A stretch of DNA of 48,472 bases. Source: Terriglobia bacterium. Lineage in GTDB: Bacteria > Acidobacteriota > Terriglobia > Bryobacterales > Bryobacteraceae. The stretch lies in assembly GCA_025363475.1 (NCBI GenBank), contig JANYDS010000045.1, forward strand, positions 1 to 48,472, given 5' to 3'. The position numbers and the translations under genes are program-made. Within the stretch, counting starts at the first letter, position 1, and every line of letters starts with the position of its first letter. Positions 1-48,472 of this stretch are shown here, one piece after another. Under the pieces are notes generated by a model that did no database searches, was not told where the DNA came from, and saw nothing but the letters and a program-made list of their open reading frames with translations.

Positions 1-59
1 GCCTCCTCGGCAACCTTCGCCTTCAGGCTGGGCGGATGACTCTTTCTCGTTTTTGGCAT
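1..59 (-). CDS. IS3-family transposase OrfA, N-terminal fragment
   Basis: Only the first 19 codons lie in the window. They start MPKTRKSHPPSLKAKVAEEA, which fits the usual beginning of IS3-family OrfA proteins: a basic stretch, then S-P-x-L/F-K-x-K-V-A-x-E-A, the first helix of the HTH_Tnp_1 (helix-turn-helix) domain. OrfA binds the element's ends and, fused by ribosomal frameshift to OrfB, forms the transposase. An AAGGAG sequence lies 5 bases before the ATG, supporting this start. The frame is open to the edge of the window, so nothing can be said about OrfB or about activity. Confidence 0.65.
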   Translation of the reverse strand, partial: MPKTRKSHPPSLKAKVAEE

Positions 60-139
60 TGACTCTCCTTCATTTTCAATGCCGCCTTTCCTGTCTAAGA
101 AGCGGTCCTTTTTTTGTCCAGGTTTTGGGGTTTATTACA
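1..139 (-). mobile_element. Left end of an IS3-family-like insertion sequence (partial)
   Basis: The element runs off the left edge of the window. Its apparent outer end is at about position 139, where the minus strand begins TGTAATAAACCCCAAAACC and continues CTGGACA, the style of terminal inverted repeat (TG start, CCCC, GGACA) seen in IS3 relatives. About 80 bases further in is a Shine-Dalgarno sequence and the start of an OrfA-like transposase. The end falls inside the PIN toxin gene, and the last codons of that gene are IS sequence. Seen: the end sequence and OrfA start. Inferred: family and exact boundary, because the other end and the target duplication are outside the window. Confidence 0.6.
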
Positions 140-498
140 AACACCGTGCACTCGGCAAAAGCCGCAAGACAGGCGTCTGTCCAGAATGAGGACCCGGTTC
201 CGGGTGCGGGATTGTAGCTGCGCCAGATTCGTTCAATGTCGGCCGGCTCATTCGCAAAAACAACGCCATCGCTCCGGTAGAGTCCGTCGAATGTTTCCCA
301 GGCTTCAGCCACGCTCTTCACTTGTTTACCCATCACATTCGGGTTCGTCAGGAGACGCAGAAAACCCGCTTGGGTAACACGCGAAAAGACCATCACATCG
401 CATGAGGAATTGTTATACCAGTCAGCCGCGGCAGCACGGTGGATGTGTTCCGGTACGACCAGGGAAATCCAGACGTTGACGTCAGGAAAGCAGGTCAT
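76..498 (-). CDS. VapC-like PIN-domain toxin, C-terminus replaced by IS sequence
   Basis: PIN-domain ribonucleases of type II toxin-antitoxin modules cut RNA with a cluster of acidic residues binding Mg or Mn. The start is the ATG whose product begins MTCFPDVNVWIS, with the first catalytic Asp in PDVNVW; it overlaps the antitoxin's end by 17 bases, as expected for such pairs. The SRVTQAGFLRLLTNP segment and the WTDACLAAFAE segment (third acidic position) are typical of this PIN subfamily. After AFAEC the expected TFD-G-F strand with the last acidic residue is missing. Instead the reading frame continues through the terminal repeat of an IS3-like element and stops about 20 codons later. The protein is therefore probably truncated and inactive. 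Confidence 0.75.
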   Translation of the reverse strand: MTCFPDVNVWISLVVPEHIHRAAAADWYNNSSCDVMVFSRVTQAGFLRLLTNPNVMGKQVKSVAEAWETFDGLYRSDGVVFANEPADIERIWRSYNPAPGTGSSFWTDACLAAFAECTVFVINPKTWTKKGPLLRQERRH

Positions 499-715
499 CG
501 AAGTTGAAGTTCGACAGATCCAGTACACGGCCTGGTTCCAGATGAATCACCGGCAGATCGGCAATGGACCTTCTCTTGCCACCCGGGACAGGTGGCGGGT
601 TCACCTCGCGCTCCACAGCCTCGGTAATCACTTGTTTCAGGGAAACGCCGCGGGCCGCAGCCATAGCCTTAGTCCGGCGGAAGAGTGCATCGGGCAGATC
701 TATCGTAGTTCACAT
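482..715 (-). pseudogene. VapB-like ribbon-helix-helix antitoxin with a stop at codon 2
   Basis: This is the antitoxin partner of the PIN toxin downstream. In frame it reads TTIDLPDALFRRTKAMAAAR and on through GVSLKQVITEAVERE, the strand-helix-helix of an RHH DNA-binding antitoxin, then a C-terminal toxin-binding tail. An ATG at 713-715 preceded by GGGG has the right place and frame for the start, but the very next codon is TGA (710-712), where relatives commonly have Arg or a similar residue; CGA to TGA is a single change. The next in-frame ATG (664) would remove the DNA-binding strand and half of the first helix. Together with the IS-truncated toxin this points to a decayed module. Start from a non-standard codon (ACG, ATA) cannot be excluded. 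Confidence 0.65.
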
Positions 716-752
716 AACGACCCCAATTTAGCATAAACGCATAAATATGCGC

Positions 753-1175
753 TTACTTGCGTCTCTTCGTCAACATCCGAAGCGCCGCGCCCAGCATTGC
801 CGACACCGGACCGCACCCTGCAATCGCTGTCTCATACCAGCCCGGGTGCGTCTCGCCAGCTCGCAGCATGGAAACGAAACTCGCGAGGATCATCAACATC
901 CCCAGCGCGCTGGCATGTGGAATTTCATACCAGTCCGCAATCCACGCCGTAACGAACCCGCTCGCAAGCGCCGCCAGCACGGTAAAAACCGCGCTCACCA
1001 CCAGGAAATGCAGAGCCGTCGTGCCAGGAACTTCAACATCCGTCCGGGTCGGGATGAAATGGATCGCGACCAAAAACAAAACGAAGCCAATTGCCACAGC
1101 AGCAACGCTCCGAAAGAACCTCAATGCCGGGCTCGTTTCAATGTTGGACCTCGCTCTGAATCGCCTCCAGCTCAC
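753..1175 (-). CDS. Small integral membrane protein, unknown function
   Basis: A 140-residue protein with a basic N-terminus and about four hydrophobic segments (roughly residues 20-42, 55-80, 88-105 and 115-133), so probably an inner-membrane protein. No known motif was recognised. Its start overlaps the end of the UPF0182 gene by 38 bases; no closer ATG or GTG in frame was noticed, though a later start such as ATT near codon 12 is possible. The overlap and same orientation place it last in the pyr-UPF0182 transcription unit. Nothing in the sequence shows its role. Confidence 0.6.
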   Translation of the reverse strand: MSWRRFRARSNIETSPALRFFRSVAAVAIGFVLFLVAIHFIPTRTDVEVPGTTALHFLVVSAVFTVLAALASGFVTAWIADWYEIPHASALGMLMILASFVSMLRAGETHPGWYETAIAGCGPVSAMLGAALRMLTKRRK

Positions 1176-3882
1176 GGCCAGCTTCCGCCAGCTTGCCCTG
1201 ACTCGCCAGATCGCGGTACCGCTGCAGATGCTGCCGGATGCTTTCGATACGCGGGTCAGTGAACGGACGCGGTGCCACGCCCGGAAGCACCGGAGCCGAA
1301 CTCACCACCGCCGCAACAGCCGCTGCCGTCGTACCACCCGGCATTCCGGTCAGCTGGGCAAGCGCCTCCTCGTAGCTGTCCGAATAAATCAGGCGATTAC
1401 CAATCGCAATCACCACCTTCTTCAACTGCGGCATACGCGCCTGGGTGGCCTGCAAATAGATGGGCGCGATATAGAGGAAATTCTCGCCCACCGGCAGCAC
1501 CAGAGTCTGCCCCTGCAAAACCTGCGAACCCTGCTGATTCCAGAGCGTCAGATCCTTCGAAATATTCTGATCCTGATTGATCCGCGCATTCACCTGCATC
1601 GGCCCCAGAATCAGTTCCTGTTTCGAGAGTTGCATCACTACCACTTCGCCCAGCTTGTCGCCATCACAGCGCGCCAGCATCACACCAATCAGATTCTCTT
1701 TCGAGAGCGGTGTAAACGTAGTCATCAGCAGGAACTCCGGCTTCGTTTCGCCCGGCAGCGTGGCAAACACATACGACGGACTCACCGGCTTCGGTTCCGC
1801 ATTCTGGCCCGAAGAATAACGCGCCAGTTCCCACACGTCCTCATTGTTGTAAAACGCCTGAGGATTGCGCATGTGATAGACCCGGTACATTTCCGACTGC
1901 ACACGGAATAACTCTTCTGCATAACGAGTATGCGCCCGCAGACTGGCAGGCATCTTCGCCGCGTCTTCATAGAGCGCGGGAAACAGTGCCCGGTATGCTC
2001 CAATCACCGGATCAGCTGCATCAAACACATACAGATGCGTCTCGCCATCATAAGCATCCACTGTGGCTTTCACCGAATTGCGGATGTAGTTAATGCCGCC
2101 AAACGCATCCACCTGCCGTGCGAAGGGATGGGTGTCAGACGTGGTGTAGCCATCCACAATCCAGACCATGCGGCCTTCCGGTGTTACCACCAGATATGGA
2201 TCTTTATCCCAGGTCAGATAGGGTGCCAGTGAATCCAGTCGCTCGCGTACGCGCCGGTGGATCATCATGCGGCTGTGGTCAGTGAGATAACCCGTGAGCA
2301 GAATATTGGAATCGCCAAAATGAATCGCAGCCGCCGTGCGCATCAGCAGTGAAGATACGGGAAAACCGCCCTTGCCTGCATAGCGCGTCTTGGCGTTGTC
2401 AGAACCCTTCGGATAGTCGAACTCTTCCTGTGCGGTATCAACAAATACAGGTTCCTGCTGCAACTCACCGTAATAAAGTTCAGGGCGCGTCACTTTGATG
2501 GAGGGAGTCTTCACCACCGGCGGCATGTCCTGAACTAAGTAGACAGGCTGCCCGTCCGACGTGATCTTGCTCACCTCGGCCAGTACCAGACCATAACCAT
2601 GCGTGTAGATGAAATGAGGATTAATCCAACTCGATTGAGTGCCCGGCAACTGCGTAATATCGAGTTCTCGCGGGGAGAGCAGCACCTGACGATAGTCGCC
2701 GTCAATCGTGTATCGATCCACATCCGGCGGTTCATGGAACGCATAATAGGGCCGCAGGGCCTGCATCTGCGTGACGGTGTCATGAAACGGACGCCAGTCC
2801 CAAAGCCGTACATTGTCGAGCAGGGGCTTATGTTTTGTAGTGTCTACCGCAGCATTTGCGTCGGTATGGGTTTCAATCTCTTTCAGATTGGTGGACAAGC
2901 CATAAGCGGCCCGTGTCGCTTCAATGTGCGACTGGATATAGGGCCGTTCGAGCGAAATTTCATTGGGCTTCACATAGAAGGAACCAGCAAGGCCGGGGAC
3001 TATCGCCAGCAGCACAAATCCGGCACCTACCAGAATGGCGGCTATGATCCAGCGGCGCATCAAGACCAGTGCCGCCCCGCCGAGCAGCGCGCCGATCATG
3101 ACCCAGTAAAGCGGCAGTGCGAAATGGTCATCGGTGTAGTCAACACCCACCATGAAGCGGTGCTGGTTCCATACCATTTCAAAACGACCCAGGTAATATT
3201 TGGAAGCCAGGGCGACCAGAAAAAAAGCCAGCGCACCCTGCAGGAATTTCGACTCCAGACCGCCGCTCAACCGGAATACGGAAAGGTCGATGGATCCGCC
3301 CGTAAACTGCGGCAGATTGAAGCGCAGCTGCCAGCCACGCGCCACCAGCCAGTAAACCAGAATCGCAAGGATGACCACGGCAAAAACATAGCCGCGCAGT
3401 TCCGACCAGAAGGGCAAATCGAAAAGATAGAACCCGAGCGGCTTGCCAAAAACCGGATCGCGGAACACTTCACCCGCCGACACGCTTGCGGCGGCGCGGC
3501 TCCCCGCAAATCGCAGCGCCGTCCAGCTGTCAATACTGGCACCGGCAATCAAAAACGCCAGCAGCAACAAGGCGAGTTTGGAAAGGCGCGAGTAGAGAGG
3601 ATAATCACTGACGCGTCCACCGGCGAACTTCACCGCGCGCGCATGTGCTATCAAGAGCACAATCCATGCCAGCATTGTGCCTGCAATCACAGGCAAAGTG
3701 GACCAGGCATAGAGATCAACCCAGGTCTGCACCTGCCCCAGTTCCTGCCACCAGGAGTAATCGATCAGCGTGGAGGCACCCCAGCGCACGCCGATAAACA
3801 AGACAAAAAAAAGAATGACAATACCGAACAGCCCGAACCTCACCAGCGTGCTCTGCCTGCCGGTTATTTCGCGATCTTGCAT
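1138..3882 (-). CDS. UPF0182 family membrane protein
   Basis: A 914-residue protein with about seven N-terminal transmembrane segments (within residues 15-300) and a long soluble part that would lie outside the cytoplasm. The segment YSWWQELGQ followed by a membrane helix, and later PYIQSHIEATRAAYGL, are typical of the UPF0182 (COG1615) family, whose function is not established. The length matches the family (about 900-1000). It begins 21 bases after the stop of pyrC and runs in the same direction, so it is probably cotranscribed with the pyrimidine genes; whether it has any role in nucleotide metabolism is unknown. The C-terminal tail after about residue 870 is variable and Ala/Pro-rich, ending in a likely coiled-coil stretch. 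Confidence 0.85.
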   Translation of the reverse strand: MQDREITGRQSTLVRFGLFGIVILFFVLFIGVRWGASTLIDYSWWQELGQVQTWVDLYAWSTLPVIAGTMLAWIVLLIAHARAVKFAGGRVSDYPLYSRLSKLALLLLAFLIAGASIDSWTALRFAGSRAAASVSAGEVFRDPVFGKPLGFYLFDLPFWSELRGYVFAVVILAILVYWLVARGWQLRFNLPQFTGGSIDLSVFRLSGGLESKFLQGALAFFLVALASKYYLGRFEMVWNQHRFMVGVDYTDDHFALPLYWVMIGALLGGAALVLMRRWIIAAILVGAGFVLLAIVPGLAGSFYVKPNEISLERPYIQSHIEATRAAYGLSTNLKEIETHTDANAAVDTTKHKPLLDNVRLWDWRPFHDTVTQMQALRPYYAFHEPPDVDRYTIDGDYRQVLLSPRELDITQLPGTQSSWINPHFIYTHGYGLVLAEVSKITSDGQPVYLVQDMPPVVKTPSIKVTRPELYYGELQQEPVFVDTAQEEFDYPKGSDNAKTRYAGKGGFPVSSLLMRTAAAIHFGDSNILLTGYLTDHSRMMIHRRVRERLDSLAPYLTWDKDPYLVVTPEGRMVWIVDGYTTSDTHPFARQVDAFGGINYIRNSVKATVDAYDGETHLYVFDAADPVIGAYRALFPALYEDAAKMPASLRAHTRYAEELFRVQSEMYRVYHMRNPQAFYNNEDVWELARYSSGQNAEPKPVSPSYVFATLPGETKPEFLLMTTFTPLSKENLIGVMLARCDGDKLGEVVVMQLSKQELILGPMQVNARINQDQNISKDLTLWNQQGSQVLQGQTLVLPVGENFLYIAPIYLQATQARMPQLKKVVIAIGNRLIYSDSYEEALAQLTGMPGGTTAAAVAAVVSSAPVLPGVAPRPFTDPRIESIRQHLQRYRDLASQGKLAEAGRELEAIQSEVQH

Positions 3883-3903
3883 TTTATGGTTTTGCTCCGG
3901 GCG

Positions 3904-5184
3904 CTACAAGCGCCGCCAGACAATTTCACCCGCGACGATGGTCGCAAGCGGGCCGCCCCGAAACTGCCTTCCGCTAAAGGGCGAATTTCGACTTTTCGAG
4001 AGCGACTGCTGAACATCATATGTCCATTTTGAATCAAGGTCGAAGATGGTGACGTCGCCGGGCGCACCGGGTGCAAGAGTGCCCCGGTCCAGCTTCAGAA
4101 CATTGGCCGGACCTGTGGTGAAGAGTTCCACAAAACGTGTCAGGCCGATTCGCCCCTTGTGAACCAGTTCAGCAAGTGACAGCCCAATCGCTGTTTCGAG
4201 GCCGGTAATGCCGAAGGGACAACGCTCGAACTCCTGCATCTTGTCGCTGCCCGCATGCGGGGCATGATCGGTTGCGATCACGTCCACCATACCACTGACA
4301 ATACCTTCAATCACGGCGTCCACATCGTGCTGGCAGCGCAGCGGCGGCTTCATCTTATAGTTACTGTCGTAAGTCACCAGTTCGTCGTCCGTAATGGCGA
4401 AATGATGCGGAGTGACTTCGCAGCTCACCGCAAGGCCTTTGCTCTTCGCAAACGCCACCATCGCCATGGAGCGAGAGGTGGAAAGGTGGGCTACGTGATA
4501 GCGTGCGCCGGTCAGTTCCGCCAGCAGCAGATCGCGTGCCACAATCACATCTTCCGAAGCCGAAGGTATGCCGCCCAAGCCTAACCGCACAGACTGCACG
4601 CCTTCATGCATATCTCCGCCCGCGCTCAGGTTCAAATCCTCACAGTGGTCAATCACGGGCAGGTCAAGCGCCCGCGCGGCTTCCATCGCCCGACGCATTA
4701 CGCGGGCATTCATCACCGGCCGGCCATCATCTGAAATCGCCACGATCCCGGCTTTGTGCATAGAACCGACCGCAGCCAGTTCCTCGCCCAGGCTGCCCTT
4801 CGTGATCGCACCGATGGGAAACACATTCACCTTCGCCACTTCGCGCGCACGCTGCACAATATAGCTGGTAACGGTGGCACAGTCATTCACCGGCGAGGTG
4901 TTGGGCATGCAGCAAATGGTGGTGAAACCGCCTGCCGCCGCAGCCTCAGCGCCGGAACGGATAGTCTCTGCGTGTTCAAAGCCTGGTTCACGCAGATGCA
5001 CGTGCATGTCGATGAAACCGGGCGCGACAATCATGCCTGTCGCATCAAGCACCACCGCATCATCGTCCTGCAACCCGGTGCCGACTGATTCAATGCGCCC
5101 GTCGCGAATCAGTACATCGGCAATGCCATCGCCACCCGACGCGGGGTCAATGACGCGCCCGCCTTTGATCAACAAGGCACTCAT
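3904..5184 (-). CDS. pyrC: Dihydroorotase
   Basis: Catalyses the reversible cyclisation of N-carbamoyl-L-aspartate to dihydroorotate, third step of de novo pyrimidine synthesis, in the cytoplasm. The 426 residues fit class I dihydroorotases (amidohydrolase superfamily). Visible metal and substrate motifs: DMHVHLREPG (His61, His63, Arg65), CMPNTSP (about 92-98), ISDDG (about 151-154, class I hallmark), His180, His233 and DATDHAPH-like ATDHAPH (Asp306). The start ATG overlaps the stop of pyrB in ATGA, so translation is probably coupled. The C-terminal part carries the usual small beta-sandwich. No missing key residue was seen. Confidence 0.95.
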   Translation of the reverse strand: MSALLIKGGRVIDPASGGDGIADVLIRDGRIESVGTGLQDDDAVVLDATGMIVAPGFIDMHVHLREPGFEHAETIRSGAEAAAAGGFTTICCMPNTSPVNDCATVTSYIVQRAREVAKVNVFPIGAITKGSLGEELAAVGSMHKAGIVAISDDGRPVMNARVMRRAMEAARALDLPVIDHCEDLNLSAGGDMHEGVQSVRLGLGGIPSASEDVIVARDLLLAELTGARYHVAHLSTSRSMAMVAFAKSKGLAVSCEVTPHHFAITDDELVTYDSNYKMKPPLRCQHDVDAVIEGIVSGMVDVIATDHAPHAGSDKMQEFERCPFGITGLETAIGLSLAELVHKGRIGLTRFVELFTTGPANVLKLDRGTLAPGAPGDVTIFDLDSKWTYDVQQSLSKSRNSPFSGRQFRGGPLATIVAGEIVWRRL

Positions 5185-6122
5185 GGCAGTATCCGTTCCA
5201 GCACTGCCATTCGCACGGCAACTCCGTTTTCCACTTGATTCAAAATCACCGAACGCTGACTGTCTGCCACATCGGAACTCAGTTCCCTGCCCCTGTTGAT
5301 TGGGCCCGGATGCATCACAATTACATCGCTTTTTGCCAGAGCCAGATGCTCCAGCCGGAGGCCGTAAAAGCGGAAATATTCACCCGCCGACATGGGCGCT
5401 TCGTGCTGGCGCTCCAGTTGCACGCGCAGCATCATAATCACGTCGGCATTGCGCAGCGCTTCCTTCATGTCGTAAGCCAGGCGCACACCCGGTGCCAGAT
5501 TTTCCAGTTCCCGCGGCACCAGCGAAGGAGGGCCGCAGAGCACAATATCAGCTCCGAAACGGGAGAGCAAATGAACGTTGGAGCGCGCGACGCGGCTGTG
5601 CGCGATATCGCCGATAATAGCCACTCGCAGGCCTTCCAGAGACTTACCCCGGTCGAGAATGGTGCGGGCGTCCAGCAGCGCCTGAGTGGGGTGTTCATGC
5701 GTTCCATCGCCTGCATTGATGATGGGAATTTGCAGATGACGCGCTAAAAAATGAGGTGCACCCGAAGCCGAATGCCGCATCACAATCGCATCCGGCCGCA
5801 TGGCCACCAGCGTGTTCAGCGTATCCACCAGCGATTCGCCCTTCGAGACGCTTGATGTCTGCGCGGCGATGGAAACCGTATCTGCGCCCAACCGCCGTTC
5901 CGCGATTTCAAAGCTCACGCGCGTCCGCGTCGAAGCTTCGAAAAACAGGTTGACGATCATCTTGCCGCGCAGAGTTTCGAGGCGGCGGTAAGTTTCCCCC
6001 GGTGCGGGCTGAAAATAGCGCGCCCGCTCCAGGATGGCTTCGATTTCGGCGCGGTCCAGACTCTCAATATCGAGCAGCCCGCAGGCGGATTTAGACGGTG
6101 TCGTCAGCAGCCCTCTCAGCAA
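5181..6122 (-). CDS. pyrB: Aspartate carbamoyltransferase catalytic subunit
   Basis: Condenses carbamoyl phosphate with aspartate, the committed step of pyrimidine synthesis. The carbamoyl-phosphate loop FFEASTRTR, the HPTQALLD motif, the MLRVQLER segment and the MHPGPINRG segment are all present. With the start chosen here (TTG at 6120-6122) the protein has 313 residues, the usual size. No ATG exists near the expected start; in-frame TTG codons occur in each unit of a 12-bp repeat that also forms the 3' end of pyrR, so the true start could be any of 6122, 6134, 6146, 6158 or 6167, or even 6194. Its 5' end overlaps pyrR and its 3' end overlaps pyrC by 4 bases. No pyrI regulatory subunit gene is next to it. 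Confidence 0.93.
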   Translation of the reverse strand: MLRGLLTTPSKSACGLLDIESLDRAEIEAILERARYFQPAPGETYRRLETLRGKMIVNLFFEASTRTRVSFEIAERRLGADTVSIAAQTSSVSKGESLVDTLNTLVAMRPDAIVMRHSASGAPHFLARHLQIPIINAGDGTHEHPTQALLDARTILDRGKSLEGLRVAIIGDIAHSRVARSNVHLLSRFGADIVLCGPPSLVPRELENLAPGVRLAYDMKEALRNADVIMMLRVQLERQHEAPMSAGEYFRFYGLRLEHLALAKSDVIVMHPGPINRGRELSSDVADSQRSVILNQVENGVAVRMAVLERILP

Positions 6123-6702
6123 TTCTCTCGGCAACCCTCTCGGCAATTCTCTCGGCAACCCTCTCAACGACCAGCACTTTTTCCATGTCGTCAATTTCCT
6201 GAAATTTCACTTCGATGATTTCTTCGTCGGTAGTCTGCACCGTGCGCCCCACATAACGCGCTTCAATCGGCAGTTCGCGGTGGCCGCGGTCGATCAGAAC
6301 CAGAAGTTGTACGCGCGAGGGACGCCCGTGATCAAACAAAGCATCCAGCGCCGCGCGAATCGTGCGGCCCGTGTAGAGCACATCATCCATGAGGATGATT
6401 TCCTTGCCCTGCACAGAGAAGTTGATTTCCGTAGCGTTGTGAACCGGCTTCGACCCCACCGTGCTCAGGTCATCGCGGTAAAGATTTATGTCGAGCAGGC
6501 CCACCGGAATTGTGCGATTTTCAAGAGCCTGAATCTTGGCAGCAAGACGCTGAGCCAGCGGCACACCGCGCCGGCGGATGCCGACAAACGCCAGTTGCTC
6601 CAGATCTTTGGTCTTTTCCAGAATTTCATGCGCGAGGCGAACCAGCGTGCGGTCGATCTCCGACGCGCTCATGAGCTGCGATTTGATCCGGGTCAGGGCC
6701 AT
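6091..6702 (-). CDS. pyrR: Pyrimidine operon regulator / uracil phosphoribosyltransferase PyrR
   Basis: PyrR binds pyr mRNA when UMP is abundant and lowers expression; many members also make UMP from uracil and PRPP. The PRPP-binding loop is clear: ILMDDVLYTGRTIRAAL (about residues 104-120). The FVGIRRRGVPLA segment and the LIDRGHRELP segment are also typical. The first 178 residues match the family length; the final 25 or so are an extension made of E-R-V-A / E-R-I-A units encoded by a 12-bp repeat. The start ATG has no Shine-Dalgarno sequence but a TACAAT box 7 bases upstream. If the mRNA is leaderless, classical attenuation in a 5' leader before pyrR is not possible here. Confidence 0.92.
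   Translation of the reverse strand: MALTRIKSQLMSASEIDRTLVRLAHEILEKTKDLEQLAFVGIRRRGVPLAQRLAAKIQALENRTIPVGLLDINLYRDDLSTVGSKPVHNATEINFSVQGKEIILMDDVLYTGRTIRAALDALFDHGRPSRVQLLVLIDRGHRELPIEARYVGRTVQTTDEEIIEVKFQEIDDMEKVLVVERVAERIAERVAERIAERAADDTV
6111..6170 (-). repeat. Five tandem 12-bp repeats at the pyrR/pyrB junction
   Basis: Five 12-bp units stand head to tail: on the minus strand GAGAGGGTTGCC alternates with GAGAGAATTGCC, the outer two being slightly diverged. They encode the E-R-V-A-E-R-I-A tail of PyrR in one frame, while the overlapping frame read by pyrB holds a TTG codon in every unit. Each unit also holds GAGAGG or GAGAGA, which resembles a Shine-Dalgarno sequence. The array could therefore offer several initiation sites for pyrB. 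Confidence 0.85.
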
Positions 6703-6709
6703 CGAACGG

Positions 6710-6715
6710 ATTGTA
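6710..6715 (-). promoter_or_regulatory. Probable -10 box of the pyr operon
   Basis: TACAAT on the minus strand ends 7 bases before the pyrR ATG, so transcription would start at or within a base or two of the ATG. No Shine-Dalgarno sequence lies between. No good -35 hexamer was found at 16-18 bp. Confidence 0.5.
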
Positions 6716-6753
6716 GCGCACCGATTAACATAAACATCTCCAAACCAGGCTCG

Positions 6754-7104
6754 CTAGTATTTCTTCAGCCGTCCCCGAATCCGTTTGATTGTCTTTTCCA
6801 TATCGTCCAGCTTCTTCAGTGACGAGACGGAAAGCACAAACCGGTCATCCTTTTCGAGATCGAGCTGAAAGCCTTTCGCCAGTTCCACCAGATCCCGGGA
6901 TTCCTTCAAATTCTGATGGTACTCAGCTTTAAGTATCTCGTCCTGCTGCCTTTTGCCATTGGGAAGACGCACCTCTTCTTTCGGCTCGTCTGCTGACGGC
7001 GGCGGCGTTGTCACCTGACCCCGCAGAAAATTTGCCGTTAGCGAGGCAGGAAGCAGCATCAATACTGTCCGCCGCGCGCGTGAATATCCGTCAATCTGTT
7101 CCAC
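6754..7104 (-). CDS. Conserved hypothetical protein with twin-arginine-like N-terminus
   Basis: A 116-residue protein starting at GTG. The N-terminus has ARRTVLMLLPAS followed by a short hydrophobic run, which could be a weak Tat or Sec signal. A Pro-rich linker (about 33-40) leads to a charged helical region: LPNGKRQQDEILKAEYHQ, then repeated helices rich in Lys, Glu and Leu ending KKIRGRL-like (KRIRGRLKKY). Short proteins with this pattern (NGK..DEILKAE..., SVSSLKKLDDMEK) are, as far as I recall, frequent in Acidobacteriota; their function is unknown. It is divergent from the homoserine dehydrogenase gene, with only 20 bases between the two starts. Confidence 0.7.
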   Translation of the reverse strand: MEQIDGYSRARRTVLMLLPASLTANFLRGQVTTPPPSADEPKEEVRLPNGKRQQDEILKAEYHQNLKESRDLVELAKGFQLDLEKDDRFVLSVSSLKKLDDMEKTIKRIRGRLKKY

Positions 7105-7109
7105 CTGGG

Positions 7110-7116
7110 TATCATA
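7110..7116. promoter_or_regulatory. Shared AT-rich core of two divergent promoters
   Basis: Between the divergent starts at 7104 (minus) and 7125 (plus) the sequence GTATCATATC gives TATGAT on the minus strand, 6 bases from the GTG, and TATCAT on the plus strand, 9 bases from the ATG. The two -10 boxes would overlap, so the genes would compete for polymerase. No clear -35 boxes are visible. Confidence 0.4.
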
Positions 7117-7124
7117 TCCGTTTA

Positions 7125-8432
7125 ATGAAAGACGTTTACATAGGCATCATCGGTCTGGGCAATGTTGGCTCCGGAACGCTTGCCATTCTTGCGGCTAATG
7201 CCGATCAGATTGCACTCAAACTGGGCTTCCGTTTAAAGGTTGCCGCCGTCTGCAGCCGGTCCGTCGCCAGCGTCACACTGCCCCCGGGTCTGGGCGATGA
7301 CGTAGTCCGCACTACGGACTGGCGCGATGTCGTCAGCAATCCGAAAGTGGATATCGTGGCAGAACTGGTGGGCGGTACGGGCACGGCGCGCGAAATGATT
7401 GACGGCGCGATTGCTCACGGCAAATCCATTGTCACCGCGAATAAGGAATTGATGGCTCTGGCGGGCGCTGAGATCTGGGACACCGCGATCAAAGCCAATA
7501 TTAACCTTGCGATGGAAGCCAGTGTTGCGGGCGGAATTCCCATCCACGCGGTGCTCCGCGAAGGTATCTCGGGCGACCGTGTGGTGGCCCTCGCCGGAAT
7601 TCTGAATGGCACCAGCAACTACATCCTCACCGAGATGGAAAGGCGCGGCGAATCGTTCGACAAGATCCTCGCCGAGGCTCAGGCGCTTGGCTATGCCGAA
7701 GCCAACCCTGGTGCGGATGTGGATGGTTTTGACGCACGTTCCAAACTTGCTATTCTGGCGGCGCTGGCCTTCGGCGAACGGATCACGCCCAGCGATATTT
7801 TCGTTGAAGGCATCCGCCGCATTACAGCGCAGGATTTCGATTATGCCCACCAGCTGGGGCATACGATCCGGCTGGTCTGCGGTGCACGCCAGACCGAGCA
7901 GGGTCTGATACTTTCCGTACGGCCAGCGCTGATCCCGCAGACTACGATTCTGGCCAGCGTCAAGGGCGCTTACAACGCGGTCTGGGTGAAGGGCCAGTTC
8001 GGCGGCGATACGTTTTATTACGGACGCGGTGCAGGTGCCAACCCTACCGGTGTTGCGGTGGTCAGCGATTTGATGCGTGTGGCCCGCGAAATCCGGTCCG
8101 GCAGTCCGGAACGTGTATCGCCCTTTGCGCATGAACGGCTGGGTGAATACAAGCCGGTTCCTGTGACGTTACAGCACCGCGCGTATTATTTGCGTTTTCT
8201 GGTCAACGACCGCCCTGGAATCATCGCAGAACTAGCGGGGATTTTGGCTGCCAAGCAGATTGGTCTTGAAGCGGTATTGCAGTTGCCGTGCGAGACCAAA
8301 CATGATTTGCCCTTTGTTATTACGGTGGAGCCGACGTCGGAACTGGCGGTGCAGGAAGCGGTGGCAGAGATGAGCAAACTCGATTTTCTGCGCGAACCTC
8401 CGCTGGCGCTGCCCATGGAACCGCCGTTATGA
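7125..8432 (+). CDS. hom: Homoserine dehydrogenase
   Basis: Reduces aspartate-4-semialdehyde to homoserine with NAD(P)H, on the route to threonine, methionine and isoleucine. The start MKDVYIGIIGLGNVGSG carries the Rossmann GxGxxG motif; the frame is open further upstream but that part precedes the fold and lies in the promoter. The NGTSNYI motif and the ADVDGFDARSKLAIL signature (with catalytic Asp/Lys) are intact. The last 80 or so residues (RFLVNDRPGIIAELAGIL) form an ACT domain, which in this family often senses threonine. Length 435, as usual for the monofunctional enzyme. Confidence 0.95.
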   Translation: MKDVYIGIIGLGNVGSGTLAILAANADQIALKLGFRLKVAAVCSRSVASVTLPPGLGDDVVRTTDWRDVVSNPKVDIVAELVGGTGTAREMIDGAIAHGKSIVTANKELMALAGAEIWDTAIKANINLAMEASVAGGIPIHAVLREGISGDRVVALAGILNGTSNYILTEMERRGESFDKILAEAQALGYAEANPGADVDGFDARSKLAILAALAFGERITPSDIFVEGIRRITAQDFDYAHQLGHTIRLVCGARQTEQGLILSVRPALIPQTTILASVKGAYNAVWVKGQFGGDTFYYGRGAGANPTGVAVVSDLMRVAREIRSGSPERVSPFAHERLGEYKPVPVTLQHRAYYLRFLVNDRPGIIAELAGILAAKQIGLEAVLQLPCETKHDLPFVITVEPTSELAVQEAVAEMSKLDFLREPPLALPMEPPL

Positions 8433-8527
8433 TTTTTCAAAGTCAGTGACACGCGGCTGAAGTTTATATTCCGTTTCGAATCAACACCCTGGAGAATTGA
8501 CGGACCTGAAACCGCTTGCGCCGAGAC

Positions 8528-8533
8528 TAGGAT
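8528..8533 (+). promoter_or_regulatory. Possible -10 box for the small gene before argD
   Basis: TAGGAT ends 6 bases before the ATG at 8540; the bases between (CGGGGC) could alternatively be a poor ribosome-binding site. A CTGAAA 16 bp upstream is a weak -35. The rest of the 107-base gap after hom shows nothing. Confidence 0.3.
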
Positions 8534-8539
8534 CGGGGC

Positions 8540-8827
8540 ATGAAAATTTTTCTGGCAGTATTCAACTCACTTCCGGCGATCCTGCAGACGGTGCTTGCCG
8601 TCGAAAATGCGATTCCGTTCCCTCAGGCCGGTCAGCATAAGCTGAACCTCGTCCTGAACACAGCGGCCATTGCCTGGGACGCCAGTCACGGGGCAAATCA
8701 GCTTTCCAAAAATGACACCATCACCATGGTGCAGACTCTGGCCACCGCTACCGTAGCGGGCCTGAATGCGGCTGGCGTGTTCAAGTCTTCGGCTGTACCT
8801 GCAACCACACCTGTATCATCAAATTAA
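8540..8827 (+). CDS. Small hypothetical protein
   Basis: A 95-residue protein of small hydrophobic and polar residues. The first 25 residues (MKIFLAVFNSLPAILQTVLAV) are hydrophobic and could be a membrane anchor or uncleaved signal; the rest is Ala/Thr/Asn-rich with two probable amphipathic helices. I recognise no family, though the composition resembles small holin-like or phage-associated proteins annotated only as hypothetical. Its TAA is immediately followed by the ATG of the aminotransferase gene, so the two are probably cotranscribed and perhaps coupled. Confidence 0.55.
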   Translation: MKIFLAVFNSLPAILQTVLAVENAIPFPQAGQHKLNLVLNTAAIAWDASHGANQLSKNDTITMVQTLATATVAGLNAAGVFKSSAVPATTPVSSN

Positions 8828-10039
8828 ATGTCCACAGCGCACGTTGCCGCCCCTGATGTCGTCGAGCTGGAGAAGGAATATCTTCTGCAGAATTATGGTC
8901 GTTATCCGCTGGTGTTGCACCGCGGCGACGGCCCGTACATGTGGGATGTCAACGGCAAGCGCTATCTGGACCTGATTGCCGGCATTGGCGTAAACGCGCT
9001 GGGACAAAACCATCCGCGCATCGTCAAGGCTATTGCGGAACAGGCTGCGTGCCTGATCCATACCTCAAACCTGTTTTATAACGAGTACCAGGGGCCGCTG
9101 GCGAAACGCATTGCGGAAGTGAGCGGCCTCGCACGTACCTTTTTCACCAACAGCGGCACGGAATCGACTGAAGGCGCGCTGAAGATGATCAAAGCCCACG
9201 GGCACGATATCTCGGCTGAAAAGTATGAGATTGTGTCACTGGAAAATTCTTTCCATGGCCGGTCACTGGGCGCGCTTTCCATCACCGGACAACCGAAATA
9301 CCGCAAGGATTTTGAACCGCTCATTCCCGGTGTGAAGTTTGTCCCGGCCAATGATATCGCGGCGCTTGAAGCAGCAGTGAACAGCCGCACGGCTGGCATT
9401 TGCATGGAATGGATTCAGGGTGAAGGCGGTGTGGTGCCGCTTGATACTGCATTCTGCAGGCGGGCGCGCGAATTGGCCGATGAGTTCGATGCCCTGCTCT
9501 GCTTTGACGAAACACAATGCGGCGTGGGCCGCACCGGCAAATACTTCGCATATCAATTGTCAGACCCGCCCGTGATGCCCGACATTATGATCGCGGCGAA
9601 GCCTATGGCTTGCGGCATTCCGCTGGGTATCTTAGTGGCAAATGAACGGGCCGCAAAAGCGATCCGCCCGGGTATGCATGGTTCGACCTTTGGCGGCAAT
9701 GCTCTGGCAGCGCGGGTGGCGCTGGAGTTTTTTGATGTTCTGGAAGACCTGCTGCCGCAAATTGCGGAGACCGGCGACTATTTCCGGGCCGAACTACGGC
9801 GCATTGCCACGGCCTATAGTTTCATTTCTGAAGTGCGTGGCTATGGTTTGATGATCGGGATTCAACTTACGGTGCCTGGCGGCGATCTGGTTTCGCGGGC
9901 GCGGGAAGAGGGCTTGCTGATTAACTGCACACACGATACCGTGCTGCGTTTCCTGCCGCCTTATATTCTGACGAAAGCGCAGGTGGATGAAGCGGTGGAG
10001 ATTTTAGAGAAGGTCTTCGCGGCCGTTCGTTTCGAGTAA
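8828..10039 (+). CDS. argD: Class III PLP aminotransferase, acetylornithine aminotransferase-like
   Basis: Likely transfers an amino group between N-acetylornithine and 2-oxoglutarate in arginine synthesis; many members also handle succinyl-diaminopimelate. Class III signatures are present: NSGTESTEGALKM for the phosphate of PLP, ITGQPKYR after the FHGRSLGAL motif, CFDETQCGVGRTG, and the PLP lysine at about residue 258 in IAAKPMACGIPLG. Acetylornithine enzymes usually read AKALGGGxPIG there, and ALGGG to PMACG is a modest departure. The 403-residue length fits. The assignment to ArgD rather than another ornithine or GABA-type transaminase is from overall similarity only. Its 3' end overlaps the convergent manC-like gene by 36 bases. 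Confidence 0.82.
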   Translation: MSTAHVAAPDVVELEKEYLLQNYGRYPLVLHRGDGPYMWDVNGKRYLDLIAGIGVNALGQNHPRIVKAIAEQAACLIHTSNLFYNEYQGPLAKRIAEVSGLARTFFTNSGTESTEGALKMIKAHGHDISAEKYEIVSLENSFHGRSLGALSITGQPKYRKDFEPLIPGVKFVPANDIAALEAAVNSRTAGICMEWIQGEGGVVPLDTAFCRRARELADEFDALLCFDETQCGVGRTGKYFAYQLSDPPVMPDIMIAAKPMACGIPLGILVANERAAKAIRPGMHGSTFGGNALAARVALEFFDVLEDLLPQIAETGDYFRAELRRIATAYSFISEVRGYGLMIGIQLTVPGGDLVSRAREEGLLINCTHDTVLRFLPPYILTKAQVDEAVEILEKVFAAVRFE

Positions 10040-11083
10040 TTTGACGATTTCGCCCACCTGCTGAGCGCGGCTGCGGTCTGCAATCAGCAGGGCATCGGGC
10101 GTATCGACAATGATCAGATCTTTCACGCCCAGCAGTGCCACCAGTTTCTTGCCGCAATCGATGTAATTGCCGGTTGAACCGGAAGCGAGTAGTTCCGAAA
10201 GGGCGGCATTGCCGTTTTCATCGTGCGGCAGAATGTCGTAGACTGCATCCCAGCTGCCGACATCACTCCAGCCAAATTCCTCGCAAGCGTGGCCGAAAAC
10301 ATTCGTCGCCTGTTCAATCACTGCGTAGTCGATGGAAATATTCGCACACAGGGGGAACACTTCGGTCAGTTTCTTATTGAAAGTGCGGTGTCCAAATGCC
10401 GGCAGGCTGGCGATTAGCGTAGCGATCTGCGGCTGGTGTTTGCGCATTTCTGTCAGGACCGTGGAAGGTCTCCAGAAGAACATGCCGGAATTCCAGCAAT
10501 AATTCCCCGCCTTGAAATAACGTTTCGCAATGTGGATGGGAGGTTTCTCGCGGAACCTTCTGACCGGGTACGTTTCAGTGCCGCCAGGTTCAGTGCCTTT
10601 GGGAAATTCGATGTAGCCGTAGCCGGTTTCGGGCCAGCGGGTTTTAATGCCGAGCACTCCAATATCACCGCGGGCCGCCGCTTTGAAAACAGTGCGGAGG
10701 GCCTTTATGAATTTTTTCGGCTGGCCGATGATGGCATCGGAGGGGAAAACGCCAAACACTGCATCGGGATCAACCGATTGTAGAATGTGCGCGGCCAAAG
10801 CAATGGCAGGAGCTGTATTGCGCTGCGCGGGTTCGGAAATAATCTGTTTCGGCGGAACCTCGGGCAACTGCCGGACGATTTCGGCACGGACCAGATCGTT
10901 GGTCAGAATCCAGATACGTTCGGGCGGAATCAGCGCGGCCAAACGGTCCACCGTCGCCTGAATCAGCGTGCGCGGACCGGCGACGTTGAGCACCTGCTTG
11001 GCATGGCGCTTGCGGCTGCGCGGCCAGAAGCGGGTACCGCGGCCACCTGCAAGGATCAGACCGTAGTAGTTGGCTTTTGCCAT
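10004..11083 (-). CDS. manC: Mannose-1-phosphate guanylyltransferase
   Basis: Makes GDP-mannose from mannose-1-phosphate and GTP for glycan synthesis. The nucleotidyltransferase signature LAGGRGTRFWPRSR (about residues 11-24) with KQ at 29-30, the EPAQRNTAPAIALAA motif and FPSDAIIG metal-site region are typical of the GMP family; ARNTAPAI is diagnostic against glucose-1-phosphate enzymes. At 359 residues it is the short single-domain form without the C-terminal isomerase domain of long ManC/AlgA proteins. It starts 6 bases after the stop of the signal peptidase gene, suggesting cotranscription. Confidence 0.9.
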   Translation of the reverse strand: MAKANYYGLILAGGRGTRFWPRSRKRHAKQVLNVAGPRTLIQATVDRLAALIPPERIWILTNDLVRAEIVRQLPEVPPKQIISEPAQRNTAPAIALAAHILQSVDPDAVFGVFPSDAIIGQPKKFIKALRTVFKAAARGDIGVLGIKTRWPETGYGYIEFPKGTEPGGTETYPVRRFREKPPIHIAKRYFKAGNYCWNSGMFFWRPSTVLTEMRKHQPQIATLIASLPAFGHRTFNKKLTEVFPLCANISIDYAVIEQATNVFGHACEEFGWSDVGSWDAVYDILPHDENGNAALSELLASGSTGNYIDCGKKLVALLGVKDLIIVDTPDALLIADRSRAQQVGEIVKLLETNGREDLL

Positions 11084-11089
11084 CGGAAT

Positions 11090-11866
11090 TTATTTGACCG
11101 GGTAGGAGTGGATTAACTGGAACGTCCGGTTCCAGCGGGTCTTGGTGGCGAAGTGCGTGATGATGTCGAAAAGGTGGCTGATGGTTACCGCGGGATTCGA
11201 CAGTTCCTCAGTGCTGGCATCGTAAGACCAGTAAATAATCAGAGGTTTGCCGATGATGTTTTCGCGCGGGACAAAACCCCAGTACCGGCTGTCGAGGGAC
11301 TGGTCGCGGTTGTCACCCATGGCGAAATAGAAACCGTTCGGAACAGTGACTTCGCCCTTGCTGACGTTCTGTTCCAGCATGACCTGCGCGGGTGGATAGA
11401 GCGGCCCATTCGGGTCGGACGGGAAATTGTCGCGGTAGGAATCTATGTAATCAAGCTTGTGAACCACGTAGGGTTCGGTGAGCTGGTGACCGTTGAGAAA
11501 AACCGCTTTATTTTCAAGGCGGATGCGGTCCCCCGCCACGCCCATCACGCGCTTGACGAAAGTCTGTTTGATGTCGATGGGATAGCGGAAAACGATAATG
11601 TCGCCGCGGTGAACATCACTGTACGGGAGGATATTTTTGGTGACAGCCCCGCCGGGGGCAAAGGCCAGCTTGTCCACCAGCAGATGATCCCCAACCAGCA
11701 GCGTGTCTTCCATTGACCCGGTGGGAATTACGAAGGCCTGCACCAGAGTGGTGGTGCCGAAGAGCAGGAGGATGATGGTGACGGTCCATTCCGCTATGAA
11801 ACCGCGGGGCGCTTCCTGGGGCCTCGAGACTGTCTTTGATTCGGATTCGACTGTTGTGCTGTCCAC
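11090..11866 (-). CDS. lepB: Signal peptidase I
   Basis: Membrane serine protease that removes signal peptides from exported proteins. One N-terminal transmembrane helix (about residues 25-45) precedes box B, VIPTGSMEDTL, with catalytic Ser51; the general-base Lys is probably Lys105 in FVKRVMGVAGDRI; box E is GDNRDQSLDSR (about 167-177). The 258 residues are within the family range. The start is GTG (11864-11866), with a TACAAT box 8 bases upstream and no Shine-Dalgarno. The neighbouring manC-like gene follows in the same operon; nothing in the context narrows the substrates. Confidence 0.95.
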   Translation of the reverse strand: MDSTTVESESKTVSRPQEAPRGFIAEWTVTIILLLFGTTTLVQAFVIPTGSMEDTLLVGDHLLVDKLAFAPGGAVTKNILPYSDVHRGDIIVFRYPIDIKQTFVKRVMGVAGDRIRLENKAVFLNGHQLTEPYVVHKLDYIDSYRDNFPSDPNGPLYPPAQVMLEQNVSKGEVTVPNGFYFAMGDNRDQSLDSRYWGFVPRENIIGKPLIIYWSYDASTEELSNPAVTISHLFDIITHFATKTRWNRTFQLIHSYPVK

Positions 11867-11874
11867 TGGTTTCT

Positions 11875-11880
11875 ATTGTA
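11875..11880 (-). promoter_or_regulatory. Probable promoter of lepB
   Basis: TACAAT on the minus strand lies 8 bases before the GTG start. TTCAGG is 17 bp upstream of it, a fair -35. The two together predict an mRNA with no or almost no leader. Confidence 0.45.
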
Positions 11881-11905
11881 CTGACAGTGCCTGATATCCT
11901 GAAAC

Positions 11906-12319
11906 GTGCCAACGGCCACACGCTCCAACAAGCCGATTTACCTGGTGCTGGGCTGCACTGTTTTCGCAGCTGCGGCGCAGGTTCTAATGAAGTTTGGGGC
12001 CAACCATCCCATGCCCGCTTTTGATCCGTCGCAGCCCTTTGTTTTTGTAAAGGCGCTGCTGGGAAATATATCGCTCCTGGGCGGCTACACCATGTCTGCG
12101 GGGACTGCCTTTCTGCTGATTCTCGCACTGCGCGACGGCGAACTTTCCATGCTCTATCCCATCATCGCGATGACCTATGTGTGGGTGAACCTGCTTTCGA
12201 TGTATTTCTTCGACGAACACATGAATGTGTGGAAAGCGTCGGGAATTGCGCTCGTGATTAGCGGCGTGGCGCTGCTCGGCAGGGCCGGATCAAAGGCGAG
12301 ATCAAGGGCGGGAAGATGA
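11906..12319 (+). CDS. Small multidrug resistance-type / EamA transporter subunit
   Basis: A 137-residue membrane protein with four predicted helices (roughly 12-32, 60-80, 86-106, 112-130). The pattern LKFGA in helix 1, a Gly-rich second helix and LSMLYPIIAMTYVWV in helix 3 (with the YP and A-Y motif of SMR and ArnE/ArnF-like proteins) place it in the drug/metabolite transporter superfamily. The start is GTG. It overlaps the next gene by 4 bases (ATGA), and that gene encodes a second protein of the same fold, so a heterodimeric transporter is likely. The substrate is unknown; ArnE/F-like pairs flip lipid-linked sugars, EbrAB-like pairs export cationic compounds. Confidence 0.8.
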   Translation: MPTATRSNKPIYLVLGCTVFAAAAQVLMKFGANHPMPAFDPSQPFVFVKALLGNISLLGGYTMSAGTAFLLILALRDGELSMLYPIIAMTYVWVNLLSMYFFDEHMNVWKASGIALVISGVALLGRAGSKARSRAGR

Positions 12320-12672
12320 CAGCGACACCGGTTAGTTCCATCCTGCTGGTGCTGCTGGCCTCTTTGATTGGTTCCTTCGGGGCGGTATTCCTGAAACTGG
12401 GCGCTGGAAAGCTGAGCGGCGGCTTGAAACATCTGCTCAACTGGCACCTGCTGGTGGGTATTTCACTTTATATGGGGTCGAGCATACCTTTCGTGATGGG
12501 CTTGAAGCATGGCGAACTTTCTGTGCTCTATCCGATGGTTTCGGCGGGCTATGTTTGTACACTCTTCTGGTCGCGGATCTTCTTCCATGAACCGATCACA
12601 CGGGCGAAGATCGGCGCTTTGGGCCTGATTCTGGCGGGGCTGATTTGTATCAGTGCCGGCGGTCGGGCTTGA
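12316..12672 (+). CDS. SMR-type / EamA transporter subunit, partner of the preceding gene
   Basis: A 118-residue, four-helix membrane protein of the same fold as its neighbour: helix 1 with GAVFLKLGAGKL, helix 3 with GELSVLYPMVSAGYV. Both proteins share the GELS-LYP motif, so they arose by duplication and probably pack antiparallel as a heterodimer. Translation is likely coupled through the ATGA overlap. The gene is followed after about 40 bases by the secreted Asn/Pro-rich protein gene on the same strand; whether these are functionally linked is not visible. Confidence 0.8.
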   Translation: MTATPVSSILLVLLASLIGSFGAVFLKLGAGKLSGGLKHLLNWHLLVGISLYMGSSIPFVMGLKHGELSVLYPMVSAGYVCTLFWSRIFFHEPITRAKIGALGLILAGLICISAGGRA

Positions 12673-12712
12673 TTCTGAAACGGACAAACGCTACTCTTCG
12701 TCCAGTAAGACT

Positions 12713-14230
12713 ATGTTCCGCGCGCTGATTCTCTTTATTATAGTTGCTGTTTCCGGCGTTGCCCAGATTTCATTTCCGGGTAGTGGCGGTGGTATCGGGT
12801 TTCCGGGTCAGCGGAGGAATTCGCGTGGCAATCCGAATGACCCGAACGATCCAAACAATCAAAACAACCCGAACGGCAGACAGTTTCCGGGCGGCCGGCG
12901 AGGCGGCAATCAGAGCAACCAGCAGCCTGCACAAACGATGGATGGCATGGTGCGGAGCATTACGGCGAGCCAGCTGGTGTTGGAATCGGACGACAAGCTG
13001 GTGACAACGGTTGGACTGGCGGGTACGACAAAGTATTTCCGGATCAACGGGGATGCAGGGAAGCGCGATGATTTCTCAGCGGGCGACCATGTCAGCGTGG
13101 ATGCTATACAGGATGACCGCAGTAATTTTAAGGCGCTGAGGGTGAAACTGGTGAAGCTGGGGACGGCTGAAGATCGCTCGGCGGCGAGTTCGAGTCCGAT
13201 GTCTTCGAATTCAAGTATTGACGATGATCGGGACCGGCCGAGATTGCGGCGGGCCACAAGTCCTGATGTTGTTGAACCGCAGATTACACGTGGCGACCCG
13301 ACGATTTACGACCGGCCTGTTGTTGCTGACAATAAGCCGGCGGCCGCACCTGATCCGGATGATCCCGGACGACCGGTATTGCGTCGCGGCGGTGCGGCGA
13401 GACAAAGAACCAGCGATTCGGTACCGGCTACCGCGCCCGTGGAAACGCCTTCCGTGCCCGCAGCTTCAGCTACGGTTGCGTCCGTGCGGCGCCCCTCTGT
13501 TTTATCGTCATCCACAGCGGACCGCGATACGGTGATCGAACAGGCTCGCGAGGCCGCTCTTTCCTTTAGCGAAACGCTGCCAAATTACGTGGTGAAGCAG
13601 CTCACGACACGCTATGTAACTGAAGCCGCGCGCGGCGGCGGCAAGACGTCATGGAACGCACTCGACACCATTACGGCGGACGTGGTGGCTGAGAACGGCA
13701 CCGAGTCGTATAAGAACATCATGGTCAACGGCAAGGTTCCCAGGGAAAATCCCGAGAAGTCGGGAGCGTGGTCGAGCGGTGAATTTTCCAGCATGCTGCT
13801 CGATGTACTTTCGCCGGTTACCGATGCGGACTTCCACGGCAAGCGTACGTCTACGATCAGCAACCGCGCGGCATACCGATACGACTACACGGTTGAGCAG
13901 CCGAACTCGCACTGGCATGTCACAGCTTCAGCGCAATCCTATATTCCGGGATATTCAGGCTCGATTTGGATCGATAAGGAAACGTTCCGGGTGTTGCGGA
14001 TTGAGATGTCGGCAACGAACATGCCGCGGACGTTTGAACTGGATACGGTGGAATCGGCAGTGGATTACGACAACGTGCTGATTGGCGACCGCAAGTTTCT
14101 GGTGCCGGTACATTCCGAAGTAATGAACTGCCAGCGCGGCACAGGAAACTGCAGCCGCAACGTGATTGAGTTCCGCAACTACAAGAAGTTTGGCGCGGAT
14201 ACCAGCATTACTTTCGACCCGACTCAGTAA
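12713..14230 (+). CDS. Exported protein with Asn/Pro-rich linker, unknown function
   Basis: The chosen ATG gives a clean signal peptide (MFRALILFIIVAVSGVAQ). Next comes a low-complexity region, residues 20-70, with repeated N-P / D-P units and Gly/Arg. Residues 72-150 look like a small beta domain (DGMVRSITASQLVLESDDK...), as in proteins annotated DUF5666-like. A disordered Pro/Ala/Arg-rich stretch (about 155-275) follows, then a C-terminal domain of about 215 residues with repeated beta strands (YRYDYTVEQPNSHWHV, GSIWIDKETFRVLRIE) resembling outer-membrane lipoprotein-sorting-type folds. Two Cys in NCQRGTGNC may form a disulfide. I recall similar proteins in Acidobacteriota; function unknown. 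The 3' end overlaps argR by 23 bases on the opposite strand. Confidence 0.75.
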   Translation: MFRALILFIIVAVSGVAQISFPGSGGGIGFPGQRRNSRGNPNDPNDPNNQNNPNGRQFPGGRRGGNQSNQQPAQTMDGMVRSITASQLVLESDDKLVTTVGLAGTTKYFRINGDAGKRDDFSAGDHVSVDAIQDDRSNFKALRVKLVKLGTAEDRSAASSSPMSSNSSIDDDRDRPRLRRATSPDVVEPQITRGDPTIYDRPVVADNKPAAAPDPDDPGRPVLRRGGAARQRTSDSVPATAPVETPSVPAASATVASVRRPSVLSSSTADRDTVIEQAREAALSFSETLPNYVVKQLTTRYVTEAARGGGKTSWNALDTITADVVAENGTESYKNIMVNGKVPRENPEKSGAWSSGEFSSMLLDVLSPVTDADFHGKRTSTISNRAAYRYDYTVEQPNSHWHVTASAQSYIPGYSGSIWIDKETFRVLRIEMSATNMPRTFELDTVESAVDYDNVLIGDRKFLVPVHSEVMNCQRGTGNCSRNVIEFRNYKKFGADTSITFDPTQ

Positions 14231-14663
14231 GTATTTTCATCAGACGGTTGCGCACCGCTCCGGCGGTTTTGGAATCGGGGCAGATGAGCAGAATTGTGTC
14301 ATCGCCGGCGAGGGTGCCGACGACTTCGGGCCACTCCTCATCATCGAGTGCAACCGCAACGGAACTGGCATGGCCGGGGGCCGTTTTCAGCACCACTTGA
14401 TTCTGTGCATGGCGGATATCACGCAGGAATTCCGAGGCCAGTGTGGCGAACTGCAGGGCTGAGGTTTCACTGCTCACTTCGCGGCCCAACTGGCGGTAAC
14501 CTTCGGGCGTCTTGACGATGCCCAGTTCACGCATGTCGCGCGAGAGGGTGACCTGTGTGGCATCCACAGAGAGCTCTTTGAGGGCGCGGGCCAGTTCTTC
14601 CTGCGTGAAAATACCCCGGCTGCGGATCAGTTTCAGAATCTGACCATGCCGGAAGCTTTTCAT
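14208..14663 (-). CDS. argR: Arginine repressor
   Basis: Hexameric transcription regulator that represses arginine synthesis genes when arginine binds. The N-terminal winged helix shows IRSRGIFTQEELARAL and the recognition segment TQVTLSRDMRELGIVK; the C-terminal part has the arginine-binding GTLAGDDTILLI motif (about 116-127). At 151 residues it is a normal ArgR. It overlaps the argH stop by 4 bases and is the last gene of argF-argH-argR, whose promoter carries two ARG boxes, so it most likely controls its own operon. Confidence 0.95.
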   Translation of the reverse strand: MKSFRHGQILKLIRSRGIFTQEELARALKELSVDATQVTLSRDMRELGIVKTPEGYRQLGREVSSETSALQFATLASEFLRDIRHAQNQVVLKTAPGHASSVAVALDDEEWPEVVGTLAGDDTILLICPDSKTAGAVRNRLMKILTESGRK

Positions 14664-16039
14664 AACAGACTCTGGAGGCGGGCGCCGGCTTCGGCGAGGG
14701 CTGCAGCGACGGTGGCGGGGCCGGTACCGCCTGGAATTTCCCGGGTCTTCATGCCTTCACGGGGGTGCAGCAGCGCGGCCATTTCGGGCGTGAATTCGGG
14801 TGCAAAAGTCGCCAGCGAATCAGCGTTCCAGTCGGCTGGTTTCTTGCCATTGCGGACGCTTTCAAGAACCAGGCGGCCCACGATCTGATGTGCCTGATGG
14901 AAAGCTGTGCCATTGCGCGCCAGTGCTTCGGCCAGGTCTGTGGCAACCACCCAGCTTTCGTTGGCGGCTTCGAGCGGGACATGGGGACGCAGCACCACGG
15001 AATTGGCAACGAGGCCCGCCATTTCGAGGCAGCCGTTGAGTTGATCTGCGGCTTCAAAGAGCGGCTCTTTGTCTTCCTGCATGTCGCGGTTGTAAGTAAG
15101 GGGCAAGCCCTTCATGGTGAAGAACAGCGAATTGAGAGCCCCCAGAACGCGGCCTGATTTTCCGCGGATGAGTTCCAGCGAATCCGGATTTTTCTTCTGC
15201 GGCATCAGGCTGGAGCCGCTGGTGACGCCGTCGCCCAGCTCCAGCCAGCCGAACTCTTCGGAGGAATATAGAATCCAGTCTTCGGCCATACGACTCAGGT
15301 GAATCATGGTGACGGAGGCGGCATAGAGGTAGTCGAGGGCGAAGTCACGGTCCGCCGAGACGTCCATACTGTTGCGTGTGATGGAGTCGAAACCGAGGTC
15401 ATGAGCGATGGCTGCGCGATCATGCGGAAAGCCGCTGCCGGCCAGTGCCCCGGAGCCGAGGGGCATGACGTTGGTGCGGCGACGCGCTTCGGTGAAACGT
15501 TCGTAATCGCGCGCGAACATCTCAAAATAAGCGAGCAGGTAATGAGGCCAGAGCACGGCTTGGGCGCGGCGCAGGTGCGTGTATCCGGGGATGATGGCGT
15601 CCGGATATTTAGCGGCGAGGGCCAGCAGTTCGCCCATCAGGGCGCGGAGCAGGCCCAGCGTGCGGTCGCACTCTTCACGCAGCCAGAGGCGGGTATCGAG
15701 CGAGACCTGTTCATTGCGACTTCGGCCGGTGTGGACTTTATCGGCAAGGCTGCCGACGCGTTCCTTGAGTTTTCTGATGACGAAACTGTGGATGTCTTCG
15801 TCGGTGGCTCCGTCGAAGAAATTGGGTTTGACGGAGTCTTCGCGGATGGAATCGAAGGCCCCGGTCATGCAAGCGCATTCATCGGTATTGAGGACTCCGG
15901 CGCGGGTGAGAGAGCGCACGAAGGCTTGTGAGCCACGCACGTCGGCCGCGAGAAGACGCTTGTCAAAGTGGAGCGAATTGGAAAAACGCTCGAAGATTTC
16001 AGATGGTCCGGTTTCGAATCGTCCGCCCCAGAGTTTCAT
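14660..16039 (-). CDS. argH: Argininosuccinate lyase
   Basis: Splits argininosuccinate into arginine and fumarate, the last step of arginine synthesis. The fumarase/aspartase signature SGSSLMPQKKNPD (about residues 276-288) with the catalytic Ser loop is intact; MKLWGGRFE at the start, SLDTRLWLR, HLRRAQ and the SDRDFALDYL-like region are all typical. The 459-residue length is normal. It sits between argF (32-base gap) and argR (ATGA overlap). argG (argininosuccinate synthase), which would make its substrate, is not in the window. Confidence 0.97.
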   Translation of the reverse strand: MKLWGGRFETGPSEIFERFSNSLHFDKRLLAADVRGSQAFVRSLTRAGVLNTDECACMTGAFDSIREDSVKPNFFDGATDEDIHSFVIRKLKERVGSLADKVHTGRSRNEQVSLDTRLWLREECDRTLGLLRALMGELLALAAKYPDAIIPGYTHLRRAQAVLWPHYLLAYFEMFARDYERFTEARRRTNVMPLGSGALAGSGFPHDRAAIAHDLGFDSITRNSMDVSADRDFALDYLYAASVTMIHLSRMAEDWILYSSEEFGWLELGDGVTSGSSLMPQKKNPDSLELIRGKSGRVLGALNSLFFTMKGLPLTYNRDMQEDKEPLFEAADQLNGCLEMAGLVANSVVLRPHVPLEAANESWVVATDLAEALARNGTAFHQAHQIVGRLVLESVRNGKKPADWNADSLATFAPEFTPEMAALLHPREGMKTREIPGGTGPATVAAALAEAGARLQSLL

Positions 16040-16071
16040 GATTTGTTTTCTGCTTTCGTTTTAGAACGGAT

Positions 16072-17007
16072 TTAAGACAGGAGCATGAGCAGCAGTGCTT
16101 TTTGGGCGTGCAGACGGTTTTCCGCCTGGTCGAAAACGACGGAGCGCGCCGATTCGATGATGCTGTCGGTGACCTCTTCGCCACGCTTGGCGGGGAGGCA
16201 GTGCATAAAAATGGCACCGGGTGCGGTGTGGGTGAAGAGGTCGTCATCCACCTGATACTCGGAGAAGGCGGTGCGGCGTTCGGCTGCTTCGTTTTCGGCA
16301 CCCATGCTGGCCCAGACGTCGGTGTAGATGGCGTGGGCAGAGCGGGCGGCTTCGGCGGGGTCGGTTGTGATGGTGATGTTCGCGCCGGTAGCAGTGGCCA
16401 GTTCGCGGGCCTGGGTGATGATGGCGGCGCTGGCTTCGTAGTTGGGCGGGGTGGCAAGGGAGAAATCAACACCGAGGCGCGCGGCGCAGAGCATCAATGA
16501 GTTGGCGACATTGTTGCCATCGCCCACGAAGGCTAATTTCAGCCCGTGGAGCGCTCCGAAATGCTCGCGCAGGGTCTGCATGTCGGCGAGGGCCTGGCAG
16601 GGGTGGAACATATCGCTGAGGGCATTGATGACCGGGGCTTTGGACCACTGCGCCAGGCCGTCGATGGTTTTCTGGAGGAAGGTGCGGGCAACGATGCCGT
16701 CCACCCAGCGGTCGAGATTGCGCGCCATGTCTTTCAGTGGTTCGCGTTTGCCGATGAGGCCTTCGTAACCGACGAAGAAACCGCCGAGTTGCTGGATGGC
16801 GAGTTCGAAAGTCATGCGGGTGCGGAGGGACGGTTTTTCGAAGAGCAGAGCGATGGATTTGCCCGAGAGGGAGTGACGATAGAGGCCGGGAGAACGCTTT
16901 ACGTCGGCGGCGAGGTCGAGGACGGCGCGGAGTTCGGCAGGAGAGAGATCGAGGTCTTTGGTGACGTCGGGGTTGGTGAGTTTGAGGATTAGGGGCGCTG
17001 CGGTCAT
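16072..17007 (-). CDS. argF: Ornithine carbamoyltransferase
   Basis: Transfers the carbamoyl group from carbamoyl phosphate to ornithine, giving citrulline. The carbamoyl-phosphate loop is EKPSLRTRMTFE (about 58-68; many paralogues have STRTR, but SLRTR also occurs in ornithine enzymes), HPCQALAD follows at 135, and HCLPAKRG (near 270) carries the ornithine-binding Cys-Leu-Pro, which separates it from aspartate carbamoyltransferase. Length 311 is usual. It is the first gene of the arg operon. The ATG has no Shine-Dalgarno sequence; TACTGT lies 6 bases upstream and ARG boxes begin 13 bases upstream. Confidence 0.95.
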   Translation of the reverse strand: MTAAPLILKLTNPDVTKDLDLSPAELRAVLDLAADVKRSPGLYRHSLSGKSIALLFEKPSLRTRMTFELAIQQLGGFFVGYEGLIGKREPLKDMARNLDRWVDGIVARTFLQKTIDGLAQWSKAPVINALSDMFHPCQALADMQTLREHFGALHGLKLAFVGDGNNVANSLMLCAARLGVDFSLATPPNYEASAAIITQARELATATGANITITTDPAEAARSAHAIYTDVWASMGAENEAAERRTAFSEYQVDDDLFTHTAPGAIFMHCLPAKRGEEVTDSIIESARSVVFDQAENRLHAQKALLLMLLS

Positions 17008-17013
17008 AGGATT

Positions 17014-17076
17014 ACAGTAGGTGAATTTTTATTCACTCTGCTGAATATTTAAGCAGTTTAGGGGCTGGTGTGTCAA
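17014..17076 (-). promoter_or_regulatory. arg operon promoter with two tandem ARG boxes
   Basis: Two ArgR sites lie side by side: TGAATTTTTATTCA at 17022-17035, a perfect TGAAT/ATTCA dyad (18-bp box about 17020-17037), and TGAATATTTAAGCA at 17042-17055 (box about 17040-17057). Their centres are 20 bp apart, matching the usual 2-3 bp gap of tandem ARG boxes. Two promoters are possible on the minus strand: TACTGT at 17014-17019, 6 bases from the argF ATG (leaderless), or a perfect TTGACA at 17071-17076 with a -10 of the TTAAAT type 18 bp on. In both cases bound ArgR would cover the promoter. Confidence 0.85.
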
Positions 17077-17115
17077 TGGTCGCCGGTGTGGAGAGGCCGG
17101 GTCCGAAGAACGAGA

Positions 17116-17388
17116 TTAGACCCCGGGCAGACGCCCGGAAGCGAACTTATGAATGAGACTTGAAATCAGTGTCTGGCAGGGCAGGTCTTCTTCGAGCGCT
17201 TTTTTCTGCAGCGCTTCCAGACCTTTGCCTGAAATGCGAATGTTCACGCGCTTGTCCTTTCGAAACGTTGCCGCTGCATAGCCACTGTAGAGTTTGCGCG
17301 TTTCGTTCAGACCTTCAACTGAATGCCATTCCCCTTTTTCCACGGAATCGAGAATCTCTTTTTCGGCTGAATCAAGTTTCATGGTCAT
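17116..17388 (-). CDS. CopG-family antitoxin of a type II toxin-antitoxin module
   Basis: A 90-residue protein. Residues 1-40 are charged (LDSAEKEILDSVEKGEW), as in antitoxins that read E-x-G-E-W near the start, and residues 44-87 (DKRVNIRISGKGLEALQKKA, then LPCQTLISSLIHKF) form a ribbon-helix-helix DNA-binding domain: strand, helix, helix. Such antitoxins bind their toxin with one part and repress the operon with the other. A second in-frame ATG two codons later is also possible. The partner toxin gene directly upstream overlaps this start but keeps only its C-terminal half, so this antitoxin may now be an orphan. It lies downstream of the arg promoter region but points the same way and ends before it. 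Confidence 0.8.
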   Translation of the reverse strand: MTMKLDSAEKEILDSVEKGEWHSVEGLNETRKLYSGYAAATFRKDKRVNIRISGKGLEALQKKALEEDLPCQTLISSLIHKFASGRLPGV

Positions 17389-17521
17389 TAGCCTCCGTCT
17401 GTAGATATTTCCGTGTGGCTTTTCGGCTTGGAATGATGGTTTTCAGGGTGATCGTATCCTCCTGATCGAGACCAGGGACAAGGTAAGCATAGTCTGCGAT
17501 TTGAACGATGTTTGGATCCAT
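17372..17521 (-). pseudogene. Truncated toxin remnant upstream of the CopG antitoxin
   Basis: A short frame of 49 codons, from ATG at 17519-17521 to TGA at 17372-17374, overlaps the antitoxin start by 17 bases. It reads ADYAYLVPGLDQEDTITLKT and then IIPSRKATRKYL, which is the C-terminal half of a toxin family I know from next to this antitoxin type (toxin proteins of about 90 residues with Y-x-YLVP and LKTIIPSRKAT motifs). In frame, upstream of the ATG there are only 13 more codons before a TAG, and no N-terminal half (usually W-N-x-E-K-N) was found in any minus-strand frame. I infer a 5' deletion or rearrangement. The 164 bases from 17522 to 17685 hold nothing I recognise. Confidence 0.6.
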
Positions 17522-17685
17522 GACTTGGATGGGAACAAGATTGATCTCTGGCAGCCGCTATCCACAAAGCCTTAGGCCTGCCACTGACCGTGAACTCCAG
17601 GTGCTGGTTGAATATAGAATGGGCGACGGGCTGCGATGGCAAAGTATGGCGCTGCCTGTGACTTTGCCCCACTGGGCTGCCAGAC

Positions 17686-18654
17686 CTAGCGCGGAGTCAG
17701 TACGGTAACGTTGACGTCGATGGGGGTCGCGAGGACGCCATCGTCCCCATAGGCGCGCAGGCGGTATGTGCCCGGCTCCATGAAAGTGACTTTCGTAGTC
17801 GCATCGCCATTGAGGCGCTCAGCTTTGATCTCAGCCCCCGGAGGCGGAACCATCACCACCGCTACATGCATCGGGGCAAACATGACCGGCGCGGGGCCGC
17901 GATAAAGCACCCAGTTCACTCCCAGGCGAACTCCCGAATCGAGCTTTACGACGGCCTGCGACAAGGGGCTTTCCTTGACCGGCATCACTGATTCAGAAGC
18001 CGCTCCACCGGAGATGATGGCGCCGTCGGAATCACGAATCACATTCACCACGCCAGCCCGGCGCGGACGCGGTTTCGGGTGCCCGTCATCGGAAACCTGA
18101 ATCGTGAGGGTGAGCGTTTCGGGCAGCGTAATGGTGCGCTGTAAAGACCCGACCATCTCCACCGAGGGCGCTTCATTAGGCTCTTCAGGCCAGTTCATGA
18201 CGCCGGGTCCGCCGCGGTTTTCCTGGTAGACCAGGTTGCCCAGTTCCCAAATAGGGGCCAGCGTGCCATAGGCCTTTTCGGCGGGCAGACCGCGTGAGGC
18301 CAGTGTCCACACAAGATCTTTTTTACCCCAGTCTTTCGGTACCTTAATTTTGAAGACGAACTGCTGACGGCGGCGATAGAAATGCGTCGGCTGACCCTGG
18401 TCCGGATTGCCCGGCGAAATATTGTTGTTGGGGCCGGGCGGGATATCCAGCTGCTCTTCGTAGTTCCGGTTCATGTAACCGAAAACCATATTGAAGCTGC
18501 CATCCGGATTGTGTTCCCAGCCTTCGTACACAGGCACTACATTCTGCCCTGCTGCATTCTGAATCTGTGCGGTTGACAGCTGAGGGCAGACCAGCAACAG
18601 TCCCGCCACCGTGGCGCAACAGAGCACCCATTTGGAAACAAACGTCGTCATCAT
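17686..18654 (-). CDS. Exported partner protein of the haem/copper monooxygenase-like protein (copy 1)
   Basis: A 322-residue protein with a clear signal peptide (about residues 1-29, ending LSTAQ). The N-terminal domain contains VYEGWEHNPDGSFNMVFGYMNRN and the strongly conserved PDQGQPTHFYRRR (about 84-96), followed by VFKIKVPKDWGKKDLVWTL. The C-terminal part ends in strands like an Ig or cadherin-type domain (FMEPGTYRLRAYGDDGV). No haem site or clear catalytic motif is visible. A paralogue with the same motifs is at 23215-24219, also directly downstream of a haem/copper gene, so the two proteins probably act together in the periplasm. Function unknown. The start follows the stop of the upstream gene by 3 bases. 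Confidence 0.8.
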   Translation of the reverse strand: MMTTFVSKWVLCCATVAGLLLVCPQLSTAQIQNAAGQNVVPVYEGWEHNPDGSFNMVFGYMNRNYEEQLDIPPGPNNNISPGNPDQGQPTHFYRRRQQFVFKIKVPKDWGKKDLVWTLASRGLPAEKAYGTLAPIWELGNLVYQENRGGPGVMNWPEEPNEAPSVEMVGSLQRTITLPETLTLTIQVSDDGHPKPRPRRAGVVNVIRDSDGAIISGGAASESVMPVKESPLSQAVVKLDSGVRLGVNWVLYRGPAPVMFAPMHVAVVMVPPPGAEIKAERLNGDATTKVTFMEPGTYRLRAYGDDGVLATPIDVNVTVLTPR

Positions 18655-18657
18655 TTA

Positions 18658-19965
18658 TTAGCGCTGGCTGGACAGCACCGCTTTGGCGGCTTTCCGTGCC
18701 GAGACTTCTTTCTTAAATTCGTCGTCACTCATGTAGTAATAATTCAGCCACGAACGCGACATATCGTCACTCGTGCGGTTGCCGAAGCCCACCCAGTTGC
18801 GGGAATCGGGATTCCAGGGATTTTTTGCCGAGTTATCGTGCCATGAAATGGTGTGCATGATGGTGCCGGCGGGAAGCAGCGGGGCCACATCGTCGGCATA
18901 GTTGTAAACAATCTGCCAGCCGAAGTTATACCGATTCACGCAGCTGAGAGTCTCGGTGATCATGTTGGGATAGATCGCTTCAAGGCACTGGGCTTTGCCG
19001 CGATTGTGCATGTGCGGCATGTAACTGGTCAGGCGCGAAGGTTTCTCCAGCTTGAAATACGCATCCGAACGCACGTTATCCGCACCAGCGGGGATGTCGA
19101 GATCATCGTTCATCGGCGTCAGCATGGTGTTCATCACATGCTTCGGAACATAGCCTTTTGGATAGAACACGAATGCGACCTGACTGCGGTCTGTGATGGG
19201 CGTGCCCACCGCATGATAGTGCATGTTGAAGTTGATCTTCGCGCCCGCCTTGATCAGCTTGCCGGAGCCTTCAGCGTACACATCACCATTCTTACCCACT
19301 GCGTATTCATTCAGCGTGCCGCCGCCAGGAGTGCCATCGTCATAAACCAGGCTTGTGACCGCGTGATGAACAACTTTCAAGCCGCCGCCCGAAGAGGGTT
19401 TGGTTTCCACAGCCTTCAGATAGCGGTCCTCGGTAAGTCCGGCATCCACAGTGAAGTTACCCCACCAGTCAGAATTTTCGGGCTTCACGGTAAATGCGAC
19501 AGGCATGGAAACGATCATGTCCGGCTTGCCGATATGCCATTCATCGGCGCTCTCAAACGTGCGGGCGGGCGGCACATCGGCGGCGAGGCCTTCAGGCGCA
19601 CCGGCGTCAACCCACGCGGAAACCGTTGCGATTTCTTTATCTGTCAGTGATGGGTCGTCTTTAAAGCTGCGGATGCCGATGTTTTTATCGATGAACCAGG
19701 GTGGCATTTCGCGCCGGGAGACCTTCTGGCGGATCGATTTTGCCCAGGGTCGTGCGTCTTTATACGTGAGCAGGGACATGGGAGCGATGCTGTCTGCGCG
19801 ATGGCAGTTCTGACAAGCGCGCTGGAAAATGGGAGCAACGTCCTTGTTGAACGTTACCTGCGACACGTTCGCGGCCTTAGGTGCTGACTGCGCACTGGCT
19901 GTGGCCACAGATCCTGCAGCGAGGGCTGCCGCCAGCACACACCGGCCGATTCGTTTTGTCCGCAT
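18658..19965 (-). CDS. Exported haem c / dicopper monooxygenase-like fusion protein (copy 1)
   Basis: 435 residues with a signal peptide (1-26). Residues 38-125 form a cytochrome c-like domain with CQNCH at 51-55 and possible axial Met ligands (APMSL, EMPPW). Residues 140-430 match the copper type II, ascorbate-dependent monooxygenase fold (PHM/DBM): His200-His201, His249-x-His251, His318-x-His320 and Met402 fit the order HH, H, HxH, Met of the two copper sites, and Cys327/Cys342 could be a disulfide. In eukaryotic relatives ascorbate supplies electrons; here the fused haem may do so (inference). The usual substrate in bacterial relatives is unknown. An AGGAG sequence before the ATG supports the start. 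It is first in a two-gene unit. Confidence 0.82.
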   Translation of the reverse strand: MRTKRIGRCVLAAALAAGSVATASAQSAPKAANVSQVTFNKDVAPIFQRACQNCHRADSIAPMSLLTYKDARPWAKSIRQKVSRREMPPWFIDKNIGIRSFKDDPSLTDKEIATVSAWVDAGAPEGLAADVPPARTFESADEWHIGKPDMIVSMPVAFTVKPENSDWWGNFTVDAGLTEDRYLKAVETKPSSGGGLKVVHHAVTSLVYDDGTPGGGTLNEYAVGKNGDVYAEGSGKLIKAGAKINFNMHYHAVGTPITDRSQVAFVFYPKGYVPKHVMNTMLTPMNDDLDIPAGADNVRSDAYFKLEKPSRLTSYMPHMHNRGKAQCLEAIYPNMITETLSCVNRYNFGWQIVYNYADDVAPLLPAGTIMHTISWHDNSAKNPWNPDSRNWVGFGNRTSDDMSRSWLNYYYMSDDEFKKEVSARKAAKAVLSSQR

Positions 19966-19989
19966 TTCGAGGTTCTCCTGTTCGTGTCT

Positions 19990-19995
19990 ATCATA
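19990..19995 (-). promoter_or_regulatory. Possible -10 box of the copy 1 haem/copper operon
   Basis: TATGAT on the minus strand, 24 bases before the ATG at 19965, with AGGAG between, so this transcript would have a normal short leader. No convincing -35 hexamer was found. Confidence 0.35.
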
Positions 19996-20027
19996 TACGC
20001 ATTTTCAGGCCGGCAGCGGGCCTGTTA

Positions 20028-20056
20028 TTGACACTGCAACAGCACTGTACTAAAGT
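20028..20056 (+). promoter_or_regulatory. Promoter of the dihaem cytochrome operon
   Basis: A perfect TTGACA at 20028-20033 is followed after exactly 17 bp by TAAAGT at 20051-20056. The ATG is 10 bases further, giving a leader of only a few bases. This is one of the best sigma-70-type promoters in the window. Confidence 0.65.
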
Positions 20057-20066
20057 CAGGCACGGT

Positions 20067-20879
20067 ATGAAAGCCAGCTTCCGGTTCACAAGATTCCTTC
20101 TTCCGCTCGTGGGCGGTCCACTTTTGCTCGCGCAGGCGCCTGCCCCCGCAGGCGTGAATTATGAGTTTTTCCGCGATAAAGTGCAGCCGATTTTTACTGC
20201 GAAAAGACCCGGACATGCGCTCTGCATTGATTGCCATGACAACCAGGCTCCACGCGTACAGGAACTTGCGCCCGGTGCAAAAACCTGGACCGAAGAGCAG
20301 TCGCGCAAGAATTTCGATGCCTGGAAAACGTTGGTTGTCCCGGGCGAGCCGACTGCCAGCCGGATGCTGATGCACCCCCTGGCGAAAGAAGCCGGGGGCG
20401 ATCCGTTTCACGCAGGCGGAAAACATTTCAAATCCCAGAGCGATCCGGAGTGGCAGATTCTGGCGGCCTGGGTTAGGACAGGGTCTTCCACAACTGCGCC
20501 CGTGGCGGGTGCCGCAGCCCTTGACTACGGCTATTACCGTAAGAACGTGGAACCCATTTTTCTGAAAGAACGGGCAGCGACCGAAGGAACGGGTAATGCA
20601 TGCGCAAGCTGCCATTCGCGGATGGCGTCCCGGTTGCGCCTGCAGCCTTTGAAGGAAGGCACGACGGTGTGGAGTGAAGAACAGTCGCGGGCCAATTTCG
20701 CCGTGGTTTCGAAGCTGGTAACGCCTGGCGATGCGGCGACAAGCCGTTTGGTGCTGCATCCGCTGGCGACCAGGGAAGGCGGCGATCCGACACATACGGG
20801 CGGCAAATTCTGGCCGACGCGCGATCACGCTGATATTAAAACAATCACAGCCTGGATTCAGGGAGAAAAAGCGCAATGA
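20067..20879 (+). CDS. Exported dihaem c-type cytochrome with internal duplication
   Basis: 270 residues from the ATG chosen here; the frame is open further upstream but only this start gives a signal peptide (MKASFRFTRFLLPLVGGPLL, cleavage near 23) and follows the promoter. Two homologous halves each begin with Y-x-F/Y-R-x-x-V-x-P-I-F and contain one haem site: CIDCH at 53-57 and CASCH at 179-183. Each half also has W-[TS]-E-E-Q-S-R and HPLA...GGDP-HxGGK. The pattern resembles planctomycete-type cytochrome C domains. It probably passes electrons in the periplasm, perhaps to or from the neighbouring haem/copper proteins (inference from position). Its stop overlaps the next start in ATGA. Confidence 0.82.
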   Translation: MKASFRFTRFLLPLVGGPLLLAQAPAPAGVNYEFFRDKVQPIFTAKRPGHALCIDCHDNQAPRVQELAPGAKTWTEEQSRKNFDAWKTLVVPGEPTASRMLMHPLAKEAGGDPFHAGGKHFKSQSDPEWQILAAWVRTGSSTTAPVAGAAALDYGYYRKNVEPIFLKERAATEGTGNACASCHSRMASRLRLQPLKEGTTVWSEEQSRANFAVVSKLVTPGDAATSRLVLHPLATREGGDPTHTGGKFWPTRDHADIKTITAWIQGEKAQ

Positions 20880-21889
20880 TCAGTAAATACGTTTTGTTCG
20901 GGGCACTGGTTGCGGTGCTGCCTCTGTCTGCAGCCATGAAGGCCCGTGTGATTCAGACCAACGCGGCGGGCGACAACATCCACGTGATTGATCCGGCTAC
21001 GAATAAAGTGGTCGGCGTCATCGAGGGCATTGAAGTACCGCACGGCACGGTGATTTCGCCGGATGGCAGGCGCATTTATGTAACTGAAGAAGCCACTCGG
21101 ACCATGGACGCCATTGACGCGAAGACACTGAAGGTCATTAAGAAAGTTCTGCTGAGTGGACGGCCGAATAATCTCGCAGTGACGAAGGACGGGCGCAAGG
21201 TTTATGTGGGGATCGCCCAACAGCCGGGCGCGGTGGATGTGATTGACACGGCCACGATGATGAATATCAAGTCAGTCCCGGTGCAGGGAGCGATACATAA
21301 CGTTTATGTGACGCCTGACGGCAAGTATGCGGTGTCTGGGTCAGTTGCGACGGGTGTGATTACCGCGATTGATACTACAACTGATACGGTGGCGTGGTCG
21401 TGGAAAGAGACCAGCGGAATTCGTCCGATGATCTTCACGACTAATCCGGATGGTTCGACTAAAGAAATGATTTTCCAGTTGTCAAATTTCCATGGATTTG
21501 TGGTGGCGGATTTTGCCACTCAGAAGGAAACCCGGCGGGTTACACTGCCGGATGTTCCGGGGATGGACCGTGAAACCGACGGGATACAGGGCGCTCCCGC
21601 CCATGGCCTGATTATTACGAATGACGGCAAGACGCTGTGGAGTACGAGTAAGTACTATGATTACGCTGCTGCCTATTCCCTGCCCGACTATAAGTTAGTC
21701 AAGATTGTGCAGGTGGGTTCGCATCCGGAGTGGCTGACGATTCCCCCGGACGGGAAGAATATGTATGTCGGGTGCGCAGGTACGGATACGACGGATGTTA
21801 TCGACAACAAGACGATGAAGGTGATCGCGAAGATCCCGGTGGGGTTTGTACCGAAGCGCAATACCAGCGGGATGATTGAGACGAAGTAA
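20876..21889 (+). CDS. Exported YVTN-family beta-propeller protein
   Basis: 337 residues with a signal peptide (1-20). Repeats of the YVTN type are clear: ISPDGRRIYVTEEATRT, VTKDGRKVYVGIAQQ, VTPDGKYAVSGS and PPDGKNMYVGCAG, each followed by an I-D-x-x-T strand, enough for a six- or seven-bladed propeller. No catalytic residues are apparent; such proteins often bind partners or substrates at the cell surface or serve as dehydrogenase-like propellers in alcohol or amine oxidation clusters. It is coupled to the dihaem cytochrome by a 4-base overlap, so the two likely work together. Confidence 0.85.
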   Translation: MISKYVLFGALVAVLPLSAAMKARVIQTNAAGDNIHVIDPATNKVVGVIEGIEVPHGTVISPDGRRIYVTEEATRTMDAIDAKTLKVIKKVLLSGRPNNLAVTKDGRKVYVGIAQQPGAVDVIDTATMMNIKSVPVQGAIHNVYVTPDGKYAVSGSVATGVITAIDTTTDTVAWSWKETSGIRPMIFTTNPDGSTKEMIFQLSNFHGFVVADFATQKETRRVTLPDVPGMDRETDGIQGAPAHGLIITNDGKTLWSTSKYYDYAAAYSLPDYKLVKIVQVGSHPEWLTIPPDGKNMYVGCAGTDTTDVIDNKTMKVIAKIPVGFVPKRNTSGMIETK

Positions 21890-21905
21890 GTCGGTTGGTA
21901 CAGGT

Positions 21906-23099
21906 TTAGTCTGTCTTCCATTCCAGACCGGGCATGATTCGCCTCATAAACTCATCGAATAAAGGTACCGTGAATGCGGTGTCACCATGGCTTGGACTCC
22001 AGATCATTCCTTTAGTAATAAGGTTCTGTCGAACCGTCCCCAGAGAGTTGACACTCTTACCTGACGTCTGCGCAATATCGCCCGAGCGGTGAGGCCCCGG
22101 GCCAAGTTCCGCCATTGCTCGCAAATACTTCTTTTCGGCAGGAGTGAGACGATCAAAACGCACCCGAAAGAAACTCTCATCCAGCGCCGCAATTGCTTCA
22201 ACGGACGCTATTGCAAGATCGTTGCCCGTGATCGGATTCTGCGTGGCGACATCCCACGTATGTTTGCCCCATTCCTGTAGAAAGTATGGATATCCGTGTG
22301 TGGCCGCGATGATCCCGTCTACCGCTTCACGGGTAAATTGAACACCTTCATGATTCGCCGGTTTGACGATGGCGATTTCTGCTTCATCGGGTTCGAGTGC
22401 ACCGATCATTGGATAGTCAAACAGCCTTTCGGCATATGACTTCGCATTGCCGGCCAACCCTCTCAATTGAGGCAACCCGGCACCGACTACAGTCAGGGGC
22501 AACCGGCTTTGAGCACACCGGTGGAGCGCCGATATGAGGGCCGCAAATTGGTCACGGTCGAGATACTGAAGCTCGTCGATAAAAATAACGACCACTGTAC
22601 CCGCGTTACGCGCCGCGAGTCCAACTTCTTCAAGCAGAGCGGTCAAGTCAACTTCGAGATCACCATTGTCTGCTAACCCTGCCTCCGGCTCGAAATCCAC
22701 GCCCACTTCTATGTCTGAGTATTTGAACTTGAGGGCTTTGGCGAATCCGGCGAGTGCCTGCAGCCCTCGCTGGGCAAATTTTTTAGCCGCCTCAACACGA
22801 CTGAGGCGGAGCAAAACCAGACGCAACTGGGGCGCGAGCAGCGCTGGAAGAGAGCGGTTCTCCGGTGCCTCTATGCGCAGGGTGTAAGCCCCAAATTCCT
22901 CGGCATCGGTTCTCATGCGATCAAGTAGTACAGTTTTTCCGACGCCGCGCAACCCAACCATGAGGACGCTTTTTGCCCCTTTACCGAGCCGGATTCGTGC
23001 TATGGCGACCCGAACCTGCTCCCGCAGCTTGTCTCTTCCTGCCAGTTCGGGGGGCGGACTGCCTGCACCGGGCGAATAGGGATTGGTCACAGGGTCCAT
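21906..23099 (-). CDS. AAA-type ATPase with C-terminal winged-helix-like domain
   Basis: 397 residues. An N-terminal segment PYSPGAGSPPPELAGRD leads into the P-loop MVGLRGVGKTVLL (about 48-60). Walker B is VVIFIDELQYLD (about 168-179), followed by the sensor-1 region LTVVGAGLPQL. The C-terminal 90 residues (LTPAEKKYLRAMAELGPG, then a helix-turn-helix-like SGKSVNSLGTVRQNLITKGMI) look like a winged helix, as in ORC/Cdc6-like and other STAND-like ATPases. The role is unknown; DNA binding is possible. It has no partner gene on its strand. The promoter has a TATAAT box 6 bases from the ATG and a perfect 15-bp inverted repeat over the -35 region, suggesting tight control, possibly by the protein itself. 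Confidence 0.85.
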   Translation of the reverse strand: MDPVTNPYSPGAGSPPPELAGRDKLREQVRVAIARIRLGKGAKSVLMVGLRGVGKTVLLDRMRTDAEEFGAYTLRIEAPENRSLPALLAPQLRLVLLRLSRVEAAKKFAQRGLQALAGFAKALKFKYSDIEVGVDFEPEAGLADNGDLEVDLTALLEEVGLAARNAGTVVVIFIDELQYLDRDQFAALISALHRCAQSRLPLTVVGAGLPQLRGLAGNAKSYAERLFDYPMIGALEPDEAEIAIVKPANHEGVQFTREAVDGIIAATHGYPYFLQEWGKHTWDVATQNPITGNDLAIASVEAIAALDESFFRVRFDRLTPAEKKYLRAMAELGPGPHRSGDIAQTSGKSVNSLGTVRQNLITKGMIWSPSHGDTAFTVPLFDEFMRRIMPGLEWKTD

Positions 23100-23105
23100 G
23101 GGCTG

Positions 23106-23152
23106 ATTATAGCAACATTAGCGATATTATCTTTTTTAGATAATATCGCTAA
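23106..23152 (-). promoter_or_regulatory. ATPase promoter with perfect 15-bp inverted repeat
   Basis: TATAAT (23106-23111) ends 6 bases before the ATG, so the mRNA is probably leaderless. Arms TTAGCGATATTATCT (23118-23132) and AGATAATATCGCTAA (23138-23152) are exact reverse complements around TTTTT and cover the -35 position. It is too AT-rich and lacks a T-run in the right place for a terminator, so an operator is the better reading. Confidence 0.7.
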
Positions 23153-23160
23153 CCTCTGTA

Positions 23161-23191
23161 TAAAATAACCGATCCGGTCAGGGGACCGGAT
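23161..23191 (-). terminator. Possible terminator after the copy 2 partner gene
   Basis: On the minus strand ATCCGGTC-CCCT-GACCGGAT forms an 8-bp stem (23172-23191), followed by CGGTTATTTTA. The T-tract is short and broken, so termination would be weak. Confidence 0.45.
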
Positions 23192-23214
23192 GCGGCCCGG
23201 GCCGGTCCACCCGC

Positions 23215-24219
23215 CTACTTCGTGACAGTTACCGTCACGTTCTGATACGTAAACATCGACCCGTCACTAGCTATGCCCCGCAGCACATAGATACCCGGTT
23301 CATCAAACGTTGCCTTCGTTATCCACTCACCGTTTGGTGGTGGTTCGGGGATGGTGTACGGCGGAGACCAGGGGGAATTCGCATACGAACGCGAATCCTG
23401 ATATGTCTTCATCTGATCCGGACTGAATGTTACCGCCGCCGCTTTGCCACGATAGACCGTCCACGAGAATCGCAAACCGGGGCCGCTTGACGCCACAACC
23501 GATGACGGAGGCCGGTAGATAGCTACCGCTGAATTTAGCGACGCAGCCGCCCGCGCTGGTGCCGCAGGCTTCTTGTCAGGCGCAGCCATAGCAGGTTTTC
23601 CCGGGTGCAGGGGCTGGGGCTTGCCGTCGCGGCGCGCAGGCAGGTTATCAGGGTCTCCGGCGAGGGCAACCAGCGTATAGGGTTCTCCCGCCTTGACCGT
23701 GATCTTTGTTTCGCCTTTTACTTCCAGCTCCGGAGGAATGTTGTAACGGAGTTCATCGCGCAGGCTTCCCATGTCTCCACCCACTTCGGTGGAAATGACC
23801 TGGGGATCAATCAGGTAATCTTCCTTCAGCGACGCGTACGCTTTTTCGGTTTTACCGTTCGTCGTCAGGGTCCAGATCAGTTCTTTCGTCCCGAAGTCTT
23901 TCGGCACCTTGACGGTAAACAGAAAAGGATTTCGCCGGGGATAAAAATGCGTGGGCTGGCCCTGGTCCGGTCCACCTGGTTCAATCCGATTATCCGGGCC
24001 GACAGGGACGTCAAACTGCTGGTCCCAGTTCGGATTCATATAGCCGAAATACAGCGTGTAGGATTCATCTGCATTTTTCATCCAGCCTTCATAGGCCGGT
24101 TCGATAATCTGCCCTTTGGTGTAGGCAAACCTCATCTGGGCGGCCGCCGGTTGAAGGGCGACCGCCTGGATGAGAATCACACCAAGTAACGTCTTAAAAA
24201 AAATACCGTTCAGACTCAT
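23215..24219 (-). CDS. Exported partner protein of the haem/copper monooxygenase-like protein (copy 2)
   Basis: 334 residues from the ATG used here, which gives a signal peptide (about 1-28, ending PAAAQ) and overlaps the upstream stop by one base (TGATG). The N-terminal domain carries AYEGWMKNADESYTLYFGYMNPN and PDQGQPTHFYPRR, matching copy 1 at 17686-18654, then VKVPKDFGTKELIWTL. A central Pro/Ala-rich stretch (about residues 210-240) is absent from copy 1. The C-terminal strands FDEPGIYVLRGIASDGS again suggest an Ig-like domain. No haem or metal motif is visible. Function unknown, probably a subunit or substrate-binding partner of the haem/copper protein. Confidence 0.8.
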   Translation of the reverse strand: MSLNGIFFKTLLGVILIQAVALQPAAAQMRFAYTKGQIIEPAYEGWMKNADESYTLYFGYMNPNWDQQFDVPVGPDNRIEPGGPDQGQPTHFYPRRNPFLFTVKVPKDFGTKELIWTLTTNGKTEKAYASLKEDYLIDPQVISTEVGGDMGSLRDELRYNIPPELEVKGETKITVKAGEPYTLVALAGDPDNLPARRDGKPQPLHPGKPAMAAPDKKPAAPARAAASLNSAVAIYRPPSSVVASSGPGLRFSWTVYRGKAAAVTFSPDQMKTYQDSRSYANSPWSPPYTIPEPPPNGEWITKATFDEPGIYVLRGIASDGSMFTYQNVTVTVTK

Positions 24220-25664
24220 CAATTTCCCGTCCCGGCTGCTCCAGAAGCCTGTTGCGGCTGAACCGGCGGAGCCCAGCAAAGGGGGCAGCCAATATCAAAT
24301 TCGTTGCGGTTTTTCATTTTGGCCCGGCGCTTTGCCATCTCTGCCTGGAACTGCTCTTCAGTCAGCGAGACTGAATAGCCAAGGTCGATAAACATGTTGG
24401 CGATGGAGCGGCGTCCGCCACCCGCCCAGTTACGGGCGTCAGCGGGATTCTTGTTGGCAGCCGTAGTGTCGAGGAAACCAACCAGATGAACGATGGTGCC
24501 TTTCGGCAGCAGCGGCGCGGCATCGTCATCGTAAACATACTGTTTGACCCAGTTATGGTCATAGCCAACGCAACTCAGGGTCTGGATATTTAAACCCCAA
24601 ATCGCTTCCAGACACATACGCACGCCAGGGGCATGCAGGTGAGGCTCAAACGCAATAATTTTGGTGTGTTCAGTAAGCGTCGCATAGGAATGAAGTTCCT
24701 GCTTCGCCATGTTCGGCTTCACGTCAAGGTCGTTGCCGTTACCCAAAATGATGTTCGATTTTTTGTAAGTCGGTTTATAGCCGCGGGGAAAAAATTTGAA
24801 GGCGAATTCGAGGTGCGATTTCGTCACACGACCGTTCGAATGGATATGGCCCGCAGTGAGCGCGAGCACAGAACCAGCGGAAAGAAGTCTGCCGGCCTCC
24901 GGGGGGAAAAGATCCGCGTTGCGCCCGATTTCGTGAATGGGCCAGGTTGTGCCGTTGGCTTCTCCGCCGCCGGCAGTGAGCACGATACTCGTGTAAGTCA
25001 TGTGGTGGAACACGAAGCGGCCCCCGACAGTTTTCACCGGGCCGGACTTGGGAACATCATTGATCTCCCTGACCTCAAGCGCCGAGACATAGCGGTCTTC
25101 GGTGAGCCCGGTGGGGATCTGACCCACATCGCCCCACTGGTCTGGACCGACAGCAACTACGGTAACTTCCTTGGATTTGACAACCAGATCCGGTTCGCCG
25201 ATGGTCCAGTTATCTGATTCTTCAAAGTTGAGCGGCTTCGGCATGTCACCCGGCTTGCCGCGCGGCGCACCATTGGTGACCCACTTGCCGATCATCGCGA
25301 TCTCTTCCTCACTCAGAGAAGGATCTTCTTTAAACTTCTGGATACCAATATCTTTTTCGACAAAAAACGGTGGCATCAGTCCACCGTGGGGTCCCATGCT
25401 GACCCGCGCCTTGATCGACTTGGCCCAGGGGCGCACATCTTCATACGTCACAAGCGACATGGGCGCAACGCTGTTCGGATGATGGCAGTTCTGGCAACTG
25501 CGCTGTAGCAGGGGCGCGATGTCTTTGGTGAAAGTGATGTCGCCGGGAGCCGGAACTGTCTGCGCCTGTTGAGCAACGGGCGTCAGGAAACCGAGAACGA
25601 CGGCGGCGGGCAGCGCCAGATGGCGTACCCTGATTACCGCTCCGAAAAGAGCTCTGCTGTTCAT
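24219..25664 (-). CDS. Exported haem c / dicopper monooxygenase-like fusion protein (copy 2)
   Basis: 481 residues from the ATG preceded by GGGAGG; a longer frame exists but lacks a ribosome-binding site and would bury the signal peptide (residues 1-34, ending VAQQAQ). CQNCH at 57-61 with APMSL and LMPPF gives the haem c domain. The copper-site pattern is His220-His221-Met222, His273-x-His275, His342-x-His344 and Met424, closer to the canonical HHM of peptidylglycine monooxygenase than copy 1 is. Cys351 and Cys365 correspond to the Cys pair in copy 1. A C-terminal extension (about 450-481) has a CPLC pair and a Pro/Gln/Ala tail. Reaction and substrate unknown; electron entry through the fused haem is inferred. 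Confidence 0.82.
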   Translation of the reverse strand: MNSRALFGAVIRVRHLALPAAVVLGFLTPVAQQAQTVPAPGDITFTKDIAPLLQRSCQNCHHPNSVAPMSLVTYEDVRPWAKSIKARVSMGPHGGLMPPFFVEKDIGIQKFKEDPSLSEEEIAMIGKWVTNGAPRGKPGDMPKPLNFEESDNWTIGEPDLVVKSKEVTVVAVGPDQWGDVGQIPTGLTEDRYVSALEVREINDVPKSGPVKTVGGRFVFHHMTYTSIVLTAGGGEANGTTWPIHEIGRNADLFPPEAGRLLSAGSVLALTAGHIHSNGRVTKSHLEFAFKFFPRGYKPTYKKSNIILGNGNDLDVKPNMAKQELHSYATLTEHTKIIAFEPHLHAPGVRMCLEAIWGLNIQTLSCVGYDHNWVKQYVYDDDAAPLLPKGTIVHLVGFLDTTAANKNPADARNWAGGGRRSIANMFIDLGYSVSLTEEQFQAEMAKRRAKMKNRNEFDIGCPLCWAPPVQPQQASGAAGTGN

Positions 25665-25771
25665 CGAAACCTCCCGGGTACCCTGGCGTTTGACAGCGCT
25701 ATTCGCTCCCGCCGGATTCCCGATCCTTCGTAGCACATTCTACATCCAGTGGACGACAAATGCACTGGTGT

Positions 25772-25800
25772 TTGAAGATTCTCCCTCGCTGTGATACTGT
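25772..25800 (+). promoter_or_regulatory. Promoter of the haem c / PQQ propeller gene
   Basis: TTGAAG (25772-25777), a 17-bp spacer, then TACTGT (25795-25800) preceded by TG-A, an extended -10. The ATG is 7 bases beyond, so the transcript should begin at or next to the start codon. The rest of the 143-base divergent gap shows nothing. Confidence 0.6.
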
Positions 25801-25807
25801 GCGGCCA

Positions 25808-27673
25808 ATGAAGTTCTACTCATTCCTGCTGCCACTTGTGGCCGCCGTGGCCCCTGTTTTGACGGCTGAAACCGGCGATGCCGTATATCAGAAACGATGT
25901 TCCGGATGTCATGAACAGACCAGCGACCGCATTCCGCACAGGGAGGCGCTACAGAAGATGCCTTCCTCCCGAATCCTCCGGACGCTTGATTCCGGAGCCA
26001 TGATGTCCATTGCTTTCACCATGAGCCGGGATGACCGTATGGCCGTCGCGTCCTTTCTCGGAACAACAGCATCTGCAGGCGCGCCGCCAGCCTCGGCGTT
26101 CTGTGCCGACCGCTCCGTCAAACTGGCAGCAACCCCTGCGGCTTCGTGGAATGGCTGGAGTCCTGATGGCGGGGCTTCGGGCAGCGGCGCCGGGAGCAAT
26201 TCCCGCTTTCAAACGGGCGACGCGGCGCGCTTGAATATTGACCAGGTGCGCGGCCTCAAACTGAAATGGGCGTTTGGGTTCGATGGTGATGTCACCGCCT
26301 TCGCCGCGCCAACGGTGATCGATAACGAAGTCTTCGTGGGCAGCGCGGCCGGCCTGATTCATGCCATGCGCGCGGACTCAGGCTGTCTGCAATGGGTGTT
26401 CCAGGCCAACGGGCCTGTGCGGTCGTCCATCCTGGCTGCGCCGCTCCTGGATGCACCCCGTGGAACCCGCCATACGCTGTTGTTCGGCGATATGACGGGC
26501 TGGTTTTATTCCGTCGAAGCGGAAACCGGCAAGTTGCTATGGAAAGTTCATGTGGAAATGCACGATTCCACCCGCCTTACCGGCGGGCCTGCGATGCATG
26601 ACGGAACTGTCTATATTCCAGTGGCTTCGTGGGAGGAAACTCGCGCCGGCGATGCAGGTTACGCTTGCTGCACGTTCCGCGGGAGCGTGGTGGCGTTGCG
26701 CATCAGCGATGGCAAGCAGTTGTGGAAGACTTATATGACAGGTGTGCCTGTCGAGAACGGCAAGAGTCCGCGCGGGACGGCGAATTTCGGGCCGTCCGGT
26801 GTGGGTGTGTGGTCTGCGCCCACTGTCGACGCGAAGCGCAGCCTTCTCTATATCGCGACAGGCGACAACTATTCGGCACCGGCGACGGACTTGAGTGACG
26901 CTGTAGTTGCCCTCGATATGGCAACAGGCAAGATCGCGTGGTCACGCCAGGTCTCAGCAGCGGATGTGTTCAGCGCGGCGTGCGCGGGTGGCGTGGCGTC
27001 TGGTACCACCGCCTGCGGACCCGATTTCGACTTCGGTTCTTCGCCGATTCTGACGCGGTCTTCCGAGGGCAGGGAGTTGATCCTTGCGGGCCAGAAATCG
27101 GGGATTGTCTGGGCTCTTGATCCTGCGAAAAAAGGCGAGGTTGTGTGGCAAACGCGAGTGGGCGTGGGCGGTACTAACGGGGGCGTGCAATGGGGCATGG
27201 CAACAGACGGGCAGCGTGTGTTTGCAGCCGTTTCAGATATCAAACGATTGCGGCAAACCAATCCGAATGACCCGCGCCGTTCGCTGCTGGATCCGAAAAC
27301 CGGCGGCGGCCTGACGGCGCTGCGGGTGGCAGATGGAAAACAGGAGTGGCAGGTGGCTTCGACACCTTGCCCGGAGGGTGCGCCGCTGGGTTGCAGTCCA
27401 TCACAGCCGGGCGCGGTTTCAGAGATTCCCGGGGTGGTATTTGCCAGTTCCACGGACGGGCATATTCGCGCGTATTCGGTGGAAAGCGGCAAGGTGTTGT
27501 GGGACTACAACACGATGAAAGATTTCGATACTGTGAACGGTATCAAGGCGCGCGGCGGGTCAATTGACGGGCCGGGTGCAGTGGTTGTGAACGGGATGGT
27601 GTTTGTGAATTCCGGTTATCCGCGTAATGGCGGCGTGCCTGGCAATGTGTTGCTGGCGTTTGGGCCGGAGTAA
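25808..27673 (+). CDS. Exported haem c / PQQ-type beta-propeller protein
   Basis: 621 residues from the ATG that follows the promoter and starts a signal peptide (MKFYSFLLPLVAAVAPVLTA). CSGCH at 31-35 is a c-type haem site. From about 130 on there are repeated propeller blades with the W-x-x-x tryptophan-docking pattern (LKLKWAFGFDGDV, KLLWKVH, KQLWKTY, KIAWSRQV, EVVWQTRV, KQEWQVA, KVLWDYN), as in quinoprotein and polyvinyl-alcohol dehydrogenases. It could oxidise an alcohol in the periplasm using PQQ and pass electrons to its own haem, but PQQ and Ca ligands cannot be confirmed by eye, so it may only be a structural propeller. No PQQ synthesis genes are in the window. Convergent with vapC. 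Confidence 0.82.
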   Translation: MKFYSFLLPLVAAVAPVLTAETGDAVYQKRCSGCHEQTSDRIPHREALQKMPSSRILRTLDSGAMMSIAFTMSRDDRMAVASFLGTTASAGAPPASAFCADRSVKLAATPAASWNGWSPDGGASGSGAGSNSRFQTGDAARLNIDQVRGLKLKWAFGFDGDVTAFAAPTVIDNEVFVGSAAGLIHAMRADSGCLQWVFQANGPVRSSILAAPLLDAPRGTRHTLLFGDMTGWFYSVEAETGKLLWKVHVEMHDSTRLTGGPAMHDGTVYIPVASWEETRAGDAGYACCTFRGSVVALRISDGKQLWKTYMTGVPVENGKSPRGTANFGPSGVGVWSAPTVDAKRSLLYIATGDNYSAPATDLSDAVVALDMATGKIAWSRQVSAADVFSAACAGGVASGTTACGPDFDFGSSPILTRSSEGRELILAGQKSGIVWALDPAKKGEVVWQTRVGVGGTNGGVQWGMATDGQRVFAAVSDIKRLRQTNPNDPRRSLLDPKTGGGLTALRVADGKQEWQVASTPCPEGAPLGCSPSQPGAVSEIPGVVFASSTDGHIRAYSVESGKVLWDYNTMKDFDTVNGIKARGGSIDGPGAVVVNGMVFVNSGYPRNGGVPGNVLLAFGPE

Positions 27674-27680
27674 CTACTTT

Positions 27681-28085
27681 TCAGGCGGGCGATTCCCACG
27701 GAACGCGTGCGAGATCGGTCAGAGGAAAATCGGTGCCTTTAGCGAGGACTGGTTCACCTGTTGCCTTCGCCAAACCATATACACAACAGTCGCCCATATT
27801 TAACTGGGCCGGATGGCGTCCCTTGCCATATCTGCGCCACCCGTTCAGAGCTGCGGCAGCCTGCCGTGAATCAAGCGCTACAACTTCGAGGCCCGCTTCC
27901 CTCAAAAACAGCTGGAGATCTGCGCCCGCATCGGGACCGAACCTGCCTTCGAGAACCATACCCGCTTCCACAACAGTCAGGGCCGAAATCAGTCTTGTCG
28001 GATCACGGGCTATCGCCGCAAGCATCTGTTCGCGCTCAGGTTCAGCCTGCAATATGGTCACAAGGGCGGAAGTGTCGATCACCAT
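27681..28085 (-). CDS. vapC: VapC-like PIN-domain toxin
   Basis: 134 residues, an RNase toxin of a type II module. The acidic catalytic residues are all visible: Asp4 in MVIDTSALV, Glu41 region in VVEAGMVLE, Asp in MGDCCVYGLA (about 98) and Asp in KGTDFPLTDL (about 118). The HPAQLNMGDC segment is typical of the VapC subfamily with a PSK-type antitoxin. It starts 2 bases after the stop of the antitoxin gene. Unlike the two other modules in this window it appears complete. Confidence 0.9.
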   Translation of the reverse strand: MVIDTSALVTILQAEPEREQMLAAIARDPTRLISALTVVEAGMVLEGRFGPDAGADLQLFLREAGLEVVALDSRQAAAALNGWRRYGKGRHPAQLNMGDCCVYGLAKATGEPVLAKGTDFPLTDLARVPWESPA

Positions 28086-28087
28086 GG

Positions 28088-28357
28088 CTATGAGGGCAAA
28101 CCCTGGTCGTCGTATCCGCCCAATTCGTCGTCTGACCGGGCGTCAATCACCGGACGCGCCGCACATCTGTCTGAAATTTCACGCAGACGTTCCAGCCACA
28201 GAGAGTCAACGCGAGTTTTACGCTCCCGTTCCACTTGTTCGCGGAGGGCATGTCGCACTGCGTTCGTGAGCGAGTCGCCGGTGATTCCAGCCAGCTCTCT
28301 GGCGAGCTGGTAGACTTCAGCGTCTTTGATGTTGAGAGGCTTGCTTAATACTGCCAT
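28088..28357 (-). CDS. vapB: VapB-like antitoxin (PSK family)
   Basis: 89 residues. SKPLNIKDAEVYQLARELA and SLTNAVRHALREQVERER match the Rv0623/PSK-operon antitoxin pattern: N-terminal dimerising, DNA-binding part, then a charged C-terminal tail (DELGGYDDQGLPS) that wraps the toxin. It precedes vapC by 2 bases and normally neutralises it and represses the operon. A TATAAT box lies 7 bases before the ATG; GGAGG sits directly against the ATG, too near to act as a normal Shine-Dalgarno sequence. Confidence 0.88.
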   Translation of the reverse strand: MAVLSKPLNIKDAEVYQLARELAGITGDSLTNAVRHALREQVERERKTRVDSLWLERLREISDRCAARPVIDARSDDELGGYDDQGLPS

Positions 28358-28364
28358 CCTCCAG

Positions 28365-28370
28365 ATTATA
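28365..28370 (-). promoter_or_regulatory. -10 box of vapBC
   Basis: A perfect TATAAT on the minus strand, 7 bases before the vapB ATG. No good -35 hexamer was seen (TGAGCA at 16 bp is weak). Predicts a leaderless mRNA. Confidence 0.5.
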
Positions 28371-28389
28371 CTCCATTACCGCAGGTTGC

Positions 28390-29205
28390 TCATTGGCCGG
28401 GTTTGAGGCCGGGGCGTTCGACGATTTCAATTTTCGCGCCAGCGGGTCCGGCAACGTAGGAGAAATTAATTGTCGGGCCGTTCGGCAGAGGTAACGGGCG
28501 GGGTTCGCTGGTTATCGTGACACCTTTGGCACGCAGGCCATCGATGGTCGCTTTCAAATCGCCATTCGAACGCCAGCCGATGTGGTCAATAGCATGTCCG
28601 TCACTGGGTTCCGCGTCACCCTTTTGCACCAGAATCCAGACATCGCTAAAACCGGAAGCGCTGTATTTGATCCCGTCGAGCCGACCCTTCAACTGCATTT
28701 TCTGACCGCCAAACTTCGCCAGCAGCCAGGTGAAAACCGCATCGGTGTCAGGTCCGCGCATGTGGAGGTGGTGCAAACCAAGCAGTTCCGGATCCTGGAC
28801 AATTTCAATACGCGTGCCCCAGGGATCTTCGACAAACCCGAGCTTGAAAAGGCCAGGGACGTCGCGCACGGGGGAGACGATTTTGACGCCGGCTGCCTCC
28901 AGTTCCTTCATCTTGGCGTCGACGTCGGTAACGGAAAAACCAACGTGATCGATGGCGCTGCCACTGCTGGGTTTGGCATCCGCTTTCTTAAGGAACATGA
29001 AGCGCGTGCTGCCGTACATGATGCGGTCCGGAGCCTCTGTAATGCGCTTGCCGCCGAAGTTCTTCTCGTACCAGTTGGCGGCGGCAGCAGGATCGGGTAC
29101 GTTCACATGAATGTGGTCGTAGGGGAAAGTCTGCGCCGCCACGGGAAGGGCGAAAGCGCCGATGGCGAAGCAGAGTAAAGAGGCGGAAAGAGTGACACGT
29201 CGCAT
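28390..29205 (-). CDS. Exported protein with two VOC (glyoxalase-like) domains
   Basis: 271 residues with a signal peptide (about 1-24). Two homologous halves: FPYDHIHVNVPDPAAAANWY to about residue 140, and GLHHLHMRGPDTDAVFTWL to about 262, both vicinal-oxygen-chelate domains. Each half has a G-S-[AH]-IDH-[VI]-G motif with a candidate metal His, and EIVQDPEL / EIVERPGL ends with a candidate metal Glu. Members include glyoxalases, dioxygenases and antibiotic-binding proteins, so the reaction cannot be told. AAGGAGC precedes the ATG. The export signal is unusual for glyoxalase I itself and suggests a periplasmic substrate. Confidence 0.8.
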   Translation of the reverse strand: MRRVTLSASLLCFAIGAFALPVAAQTFPYDHIHVNVPDPAAAANWYEKNFGGKRITEAPDRIMYGSTRFMFLKKADAKPSSGSAIDHVGFSVTDVDAKMKELEAAGVKIVSPVRDVPGLFKLGFVEDPWGTRIEIVQDPELLGLHHLHMRGPDTDAVFTWLLAKFGGQKMQLKGRLDGIKYSASGFSDVWILVQKGDAEPSDGHAIDHIGWRSNGDLKATIDGLRAKGVTITSEPRPLPLPNGPTINFSYVAGPAGAKIEIVERPGLKPGQ

Positions 29206-29261
29206 GGGAAGCTCCTTAAATGGGTTACAACCGTTTCGCCAGTCGCGGAACGAGTTCCAGT

Positions 29262-30146
29262 CTATCGCGGCCGCATAGCGCGCGAAAGCAGGTCTCGAAC
29301 CAGCGGATTCGGAAAAGTACGGCTCGGCGTAATGGCATAAAAACTTTCGCGAACCGACGAGAGCCTGCAGCGTTCAACAAGAGCCCCGGAACGCAGTTCA
29401 TCCTGCACCACTACCCGGGGGACCAGAGCCACCGCCGTGGTTCTAAGCGCCAGCACGCGCAACATGGCCATATCGTCCACCTCTGCCGCAATCAGCGGCC
29501 GGACACCTGCCTGGTCGAGAATCAGGTCGAACGCCGCGCGGAGATCACTGTCCAGACTCGGCAACAGAAGCGGCGTATTGCAACAATCTTCGGGAAACCG
29601 GAACTTTTTCTGTCCGGCGCGTGGCCGCCCGACCAGGCTTACTGGCTGTTCGTCCAGAAGATGGCTCTGATGACCACTGTCCCCGTCGCGCTTTACGGCC
29701 TGGTTCGACAGCACCAGATCAATCGAATGGGTGCGCAGCTGCAGCATCAGATCCCGGAGGCTGCCCGACCTTAGCACCAGTTCCACATCCCGCCGGCTCC
29801 GCAGCGGCTTCAGAAATTCCCACTGGAAATTGCGGGACAGCGTTGCCACCGCGCCGATTCGGAGCACCTGGCGGGCCTTGCGCGAACGGTGCTGCAGCGT
29901 ATCCACCAGTTCCTCACCAGCCCGAAAAATTGAATCAGCGTACTGCAACGCCACGTGCCCCGCCTCTGTCAGCGCCAAAACCCGGTTCCTGCGAACGAAC
30001 AGCGGATGCCCTGTGTCTTCTTCCAGCCTGCGCAACTGGGTACTGAGAGCTGACTGCGCAACATTCAGCTTTGCCGCCGCCTTCGTCAGGCTGCCTTCAT
30101 GGGCGATGGCCCAAAAATACCTCAGATGATGATAGTTCAAAATCAT
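29262..30146 (-). CDS. LysR-family transcriptional regulator, probable dab regulator
   Basis: 294 residues. The N-terminal winged HTH is typical: LNYHHLRYFWAIAHEGSLTK followed by AAAKLNVAQSALSTQLRRLE; the HHLRYFW start is characteristic of the NhaR-like branch. The effector domain follows (about 92-290). It is divergent from dabB-dabA, and between the starts lies a long dyad fitting a LysR-type site, so control of the dab operon (and of itself) is likely. LysR regulators next to dab genes are known from chemolithotrophs; the co-inducer here is unknown. The ATG has TAGAAT 7 bases upstream and no Shine-Dalgarno. Confidence 0.88.
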   Translation of the reverse strand: MILNYHHLRYFWAIAHEGSLTKAAAKLNVAQSALSTQLRRLEEDTGHPLFVRRNRVLALTEAGHVALQYADSIFRAGEELVDTLQHRSRKARQVLRIGAVATLSRNFQWEFLKPLRSRRDVELVLRSGSLRDLMLQLRTHSIDLVLSNQAVKRDGDSGHQSHLLDEQPVSLVGRPRAGQKKFRFPEDCCNTPLLLPSLDSDLRAAFDLILDQAGVRPLIAAEVDDMAMLRVLALRTTAVALVPRVVVQDELRSGALVERCRLSSVRESFYAITPSRTFPNPLVRDLLSRAMRPR

Positions 30147-30153
30147 AATTCAT

Positions 30154-30191
30154 ATTCTAAACAGAACCAATTGATATAAAACATCTATTGG
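30154..30191. promoter_or_regulatory. Divergent lysR/dab control region with LysR-type dyad
   Basis: CCAATTGAT (30167-30175) and ATCTATTGG (30183-30191) form 9-bp arms with one mismatch around 7 bp, containing a T-N11-A core, the usual form of a LysR site. The lysR -10 TAGAAT is at 30154-30159 on the minus strand. For dabB a weak TTGGAA (30188) / TACTCT (30213) pair on the plus strand would put the dyad just upstream of -35, the position for activation. Confidence 0.65.
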
Positions 30192-30226
30192 AATGAACGA
30201 CTGCTTCTTCGCTACTCTTGCGTTAT

Positions 30227-31651
30227 ATGAGCAATCCGGGGGCAAACACAGCAAGCAAAGGGAGCGGAGCGGCCGCAGCCGGTGAAGTATACGCCGGGGC
30301 ATGTTTCCTGGCCGCCGCAGGCTCAGCAGTGCTGTGCGACAGGCTGACGGCCGTCCTGCTGCCGCTCACCACGCTGCTGTTTTATGTCGTGTGCCGTTAC
30401 GCCCGCCGCTACCTGCAGGGAGACCCGGGGCAGGCACGGTTCACGGCCTGGCTCTGCGTCACGGGAAGCTGTGTCTGCGGCCTGATTCTGGCACAAAACC
30501 TGTTGCTTCTCGCCCTGGCATGGAGTGCCACCAGCCTCGGTCTTAATCAGCTTCTGGAGTTTTACAGGGAGCGCCCCGGAGCTCTGCTGGCTGCGAGAAA
30601 GAAGTTTCTGATCAGCCGGCTGGGCGATGCCAGTCTGGTGGGCGCGCTGGCGTCCACATGGCGCAGCTTCCATACCTGGGATTTTCGGCAGATTCTTGCC
30701 GCAGCAGACCAGTTGCGCGCTGCAGGGCCGGAACATCTGCCGACTTCTGTCAGTGCGGTCTGCGTGCTGCTGACTGTCGCGGCGCTGCTGAAATCCGCCC
30801 AGTTCCCCTTCCACAGCTGGCTGCCGGACACTATGGAAACACCCACGCCGGTTTCAGCTTTGATGCACGCGGGCATCATAAATGCCGGCGGGATTCTGGT
30901 CATCAAACTGAGTCCGCTGATTTCGCTCTCGCACGGTGCCATGCTCATCCTGACTCTGTTCGGCGCCTTCACGGCACTCTTTGCCTCCGTCATCATGTGG
31001 ACTCAGACCAGCGTGAAGCGCTGTCTCGCTTTCTCCACCGTGGGCCAGATGGGTTTCATGATGCTCGAATGCGGCCTGGGAGCTTTTCACCTCGCTTTGC
31101 TGCACCTTGTCGCCCATTCGTTTTACAAGGCTCATGCGTTTCTTTCGTCCGGCAGCGTTGTGTCGGCCCGCCCGCGGCCGCAGAGCAACCCATTGAGTGC
31201 GACGGCGGTTCTGGCAGGTCTCTGCTGGAGTGGCGCAATTACCCTTGCCGCGTCAACCGTGTTTGGTACCTCACTGACGGATCAACCGCTGCTCAGCGGC
31301 GTCTTCGCCCTTGCGCTCGCCCAGATGCTGTGGACCGTGTGGAGCCCGGGAACAGGTGTCTGGCTGATGGTGTTCGGCCTTCTGCCTGGTGCATTTTTCG
31401 CCACAGCTTACTTTTCCCTCGAACGGGCCGCTTCTTTTATCGTGCGCCCTGTCGGCTGGAATCACACAGGCATTTCGTTAATTGTGTTCGCGGTTTTTTC
31501 CCTGGCTCTGGCGGCGCAAGTGCAGCTCACGCAGCTTTCCCGTACCCGGTTCGGTACCCGACTCTATGTCCACGCCCGAAATGGCTTTTATTTCAACACT
31601 CTGGCGAATCAGTTGACGCTGGCCATCTGGCCTCAAGAGAAAACTCAATGA
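30227..31651 (+). CDS. dabB: DabB: NuoL/MrpA-like proton-conducting membrane subunit of the inorganic carbon transporter
   Basis: A 474-residue polytopic membrane protein of the proton-translocating antiporter family. The hallmark segment LLKSAQFPFHSWLPDTMETP followed by TPVSALMHAG (about 185-215), with the conserved Lys and His, and SVKRCLAFSTVGQMG (about 262-276) are intact. With DabA it forms the DAB complex, thought to use proton flow to drive one-way hydration of CO2 to bicarbonate in the cytoplasm. ATG 30227 is chosen; a TTG three codons earlier is possible and neither has a clear ribosome-binding site. The stop overlaps the dabA start in ATGA. Confidence 0.88.
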   Translation: MSNPGANTASKGSGAAAAGEVYAGACFLAAAGSAVLCDRLTAVLLPLTTLLFYVVCRYARRYLQGDPGQARFTAWLCVTGSCVCGLILAQNLLLLALAWSATSLGLNQLLEFYRERPGALLAARKKFLISRLGDASLVGALASTWRSFHTWDFRQILAAADQLRAAGPEHLPTSVSAVCVLLTVAALLKSAQFPFHSWLPDTMETPTPVSALMHAGIINAGGILVIKLSPLISLSHGAMLILTLFGAFTALFASVIMWTQTSVKRCLAFSTVGQMGFMMLECGLGAFHLALLHLVAHSFYKAHAFLSSGSVVSARPRPQSNPLSATAVLAGLCWSGAITLAASTVFGTSLTDQPLLSGVFALALAQMLWTVWSPGTGVWLMVFGLLPGAFFATAYFSLERAASFIVRPVGWNHTGISLIVFAVFSLALAAQVQLTQLSRTRFGTRLYVHARNGFYFNTLANQLTLAIWPQEKTQ

Positions 31652-33987
31652 CCGCACCATCTCTTTCGCCCTCGCGTGAAGCTGGGCAGCTTTCCGCTGT
31701 CCAGGCAGCCTGTGAACGCATTGCACCGCTCTGGCCGCTCCAGAATTTTGTGGCTGTCAATCCCTTCATGGGACTCAGCGGCGTAGCCTTTGCCGAAGCT
31801 TCGGAACTGCTCGAAAGAGTGGCGCACAGAGGTATCTTCATGGACGCCTCGTGGTACGTTGAACAGCTCCGCACCGGGGCGATAACGGACGACGACATTC
31901 TCTTGGCGCTGTACGCCACCGACAGCCCTGCCGTTCCCGCGAACCCTTGCCAATGGCTCACCGAACGGCTCCAGTCGAAGCAGACAACCCCGCAATTGCT
32001 GACTGTGGCCGACTGGCTGGATCAAACTACCGGCAGCAACTGGGCCGGTTTCATTACAGATGAAATCTCCAAATGGTGCGCCGCATGGTTCGATTCGTGC
32101 CAGAGTTTGTGGGAGATGCCCTGGCGGAACCTCTCGCTTTATGAAGCCTGGAGGCAGGCCGCCGCCATCGATGCAAATCCGGAGATCGCCGGTATCCCCG
32201 CTTTCCGGCGGCTGGCCGAACAACTGCCGGATTCTGCTGGCGAAGTCATCGACTGGGCACTTGAACGCCTTGACCTGCCTGGAGAGATCACCACAGACTT
32301 CCTGCACCGCGAATTGATGACTGTGTATGGCTGGAGCGCGTATGCCGCCTGTCGGGACCGTACGTTAAACAGCGAGCCGCTGCTCCCTCAGCTTCTGGCC
32401 ATCCGGCTGGTTTACGATACCGCGCTGCTGCGGCCTGAACACTGTTGGAGCGTGCAGAGCGGTCAAACCACCGACAGCGGTGCGCGGGCGGCAAAACACG
32501 TCGCACAACTGGCTCTGGAACACGCCTTCCGGTCCCGGCTCCTTCGGAAATTGAGCCAGCCACCTGCACCTGTTGAGCTGGGGCGGAAGTCCTTGCAAGC
32601 GATATTCTGCATTGATGTCCGTTCAGAGGTCTACCGCCGTGCGTTGGAGTCGCAGTCCACAGCGATTGAAACCCTCGGTTTCGCCGGCTTCTTCGGCATG
32701 CCGGTTCAACTGGCGGATGCCGCCCTCTGCCCCGTCCTGCTATCACCGAAATACACGTTGCGCGGCAGACAAGCAGAATCCAGCCTCCAGCGATTTGGCC
32801 AGCGGATAGCTGCTGCGTGGCAGAGTGTTCGCAGTTCCGCAGCAGGAGCTTTTCCTTCCGTGGAAGCCTCGGGAATTTGGTTCGGTGTGCGCATGTTGGG
32901 CCGGCTATTCCCTGATCACGGAGTCCCGGAACCCATACCGTCGCTTTCATGGCTAATCCCGCTGGCTGAAAAAGTGGACCTCGCAGCCGGGGCACTCAAG
33001 AACATGAGTCTCGACGCCAGCCGCCTGGCCCGGGTGGTGCTGGTGTGCGGGCACGGCAGCCGTACAGAAAACAATCCGTACGGTTCCAGTCTCGATTGTG
33101 GTGCCTGCGGCGGACACAAGGGAGATGTGAATGCCCGTTTTGCGGTCAGCCTGTTGAATGATCGCGAGATCCGGCAGTGCCTGATCTCGCGCGGCGTCAC
33201 GATTCCCGCTGATACGCGCTTCGTCGCCGGACTCCACACAACCACCACGGACGATGTTGTGCTCTATGACGCGGACCAAATCCCGCCGCAGCAGCGTGCA
33301 GAAATCGAGCGGTGGCTCACAGCCGCGTCCGGTGAGGCACGGCGCGAGCGCAGCCGGTCTTTGAACATCGCCGGATCACTTCCCGCGCGCCGCCTCGACC
33401 GGGAAATCCGGCACCGAAGTGTGGACTGGTCTGAGACTCGTCCCGAGTGGGGCCTTGCGGGCAACGCGGCATTCATTGCGGCCCCGCGTTCCCGGACCAG
33501 CGGCGTCAACCTCGGTGGCCGGGTTTTTCTGCATGATTATGACGCCGCATCCGATCCCGATGGTTCCGTGTTAACCATGATCCTGACCGCACCTCTGGTG
33601 GTGGCGAGCTGGATCAATCTTCAATACTATGGCTCCACAGTGAATAACCAGTTGTTTGGCAGTGGCAATAAAGTGCTCCATAATGTTGTCGGCACGTTCG
33701 GAGTCTGGGAAGGCAACGCAGGCGATCTCAGAACAGGGCTGCCGCTGCAGTCGCTGCACGACGGGACAAAGTGGATGCACGAACCCCTGCGGCTGCAGGT
33801 ATTGATTGAGGCCCCGCGGGGCCGGATCGACCGTGTCCTCGCAGCGAACACGGATATCAGGAAACTGGTCGCCAATAGCTGGATACATTTGATGGCGAAA
33901 GAAGGCCCGTCCGTGTATCACTGGCAAAGCGTCTCAGATTGGCGCTGCGACTTCGAATCGGAGCCGGGAAATGTCGGCCCGGGATGA
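31648..33987 (+). CDS. dabA: DabA: carbonic anhydrase-like subunit (DUF2309/UPF0753)
   Basis: 779 residues, normal for the family. The beta-carbonic-anhydrase-like zinc site is complete: Cys321 and Asp323 in IFCIDVRSE, His469 in VCGHGS and Cys484 in SLDCGACGG; the 15-residue spacing of His to Cys equals that in the characterised Halothiobacillus protein (C351, D353, H524, C539). The N-terminal part WPLQNFVAVNPFMG is also diagnostic. It works with DabB at the membrane in energised bicarbonate accumulation. The ATG overlaps the dabB stop by 4 bases; the same frame stays open far upstream, but that stretch is dabB read in another frame. Its 3' end overlaps the start of a broken Rpn-like gene. 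Confidence 0.92.
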   Translation: MTAPSLSPSREAGQLSAVQAACERIAPLWPLQNFVAVNPFMGLSGVAFAEASELLERVAHRGIFMDASWYVEQLRTGAITDDDILLALYATDSPAVPANPCQWLTERLQSKQTTPQLLTVADWLDQTTGSNWAGFITDEISKWCAAWFDSCQSLWEMPWRNLSLYEAWRQAAAIDANPEIAGIPAFRRLAEQLPDSAGEVIDWALERLDLPGEITTDFLHRELMTVYGWSAYAACRDRTLNSEPLLPQLLAIRLVYDTALLRPEHCWSVQSGQTTDSGARAAKHVAQLALEHAFRSRLLRKLSQPPAPVELGRKSLQAIFCIDVRSEVYRRALESQSTAIETLGFAGFFGMPVQLADAALCPVLLSPKYTLRGRQAESSLQRFGQRIAAAWQSVRSSAAGAFPSVEASGIWFGVRMLGRLFPDHGVPEPIPSLSWLIPLAEKVDLAAGALKNMSLDASRLARVVLVCGHGSRTENNPYGSSLDCGACGGHKGDVNARFAVSLLNDREIRQCLISRGVTIPADTRFVAGLHTTTTDDVVLYDADQIPPQQRAEIERWLTAASGEARRERSRSLNIAGSLPARRLDREIRHRSVDWSETRPEWGLAGNAAFIAAPRSRTSGVNLGGRVFLHDYDAASDPDGSVLTMILTAPLVVASWINLQYYGSTVNNQLFGSGNKVLHNVVGTFGVWEGNAGDLRTGLPLQSLHDGTKWMHEPLRLQVLIEAPRGRIDRVLAANTDIRKLVANSWIHLMAKEGPSVYHWQSVSDWRCDFESEPGNVGPG

Positions 33988-34812
33988 GAGCTATTCGGCG
34001 CCGAAGCACTATCCCGCTAAGGGCATGAATACGACGTAGCGCTAAAGAAGATCCTGACGCGACCTGGAAGTGTTTTGTTGAGCGCGCTTACCGGTGCTTC
34101 GTCGCTCCGCTGGTTGAATGTGGAAACGCCGCTGGTACGGAATTTGCGGGTGGATCTGTTAGGGGAAACGGCGGACGCGGAACTCATCCATATCGAATTG
34201 CAGAGCAAGAACGACGCGACTTTCCCTTTGCGCATGGGCGAATATTCCTTTGCGGCAGCGCTTAGACACGGCCGCTTGCCGAGACAGGTCGCGCTTTATG
34301 TGGGATCAGATACCCTGAGGATCAAGAACGAGATCGAGGGTCCGGGCGGGGTGTTCCGCTTCCACCTCACCGACATTCGGGAACTGGACGGTGAGCTCTT
34401 GCTGGCCAGCAAAAACCCAGGCGATAATGTAATTGCGCTTCTCACCCGGTTGGGCCGGGAGCCCGACGCCGTGCGGCGCGTGCTTGATCGTATCGCTGCG
34501 GGACCTTCTGAACTGCGTGAAGAGGCGCTGGCGGAGTTGTCGATTATTGCCGGCCTGCGGAAGCTGGGCGAAGAAGTGAAACGGGAGACGAGGAATATGC
34601 CGATTCAGGAAAGCATCATGGACCATGACTCGATCGGGCCGCTGCTGCTACAAGCTCAAATGGAGATCGTGATGGGTATGGTGGAAGAGCGGTTTGGATC
34701 CATTTCTCCGCGCGTACGTGCGCAACTCGCCGCACTGCCACACCAGGATTTGAAAATCGCCAGCCTCCGGCTGGTAAAAGCCCGGTGCGTCGAAGACATG
34801 TTCGAGCGATAG
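33971..34812 (+). pseudogene. Rpn/DUF4351-like protein gene with a frameshift near its start
   Basis: From about 34024 one frame reads HEYDVALKKILTRPGSVLLS and on through VDLLGETADAELIHIELQSK, FPLRMGEYSF and PRQVALYVG, then a long helical tail ending LVKARCVEDMFER. This is the family of PD-(D/E)XK-like 'Rpn' or DUF4351 proteins; the LLGETAD...IHIELQ part is the nuclease-like core. Relatives begin M-x-Y-D-V-[AT]-L-K, yet in this frame a TAA (34018-34020) stands before HEYDV and no start codon precedes it. The ATG at 33971, overlapping the dabA stop, opens another frame (MSARDESYSAPKHYPAKG) that would join exactly if one base were added at the GGG near 34021. Without it only a TTG start at 34075 is left, losing the first 18 or so conserved residues. 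Sequencing error or true pseudogene cannot be told apart. Confidence 0.7.
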
Positions 34813-34844
34813 CACACAAAATAGTCACGTAAACTGAAGTCACC

Positions 34845-36002
34845 GTGACTATTTGCTATATCGATGCATTCTCCGGCTTGGCTGGCGACATGCTCACCGC
34901 TGCGCTTGCCGATGCGGGTGCCGACACCGCCACCATCACCCAGGCCCTGAATTCCTTCGCGCTCAACGCCGAAATCGAGTGGGAACCTGTGCAGCGGCGC
35001 GGGATCGCCGCCCTGAAATTCCGTGTCAAAAATACCGAAACCGCCAAACACAGGCATCTGCCTGACATCCTAAAAATGATCCAGTCTGCAAACCTGCCGG
35101 ATGCAGTCAAAGCCAGCGCCGCCAGGGTGTTTGAGGTTCTTGCCGAAGCTGAATCAGCCATACATGGCCTCCCGCTCGAGAAAGTCCACTTCCACGAAGT
35201 GGGCGCGGTGGATTCAATTTGCGACATCGTCGCCATCTGCCTCGCGCTTCACTTGCTCAAAGTGGATGAAGTCCACTGTTCGGCGATCAACACCGGTAGC
35301 GGGACCGTGAATACGGAACACGGCATGCTGCCCGTCCCCGCCCCGGCCACCGCGCGGCTTTTGCAAAACAAACCCATTTACGCCCGCGGCCCGGCGCTCG
35401 AACTTACCACCCCCACCGGCGCTGCGGTAGTGGCGGCGCTCGCGAAAACATTCGGGACTATGCCGCCCATGAGCATCGAAGCCATCGGCTATGGCGCAGG
35501 CGATCACGATTTTAAAGAACACGCCAACGTAGTGCGGGTGCTCATCGGCAAAGCCTCCGGAGCCACCGAAAGCACCTCCGTTTCCGTTATCGAGGCCAAT
35601 ATTGACGATGCCTCACCCCAGGTAATTGCCTACACGCTGGAACGCCTGCTCGAAGGCGGTGCGCTTGACGCCCTGGTGATCCCCGTCCAGATGAAAAAAG
35701 GCCGGCCCGGCGTGATGCTGCAAATCATCGCTCCTCCGGAGAAGCGCGAAGAGTTGACTGCGATTCTGTTCCGCGAAACTACTACGCTGGGTATCCGATT
35801 CCACCAGGCGGAACGGCGCGTTCAGCCCCGCCAATGGATAGAAGTGGAAACTCCGCACGGCAAGGTTCGCATCAAAGTGACTCCGCACGGCTTCGCGCCC
35901 GAATACGAAGACGCCCGACGTTTGGCCGCAGCCTCTGGTGCGCCGCTCAAAGAGATCCTCAGCGGGGCGGCTCACGCATACTTATTAAAGACCAAACGAT
36001 GA
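34845..36002 (+). CDS. larC: Nickel pincer cofactor biosynthesis protein LarC
   Basis: 385 residues, starting at GTG. LarC inserts nickel into the pyridinium bis-thiocarboxylate nucleotide to finish the pincer cofactor of lactate racemase and related enzymes, using CTP. The start MTICYIDAFSGLAGDM, then HFHEVGAVDSICDIV, and TEHGMLPVPAPATARLL with ELTTPTGAA are family signatures; the C-terminal NIDDASPQVIAY domain is in the same frame, so no frameshift is needed as in Lactobacillus larC1/larC2. larB, larE and larA are not in the window. The stop overlaps the metG start by 2 bases in ATGA form. Confidence 0.92.
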   Translation: MTICYIDAFSGLAGDMLTAALADAGADTATITQALNSFALNAEIEWEPVQRRGIAALKFRVKNTETAKHRHLPDILKMIQSANLPDAVKASAARVFEVLAEAESAIHGLPLEKVHFHEVGAVDSICDIVAICLALHLLKVDEVHCSAINTGSGTVNTEHGMLPVPAPATARLLQNKPIYARGPALELTTPTGAAVVAALAKTFGTMPPMSIEAIGYGAGDHDFKEHANVVRVLIGKASGATESTSVSVIEANIDDASPQVIAYTLERLLEGGALDALVIPVQMKKGRPGVMLQIIAPPEKREELTAILFRETTTLGIRFHQAERRVQPRQWIEVETPHGKVRIKVTPHGFAPEYEDARRLAAASGAPLKEILSGAAHAYLLKTKR

Positions 36003-37951
36003 AATATTACCTGACCACGCCGATCTATTACGTCAACGCCGCCCCGCATATCGGCCACACCTACACCACGCTCGCCGCCGAAACCATCAAACGGCTGAAG
36101 CGCATGCAGGGTTTTGATGTCACTCTGACCACCGGCACCGATGAACACGGCCAGAAGGTGGAACGTTCTGCCCAGGCCACCAGCAAGACTCCGGAAGAAT
36201 TCACCGCGCTCGTCTCCAACGAATTTCGCGCGCTGTGGGACCGCATCGGCATCCAGTACGACCATTTCATCCGCACAACCGATCCGAAGCACCATGAAAC
36301 CGTCCGCTGGCTCTTTCAGCGCTGCATCGCCAACGGCTATATCTATAAAGGCAGTTATACAGGCCAGTACTGCGTTTCCGATGAACTTTACGTGAATGAC
36401 GCTCAGCCTGGCGACAACTGCCCCGATTGCGGCCGCCCCACCGAAACTGTTACCGAGGAGAATTATTTCTTCAAACTCTCGGCCTTTACAGACCGGCTGC
36501 TCAAGCATTATGAAGATCACCGGGACTTCATCCAGCCTGAATCACGGCGCAATGAAGTTCTCAGCTTTGTGCGCGGCGGTTTGCAGGATCTGTCTATTTC
36601 CCGTACCACCATCAACTGGGGCATTCCGCTGGAAGGCAAACACACCGCCTACGTCTGGTTCGATGCGCTCATCAGTTACATCACCGCGGTGGGTGGCACG
36701 GATACGGGCGTGTGGCCTGCCGACCTGCACCTGATCGGCAAGGAAATCCTGCGGTTCCACGGCGTCTTCTGGCCCGCGTTTCTGATGGCCGGAGACGTCG
36801 CGCTGCCGAAGAAGATCTACGCGCACGGCTGGCTGCTCTTTGAAAACGACAAAATGAGCAAGTCGCGCGGCAACATTGTGCGCACAGACCCCATCCGCCA
36901 GGTGATGGGGATGGAAGCCCTGCGCTATTTCCTGTTCCGCGAGATCGTGTTCGGGCAGGATGGCGGCTTCAGTTACGACGCTCTGGTCGGCCGTTACAAT
37001 TCGGAACTCGCCAATGGCCTGGGCAACCTGGCCAGCCGTACGCTCGCCATGATCAAGCAGTATCGCGAAGGCCTGATTTCAACGCCGGAGCTGGATGATG
37101 CACATCCTCTGGCCGTCAGCGCCCGCGCGGCGATTGAACTCGCGCTGCGTAGTTTTGAAGCCTTTGAATTTTCGAAAGGACTCGAAGCCATCTGGTCCAT
37201 GCTGTCAGGCGTTGACCGCTTCATCGTGGAGCAGGCACCGTGGAAACTGGCGAAATCGACAGAACCAGGCGCGCCGCAACAGCTCGACAACGCGCTCTAT
37301 GCTTCGGCTGAAACCCTGCGAATCGCAGTCGTGCTGCTGCATCCGGTACTCCCGGAATCTACTCTCAATATCTGGGCGCAGCTGGGAATGGCGGAATCGC
37401 TCGAAGCTTTTCCCATTGCTGAACTCGCCTGGGGTCAGTTACGGGCGGGCCAGGCCATTGGACTGCTCGCGCCCGTCTTCCCGCGTATCGAAGCGAAAAG
37501 TGCCATCGACCAGATGCGCGCACTGGAAGAGCAGGAAACGCTGCGGCAGCAGACCCTGCTCGGCCGTGCCCCTGAGCCGAAATCCGAGACACCTGCTGAA
37601 GGCACGATTCTGCCACCTTCCGAGAAAATCGCAGTGGAAGATTTCGGCAAAGTCGATCTGCGCGTCGGTCTGGTGGTCAGCGCCGAACGACTCAAAGGTG
37701 CCGACAAACTGCTGCACCTGAAAGTGGATATCGGTGAACCGGAACCGCGCACCATCCTCGCCGGTATCGCGCTTTTTTACGAACCGGAAAAGCTGGCTGG
37801 CCGCAAGATTGTGATTGTCGCCAACCTGCAACCGCGCAAGATGCGGGGCATTGAATCAAACGGCATGGTTGTTGCCGCATCGCTTGAAGGTGGCAACCCG
37901 GTGCTCGCCGGTTTCCTCGAAGACGTTCCCGTGGGAGCCAGACTCAAGTAA
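35999..37951 (+). CDS. metG: Methionyl-tRNA synthetase
   Basis: 650 residues; charges tRNA-Met. The class I HIGH motif is HIGH in PHIGHTYTT (about 17-20), the Zn knuckle is CVSDELY...CPDC (about 128-148, four-Cys type region), and KMSKS occurs in NDKMSKSRGN (about 286-290). The anticodon-binding domain follows, then a flexible linker and a C-terminal tRNA-binding (EMAP-II-like) domain, VEDFGKVDLRVGLVVSAERL to the end, which dimerises many bacterial enzymes. The chosen ATG begins MKYYLTTPIYYVNAAPH and overlaps the larC stop; longer upstream readings run through larC. Confidence 0.97.
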   Translation: MKYYLTTPIYYVNAAPHIGHTYTTLAAETIKRLKRMQGFDVTLTTGTDEHGQKVERSAQATSKTPEEFTALVSNEFRALWDRIGIQYDHFIRTTDPKHHETVRWLFQRCIANGYIYKGSYTGQYCVSDELYVNDAQPGDNCPDCGRPTETVTEENYFFKLSAFTDRLLKHYEDHRDFIQPESRRNEVLSFVRGGLQDLSISRTTINWGIPLEGKHTAYVWFDALISYITAVGGTDTGVWPADLHLIGKEILRFHGVFWPAFLMAGDVALPKKIYAHGWLLFENDKMSKSRGNIVRTDPIRQVMGMEALRYFLFREIVFGQDGGFSYDALVGRYNSELANGLGNLASRTLAMIKQYREGLISTPELDDAHPLAVSARAAIELALRSFEAFEFSKGLEAIWSMLSGVDRFIVEQAPWKLAKSTEPGAPQQLDNALYASAETLRIAVVLLHPVLPESTLNIWAQLGMAESLEAFPIAELAWGQLRAGQAIGLLAPVFPRIEAKSAIDQMRALEEQETLRQQTLLGRAPEPKSETPAEGTILPPSEKIAVEDFGKVDLRVGLVVSAERLKGADKLLHLKVDIGEPEPRTILAGIALFYEPEKLAGRKIVIVANLQPRKMRGIESNGMVVAASLEGGNPVLAGFLEDVPVGARLK

Positions 37952-38773
37952 GTGTTCACCGATTCCCACTGCCATCTGGATGACAAGCGTTTCGCCGACG
38001 ACCTGGACACTGTAATCGAACGCGCCCTGGCCGCCGGGGTCACACGGATTCTCACCATCGGCACAGGCGACGGGCCGCCGGGAATTGACTGCGCGGTTCG
38101 TGTGGCAGAACGCTATCCGCAGGTGCTTGCGTCTATCGGAGTGCATCCGCACGATGCTGCCAAAGCCACCCCGCAAACTTTTGACGATCTTCGGGCACTT
38201 GCCGCGCATCAGAAAGTTGTGGCCTTCGGTGAGATTGGGCTCGACTATCATTACGATTTCTCTCCCCGCGAAGCGCAGCGCGAGGTCTTTTCAACCCAGC
38301 TAAAACTGGCGCGGGAACTGAAACTGCCCATTATCATCCACACCCGCGAAGCCTGGGATGACACCATGGCCGTGGTGCGCGAAACTCCGCTGACTGCAGG
38401 CGGTATCATGCACTGCTTCTCCGGCGATTCCGTGCAGGCAGAAGAAGCCCTGGCGCTCGGTTTCCACCTCAGTTTCGGTGGTGTCATCACCTTCAAGACT
38501 GCCGAAGCCATGCGCGAGGCCGCTCGAATCGTACCGGATGAACGCCTGCTGATCGAAACCGACGCCCCCTACCTTGCGCCCATTCCCCATCGCGGCAAAC
38601 GGAACGAACCGGCGTTTATGACGGAAACAGCCAGACGCCTGGCCGAAGTGCGCGGCACCACCCCGGAACATATCGCCGAACTCACGGCCGCCAACTTCGA
38701 CCGCCTGTGCCTGCAGGCCCGGTTTGCGCCACCAAATGCGAGGGGATACACTGGGGTTTCCCATGGAAACTGA
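37952..38773 (+). CDS. tatD: TatD-family metal-dependent DNase/hydrolase
   Basis: 273 residues from a GTG placed directly after the metG stop. The TIM-barrel metal site is complete: TDSHCHLD (His6, His8), GEIGLDYHYDFSPR (Glu), IHTREAW (His), MHCFSGD (His) and ETDAPYLAP (Asp). Members (YcfH/TatD) act as Mg-dependent exonucleases or deoxyribonucleases and are often next to metG, as here. The gene overlaps the polyprenyl synthase start by 11 bases. Confidence 0.93.
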   Translation: MFTDSHCHLDDKRFADDLDTVIERALAAGVTRILTIGTGDGPPGIDCAVRVAERYPQVLASIGVHPHDAAKATPQTFDDLRALAAHQKVVAFGEIGLDYHYDFSPREAQREVFSTQLKLARELKLPIIIHTREAWDDTMAVVRETPLTAGGIMHCFSGDSVQAEEALALGFHLSFGGVITFKTAEAMREAARIVPDERLLIETDAPYLAPIPHRGKRNEPAFMTETARRLAEVRGTTPEHIAELTAANFDRLCLQARFAPPNARGYTGVSHGN

Positions 38774-39764
38774 ACGGATTGGGCCGGTACTCTCTGCGTT
38801 CGAGATCTTCGATCTCGTTCGTGAAGACCTTGCTCTGGTCGAAAAGGCAATCGACGTTGAATCCGTAGCCTCCGTTGAGACTGTAACTACTATCAGCCGT
38901 TACCTGCAGCAAAGTGGTGGTAAACGCCTCCGGCCTGCCCTGCTGCTTTTGTGCGCGCGTTTTTCGGGCAAAGCGGGCGATATGGCTATCCAGTTGGGCG
39001 CAGTGGTGGAAATGATCCACGCCGCAACGCTGGTTCATGACGATGTCATTGATATGGCGCAGAGCCGGCGCGGACGGCCTTCGGCCAACGTGCAATGGGG
39101 TAACCATACCTGCGTGCTCGCCGGCGACTGGCTTTACATGCAGGCGTTTCAATCCGCCCTGCGTGAACGCAATTTTCACGTTCTGGAACTTCTGATCAGC
39201 CTCACACAAATGATGGTCGAGGGCGAACTGATCCAGCTGGACCGCATTGGTCGCATCGATATTTCTGAAGCGGACTGTATGGAAGTAGCGGACCGCAAAA
39301 CAGCTTGCCTGTTCACCGCCTGCGCCAAACTGGGCGCGGTTTCAGGCGGAGCCGATACGCCCACGGAAGAGAAACTGGGCGAGTTCGCCTGGAACCTGGG
39401 CATGGCTTTCCAGATGATCGACGACATGCTGGATTACGCTTCGCAGGAAGAAACGCTGGGCAAGCCTGTGGGCGGCGATCTGAAAGAAGGCAAAGTCACG
39501 TTGCCTCTGATTTACGCGCTTGAAAAGGCCACTCCAGCCGAGCGCCAAATGGTGGCCACAGTCCTGAACGACCGTAACTACGAAGCGGTACCATTCGCTG
39601 CCATCCACAACATGATCGAACGCCACGGAGGCATTCAGCGCACCCGCGAACGTGCACAGCAGTTCACTGACCGCGCACGCCAGCTGGTGGCTGAGTTCCC
39701 CGAGAGCCCTTATCAGCGCGCGCTCTGCACGCTTACTGACTTAGTCACTGAACGCGACCGATAG
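38763..39764 (+). CDS. trans-Polyprenyl diphosphate synthase
   Basis: 333 residues from the ATG that overlaps the tatD end by 11 bases. GGKRLRPALLLL (about 54-65), the first aspartate-rich motif LVHDDVIDMA with R-R-G-R-P (about 92-105) and the second, FQMIDDMLDYAS, are those of E-isoprenyl diphosphate synthases. It chains isopentenyl units onto an allylic diphosphate; long-chain members (IspB, HepT) make the quinone tail. The product length cannot be set with confidence; the residues before DDxxD (AATLVHDD) are small, which favours long chains such as octaprenyl or heptaprenyl. It probably feeds menaquinone synthesis. Confidence 0.9.
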   Translation: METERIGPVLSAFEIFDLVREDLALVEKAIDVESVASVETVTTISRYLQQSGGKRLRPALLLLCARFSGKAGDMAIQLGAVVEMIHAATLVHDDVIDMAQSRRGRPSANVQWGNHTCVLAGDWLYMQAFQSALRERNFHVLELLISLTQMMVEGELIQLDRIGRIDISEADCMEVADRKTACLFTACAKLGAVSGGADTPTEEKLGEFAWNLGMAFQMIDDMLDYASQEETLGKPVGGDLKEGKVTLPLIYALEKATPAERQMVATVLNDRNYEAVPFAAIHNMIERHGGIQRTRERAQQFTDRARQLVAEFPESPYQRALCTLTDLVTERDR

Positions 39765-39773
39765 TCAAACCGT

Positions 39774-40415
39774 TTAATCCAGCCACGCCGTCAGTCGCGG
39801 GTCGCGAAAGTCAGGAATCAGCAGCGATACTCCGGGCAAATCGTCATGCGTCGTGCTCAAACCCACCACGCGCATCCCTGCCGCCAGACCAGCCGCAACC
39901 CCTGTATGCGAATCCTCAAAGACAACGCAGTCGGCGGGGGCCACCCCCACAAGTTCCGCAGCACGTAAATAAATTTCCGGATGGGGCTTAGGGTTCTTTA
40001 CCTGCCCGCCATTGAGCGCCACCGAAAAATATGAACGCAGCCCGGCACCATCCAGCACGAGATCCACATTCTGTTCCTCACCGTTCGTTGCCACCGCCAT
40101 GGCCATGCTTTGATAACGCGCCAGAAATTCGCGGACGCCTGGCACCAGCGAATCATTCACATTCGGGCGCATCATCTCGCGATACAGCGCTTCTTTTGCC
40201 GCCCCGTGCGCAAACACTTCAGCATCGGTCAGAGAGTCGCCCAGGAAGCCCCGGATCAGCTCATCATTGCGCTTGCCATACATCTGCCGGTGCATCTCCG
40301 GCGTCATTTCCACGCCATGCCGCCGGTTGTATTCTTCCCAAGCCACGACATGCAGGGGATTGGAATCGATGACCACACCGTCCATATCAAACAGAAACGC
40401 TTTAAACCTGCTCAA
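39774..40415 (-). CDS. HAD-superfamily phosphatase (beta-phosphoglucomutase-like)
   Basis: 213 residues starting at TTG (40413-40415), the only plausible start before the first motif. DMDGVVIDSNPLH (Asp10 nucleophile, Asp12 acid) is followed by an alpha-helical cap of subclass I. Motif II is VATNGE, motif III is NPKPHPEIYLRAA (Lys) and motif IV is VVFEDSHTGVAAGLAAG. The family covers phosphoglycolate phosphatase, sugar phosphatases and beta-phosphoglucomutase; SNPLHVVAWEE resembles the sugar-phosphate branch, but the substrate cannot be assigned. Convergent with the polyprenyl synthase gene and divergent from the ftsB-like gene. Confidence 0.88.
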   Translation of the reverse strand: MSRFKAFLFDMDGVVIDSNPLHVVAWEEYNRRHGVEMTPEMHRQMYGKRNDELIRGFLGDSLTDAEVFAHGAAKEALYREMMRPNVNDSLVPGVREFLARYQSMAMAVATNGEEQNVDLVLDGAGLRSYFSVALNGGQVKNPKPHPEIYLRAAELVGVAPADCVVFEDSHTGVAAGLAAGMRVVGLSTTHDDLPGVSLLIPDFRDPRLTAWLD

Positions 40416-40443
40416 GCCAACTCATCCTCGCTGATTACCATCG

Positions 40444-40473
40444 TTGATCATTCACTGAATCCGGTGATACCAT
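40444..40473 (+). promoter_or_regulatory. Promoter of the ftsB-like gene and downstream operon
   Basis: TTGATC (40444-40449), an 18-bp spacer, and TACCAT (40468-40473) preceded by TG-A form an extended -10 promoter. Start of transcription would be about 10 bases before the ATG at 40490. Confidence 0.5.
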
Positions 40474-40489
40474 TCTCTCTGACACCCCG

Positions 40490-40780
40490 ATGAAGATCTC
40501 AATTGGCAAGGCAGCCTACACCCTCATCGTCCTCTGCGGCATTCTGTACGCGTTCGTGGCCCTGCGCGGCCCCAACGGCATACAGAGCCTGATGGACAAA
40601 CGCAAAGCGGTGGCCGAATTCGATGCGCAGAACGAACAACTGCGGCGCGATATTGCGCTCAAACAGGCCCGGATTCAGCGCCTCCAGGACGATCCGCGCG
40701 AACAGGAAATCGAAATCCGCCAGCGCCTGAAACTTGCCGCGCCGGGCGAAAAAATCTTCATTCTCGACGAAAAGAAGTAG
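40490..40780 (+). CDS. ftsB: FtsB/DivIC-like septum formation protein
   Basis: 96 residues: a short cytoplasmic start, one transmembrane helix (about 8-28, YTLIVLCGILYAFVAL), a coiled coil (about 38-70, rich in Gln, Arg and Leu, with QNEQLRRDIALKQARIQRL) and a C-terminal EIEIRQRLKLAAPGEKIFIL, the conserved segment of the FtsB/DivIC family. In the divisome it bridges FtsL and FtsQ in the periplasm. Position before phospholipid genes is only contextual. The N-terminal start ATG is the first in frame after the promoter. Confidence 0.88.
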   Translation: MKISIGKAAYTLIVLCGILYAFVALRGPNGIQSLMDKRKAVAEFDAQNEQLRRDIALKQARIQRLQDDPREQEIEIRQRLKLAAPGEKIFILDEKK

Positions 40781-40813
40781 CCCGGCCCCGCCACGCGTTA
40801 AAATAGCGACTGG

Positions 40814-41485
40814 ATGGTTCGAGACGGTATTTATTACGCGCTGGGTTTTACGGCAGCCGGAGCTTTTGTCTCCTGGCTGGAGAGTCCCTGGACTGCGCTT
40901 CCCTTGTTTCTGCTCGGTGCTTTCTGCGCCTGGTTCTTCCGCGACCCGGAGCGCTTGATCCCCGCTGGTCCGGTGGCGGTCTCTCCCGCCGATGGCAAAG
41001 TGCTCTACATCGTGAAAGAACCGGATGGCCGCAACCGCATCACCATATTTCTGAACGTGTTTGACGTACACGTGAACCGCTCGCCCATCTCCGGCACCGT
41101 AACCGAAGTTATCTACCAGCGTGGCAAGTTCCTGGTGGCCAGCGTGGAAGCTGCTTCGGCGGAAAACGAACAGTCAATCATCACCGTCCGCGCCGCCGAT
41201 GGCACCATCGTGGTCTTCAAACAAATCGCCGGACTCATTGCCCGCCGCATCATCTGTACCAAAAAAGCCGGCGACCACGTGCAGACCGGGGAACGCATCG
41301 GCATGATTAAATTCGGCTCCCGCTGCGACGTTATTCTCGATGACGAATGGCAAATTGAAGTGTCCGTCGGCATGCGGGTCAGTGCGGGCTCAAGCATCCT
41401 TGCCCGTCGCCCCGGCGCGATTGTCCTGCCCATGAAACTCGCCGCCGGACTCGATATAAAGGATGCAGCCCTTTGCCAGACTTAA
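40814..41485 (+). CDS. psd: Phosphatidylserine decarboxylase, short archaeal-type form
   Basis: Makes phosphatidylethanolamine from phosphatidylserine. The 223-residue length, two N-terminal hydrophobic segments (about 7-40), FFRDPER, SPADGKV and FLNVFDVHVNRSP are typical of the short membrane-bound family. The autocleavage site that creates the pyruvoyl group is Gly-Ser in IKFGSRCDV (about 174-175), giving beta and alpha chains. It overlaps pssA by 13 bases; the substrate-producing enzyme is therefore the next gene. A TAAAAT box lies 9 bases before the ATG, so a second promoter may serve this operon. Confidence 0.94.
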   Translation: MVRDGIYYALGFTAAGAFVSWLESPWTALPLFLLGAFCAWFFRDPERLIPAGPVAVSPADGKVLYIVKEPDGRNRITIFLNVFDVHVNRSPISGTVTEVIYQRGKFLVASVEAASAENEQSIITVRAADGTIVVFKQIAGLIARRIICTKKAGDHVQTGERIGMIKFGSRCDVILDDEWQIEVSVGMRVSAGSSILARRPGAIVLPMKLAAGLDIKDAALCQT

Positions 41486-42372
41486 CGCTTTCAGAAGCAA
41501 ACGAGGCAGAGGATAATCCGCAGCCGCTACGCAAACAGCCGTCCCGCGCCGCCTATGCTCTGCCTACGCTGTTCACGGCGGGCAATATTTTCCTCGGCTA
41601 TCTTTCTATTATCCGGTCCATCCAGGGTACGCTGCTGTTTGCCAGCAACCAGGCGCTGGCTGCCCAGAGTTTTCGCGTCGCCGCATTCACCATCGGCTTT
41701 GCCGTCTTCTTTGACGGTCTTGATGGCCGCGTTGCGCGCATGACGAACACCACCAGCGCTTTCGGTCGCGAACTGGATTCCCTGGCCGACATCATCAGTT
41801 TCGGCATTGCGCCCGCCATCCTGGCGTACACCTGGGGCGTGCTCTTCGTCAGCGGGACGTATGGCTCCATCGAATTTGATCAGATGCAGCGCGCAGGCAA
41901 ATTCCTCGCGTTCCTTTTCCTGGTTTGCGGGGCTGCCCGCCTGGCTCGTTTCAATGTTCAGACCAACCCGCAGCCGCGCAATCCGGGCAAGCCCCACCGC
42001 AAGTATTTCGTGGGCCTGCCCATTCCGGCCGCAGCTGCTTTGCCGGCAGCCATTGTTTTCTTCCGCGAAGGCAAGCCGCTTACGGATTTTGTTTCGTCCA
42101 CTCTGTGGCTGATCCTGATCACGGCACTGGCTCTGCTCATGATCAGCGCGTGGCGCTACTGGAGCTTTAAAGACCTGAACCTGTCGCGTCCGCGCTCGCC
42201 GCTGCTGCTGGTAACTATCGCCTGCGTCATTTTCGCCATCTGGACGTGGTCTGAAGAGGCGCTGCTGGTTCTGACTTCGGTCTATGCGGCCAGCGGCGTC
42301 GCAACTCGTCTGGCAGGTATTCTGCGCCGTCTGTTCCGCTCCACCCCGAAACCGGAGGCCCAGCATGGCTGA
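41473..42372 (+). CDS. pssA: CDP-diacylglycerol-serine O-phosphatidyltransferase
   Basis: 299 residues from a TTG start overlapping psd. It makes phosphatidylserine from CDP-diacylglycerol and serine at the inner membrane. The CDP-alcohol phosphotransferase motif DG-x2-AR-x8-G-x3-D-x3-D is complete: FDGLDGRVARMTNTTSAFG followed by RELDSLAD. About eight membrane segments follow the family pattern, and ALPTLFTAGNIFLGY is the typical N-terminal helix. With psd just upstream, the pair gives the route to phosphatidylethanolamine. Confidence 0.94.
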   Translation: MPDLTLSEANEAEDNPQPLRKQPSRAAYALPTLFTAGNIFLGYLSIIRSIQGTLLFASNQALAAQSFRVAAFTIGFAVFFDGLDGRVARMTNTTSAFGRELDSLADIISFGIAPAILAYTWGVLFVSGTYGSIEFDQMQRAGKFLAFLFLVCGAARLARFNVQTNPQPRNPGKPHRKYFVGLPIPAAAALPAAIVFFREGKPLTDFVSSTLWLILITALALLMISAWRYWSFKDLNLSRPRSPLLLVTIACVIFAIWTWSEEALLVLTSVYAASGVATRLAGILRRLFRSTPKPEAQHG

Positions 42373-43351
42373 CATCATTGCACTCGTCGGAAGTGAAACA
42401 TTACTGGGGCGTGAAGTCCGGGAAGTCCTCGGTCAGACGGCCCTCGGCCAGCAACTGCGCCTGGTAGCGGCGGACTCTGAAGAGACCGGCACGCTGACGG
42501 AGATTGGTGGCAGCCCCGCGTTCCTTGCGCGGCTGGAACCGGAGGCCGTGGAAGATGCCGCAGTCCTCATCCTCGCGGGTTCTGCCGAGTCTTCAAAAAC
42601 TGCTCTTGATGCGCGGCCCACCGGCCTGGTGCTGGACATGACTTATTCCATGGAGGACGACCCCGATGGCCGTGTCCGCGCACCCATGGCGGAAGATCCG
42701 GATTTTGCTTTCGACCATACCGGCCCGCAAATTCTGGCGCATCCAGCGGCCATTGCCATCGCGATTGTGCTGAAGCGGCTCAACACCAGCTGGCCAATCG
42801 CCCGCGCCATCGTTCACATCTTTGAACCGGCCAGCGAACGCGGCACCGCAGGCGTAGATGAGCTTCAGGAACAAACAGTAAACCTGATGGCGTTTCAACC
42901 CCTGCCCCAGAAGATTTTTGACACGCAGGTGAGCTTCGCACTACTGGCACAGCTGGGCCCGGAGGCACCGGTACCGCTGCAGAGTATTGAAGACCGCATT
43001 GAGCGCCATCTGGCCAGCTTGCTGGAGCGTCTTGACGGAGTTCCCATGCCTTCGCTGCGTGTGATTCAGGCCCCGGTTTTCCACGGTTATAGCTTTTCTT
43101 TCTGGCTCGATTTTGAAGACGATCCGTCGGTTTCCGATATCGAAGACGCGCTGGCGGGCGAGCCTTTTGACCTGCGCACCAGCGACAACGAAGCCCCGAA
43201 CAACGTCGGTATCTCGGGACAGAGTGGCATCTCCATCGGAGCCATTGCGCCGGACCGTAATGCCTCCAGCGCGTTCTGGCTGTGGGCGGCTGTCGATAAC
43301 CTGCGCCTGGCGGCAGAGAACGCTGCACTGCTGGCTGCGGAGGCGGTTTGA
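42365..43351 (+). CDS. Aspartate-semialdehyde dehydrogenase-like protein lacking catalytic residues
   Basis: 328 residues, start overlapping pssA by 8 bases. The fold of Asd/Usg is recognisable: a Rossmann start IIALVGSETLLGREV, then the dimerisation domain with ASERGTAGVDELQEQT and APVFHGYSF. However, where Asd has the nucleophilic Cys (N-P-x-C or similar) this protein reads ILAHPAAIAIAI with no Cys, and the catalytic His of R-V-P-V-x-x-G-H is Tyr (HGYSF). It therefore resembles the non-catalytic Usg branch rather than a true dehydrogenase. Its place between phospholipid and LPS-transport genes suggests some envelope role, but none is known to me. Confidence 0.78.
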   Translation: MADIIALVGSETLLGREVREVLGQTALGQQLRLVAADSEETGTLTEIGGSPAFLARLEPEAVEDAAVLILAGSAESSKTALDARPTGLVLDMTYSMEDDPDGRVRAPMAEDPDFAFDHTGPQILAHPAAIAIAIVLKRLNTSWPIARAIVHIFEPASERGTAGVDELQEQTVNLMAFQPLPQKIFDTQVSFALLAQLGPEAPVPLQSIEDRIERHLASLLERLDGVPMPSLRVIQAPVFHGYSFSFWLDFEDDPSVSDIEDALAGEPFDLRTSDNEAPNNVGISGQSGISIGAIAPDRNASSAFWLWAAVDNLRLAAENAALLAAEAV

Positions 43352-43869
43352 AGCCGTTGTTTTTGGCCTTTGCCCTGGCTGTGGAACTTGTGTCAACGGG
43401 TTGTGGCTATCATGTCGCAGGGCAGGCCCCCAGTACCCTGCCTTCAACCATTCACTCGATCGCCGTAACCCCGTGGCTCAACGGCAGCACGCAGTACAAA
43501 CTGTCTGACCGCATCGCCGCAGCCATGAGCCGCGAACTGATTACACGCACGCGATATAAGATCGTTGCGGACCCCGCGAAAGCAGATGCGGTGCTCTCTG
43601 GCTCAGTCGCCAACATGTTCTCGAACGCTACTATTTCAGACCCCATTGGCGGACGCAGCACCGGGGGCCAGGTCATCATCCAGATCCAGGTCCGTCTCAT
43701 CGGAAAAGACGGCAAGGTTCTTTTCAACCGCCCCAACCTCGAATACCGGGAGCGTTACGAAATCGGGGTAGACCCGAAGCAATATTTCGACGCCAGTGAA
43801 GTCGCGCTTGACCGCTTGAGCCGCGATGTTTCCCGATCTGTCGTGAGCGCGATCCTCGAAAGTTTCTAG
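43348..43869 (+). CDS. lptE: LPS assembly lipoprotein LptE
   Basis: 173 residues from a TTG that overlaps the preceding stop (TTGA). N-terminal signal with a Cys near residue 19 (VSTGCGYHVAG) as lipoprotein site, though Ser at -3 is a poor lipobox. CGYH at the start of the mature protein, then ITPWLNGS-like VTPWLNGSTQYKL, and TRTRYKIVADPAKADAVLSG fit the LptE (lipopolysaccharide-assembly, DUF4136-like) family, which plugs the LptD barrel at the outer membrane. It is followed after 2 bases by holA, a neighbour of lptE in many bacteria. Confidence 0.88.
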   Translation: MKPLFLAFALAVELVSTGCGYHVAGQAPSTLPSTIHSIAVTPWLNGSTQYKLSDRIAAAMSRELITRTRYKIVADPAKADAVLSGSVANMFSNATISDPIGGRSTGGQVIIQIQVRLIGKDGKVLFNRPNLEYRERYEIGVDPKQYFDASEVALDRLSRDVSRSVVSAILESF

Positions 43870-43871
43870 CC

Positions 43872-44924
43872 ATGACGCCAGCTCAATTCGCAGGACGAAT
43901 CAAGAGTGGCAAAACCCCTGCAGTATGCCTGTTTCTGGGCCAGGAAGGCTATACCCGCCGTCTCTGTCGCCAGGCTCTTACGGAGACCCTCAAGATCGAA
44001 TCCGAACAGCACGATCTGGCGGAAACTTCCCTTGCGGCGGTGCTTGATGACGCCCGGGCGATGTCGCTGTTTGCTTCCGAGCGGCTCATGTTCATCACCA
44101 GTGCTGAGACCGCGATGCCCCGCACTTCCCGCGCCGCCAAAGCCGATGAGGATGACGATGAAGAGGGCACCGGTGCCACGGGCGATGCGGCGCTGCTCGA
44201 AGCTTATGTGAAGAGTCCAACTCCTGGGGTGACACTGGTTTTTGAGGCCACGCGCTGGGATTTTGACGGCGAAGACAAGACCAAAATTGAACGCGCCCGC
44301 AAGTTCTACGGGGCCATTCCCGATGTCGTGGAATTCCGCCGGTTCACACCGGGCGAAGCACGTACTGAACTGGACCGCATCGCCCGTGCCGCCAACGTGC
44401 GTCTGGAACCCGCCGCCGCCGAAGCGCTGGTGGATGCGCTGGCTGCGGACGTGGGCCGTATCGCCGTGGAAATTGAAAAGCTGTCACTGTATGGCAAACC
44501 CATCACAGCTGCGGATTTGCCGCTGCTCTGCCCTGACGCTCGGCAGGGTACCATCTTCGGTCTGGTTGCGGCGCTGGGGCGCAAAGACCGCGCCCGTTCG
44601 CTGGAAGCTCTGGATTCACTGGTACGGGAAGGCGAATATCTGCCCCTGGCGCTGACGTTTTTGGCCACGCAGTTCCGTATGGCGCTGGTGGCGAAGGAAG
44701 CCAGTCTTAAGGGCGCACCTCAGGTACAGAGCCATTTTCAGCGGGCCGGAATACCGATGTGGGGTTCACGTGCGGAACAGGTGGCACAGACTGCAGCGAA
44801 ATTCTCCGCGACACAGCTGGAACGCGGTTTAACCCTGATTTTTGAAGCGGACCGGGACTTGCGGTCACCGCGCCCGGACGACCGGTCTATTGTCGAAAAT
44901 TTCGTCGTTAAGTTGTGTGCCTGA
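43872..44924 (+). CDS. holA: DNA polymerase III delta subunit
   Basis: 350 residues. The clamp-loader subunit that opens the beta clamp. LFLGQEGYTRRLC (about 21-33) corresponds to the N-terminal G-x-E/D-x-x-L segment; the ILVF-like TLVFEA, the Sensor-like RFTPGEARTELDRIA, and GTIFGLVAALGRKDRARSLEAL (about 236-257) are typical of HolA. An acidic insertion DEDDDEEG (about 97-104) interrupts the N-terminal domain. The 3' end overlaps the small minus-strand gene by 17 bases. Confidence 0.9.
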   Translation: MTPAQFAGRIKSGKTPAVCLFLGQEGYTRRLCRQALTETLKIESEQHDLAETSLAAVLDDARAMSLFASERLMFITSAETAMPRTSRAAKADEDDDEEGTGATGDAALLEAYVKSPTPGVTLVFEATRWDFDGEDKTKIERARKFYGAIPDVVEFRRFTPGEARTELDRIARAANVRLEPAAAEALVDALAADVGRIAVEIEKLSLYGKPITAADLPLLCPDARQGTIFGLVAALGRKDRARSLEALDSLVREGEYLPLALTFLATQFRMALVAKEASLKGAPQVQSHFQRAGIPMWGSRAEQVAQTAAKFSATQLERGLTLIFEADRDLRSPRPDDRSIVENFVVKLCA

Positions 44925-45165
44925 GCGCGACGAGTTTTTCGTCGAGATGCTGTAGTGCCGCCCGCAACTGAACCTGCATCCGGGGATTCATCGTTGCATC
45001 CAGATCCCGCACTACGCGCACCCGCGTGACCTGCAGTGCTTCCATTTCATGCTTAGTCCGGATCTGCGCTTCAGTGAACGGCGTCGCATCGGGAAGGCCG
45101 CGCTTCGCCTCATCAGCGTCTTCCATCTGCAACTCAACGGATTTACTCTCCCACCCGCGAGCCAT
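44908..45165 (-). CDS. Small conserved hypothetical protein (MARGWESKSVE type)
   Basis: 85 residues: MARGWESKSVELQMEDADEA followed by a charged region and two helices rich in Arg, Leu and Gln. I recall short proteins with the MARGWESKSVE start as common in Acidobacteriota and not characterised. No cofactor motif or membrane segment is visible; a coiled-coil or nucleic-acid-binding role is possible but not shown. It is convergent with holA, overlapping it by 17 bases. Confidence 0.65.
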   Translation of the reverse strand: MARGWESKSVELQMEDADEAKRGLPDATPFTEAQIRTKHEMEALQVTRVRVVRDLDATMNPRMQVQLRAALQHLDEKLVALRHTT

Positions 45166-45213
45166 GCTTCAGTATCCCATTGAACGCTCCCCCCCGCGCG
45201 GATCATTTTCGGA

Positions 45214-45219
45214 TATCAT
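45214..45219 (+). promoter_or_regulatory. Possible -10 box of the carboxylesterase gene
   Basis: TATCAT ends 7 bases before the ATG at 45227, consistent with a leaderless mRNA; there is no Shine-Dalgarno sequence. No -35 was found at a suitable distance. Confidence 0.4.
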
Positions 45220-45226
45220 TTCAGCC

Positions 45227-46726
45227 ATGCGCATTTTGCCGATTCTGATGCTAACCGCCCTGCCCATTCTTGCCGCCGACCCCATCCAAACGGAACAGGG
45301 CAAACTCTCCGGCGCACCCGGTAGATCGCCCGAGGTGCGGGTCTACAAGGGCATTCCGTATGCGGCTCCGCCGGTGGGCAATCTGCGCTGGGCACCTCCT
45401 GCGGCCGCCCCCTCCTGGCACGGAGTTCGCACCACCACCACTTTCGGTAATGAATGCCCGCAGACCCTTTACCCTGCCAATTCCGTCTACTACAATCCGC
45501 CCCAGCCCACCGGCGAAGACTGTCTCAGCCTCAACATCTGGACAGCTGCCAAGTCAGCTTCCGAAAAACGCCCGGTGATGGTCTGGATCCACGGTGGCGC
45601 GCTCACTCGCGGCTCCGGTGGTACGCCCATGTACGACGGCGAAGTCTTCGCGAAGAAGGGCATAGTGCTGGTTACCATCAACTATCGTCTGGGTATTTTC
45701 GGCTTCTTCACCCACCCGGAACTCACCCAGGAATCGCCGAATAAATCATCCGGCAACTATGCGGTGCTTGACCAGATTGCCGCCCTCAAATGGGTACAGA
45801 AAAACATCGCGGTGTTCGGTGGCGACCCGGGTAAGGTCACCATTTTCGGTGAGTCCGCCGGGTCGTGGAGCGTCAATTACCTGGTAGCCAGTCCACATGC
45901 CAAAGGGCTTTTCCACCGGGCCATCGGCGAAAGCGGAGCAGTGTTTCAGCCTATGCGGACACTCGCGCAGGCAGAAGCCTTTGGTACCCGCGCCGGCGCG
46001 ACCATCAAAGACCTGCGCGCCAAGTCGGCCGAAGAACTCTTGAAAATCCCGTGGAACACCGCGCCAGTGGTCGATGGAAGCATCTTCCCCAATGATATTT
46101 ACACCATCTTCAATCAGGGCAAACAGAACGACGTTCCTCTGATCGCAGGTTCCAACGGGGACGAAGCCACTTCGCTCTTCCCCTGGCCAAAGAACGGCAC
46201 CGCCACCACTTTCATCGCGCAAACGCGCCGCACTTATGGCGACCTTGCGGATGATTTTCTTAAGATCTATCCCGCAGGCACCGATGCCGGGGCCGAAGCC
46301 TCACACTACGCCAGTTTTCGGGACATCACCTTCCCCTGGCAGATGCGGACATGGGTCCGAATGCAACAAAAAACCGGCAAATCCAAATCGTGGCTCTATC
46401 AGTTCACCCGCATCACCCCCGGCCCTGCCAGTGCCAGGCTGCGTGCCTATCACGCCTCGGAAATCTCGTACGTTTTCGGCAATCTCACCGGCCCGCAGCC
46501 GTGGGAACCCACTGACCATGCGGTATCTGATTTGATGAACAACTATTGGGTGAACTTCGCCATGAAAGGTGACCCCAATGGCAAAGGCTTGCCCGCATGG
46601 CCTGCCTATGATCAGAGAGAAGACCAGTCCATTACTTTCGGCGACAAACCGACCATCACAACCGGACTCAATAAAGCCGGACTCGATTTCTTCGACAAAT
46701 ATTACGAACAGTTAAGAGCGAAATAA
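45227..46726 (+). CDS. Exported type B carboxylesterase
   Basis: 499 residues from the ATG that starts a signal peptide (MRILPILMLTALPILAA). Hydrolyses carboxylic esters; the alpha/beta-hydrolase elements are complete: oxyanion HGGALTRGSGG (about 122-132), nucleophile Ser in FGESAGSWSV (about 206-215), acid Glu likely in GSNGDEAT (about 310) and His in ISYVFGNL...-like region preceded by AYHASEI (about 408). EDCLSLNIWT is the family signature. Substrate unknown; close relatives include para-nitrobenzyl and phenmedipham-type esterases. It stands alone on the strand before the PHP gene, with 78 bases between holding nothing I recognise. Confidence 0.9.
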   Translation: MRILPILMLTALPILAADPIQTEQGKLSGAPGRSPEVRVYKGIPYAAPPVGNLRWAPPAAAPSWHGVRTTTTFGNECPQTLYPANSVYYNPPQPTGEDCLSLNIWTAAKSASEKRPVMVWIHGGALTRGSGGTPMYDGEVFAKKGIVLVTINYRLGIFGFFTHPELTQESPNKSSGNYAVLDQIAALKWVQKNIAVFGGDPGKVTIFGESAGSWSVNYLVASPHAKGLFHRAIGESGAVFQPMRTLAQAEAFGTRAGATIKDLRAKSAEELLKIPWNTAPVVDGSIFPNDIYTIFNQGKQNDVPLIAGSNGDEATSLFPWPKNGTATTFIAQTRRTYGDLADDFLKIYPAGTDAGAEASHYASFRDITFPWQMRTWVRMQQKTGKSKSWLYQFTRITPGPASARLRAYHASEISYVFGNLTGPQPWEPTDHAVSDLMNNYWVNFAMKGDPNGKGLPAWPAYDQREDQSITFGDKPTITTGLNKAGLDFFDKYYEQLRAK

Positions 46727-46804
46727 GCAGCCCGACAAAACCCTTCACAATTGTTTCGCCCGTAAATCACCGAACTGTAACCGCTTCCGGTTTACAAAGG
46801 TTTC

Positions 46805-47662
46805 ATGCGGTGCGACCTTCACGTTCACACGATCCACTCCGGGATGTGTACAGTGCCCGGCCTCTCACGCTTTTGCCGCGAGTCTTATAACGACCCGCTG
46901 GCCCTTTACAACCGCCTGAAGCAGCGCGGCATGGACCTTGTGACCGTAACCGATCACGATTCCGTTGACGCCGCCGAACAGCTCCGGCGGTTCCCCGATT
47001 TCTTTCTGTCCGAAGAAGTCACCTGCACCATGCCGAGCGGGACGGAAATCCACGCGGGCGTTTATGGCATGGAAGAGCGCGACCACACCGAACTGCAGCG
47101 CCGCCGCGATGACGTGCCGCGCTTACTCGCTTATGCCAACGAACGTAACTTGTTCGTCACCATCAATCATGTTTATTCCGGCCTTACCGGGAAGCGCGCA
47201 GACGAGGACTTCGCCATATTCGCGCGCGATTTTCATGGCGTCGAAACACTGAACGGGCAAATGCTGGCACACGCCAACCGGCTGGCTGCCGATTTCGCGG
47301 TGCGTTATGAAAAGCCGCAAATCGCAGGCAGTGATTCCCATAGTCTGATCGGCGCCGGCTGTACTTATACTGAGGTGCCACATGCCAATGGCATCCATGA
47401 TTTCCTCGCAGGCATGCGTCGCGGCCAGACCATCCCGCACGGCGCTTCCGGAAATTTCTTTAAACTCACCGGCACCGTTCTGAACATCGGAACTTCGTTC
47501 ATCCGTTCCAAACCGTGCGCCGGACCGTTGGGAGCGCTGATGGCCCTGGTGCCTGCCATTATCCTCGCCAATCACTTCCAGGAAATGGCTTTTGCCTCGC
47601 ACTGGGGCCGCCGCAACCGCGCCGCGGTGCCGGTAACGCCAATAACGGAGGCCTCACTGTGA
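46805..47662 (+). CDS. PHP-domain metal-dependent phosphoesterase-like protein
   Basis: 285 residues. The PHP metal motifs are clear: CDLHVHTIHSGM (His6, His8), TVTDHDSVD (Asp/His), the TINHVYSG (His) and AGSDSHSLIGAG (Asp, His) segments. Such proteins hydrolyse nucleotides, oligonucleotides or phospho-sugars (TrpH/YciV-like) or dephosphorylate histidinol phosphate. FCRESYNDPLALYNRLKQRG is typical of the TrpH-like branch. The C-terminal 60 residues carry a hydrophobic segment (GPLGALMALVPAIILAN), unusual for soluble members and perhaps a membrane anchor. It ends in a TGA overlapping the GTG start of the PAP2 gene (GTGA). Confidence 0.87.
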   Translation: MRCDLHVHTIHSGMCTVPGLSRFCRESYNDPLALYNRLKQRGMDLVTVTDHDSVDAAEQLRRFPDFFLSEEVTCTMPSGTEIHAGVYGMEERDHTELQRRRDDVPRLLAYANERNLFVTINHVYSGLTGKRADEDFAIFARDFHGVETLNGQMLAHANRLAADFAVRYEKPQIAGSDSHSLIGAGCTYTEVPHANGIHDFLAGMRRGQTIPHGASGNFFKLTGTVLNIGTSFIRSKPCAGPLGALMALVPAIILANHFQEMAFASHWGRRNRAAVPVTPITEASL

Positions 47663-48192
47663 CGCTGGCAGCAGCAGGTCGTGTCCTTTCGGTTCCCGAT
47701 TACAATCTGATGCGTCGTGTGAACCGCTGGCGCGCGCCGTTGTGGGTGCGCTGGTGGATGCTGCTTGCGACCCGTGCCGGCGACGGCTGGCTCTGGGCGC
47801 TCATCGGAATCGTGATCCTGCTGACATCAGATGCGTTCCGGTTTCGCGCGATTGAAGCGGCGGCGTGTGCAGTAACGCTCGGCATCGTCTTCTTCCACCA
47901 CGTGAAACGCCGTGTGTGCAGGCCTCGGCCAAAAGATATAGAGCCGCATTGCTGGGCGAAAATCGTAACCAGGGATCAGTTTTCATTCCCGTCCGGACAC
48001 TCCACCACGGCGTTTGCGGTGGCTCTGTCGCTGGGTTCTTTTTACCCCGGGATCATGCCGCTGCTGCTTGTGCTGGCGGCGAATGTGGCGGTTTCCCGCG
48101 TGATTGTCGGCATGCACTTTTTAAGCGATGTATTAGTCGGCTCCGGCACGGGAGCGTTACTCGGCTACATCGCATTCCGGTTCGCGGTTTAA
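47659..48192 (+). CDS. PAP2-family membrane phosphatase
   Basis: 177 residues from a GTG with GGAGG 8 bases upstream, overlapping the PHP stop. Five or so membrane segments. The phosphatase signature is K-x6-RP, KRRVCRPRPKD (about 82-92), then PSGH in SFPSGHSTTAF (about 113-117) and S-R-x5-H-x3-D in SRVIVGMHFLSDV (about 147-159). Family members dephosphorylate phosphatidate, undecaprenyl pyrophosphate or lipid A. Coupling to the PHP gene suggests a common lipid or phospho-sugar pathway, but this is inference. Confidence 0.9.
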   Translation: MTLAAAGRVLSVPDYNLMRRVNRWRAPLWVRWWMLLATRAGDGWLWALIGIVILLTSDAFRFRAIEAAACAVTLGIVFFHHVKRRVCRPRPKDIEPHCWAKIVTRDQFSFPSGHSTTAFAVALSLGSFYPGIMPLLLVLAANVAVSRVIVGMHFLSDVLVGSGTGALLGYIAFRFAV

Positions 48193-48213
48193 GGCACGCC
48201 AGGCATATGTCCC

Positions 48214-48305
48214 GGGTGGCTTAAGCGCGTGCTTCAAGGGCGGGAGTTCCCTCTGAGGGAACTCCCCAGCTCCTGGGCATGCATTCCATCGCCCTTGCTT
48301 AACCC
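48214..48305. repeat. Nested palindromic region after the PAP2 gene
   Basis: Three sets of complementary arms nest in 92 bases: GGGT(GGC)TTAAGC (48214-48226) with GCTTAACCC (48297-48305), CAAGGGCG (48235-48242) with CGCCCTTG (48290-48297), and a perfect 11-bp hairpin GGGAGTTCCCT-CTG-AGGGAACTCCC (48242-48266). No T-run follows the hairpin, so it is not a standard terminator. It could be a REP-like element, an end of a small mobile element or a structured RNA. Confidence 0.55.
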
Positions 48306-48375
48306 GCATTTCTCACAGAGGATAACTTTGGGTGAAAAAGCGGAAGGAAAAACGATACGCGGTCAGTTTTCGTGG

Positions 48376-48392
48376 CCCGGCAAAAAGCCGGG
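48376..48392. repeat. Short GC hairpin near the window end
   Basis: CCCGGC-AAAAA-GCCGGG, a 6-bp perfect stem with an A5 loop. It lies within the 280-base stretch after the PAP2 gene; apart from this and the nested palindromes that stretch contains no frame I would call a gene. Confidence 0.45.
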
Positions 48393-48472
48393 GTCGATTT
48401 GAGTCATGCGCTGAGTACGGAAGCGTGCCTTGGGCTGGCGGGGGTGGCATTACGGGGCAGTAGCGGCGCACT

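Follow-up and report, generated by a model that had tools for sequence, protein, structure and literature searches.

Haem c–copper domain fusions with a linked Ig-like partner gene in Terriglobia: candidate bacterial relatives of peptidylglycine and dopamine monooxygenases

Introduction

The peptidylglycine and dopamine monooxygenases (PHM, EC 1.14.17.3, and DBM) are textbook two-copper enzymes, known chiefly from animals, where they hydroxylate neuropeptides and dopamine; they are fed by ascorbate. A 48,472-nucleotide stretch of the genome of a soil-type bacterium (Terriglobia, Acidobacteriota), analysed here and called the window, carries two gene pairs in which one product joins a cytochrome c domain to a PHM-like domain. 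These pairs raise the question of whether a bacterial enzyme of the PHM/DBM kind draws its electrons from haem, and whether the product of the second gene belongs to it. The relevant features of the window are as follows.

17686..18654, minus strand: partner 1 (P0003, 322 aa); starts like a signal peptide, carries PDQGQPTHFY, gives a beta-rich model and has a putative Ig-like C-terminus
18658..19965, minus strand: fusion 1 (P0001, 435 aa); signal-peptide-like start followed by a cytochrome c domain and a PHM-like domain; CQNCH at 51-55, M87, H200, H201, H249, H318, H320, M402
20064..20879, plus strand, divergent from fusion 1: product with a signal-peptide-like start and two CxxCH motifs
23215..24219, minus strand: partner 2 (P0004, 334 aa counted from the ATG at 24219)
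24219..25664, minus strand: fusion 2 (P0002, 481 aa); architecture as P0001; CQNCH at 57-61, H220, H221, H273, H342, H344, M424
25760..27673, plus strand, divergent from fusion 2: beta-propeller protein of the PQQ type, cytochrome-like at its N-terminus

Results

Two window modules among many in the genome

All four genes that an earlier note on this DNA had claimed for 17686-25664 are present, and its residue numbers, including H251 of P0001 and H275 of P0002, matched exactly on checking. The fusions are paralogous, as it had proposed (38% identity, E 2e-102), as are the partners (35% identity, E 6e-52), and PDQGQPTHFY was found in both P0003 and P0004. The proposed Ig-like end of P0003 does give Pfam matches, but these fall below the cut-off. 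In module 1 three nucleotides lie between the fusion stop codon and the partner start (18658/18654), while in module 2 the genes overlap by 1 nt, provided that the ATG at 24219 is the partner start. Judged from the sequence, each module looks like a two-gene operon. P0002 carries an additional GCPLC at its C-terminus.

The description of the locus as two modules is right for the window, where both copies are real, but the genome holds more. A search of the same genome for the fusion gave 20 matches, 18 full-length and 2 partial, and these copies are 30-55% identical to P0001. A plasmid search gave no match.

The copper domain has a predicted PHM/DBM fold

The AlphaFold2 model of P0001 (pLDDT 85.5) was searched with Foldseek, and the best 31 PDB matches were all dopamine beta-hydroxylase (DBH) or PHM (E 3.9e-11 to 5.6e-8). 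DBH (PDB 4zel, E 3.9e-11) ranked first; TM scores by target length were 0.53-0.66 for PHM chains and 0.35-0.38 for DBH. An 18-member family profile retrieved PHM (E 3.7e-6) and DBH (E 2.2e-5) by sequence, and its alignment to PHM matched HH, the middle H and HxH, which are five of the six copper ligands. Met402 lies beyond the span of the HMMER alignment to PHM, and the sixth ligand is placed by order and invariance only. The PHM/DBM-like fold proposed earlier is thus borne out by structure prediction and by profile homology to PHM, and the predicted two-domain PHM fold would place the fusions in the PHM/DBM superfamily.

We compiled two alignments, which together hold 90 distinct sequences. 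A3 has 74 rows: both window fusions, plus the 72 that the 79 partner loci yielded once fusions had been filtered for score, length and completeness. A7 comprises the 18 full-length fusions of the window's own genome. PF03712 did not match P0001 or P0002 up to E 1. Its curated cut-off was exceeded by three own-genome paralogues and by 2/2 unfused relatives scanned, and at E<=0.01 it matched 1 of 74 rows in A3 and 4 of 18 in A7.

Copper ligands and haem motif are invariant

CxxCH, M87 and the six copper ligands (HH, middle H, HxH, Met) are invariant in A3 (74/74) and A7 (18/18). Conservation of this set in 90 distinct sequences indicates that the motif pattern is not due to chance. By alignment, the residues would supply the three His of CuH and the two His and one Met of CuM in the order of PHM, whose ligands we take to be His107, 108, 172, 242, 244 and Met314. 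Seven ligands had been proposed at first; six stand. The middle HxH contributes its first His; its second, H251, corresponds to no PHM ligand, and that column is His in only 64/74 (A3) and 14/18 (A7). We rejected it as a seventh ligand, since PHM has six and the column varies. The Cys pair reported as conserved (C327/C342) is Cys in 69/74 at each position in A3, but in only 9/18 own-genome fusions (A7). A distant relative, L147, has lost CuH ligands, so not every family member can be a dicopper enzyme.

Each of the 46 fusions examined has one CxxCH (46/46), as has each protein in A3 and A7, and M87, downstream of that motif, is the putative axial haem ligand. PF13442 scored 18.9 and 15.3 bits on the window fusions, in both cases below the cut-off of 27, and matched 39/74 A3 rows at E<=0.01.

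The gammaproteobacterium Pseudohongiella nitratireducens has three PHM-like genes without CxxCH, and amid them lies a separate redoxin-cytochrome c gene whose cytochrome domain is of the fusion kind. Four longer fusions in the same genome combine cytochrome and PHM-like domains. For the redoxin-like N-terminal region, AhpC-TSA scored above the cut-off with L147 and with the separate gene (L143:5011), and below it with L145 and L146; L144 gave no match. The unfused arrangement strengthens the suggestion that the fused cytochrome domain serves as an electron source.

Redox genes in the neighborhood

The 20064..20879 product is a candidate electron carrier. The 25760..27673 product, which scored 24.5 bits with PF13442 against the cut-off of 27, is a possible redox neighbor of fusion 2, and in the relative L080 the same PQQ-propeller layout is seen 54 bp upstream of its fusion. 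In our neighbor survey, filtering 417 candidate ORFs by composition and overlap left 134 proteins. The PQQ family topped the Pfam matches over both sides (7/59 upstream, 3/75 downstream); among downstream neighbors a sodium symporter family stood above it with 5 matches. In the window's own genome PF01011 gave 38 match rows, and a PQQ gene directly adjoins only two modules (C52 and C54). With two such modules and PQQ genes so plentiful, we set aside a PQQ dehydrogenase as a fixed part of the module and leave it as suggestive.

The partner gene is linked to and co-inherited with the fusion

A survey of partner-fusion linkage had been set beforehand as a refuting test, and linkage was found. All partner genes of the window's own genome adjoin a fusion (11/11), and elsewhere a fusion is adjacent at 73/79 partner loci. 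Four of the six remaining loci have no fusion within the stretch (L054, L061, L069 and L071) and two stop at a contig edge. In P. nitratireducens SCS-49 the sole partner match of the genome (contig C25) adjoins a fusion, this module lying at L093:5430-7918.

On a tree of 84 rows, partner-linked fusions form essentially one clade that includes both window copies, with two changes of label between partner-linked and not, and one partner loss was seen among 50 rows. This was a quick tree without bootstrap. L024, one of three tandem fusions that surround a single partner (contig C87), was labelled partner by hand, row L091:6066 was labelled partner on a weak 45-bit match, and the 28 other-genome rows were retrieved by a partnerless query, some from stretches cut by contig ends. 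We built the tree instead of relying on a bit-score gap (partner-linked fusions at least 500, others at most 364): profile A3 had itself been built from partner-locus fusions, so the gap was not taken to prove a clade.

Fusion and partner divergence were strongly correlated (Mantel r 0.886, 56 pairs), with 0/2000 permutations as high. Linkage, the single clade and this correlation uphold the claim that the partner is dedicated, in the sense of being co-inherited with the fusion. Any two neighboring genes that are inherited together should co-diverge, and this alone does not imply physical association. Foldseek with the P0003 model returned Ig-like and similar matches only (TM by query length <=0.26). 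The partner's linkage to the fusion and their common history are consistent with a physical subunit, but adjacency by itself could yield both.

Discussion

We interpret the gene pairs as encoding exported, haem c-fed dicopper oxygenases of the PHM/DBM kind with a dedicated Ig-like subunit, at a probability of about 0.6. The fusion would be exported, probably to the periplasm, and its copper domain, with metal at both sites, would be supplied by the fused haem c and not by ascorbate. The haem would be reduced by c-type carriers, themselves respiratory or dehydrogenase-fed, and would pass electrons to CuH and CuM, and O2 activated at CuM would hydroxylate the substrate. In one old clade the Ig-like partner would most simply bind the fusion as a subunit and recognise or present its substrate, and the substrate range may have diversified through repeated duplication. 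More broadly, and tentatively, the pairs may form a class of modular, haem-wired dicopper oxygenases with Ig-like substrate-presenting subunits. Each pair would take electrons from the respiratory chain and hydroxylate an extracellular substrate of its own; duplication would have brought Acidobacteriota genomes to about a dozen pairs each, with further pairs in Gemmatimonadota and Gammaproteobacteria.

The partner could instead act on its own in secretion, folding or surface anchoring and merely be co-transcribed, which would be compatible with the oxygenase reading. Much of the family lacks it (25 of 41 genomes had a fusion-profile match at E<=1e-40, and only 4 had a clear partner), the four partner loci without a fusion in the stretch fit such a role, and adjacency suffices for co-divergence. 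However, the pair has been retained over many duplications and in three phyla, with the single loss noted above, and we regard an independent role as possible but the less likely option. Electron flow could also be reversed, the copper domain oxidising its substrate without oxygen insertion, as a copper dehydrogenase or other small-molecule redox enzyme, and passing electrons through haem to the respiratory chain. Dehydrogenases are as compatible with haem c plus copper as oxygenases are, and some loci have PQQ-type dehydrogenase neighbors, but PQQ genes are common enough in the genome to make this weak evidence in either direction. Known O2-activating enzymes have this same invariant ligand set, the CuM Met included, and we consider reversed flow unlikely.

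A non-catalytic role, in which the PHM fold serves copper binding, copper delivery or redox sensing and the partner is the recipient, would suit the many copies per genome and the redoxin-like N-terminal region of some homologues. We judge it improbable: a haem motif and both copper sites throughout the 90 sequences seem to exceed the needs of storage or delivery, and the sites are kept although the own-genome copies have diverged so far from P0001. Peptidylglycine amidation has in its favor that PHM and DBH are the nearest solved relatives and that an NHL-type propeller gene (Pfam NHL) adjoins a fusion in L055, while L058 has a neighbor from that cluster; in eukaryotic PAM, PHM is joined to a propeller lyase. 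PHM Arg240 binds the peptide carboxylate, and Arg occupies this column in 3/3 unfused Pseudohongiella relatives, so carboxylate binding may be an ancestral trait of the domain. In the fusions, however, the column (P0001 M316, placed by profile alignment) is never Arg among the 90 distinct sequences (E45, Q21, M7 and W1 of 74 in A3; Q7, E5, M2 and one each of V, F, G and Y of 18 in A7). The four longer Pseudohongiella fusions have no Arg there either, and the NHL cluster occurs at 5/79 loci only. With this Arg missing, a C-terminal-glycine peptide is an unlikely substrate, and we set aside amidation by the fusions as very improbable.

Comparison with known systems

The literature searched, which included PMC8812541 and had subscription papers and preprints outside its scope, showed no description of a bacterial protein that joins haem c to PHM, and the fusions are apparently a large, undescribed bacterial copper-enzyme family. 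The same search gave no name or study for the Pseudohongiella L143-L147 proteins. These share the PHM-like domain of the window fusions, and the longer ones also the cytochrome domain, but they carry an additional N-terminal redoxin-like region or are unfused, and have no adjacent partner. The single partner-linked fusion of SCS-49, a named isolate, makes the question directly testable.

Particulate methane monooxygenase is likewise an exported copper oxygenase with a PQQ (methanol) dehydrogenase and c-type cytochromes around it. The two systems may work alike, as an analogy only: the folds are unrelated and we claim no homology. DBH, the first Foldseek match, carries a DOMON domain, for which Pfam gave no match in the window fusions; these differ from DBH in their haem c fusion and partner gene. 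PHM is resembled in predicted fold, in the five profile-aligned ligands and in the invariant Met, whereas the window fusions are bacterial, have fused haem c as presumed reductant in place of ascorbate, are accompanied by an Ig-like partner gene and lack Arg at the peptide-binding column. P0001 and P0002 gave no Pfam match to the PAL lyase. If the oxygenase reading is right, a large set of unassigned extracellular oxidations would be added for soil bacteria, and this haem-wired bacterial branch would provide a natural test of the long-argued route by which electrons reach CuH and CuM.

Two fusion-partner gene pairs in the window

Proteins that join a haem c domain to a copper domain like that of PHM and DBM form a branch of the PHM/DBM superfamily that is real, widespread and apparently undescribed. 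The window encodes two such fusions, each beside a gene for an exported partner protein:

18658-19965, minus strand: fusion 1, paired with the partner at 17686-18654
17686-18654, minus strand: partner 1, paired with the fusion at 18658-19965
24219-25664, minus strand: fusion 2, paired with the partner at 23215-24219
23215-24219, minus strand: partner 2, paired with the fusion at 24219-25664

The genes of the first pair are separated by 3 nt and those of the second overlap by 1 nt, provided that the start is the ATG at 24219. Identity is 38% between the two fusions and 35% between the two partners. Fusion 2 (P0002) carries a C-terminal GCxxC motif (C460-C463, window 24276-24290). This motif, a possible extra metal or redox site, was found in 37 of 74 rows of an alignment (A3) of both window fusions with 72 fusions from partner loci, and in 5 of the 18 full-length fusions of the same genome (alignment A7).

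A PHM-like fold with six predicted copper ligands

A Pfam scan gave no copper-monooxygenase match in either window fusion, and the PHM-like domain that an earlier note had recognised by eye therefore required a test. Three paralogues elsewhere in the genome pass the PF03712 cut-off and can be aligned with the window fusions over their full length. A profile of the 18 full-length own-genome fusions matched PHM (E 3.7e-6) and DBH (E 2.2e-5) among PDB sequences, and its HH, middle H and HxH aligned to their PHM counterparts. The AlphaFold2 model of the fusion, built from the 74-row alignment, had a pLDDT of 85.5, and DBH and PHM filled Foldseek ranks 1-31. The paralogues, the profile match and the modelled fold together bear out the assignment made by eye.

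The residue positions listed in the earlier note were all found exactly in the window sequence. Alignments A3 and A7 share two rows and thus hold 90 distinct fusions; their invariant columns (fusion 1 numbering) are C51, C54, H55, M87, H200, H201, H249, H318, H320 and M402. By sequence, C51, C54 and H55 are the haem attachment motif and H200, H201, H249, H318, H320 and M402 the six predicted copper ligands; M87 is likely the axial Met of the haem. A seventh ligand, H251, had also been proposed, and this column varies. Since the profile alignment to PHM ends before M402, its prediction as sixth ligand draws on order and invariance.

Linkage of partner and fusion

The genome, 4.16 Mb in 96 contigs, gave 15 partner match rows for 11 genes, four rows being second pieces. 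All 11 partner genes adjoin a fusion, with the partner first in two cases (C50, C73). The genome has 18 full-length fusions plus two partial matches, and no partner lies within 1.5 kb of five fusions (C95, C43, C7, C39, C91). On contig C87 (25605-31025) one partner gene lies amid a tandem of three fusions, two of them close copies.

A partner-profile scan gave 211 related stretches in other genomes, of which the best 79 loci were analysed, mainly from Acidobacteriota with some Gemmatimonadota and Gammaproteobacteria. A same-strand fusion gene adjoins the partner in 73 of these 79; the loci were selected by partner, so the count speaks for a fusion wherever there is a partner and not for the converse. 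Counted per ORF, 85/92 partner ORFs above 40 bits in these loci have a fusion within 500 bp. The exceptions were four loci with no fusion in the stretch (L054, L061, L069, L071) and two at contig ends (L100, L102). The linkage proposed from the sequence alone thus held both in the genome and among the best 79 of 211 loci. In two fusionless loci (L061:3887-5876, L069:6938-8927) a gene with an HVHMDHFGG motif, by which it would be metallo-beta-lactamase-like, starts 32-35 bp after the partner. L039, a record titled Bifidobacterium breve and probably a mislabelled MAG, has a module that resembles those of Acidobacteriota (51% against the partner query).

Within the same family, the fusion profile matched 31/41 genomes at E<=0.001, 25 of them at E<=1e-40; the weaker matches may be cytochrome domains alone. 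Clear partner genes (>160 bits) were found in 4/41 genomes (11 in this genome, three in G034, one each in G023 and G024), and all 16 adjoin a fusion by coordinates. Four further genomes (G004, G011, G025, G026) gave weak, part-of-model partner matches in ORFs of 744-995 aa. Across the phylum, the partner matched at E<=1e-10 in 34/297 genomes drawn, some matches being partial, and the fusion profile at E<=1e-40 in 41/199; copy numbers here are lower bounds, as at most seven partner and eight fusion candidates were scored per genome. Of the 22 partner matches in G147, G207, G223 and G230, 21 have a listed fusion on their own strand no more than 200 bp away; for the last one the distance is 1.7 kb. 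In the 11 genomes of genus g112 (family f47) the partner profile matches the N-terminal domain alone. The ORF has about 190 aa in seven of these genomes, 205 aa in two and 381 aa in two, and the match directly precedes a fusion in all eight genomes listed for both profiles.

Most of the partner's invariant columns fall in that N-terminal domain, which carries the YEGW and PDQGQP motifs. The partner model (pLDDT 86.2, confidence low around residues 200-240) is mostly beta; Foldseek returned mainly Ig-like proteins at low TM, and PKD was the most frequent Pfam match (14/72 members at E<=0.01).

Evolutionary history

In a tree of 84 fusions (46 from this genome and its family, plus 38 of the 74 A3 rows), two changes suffice to explain the partner label, versus a shuffled mean of 27. 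One group (SH-aLRT 99) united 49 partner-linked fusions and a single partnerless row (L108:9065). The haem c-fused branch thus contains a clade with a co-inherited partner, and the simplest account is that the partner was recruited once and inherited as a pair from then on. Window copy 1 grouped with L034 and copy 2 with L080, L089 and L090; the copies are therefore old paralogues and not a recent local duplication. Fusion and partner distances were correlated over 56 pairs (r 0.886; none of 2000 permutations >0.17), as is also expected of adjacent co-inherited genes without physical contact.

Substrate and electron source

The PHM peptide-binding Arg column holds Arg in 0/90 distinct fusions, which argues against peptide amidation, and this activity is disfavoured. 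PQQ-type dehydrogenases were the top neighbour family with both sides pooled (10/134 proteins scanned). The gene divergent from fusion 2 encodes a PQQ-type protein that includes a cytochrome-like region, and in L080 a protein of this layout lies 54 bp upstream of the fusion 2 relative; these neighbours are a weak hint to the substrate because the genome has many PQQ genes. Elsewhere in the window (30218-33987, plus strand) a Proton_antipo_M gene, in the DabB-like position, is directly followed by one for a DabA-like inorganic carbon transporter subunit (PF10070, E 2e-238).

Pseudohongiella nitratireducens has a cluster (L143:2691-7144) with three unfused PHM-like genes, whose products have six of six ligands and no CxxCH; two of the three were scanned and both passed the PF03712 cut-off. 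Among them, on the same strand, is a gene for a redoxin domain plus a cytochrome domain of the same kind. In all three unfused proteins the column of PHM Arg240 is occupied by Arg, so carboxylate binders may exist in the wider family. Four other genes of this genome each encode an N-terminal redoxin-like region, the cytochrome and the PHM-like domain in one protein; AhpC-TSA scored above the Pfam cut-off in L147, under it in L145 and L146, and gave no match in L144. In L147:586-2364 two CuH ligands are gone, with HS in place of HH and Arg in place of the middle His, and those of CuM are kept. The whole genome has one partner match, adjoining the fusion of L093.

Cytochrome and PHM-like domains that are separate in one place and fused elsewhere form the pattern expected of cooperating domains. 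The Pseudohongiella genes thereby support haem c as the electron source in place of the ascorbate used by PHM and DBM, a role that its fusion to the copper domain suggests; the pattern does not show electron direction. For the fusions, known here from sequence and predicted structure, a putative O2-using hydroxylase is the most likely reading.
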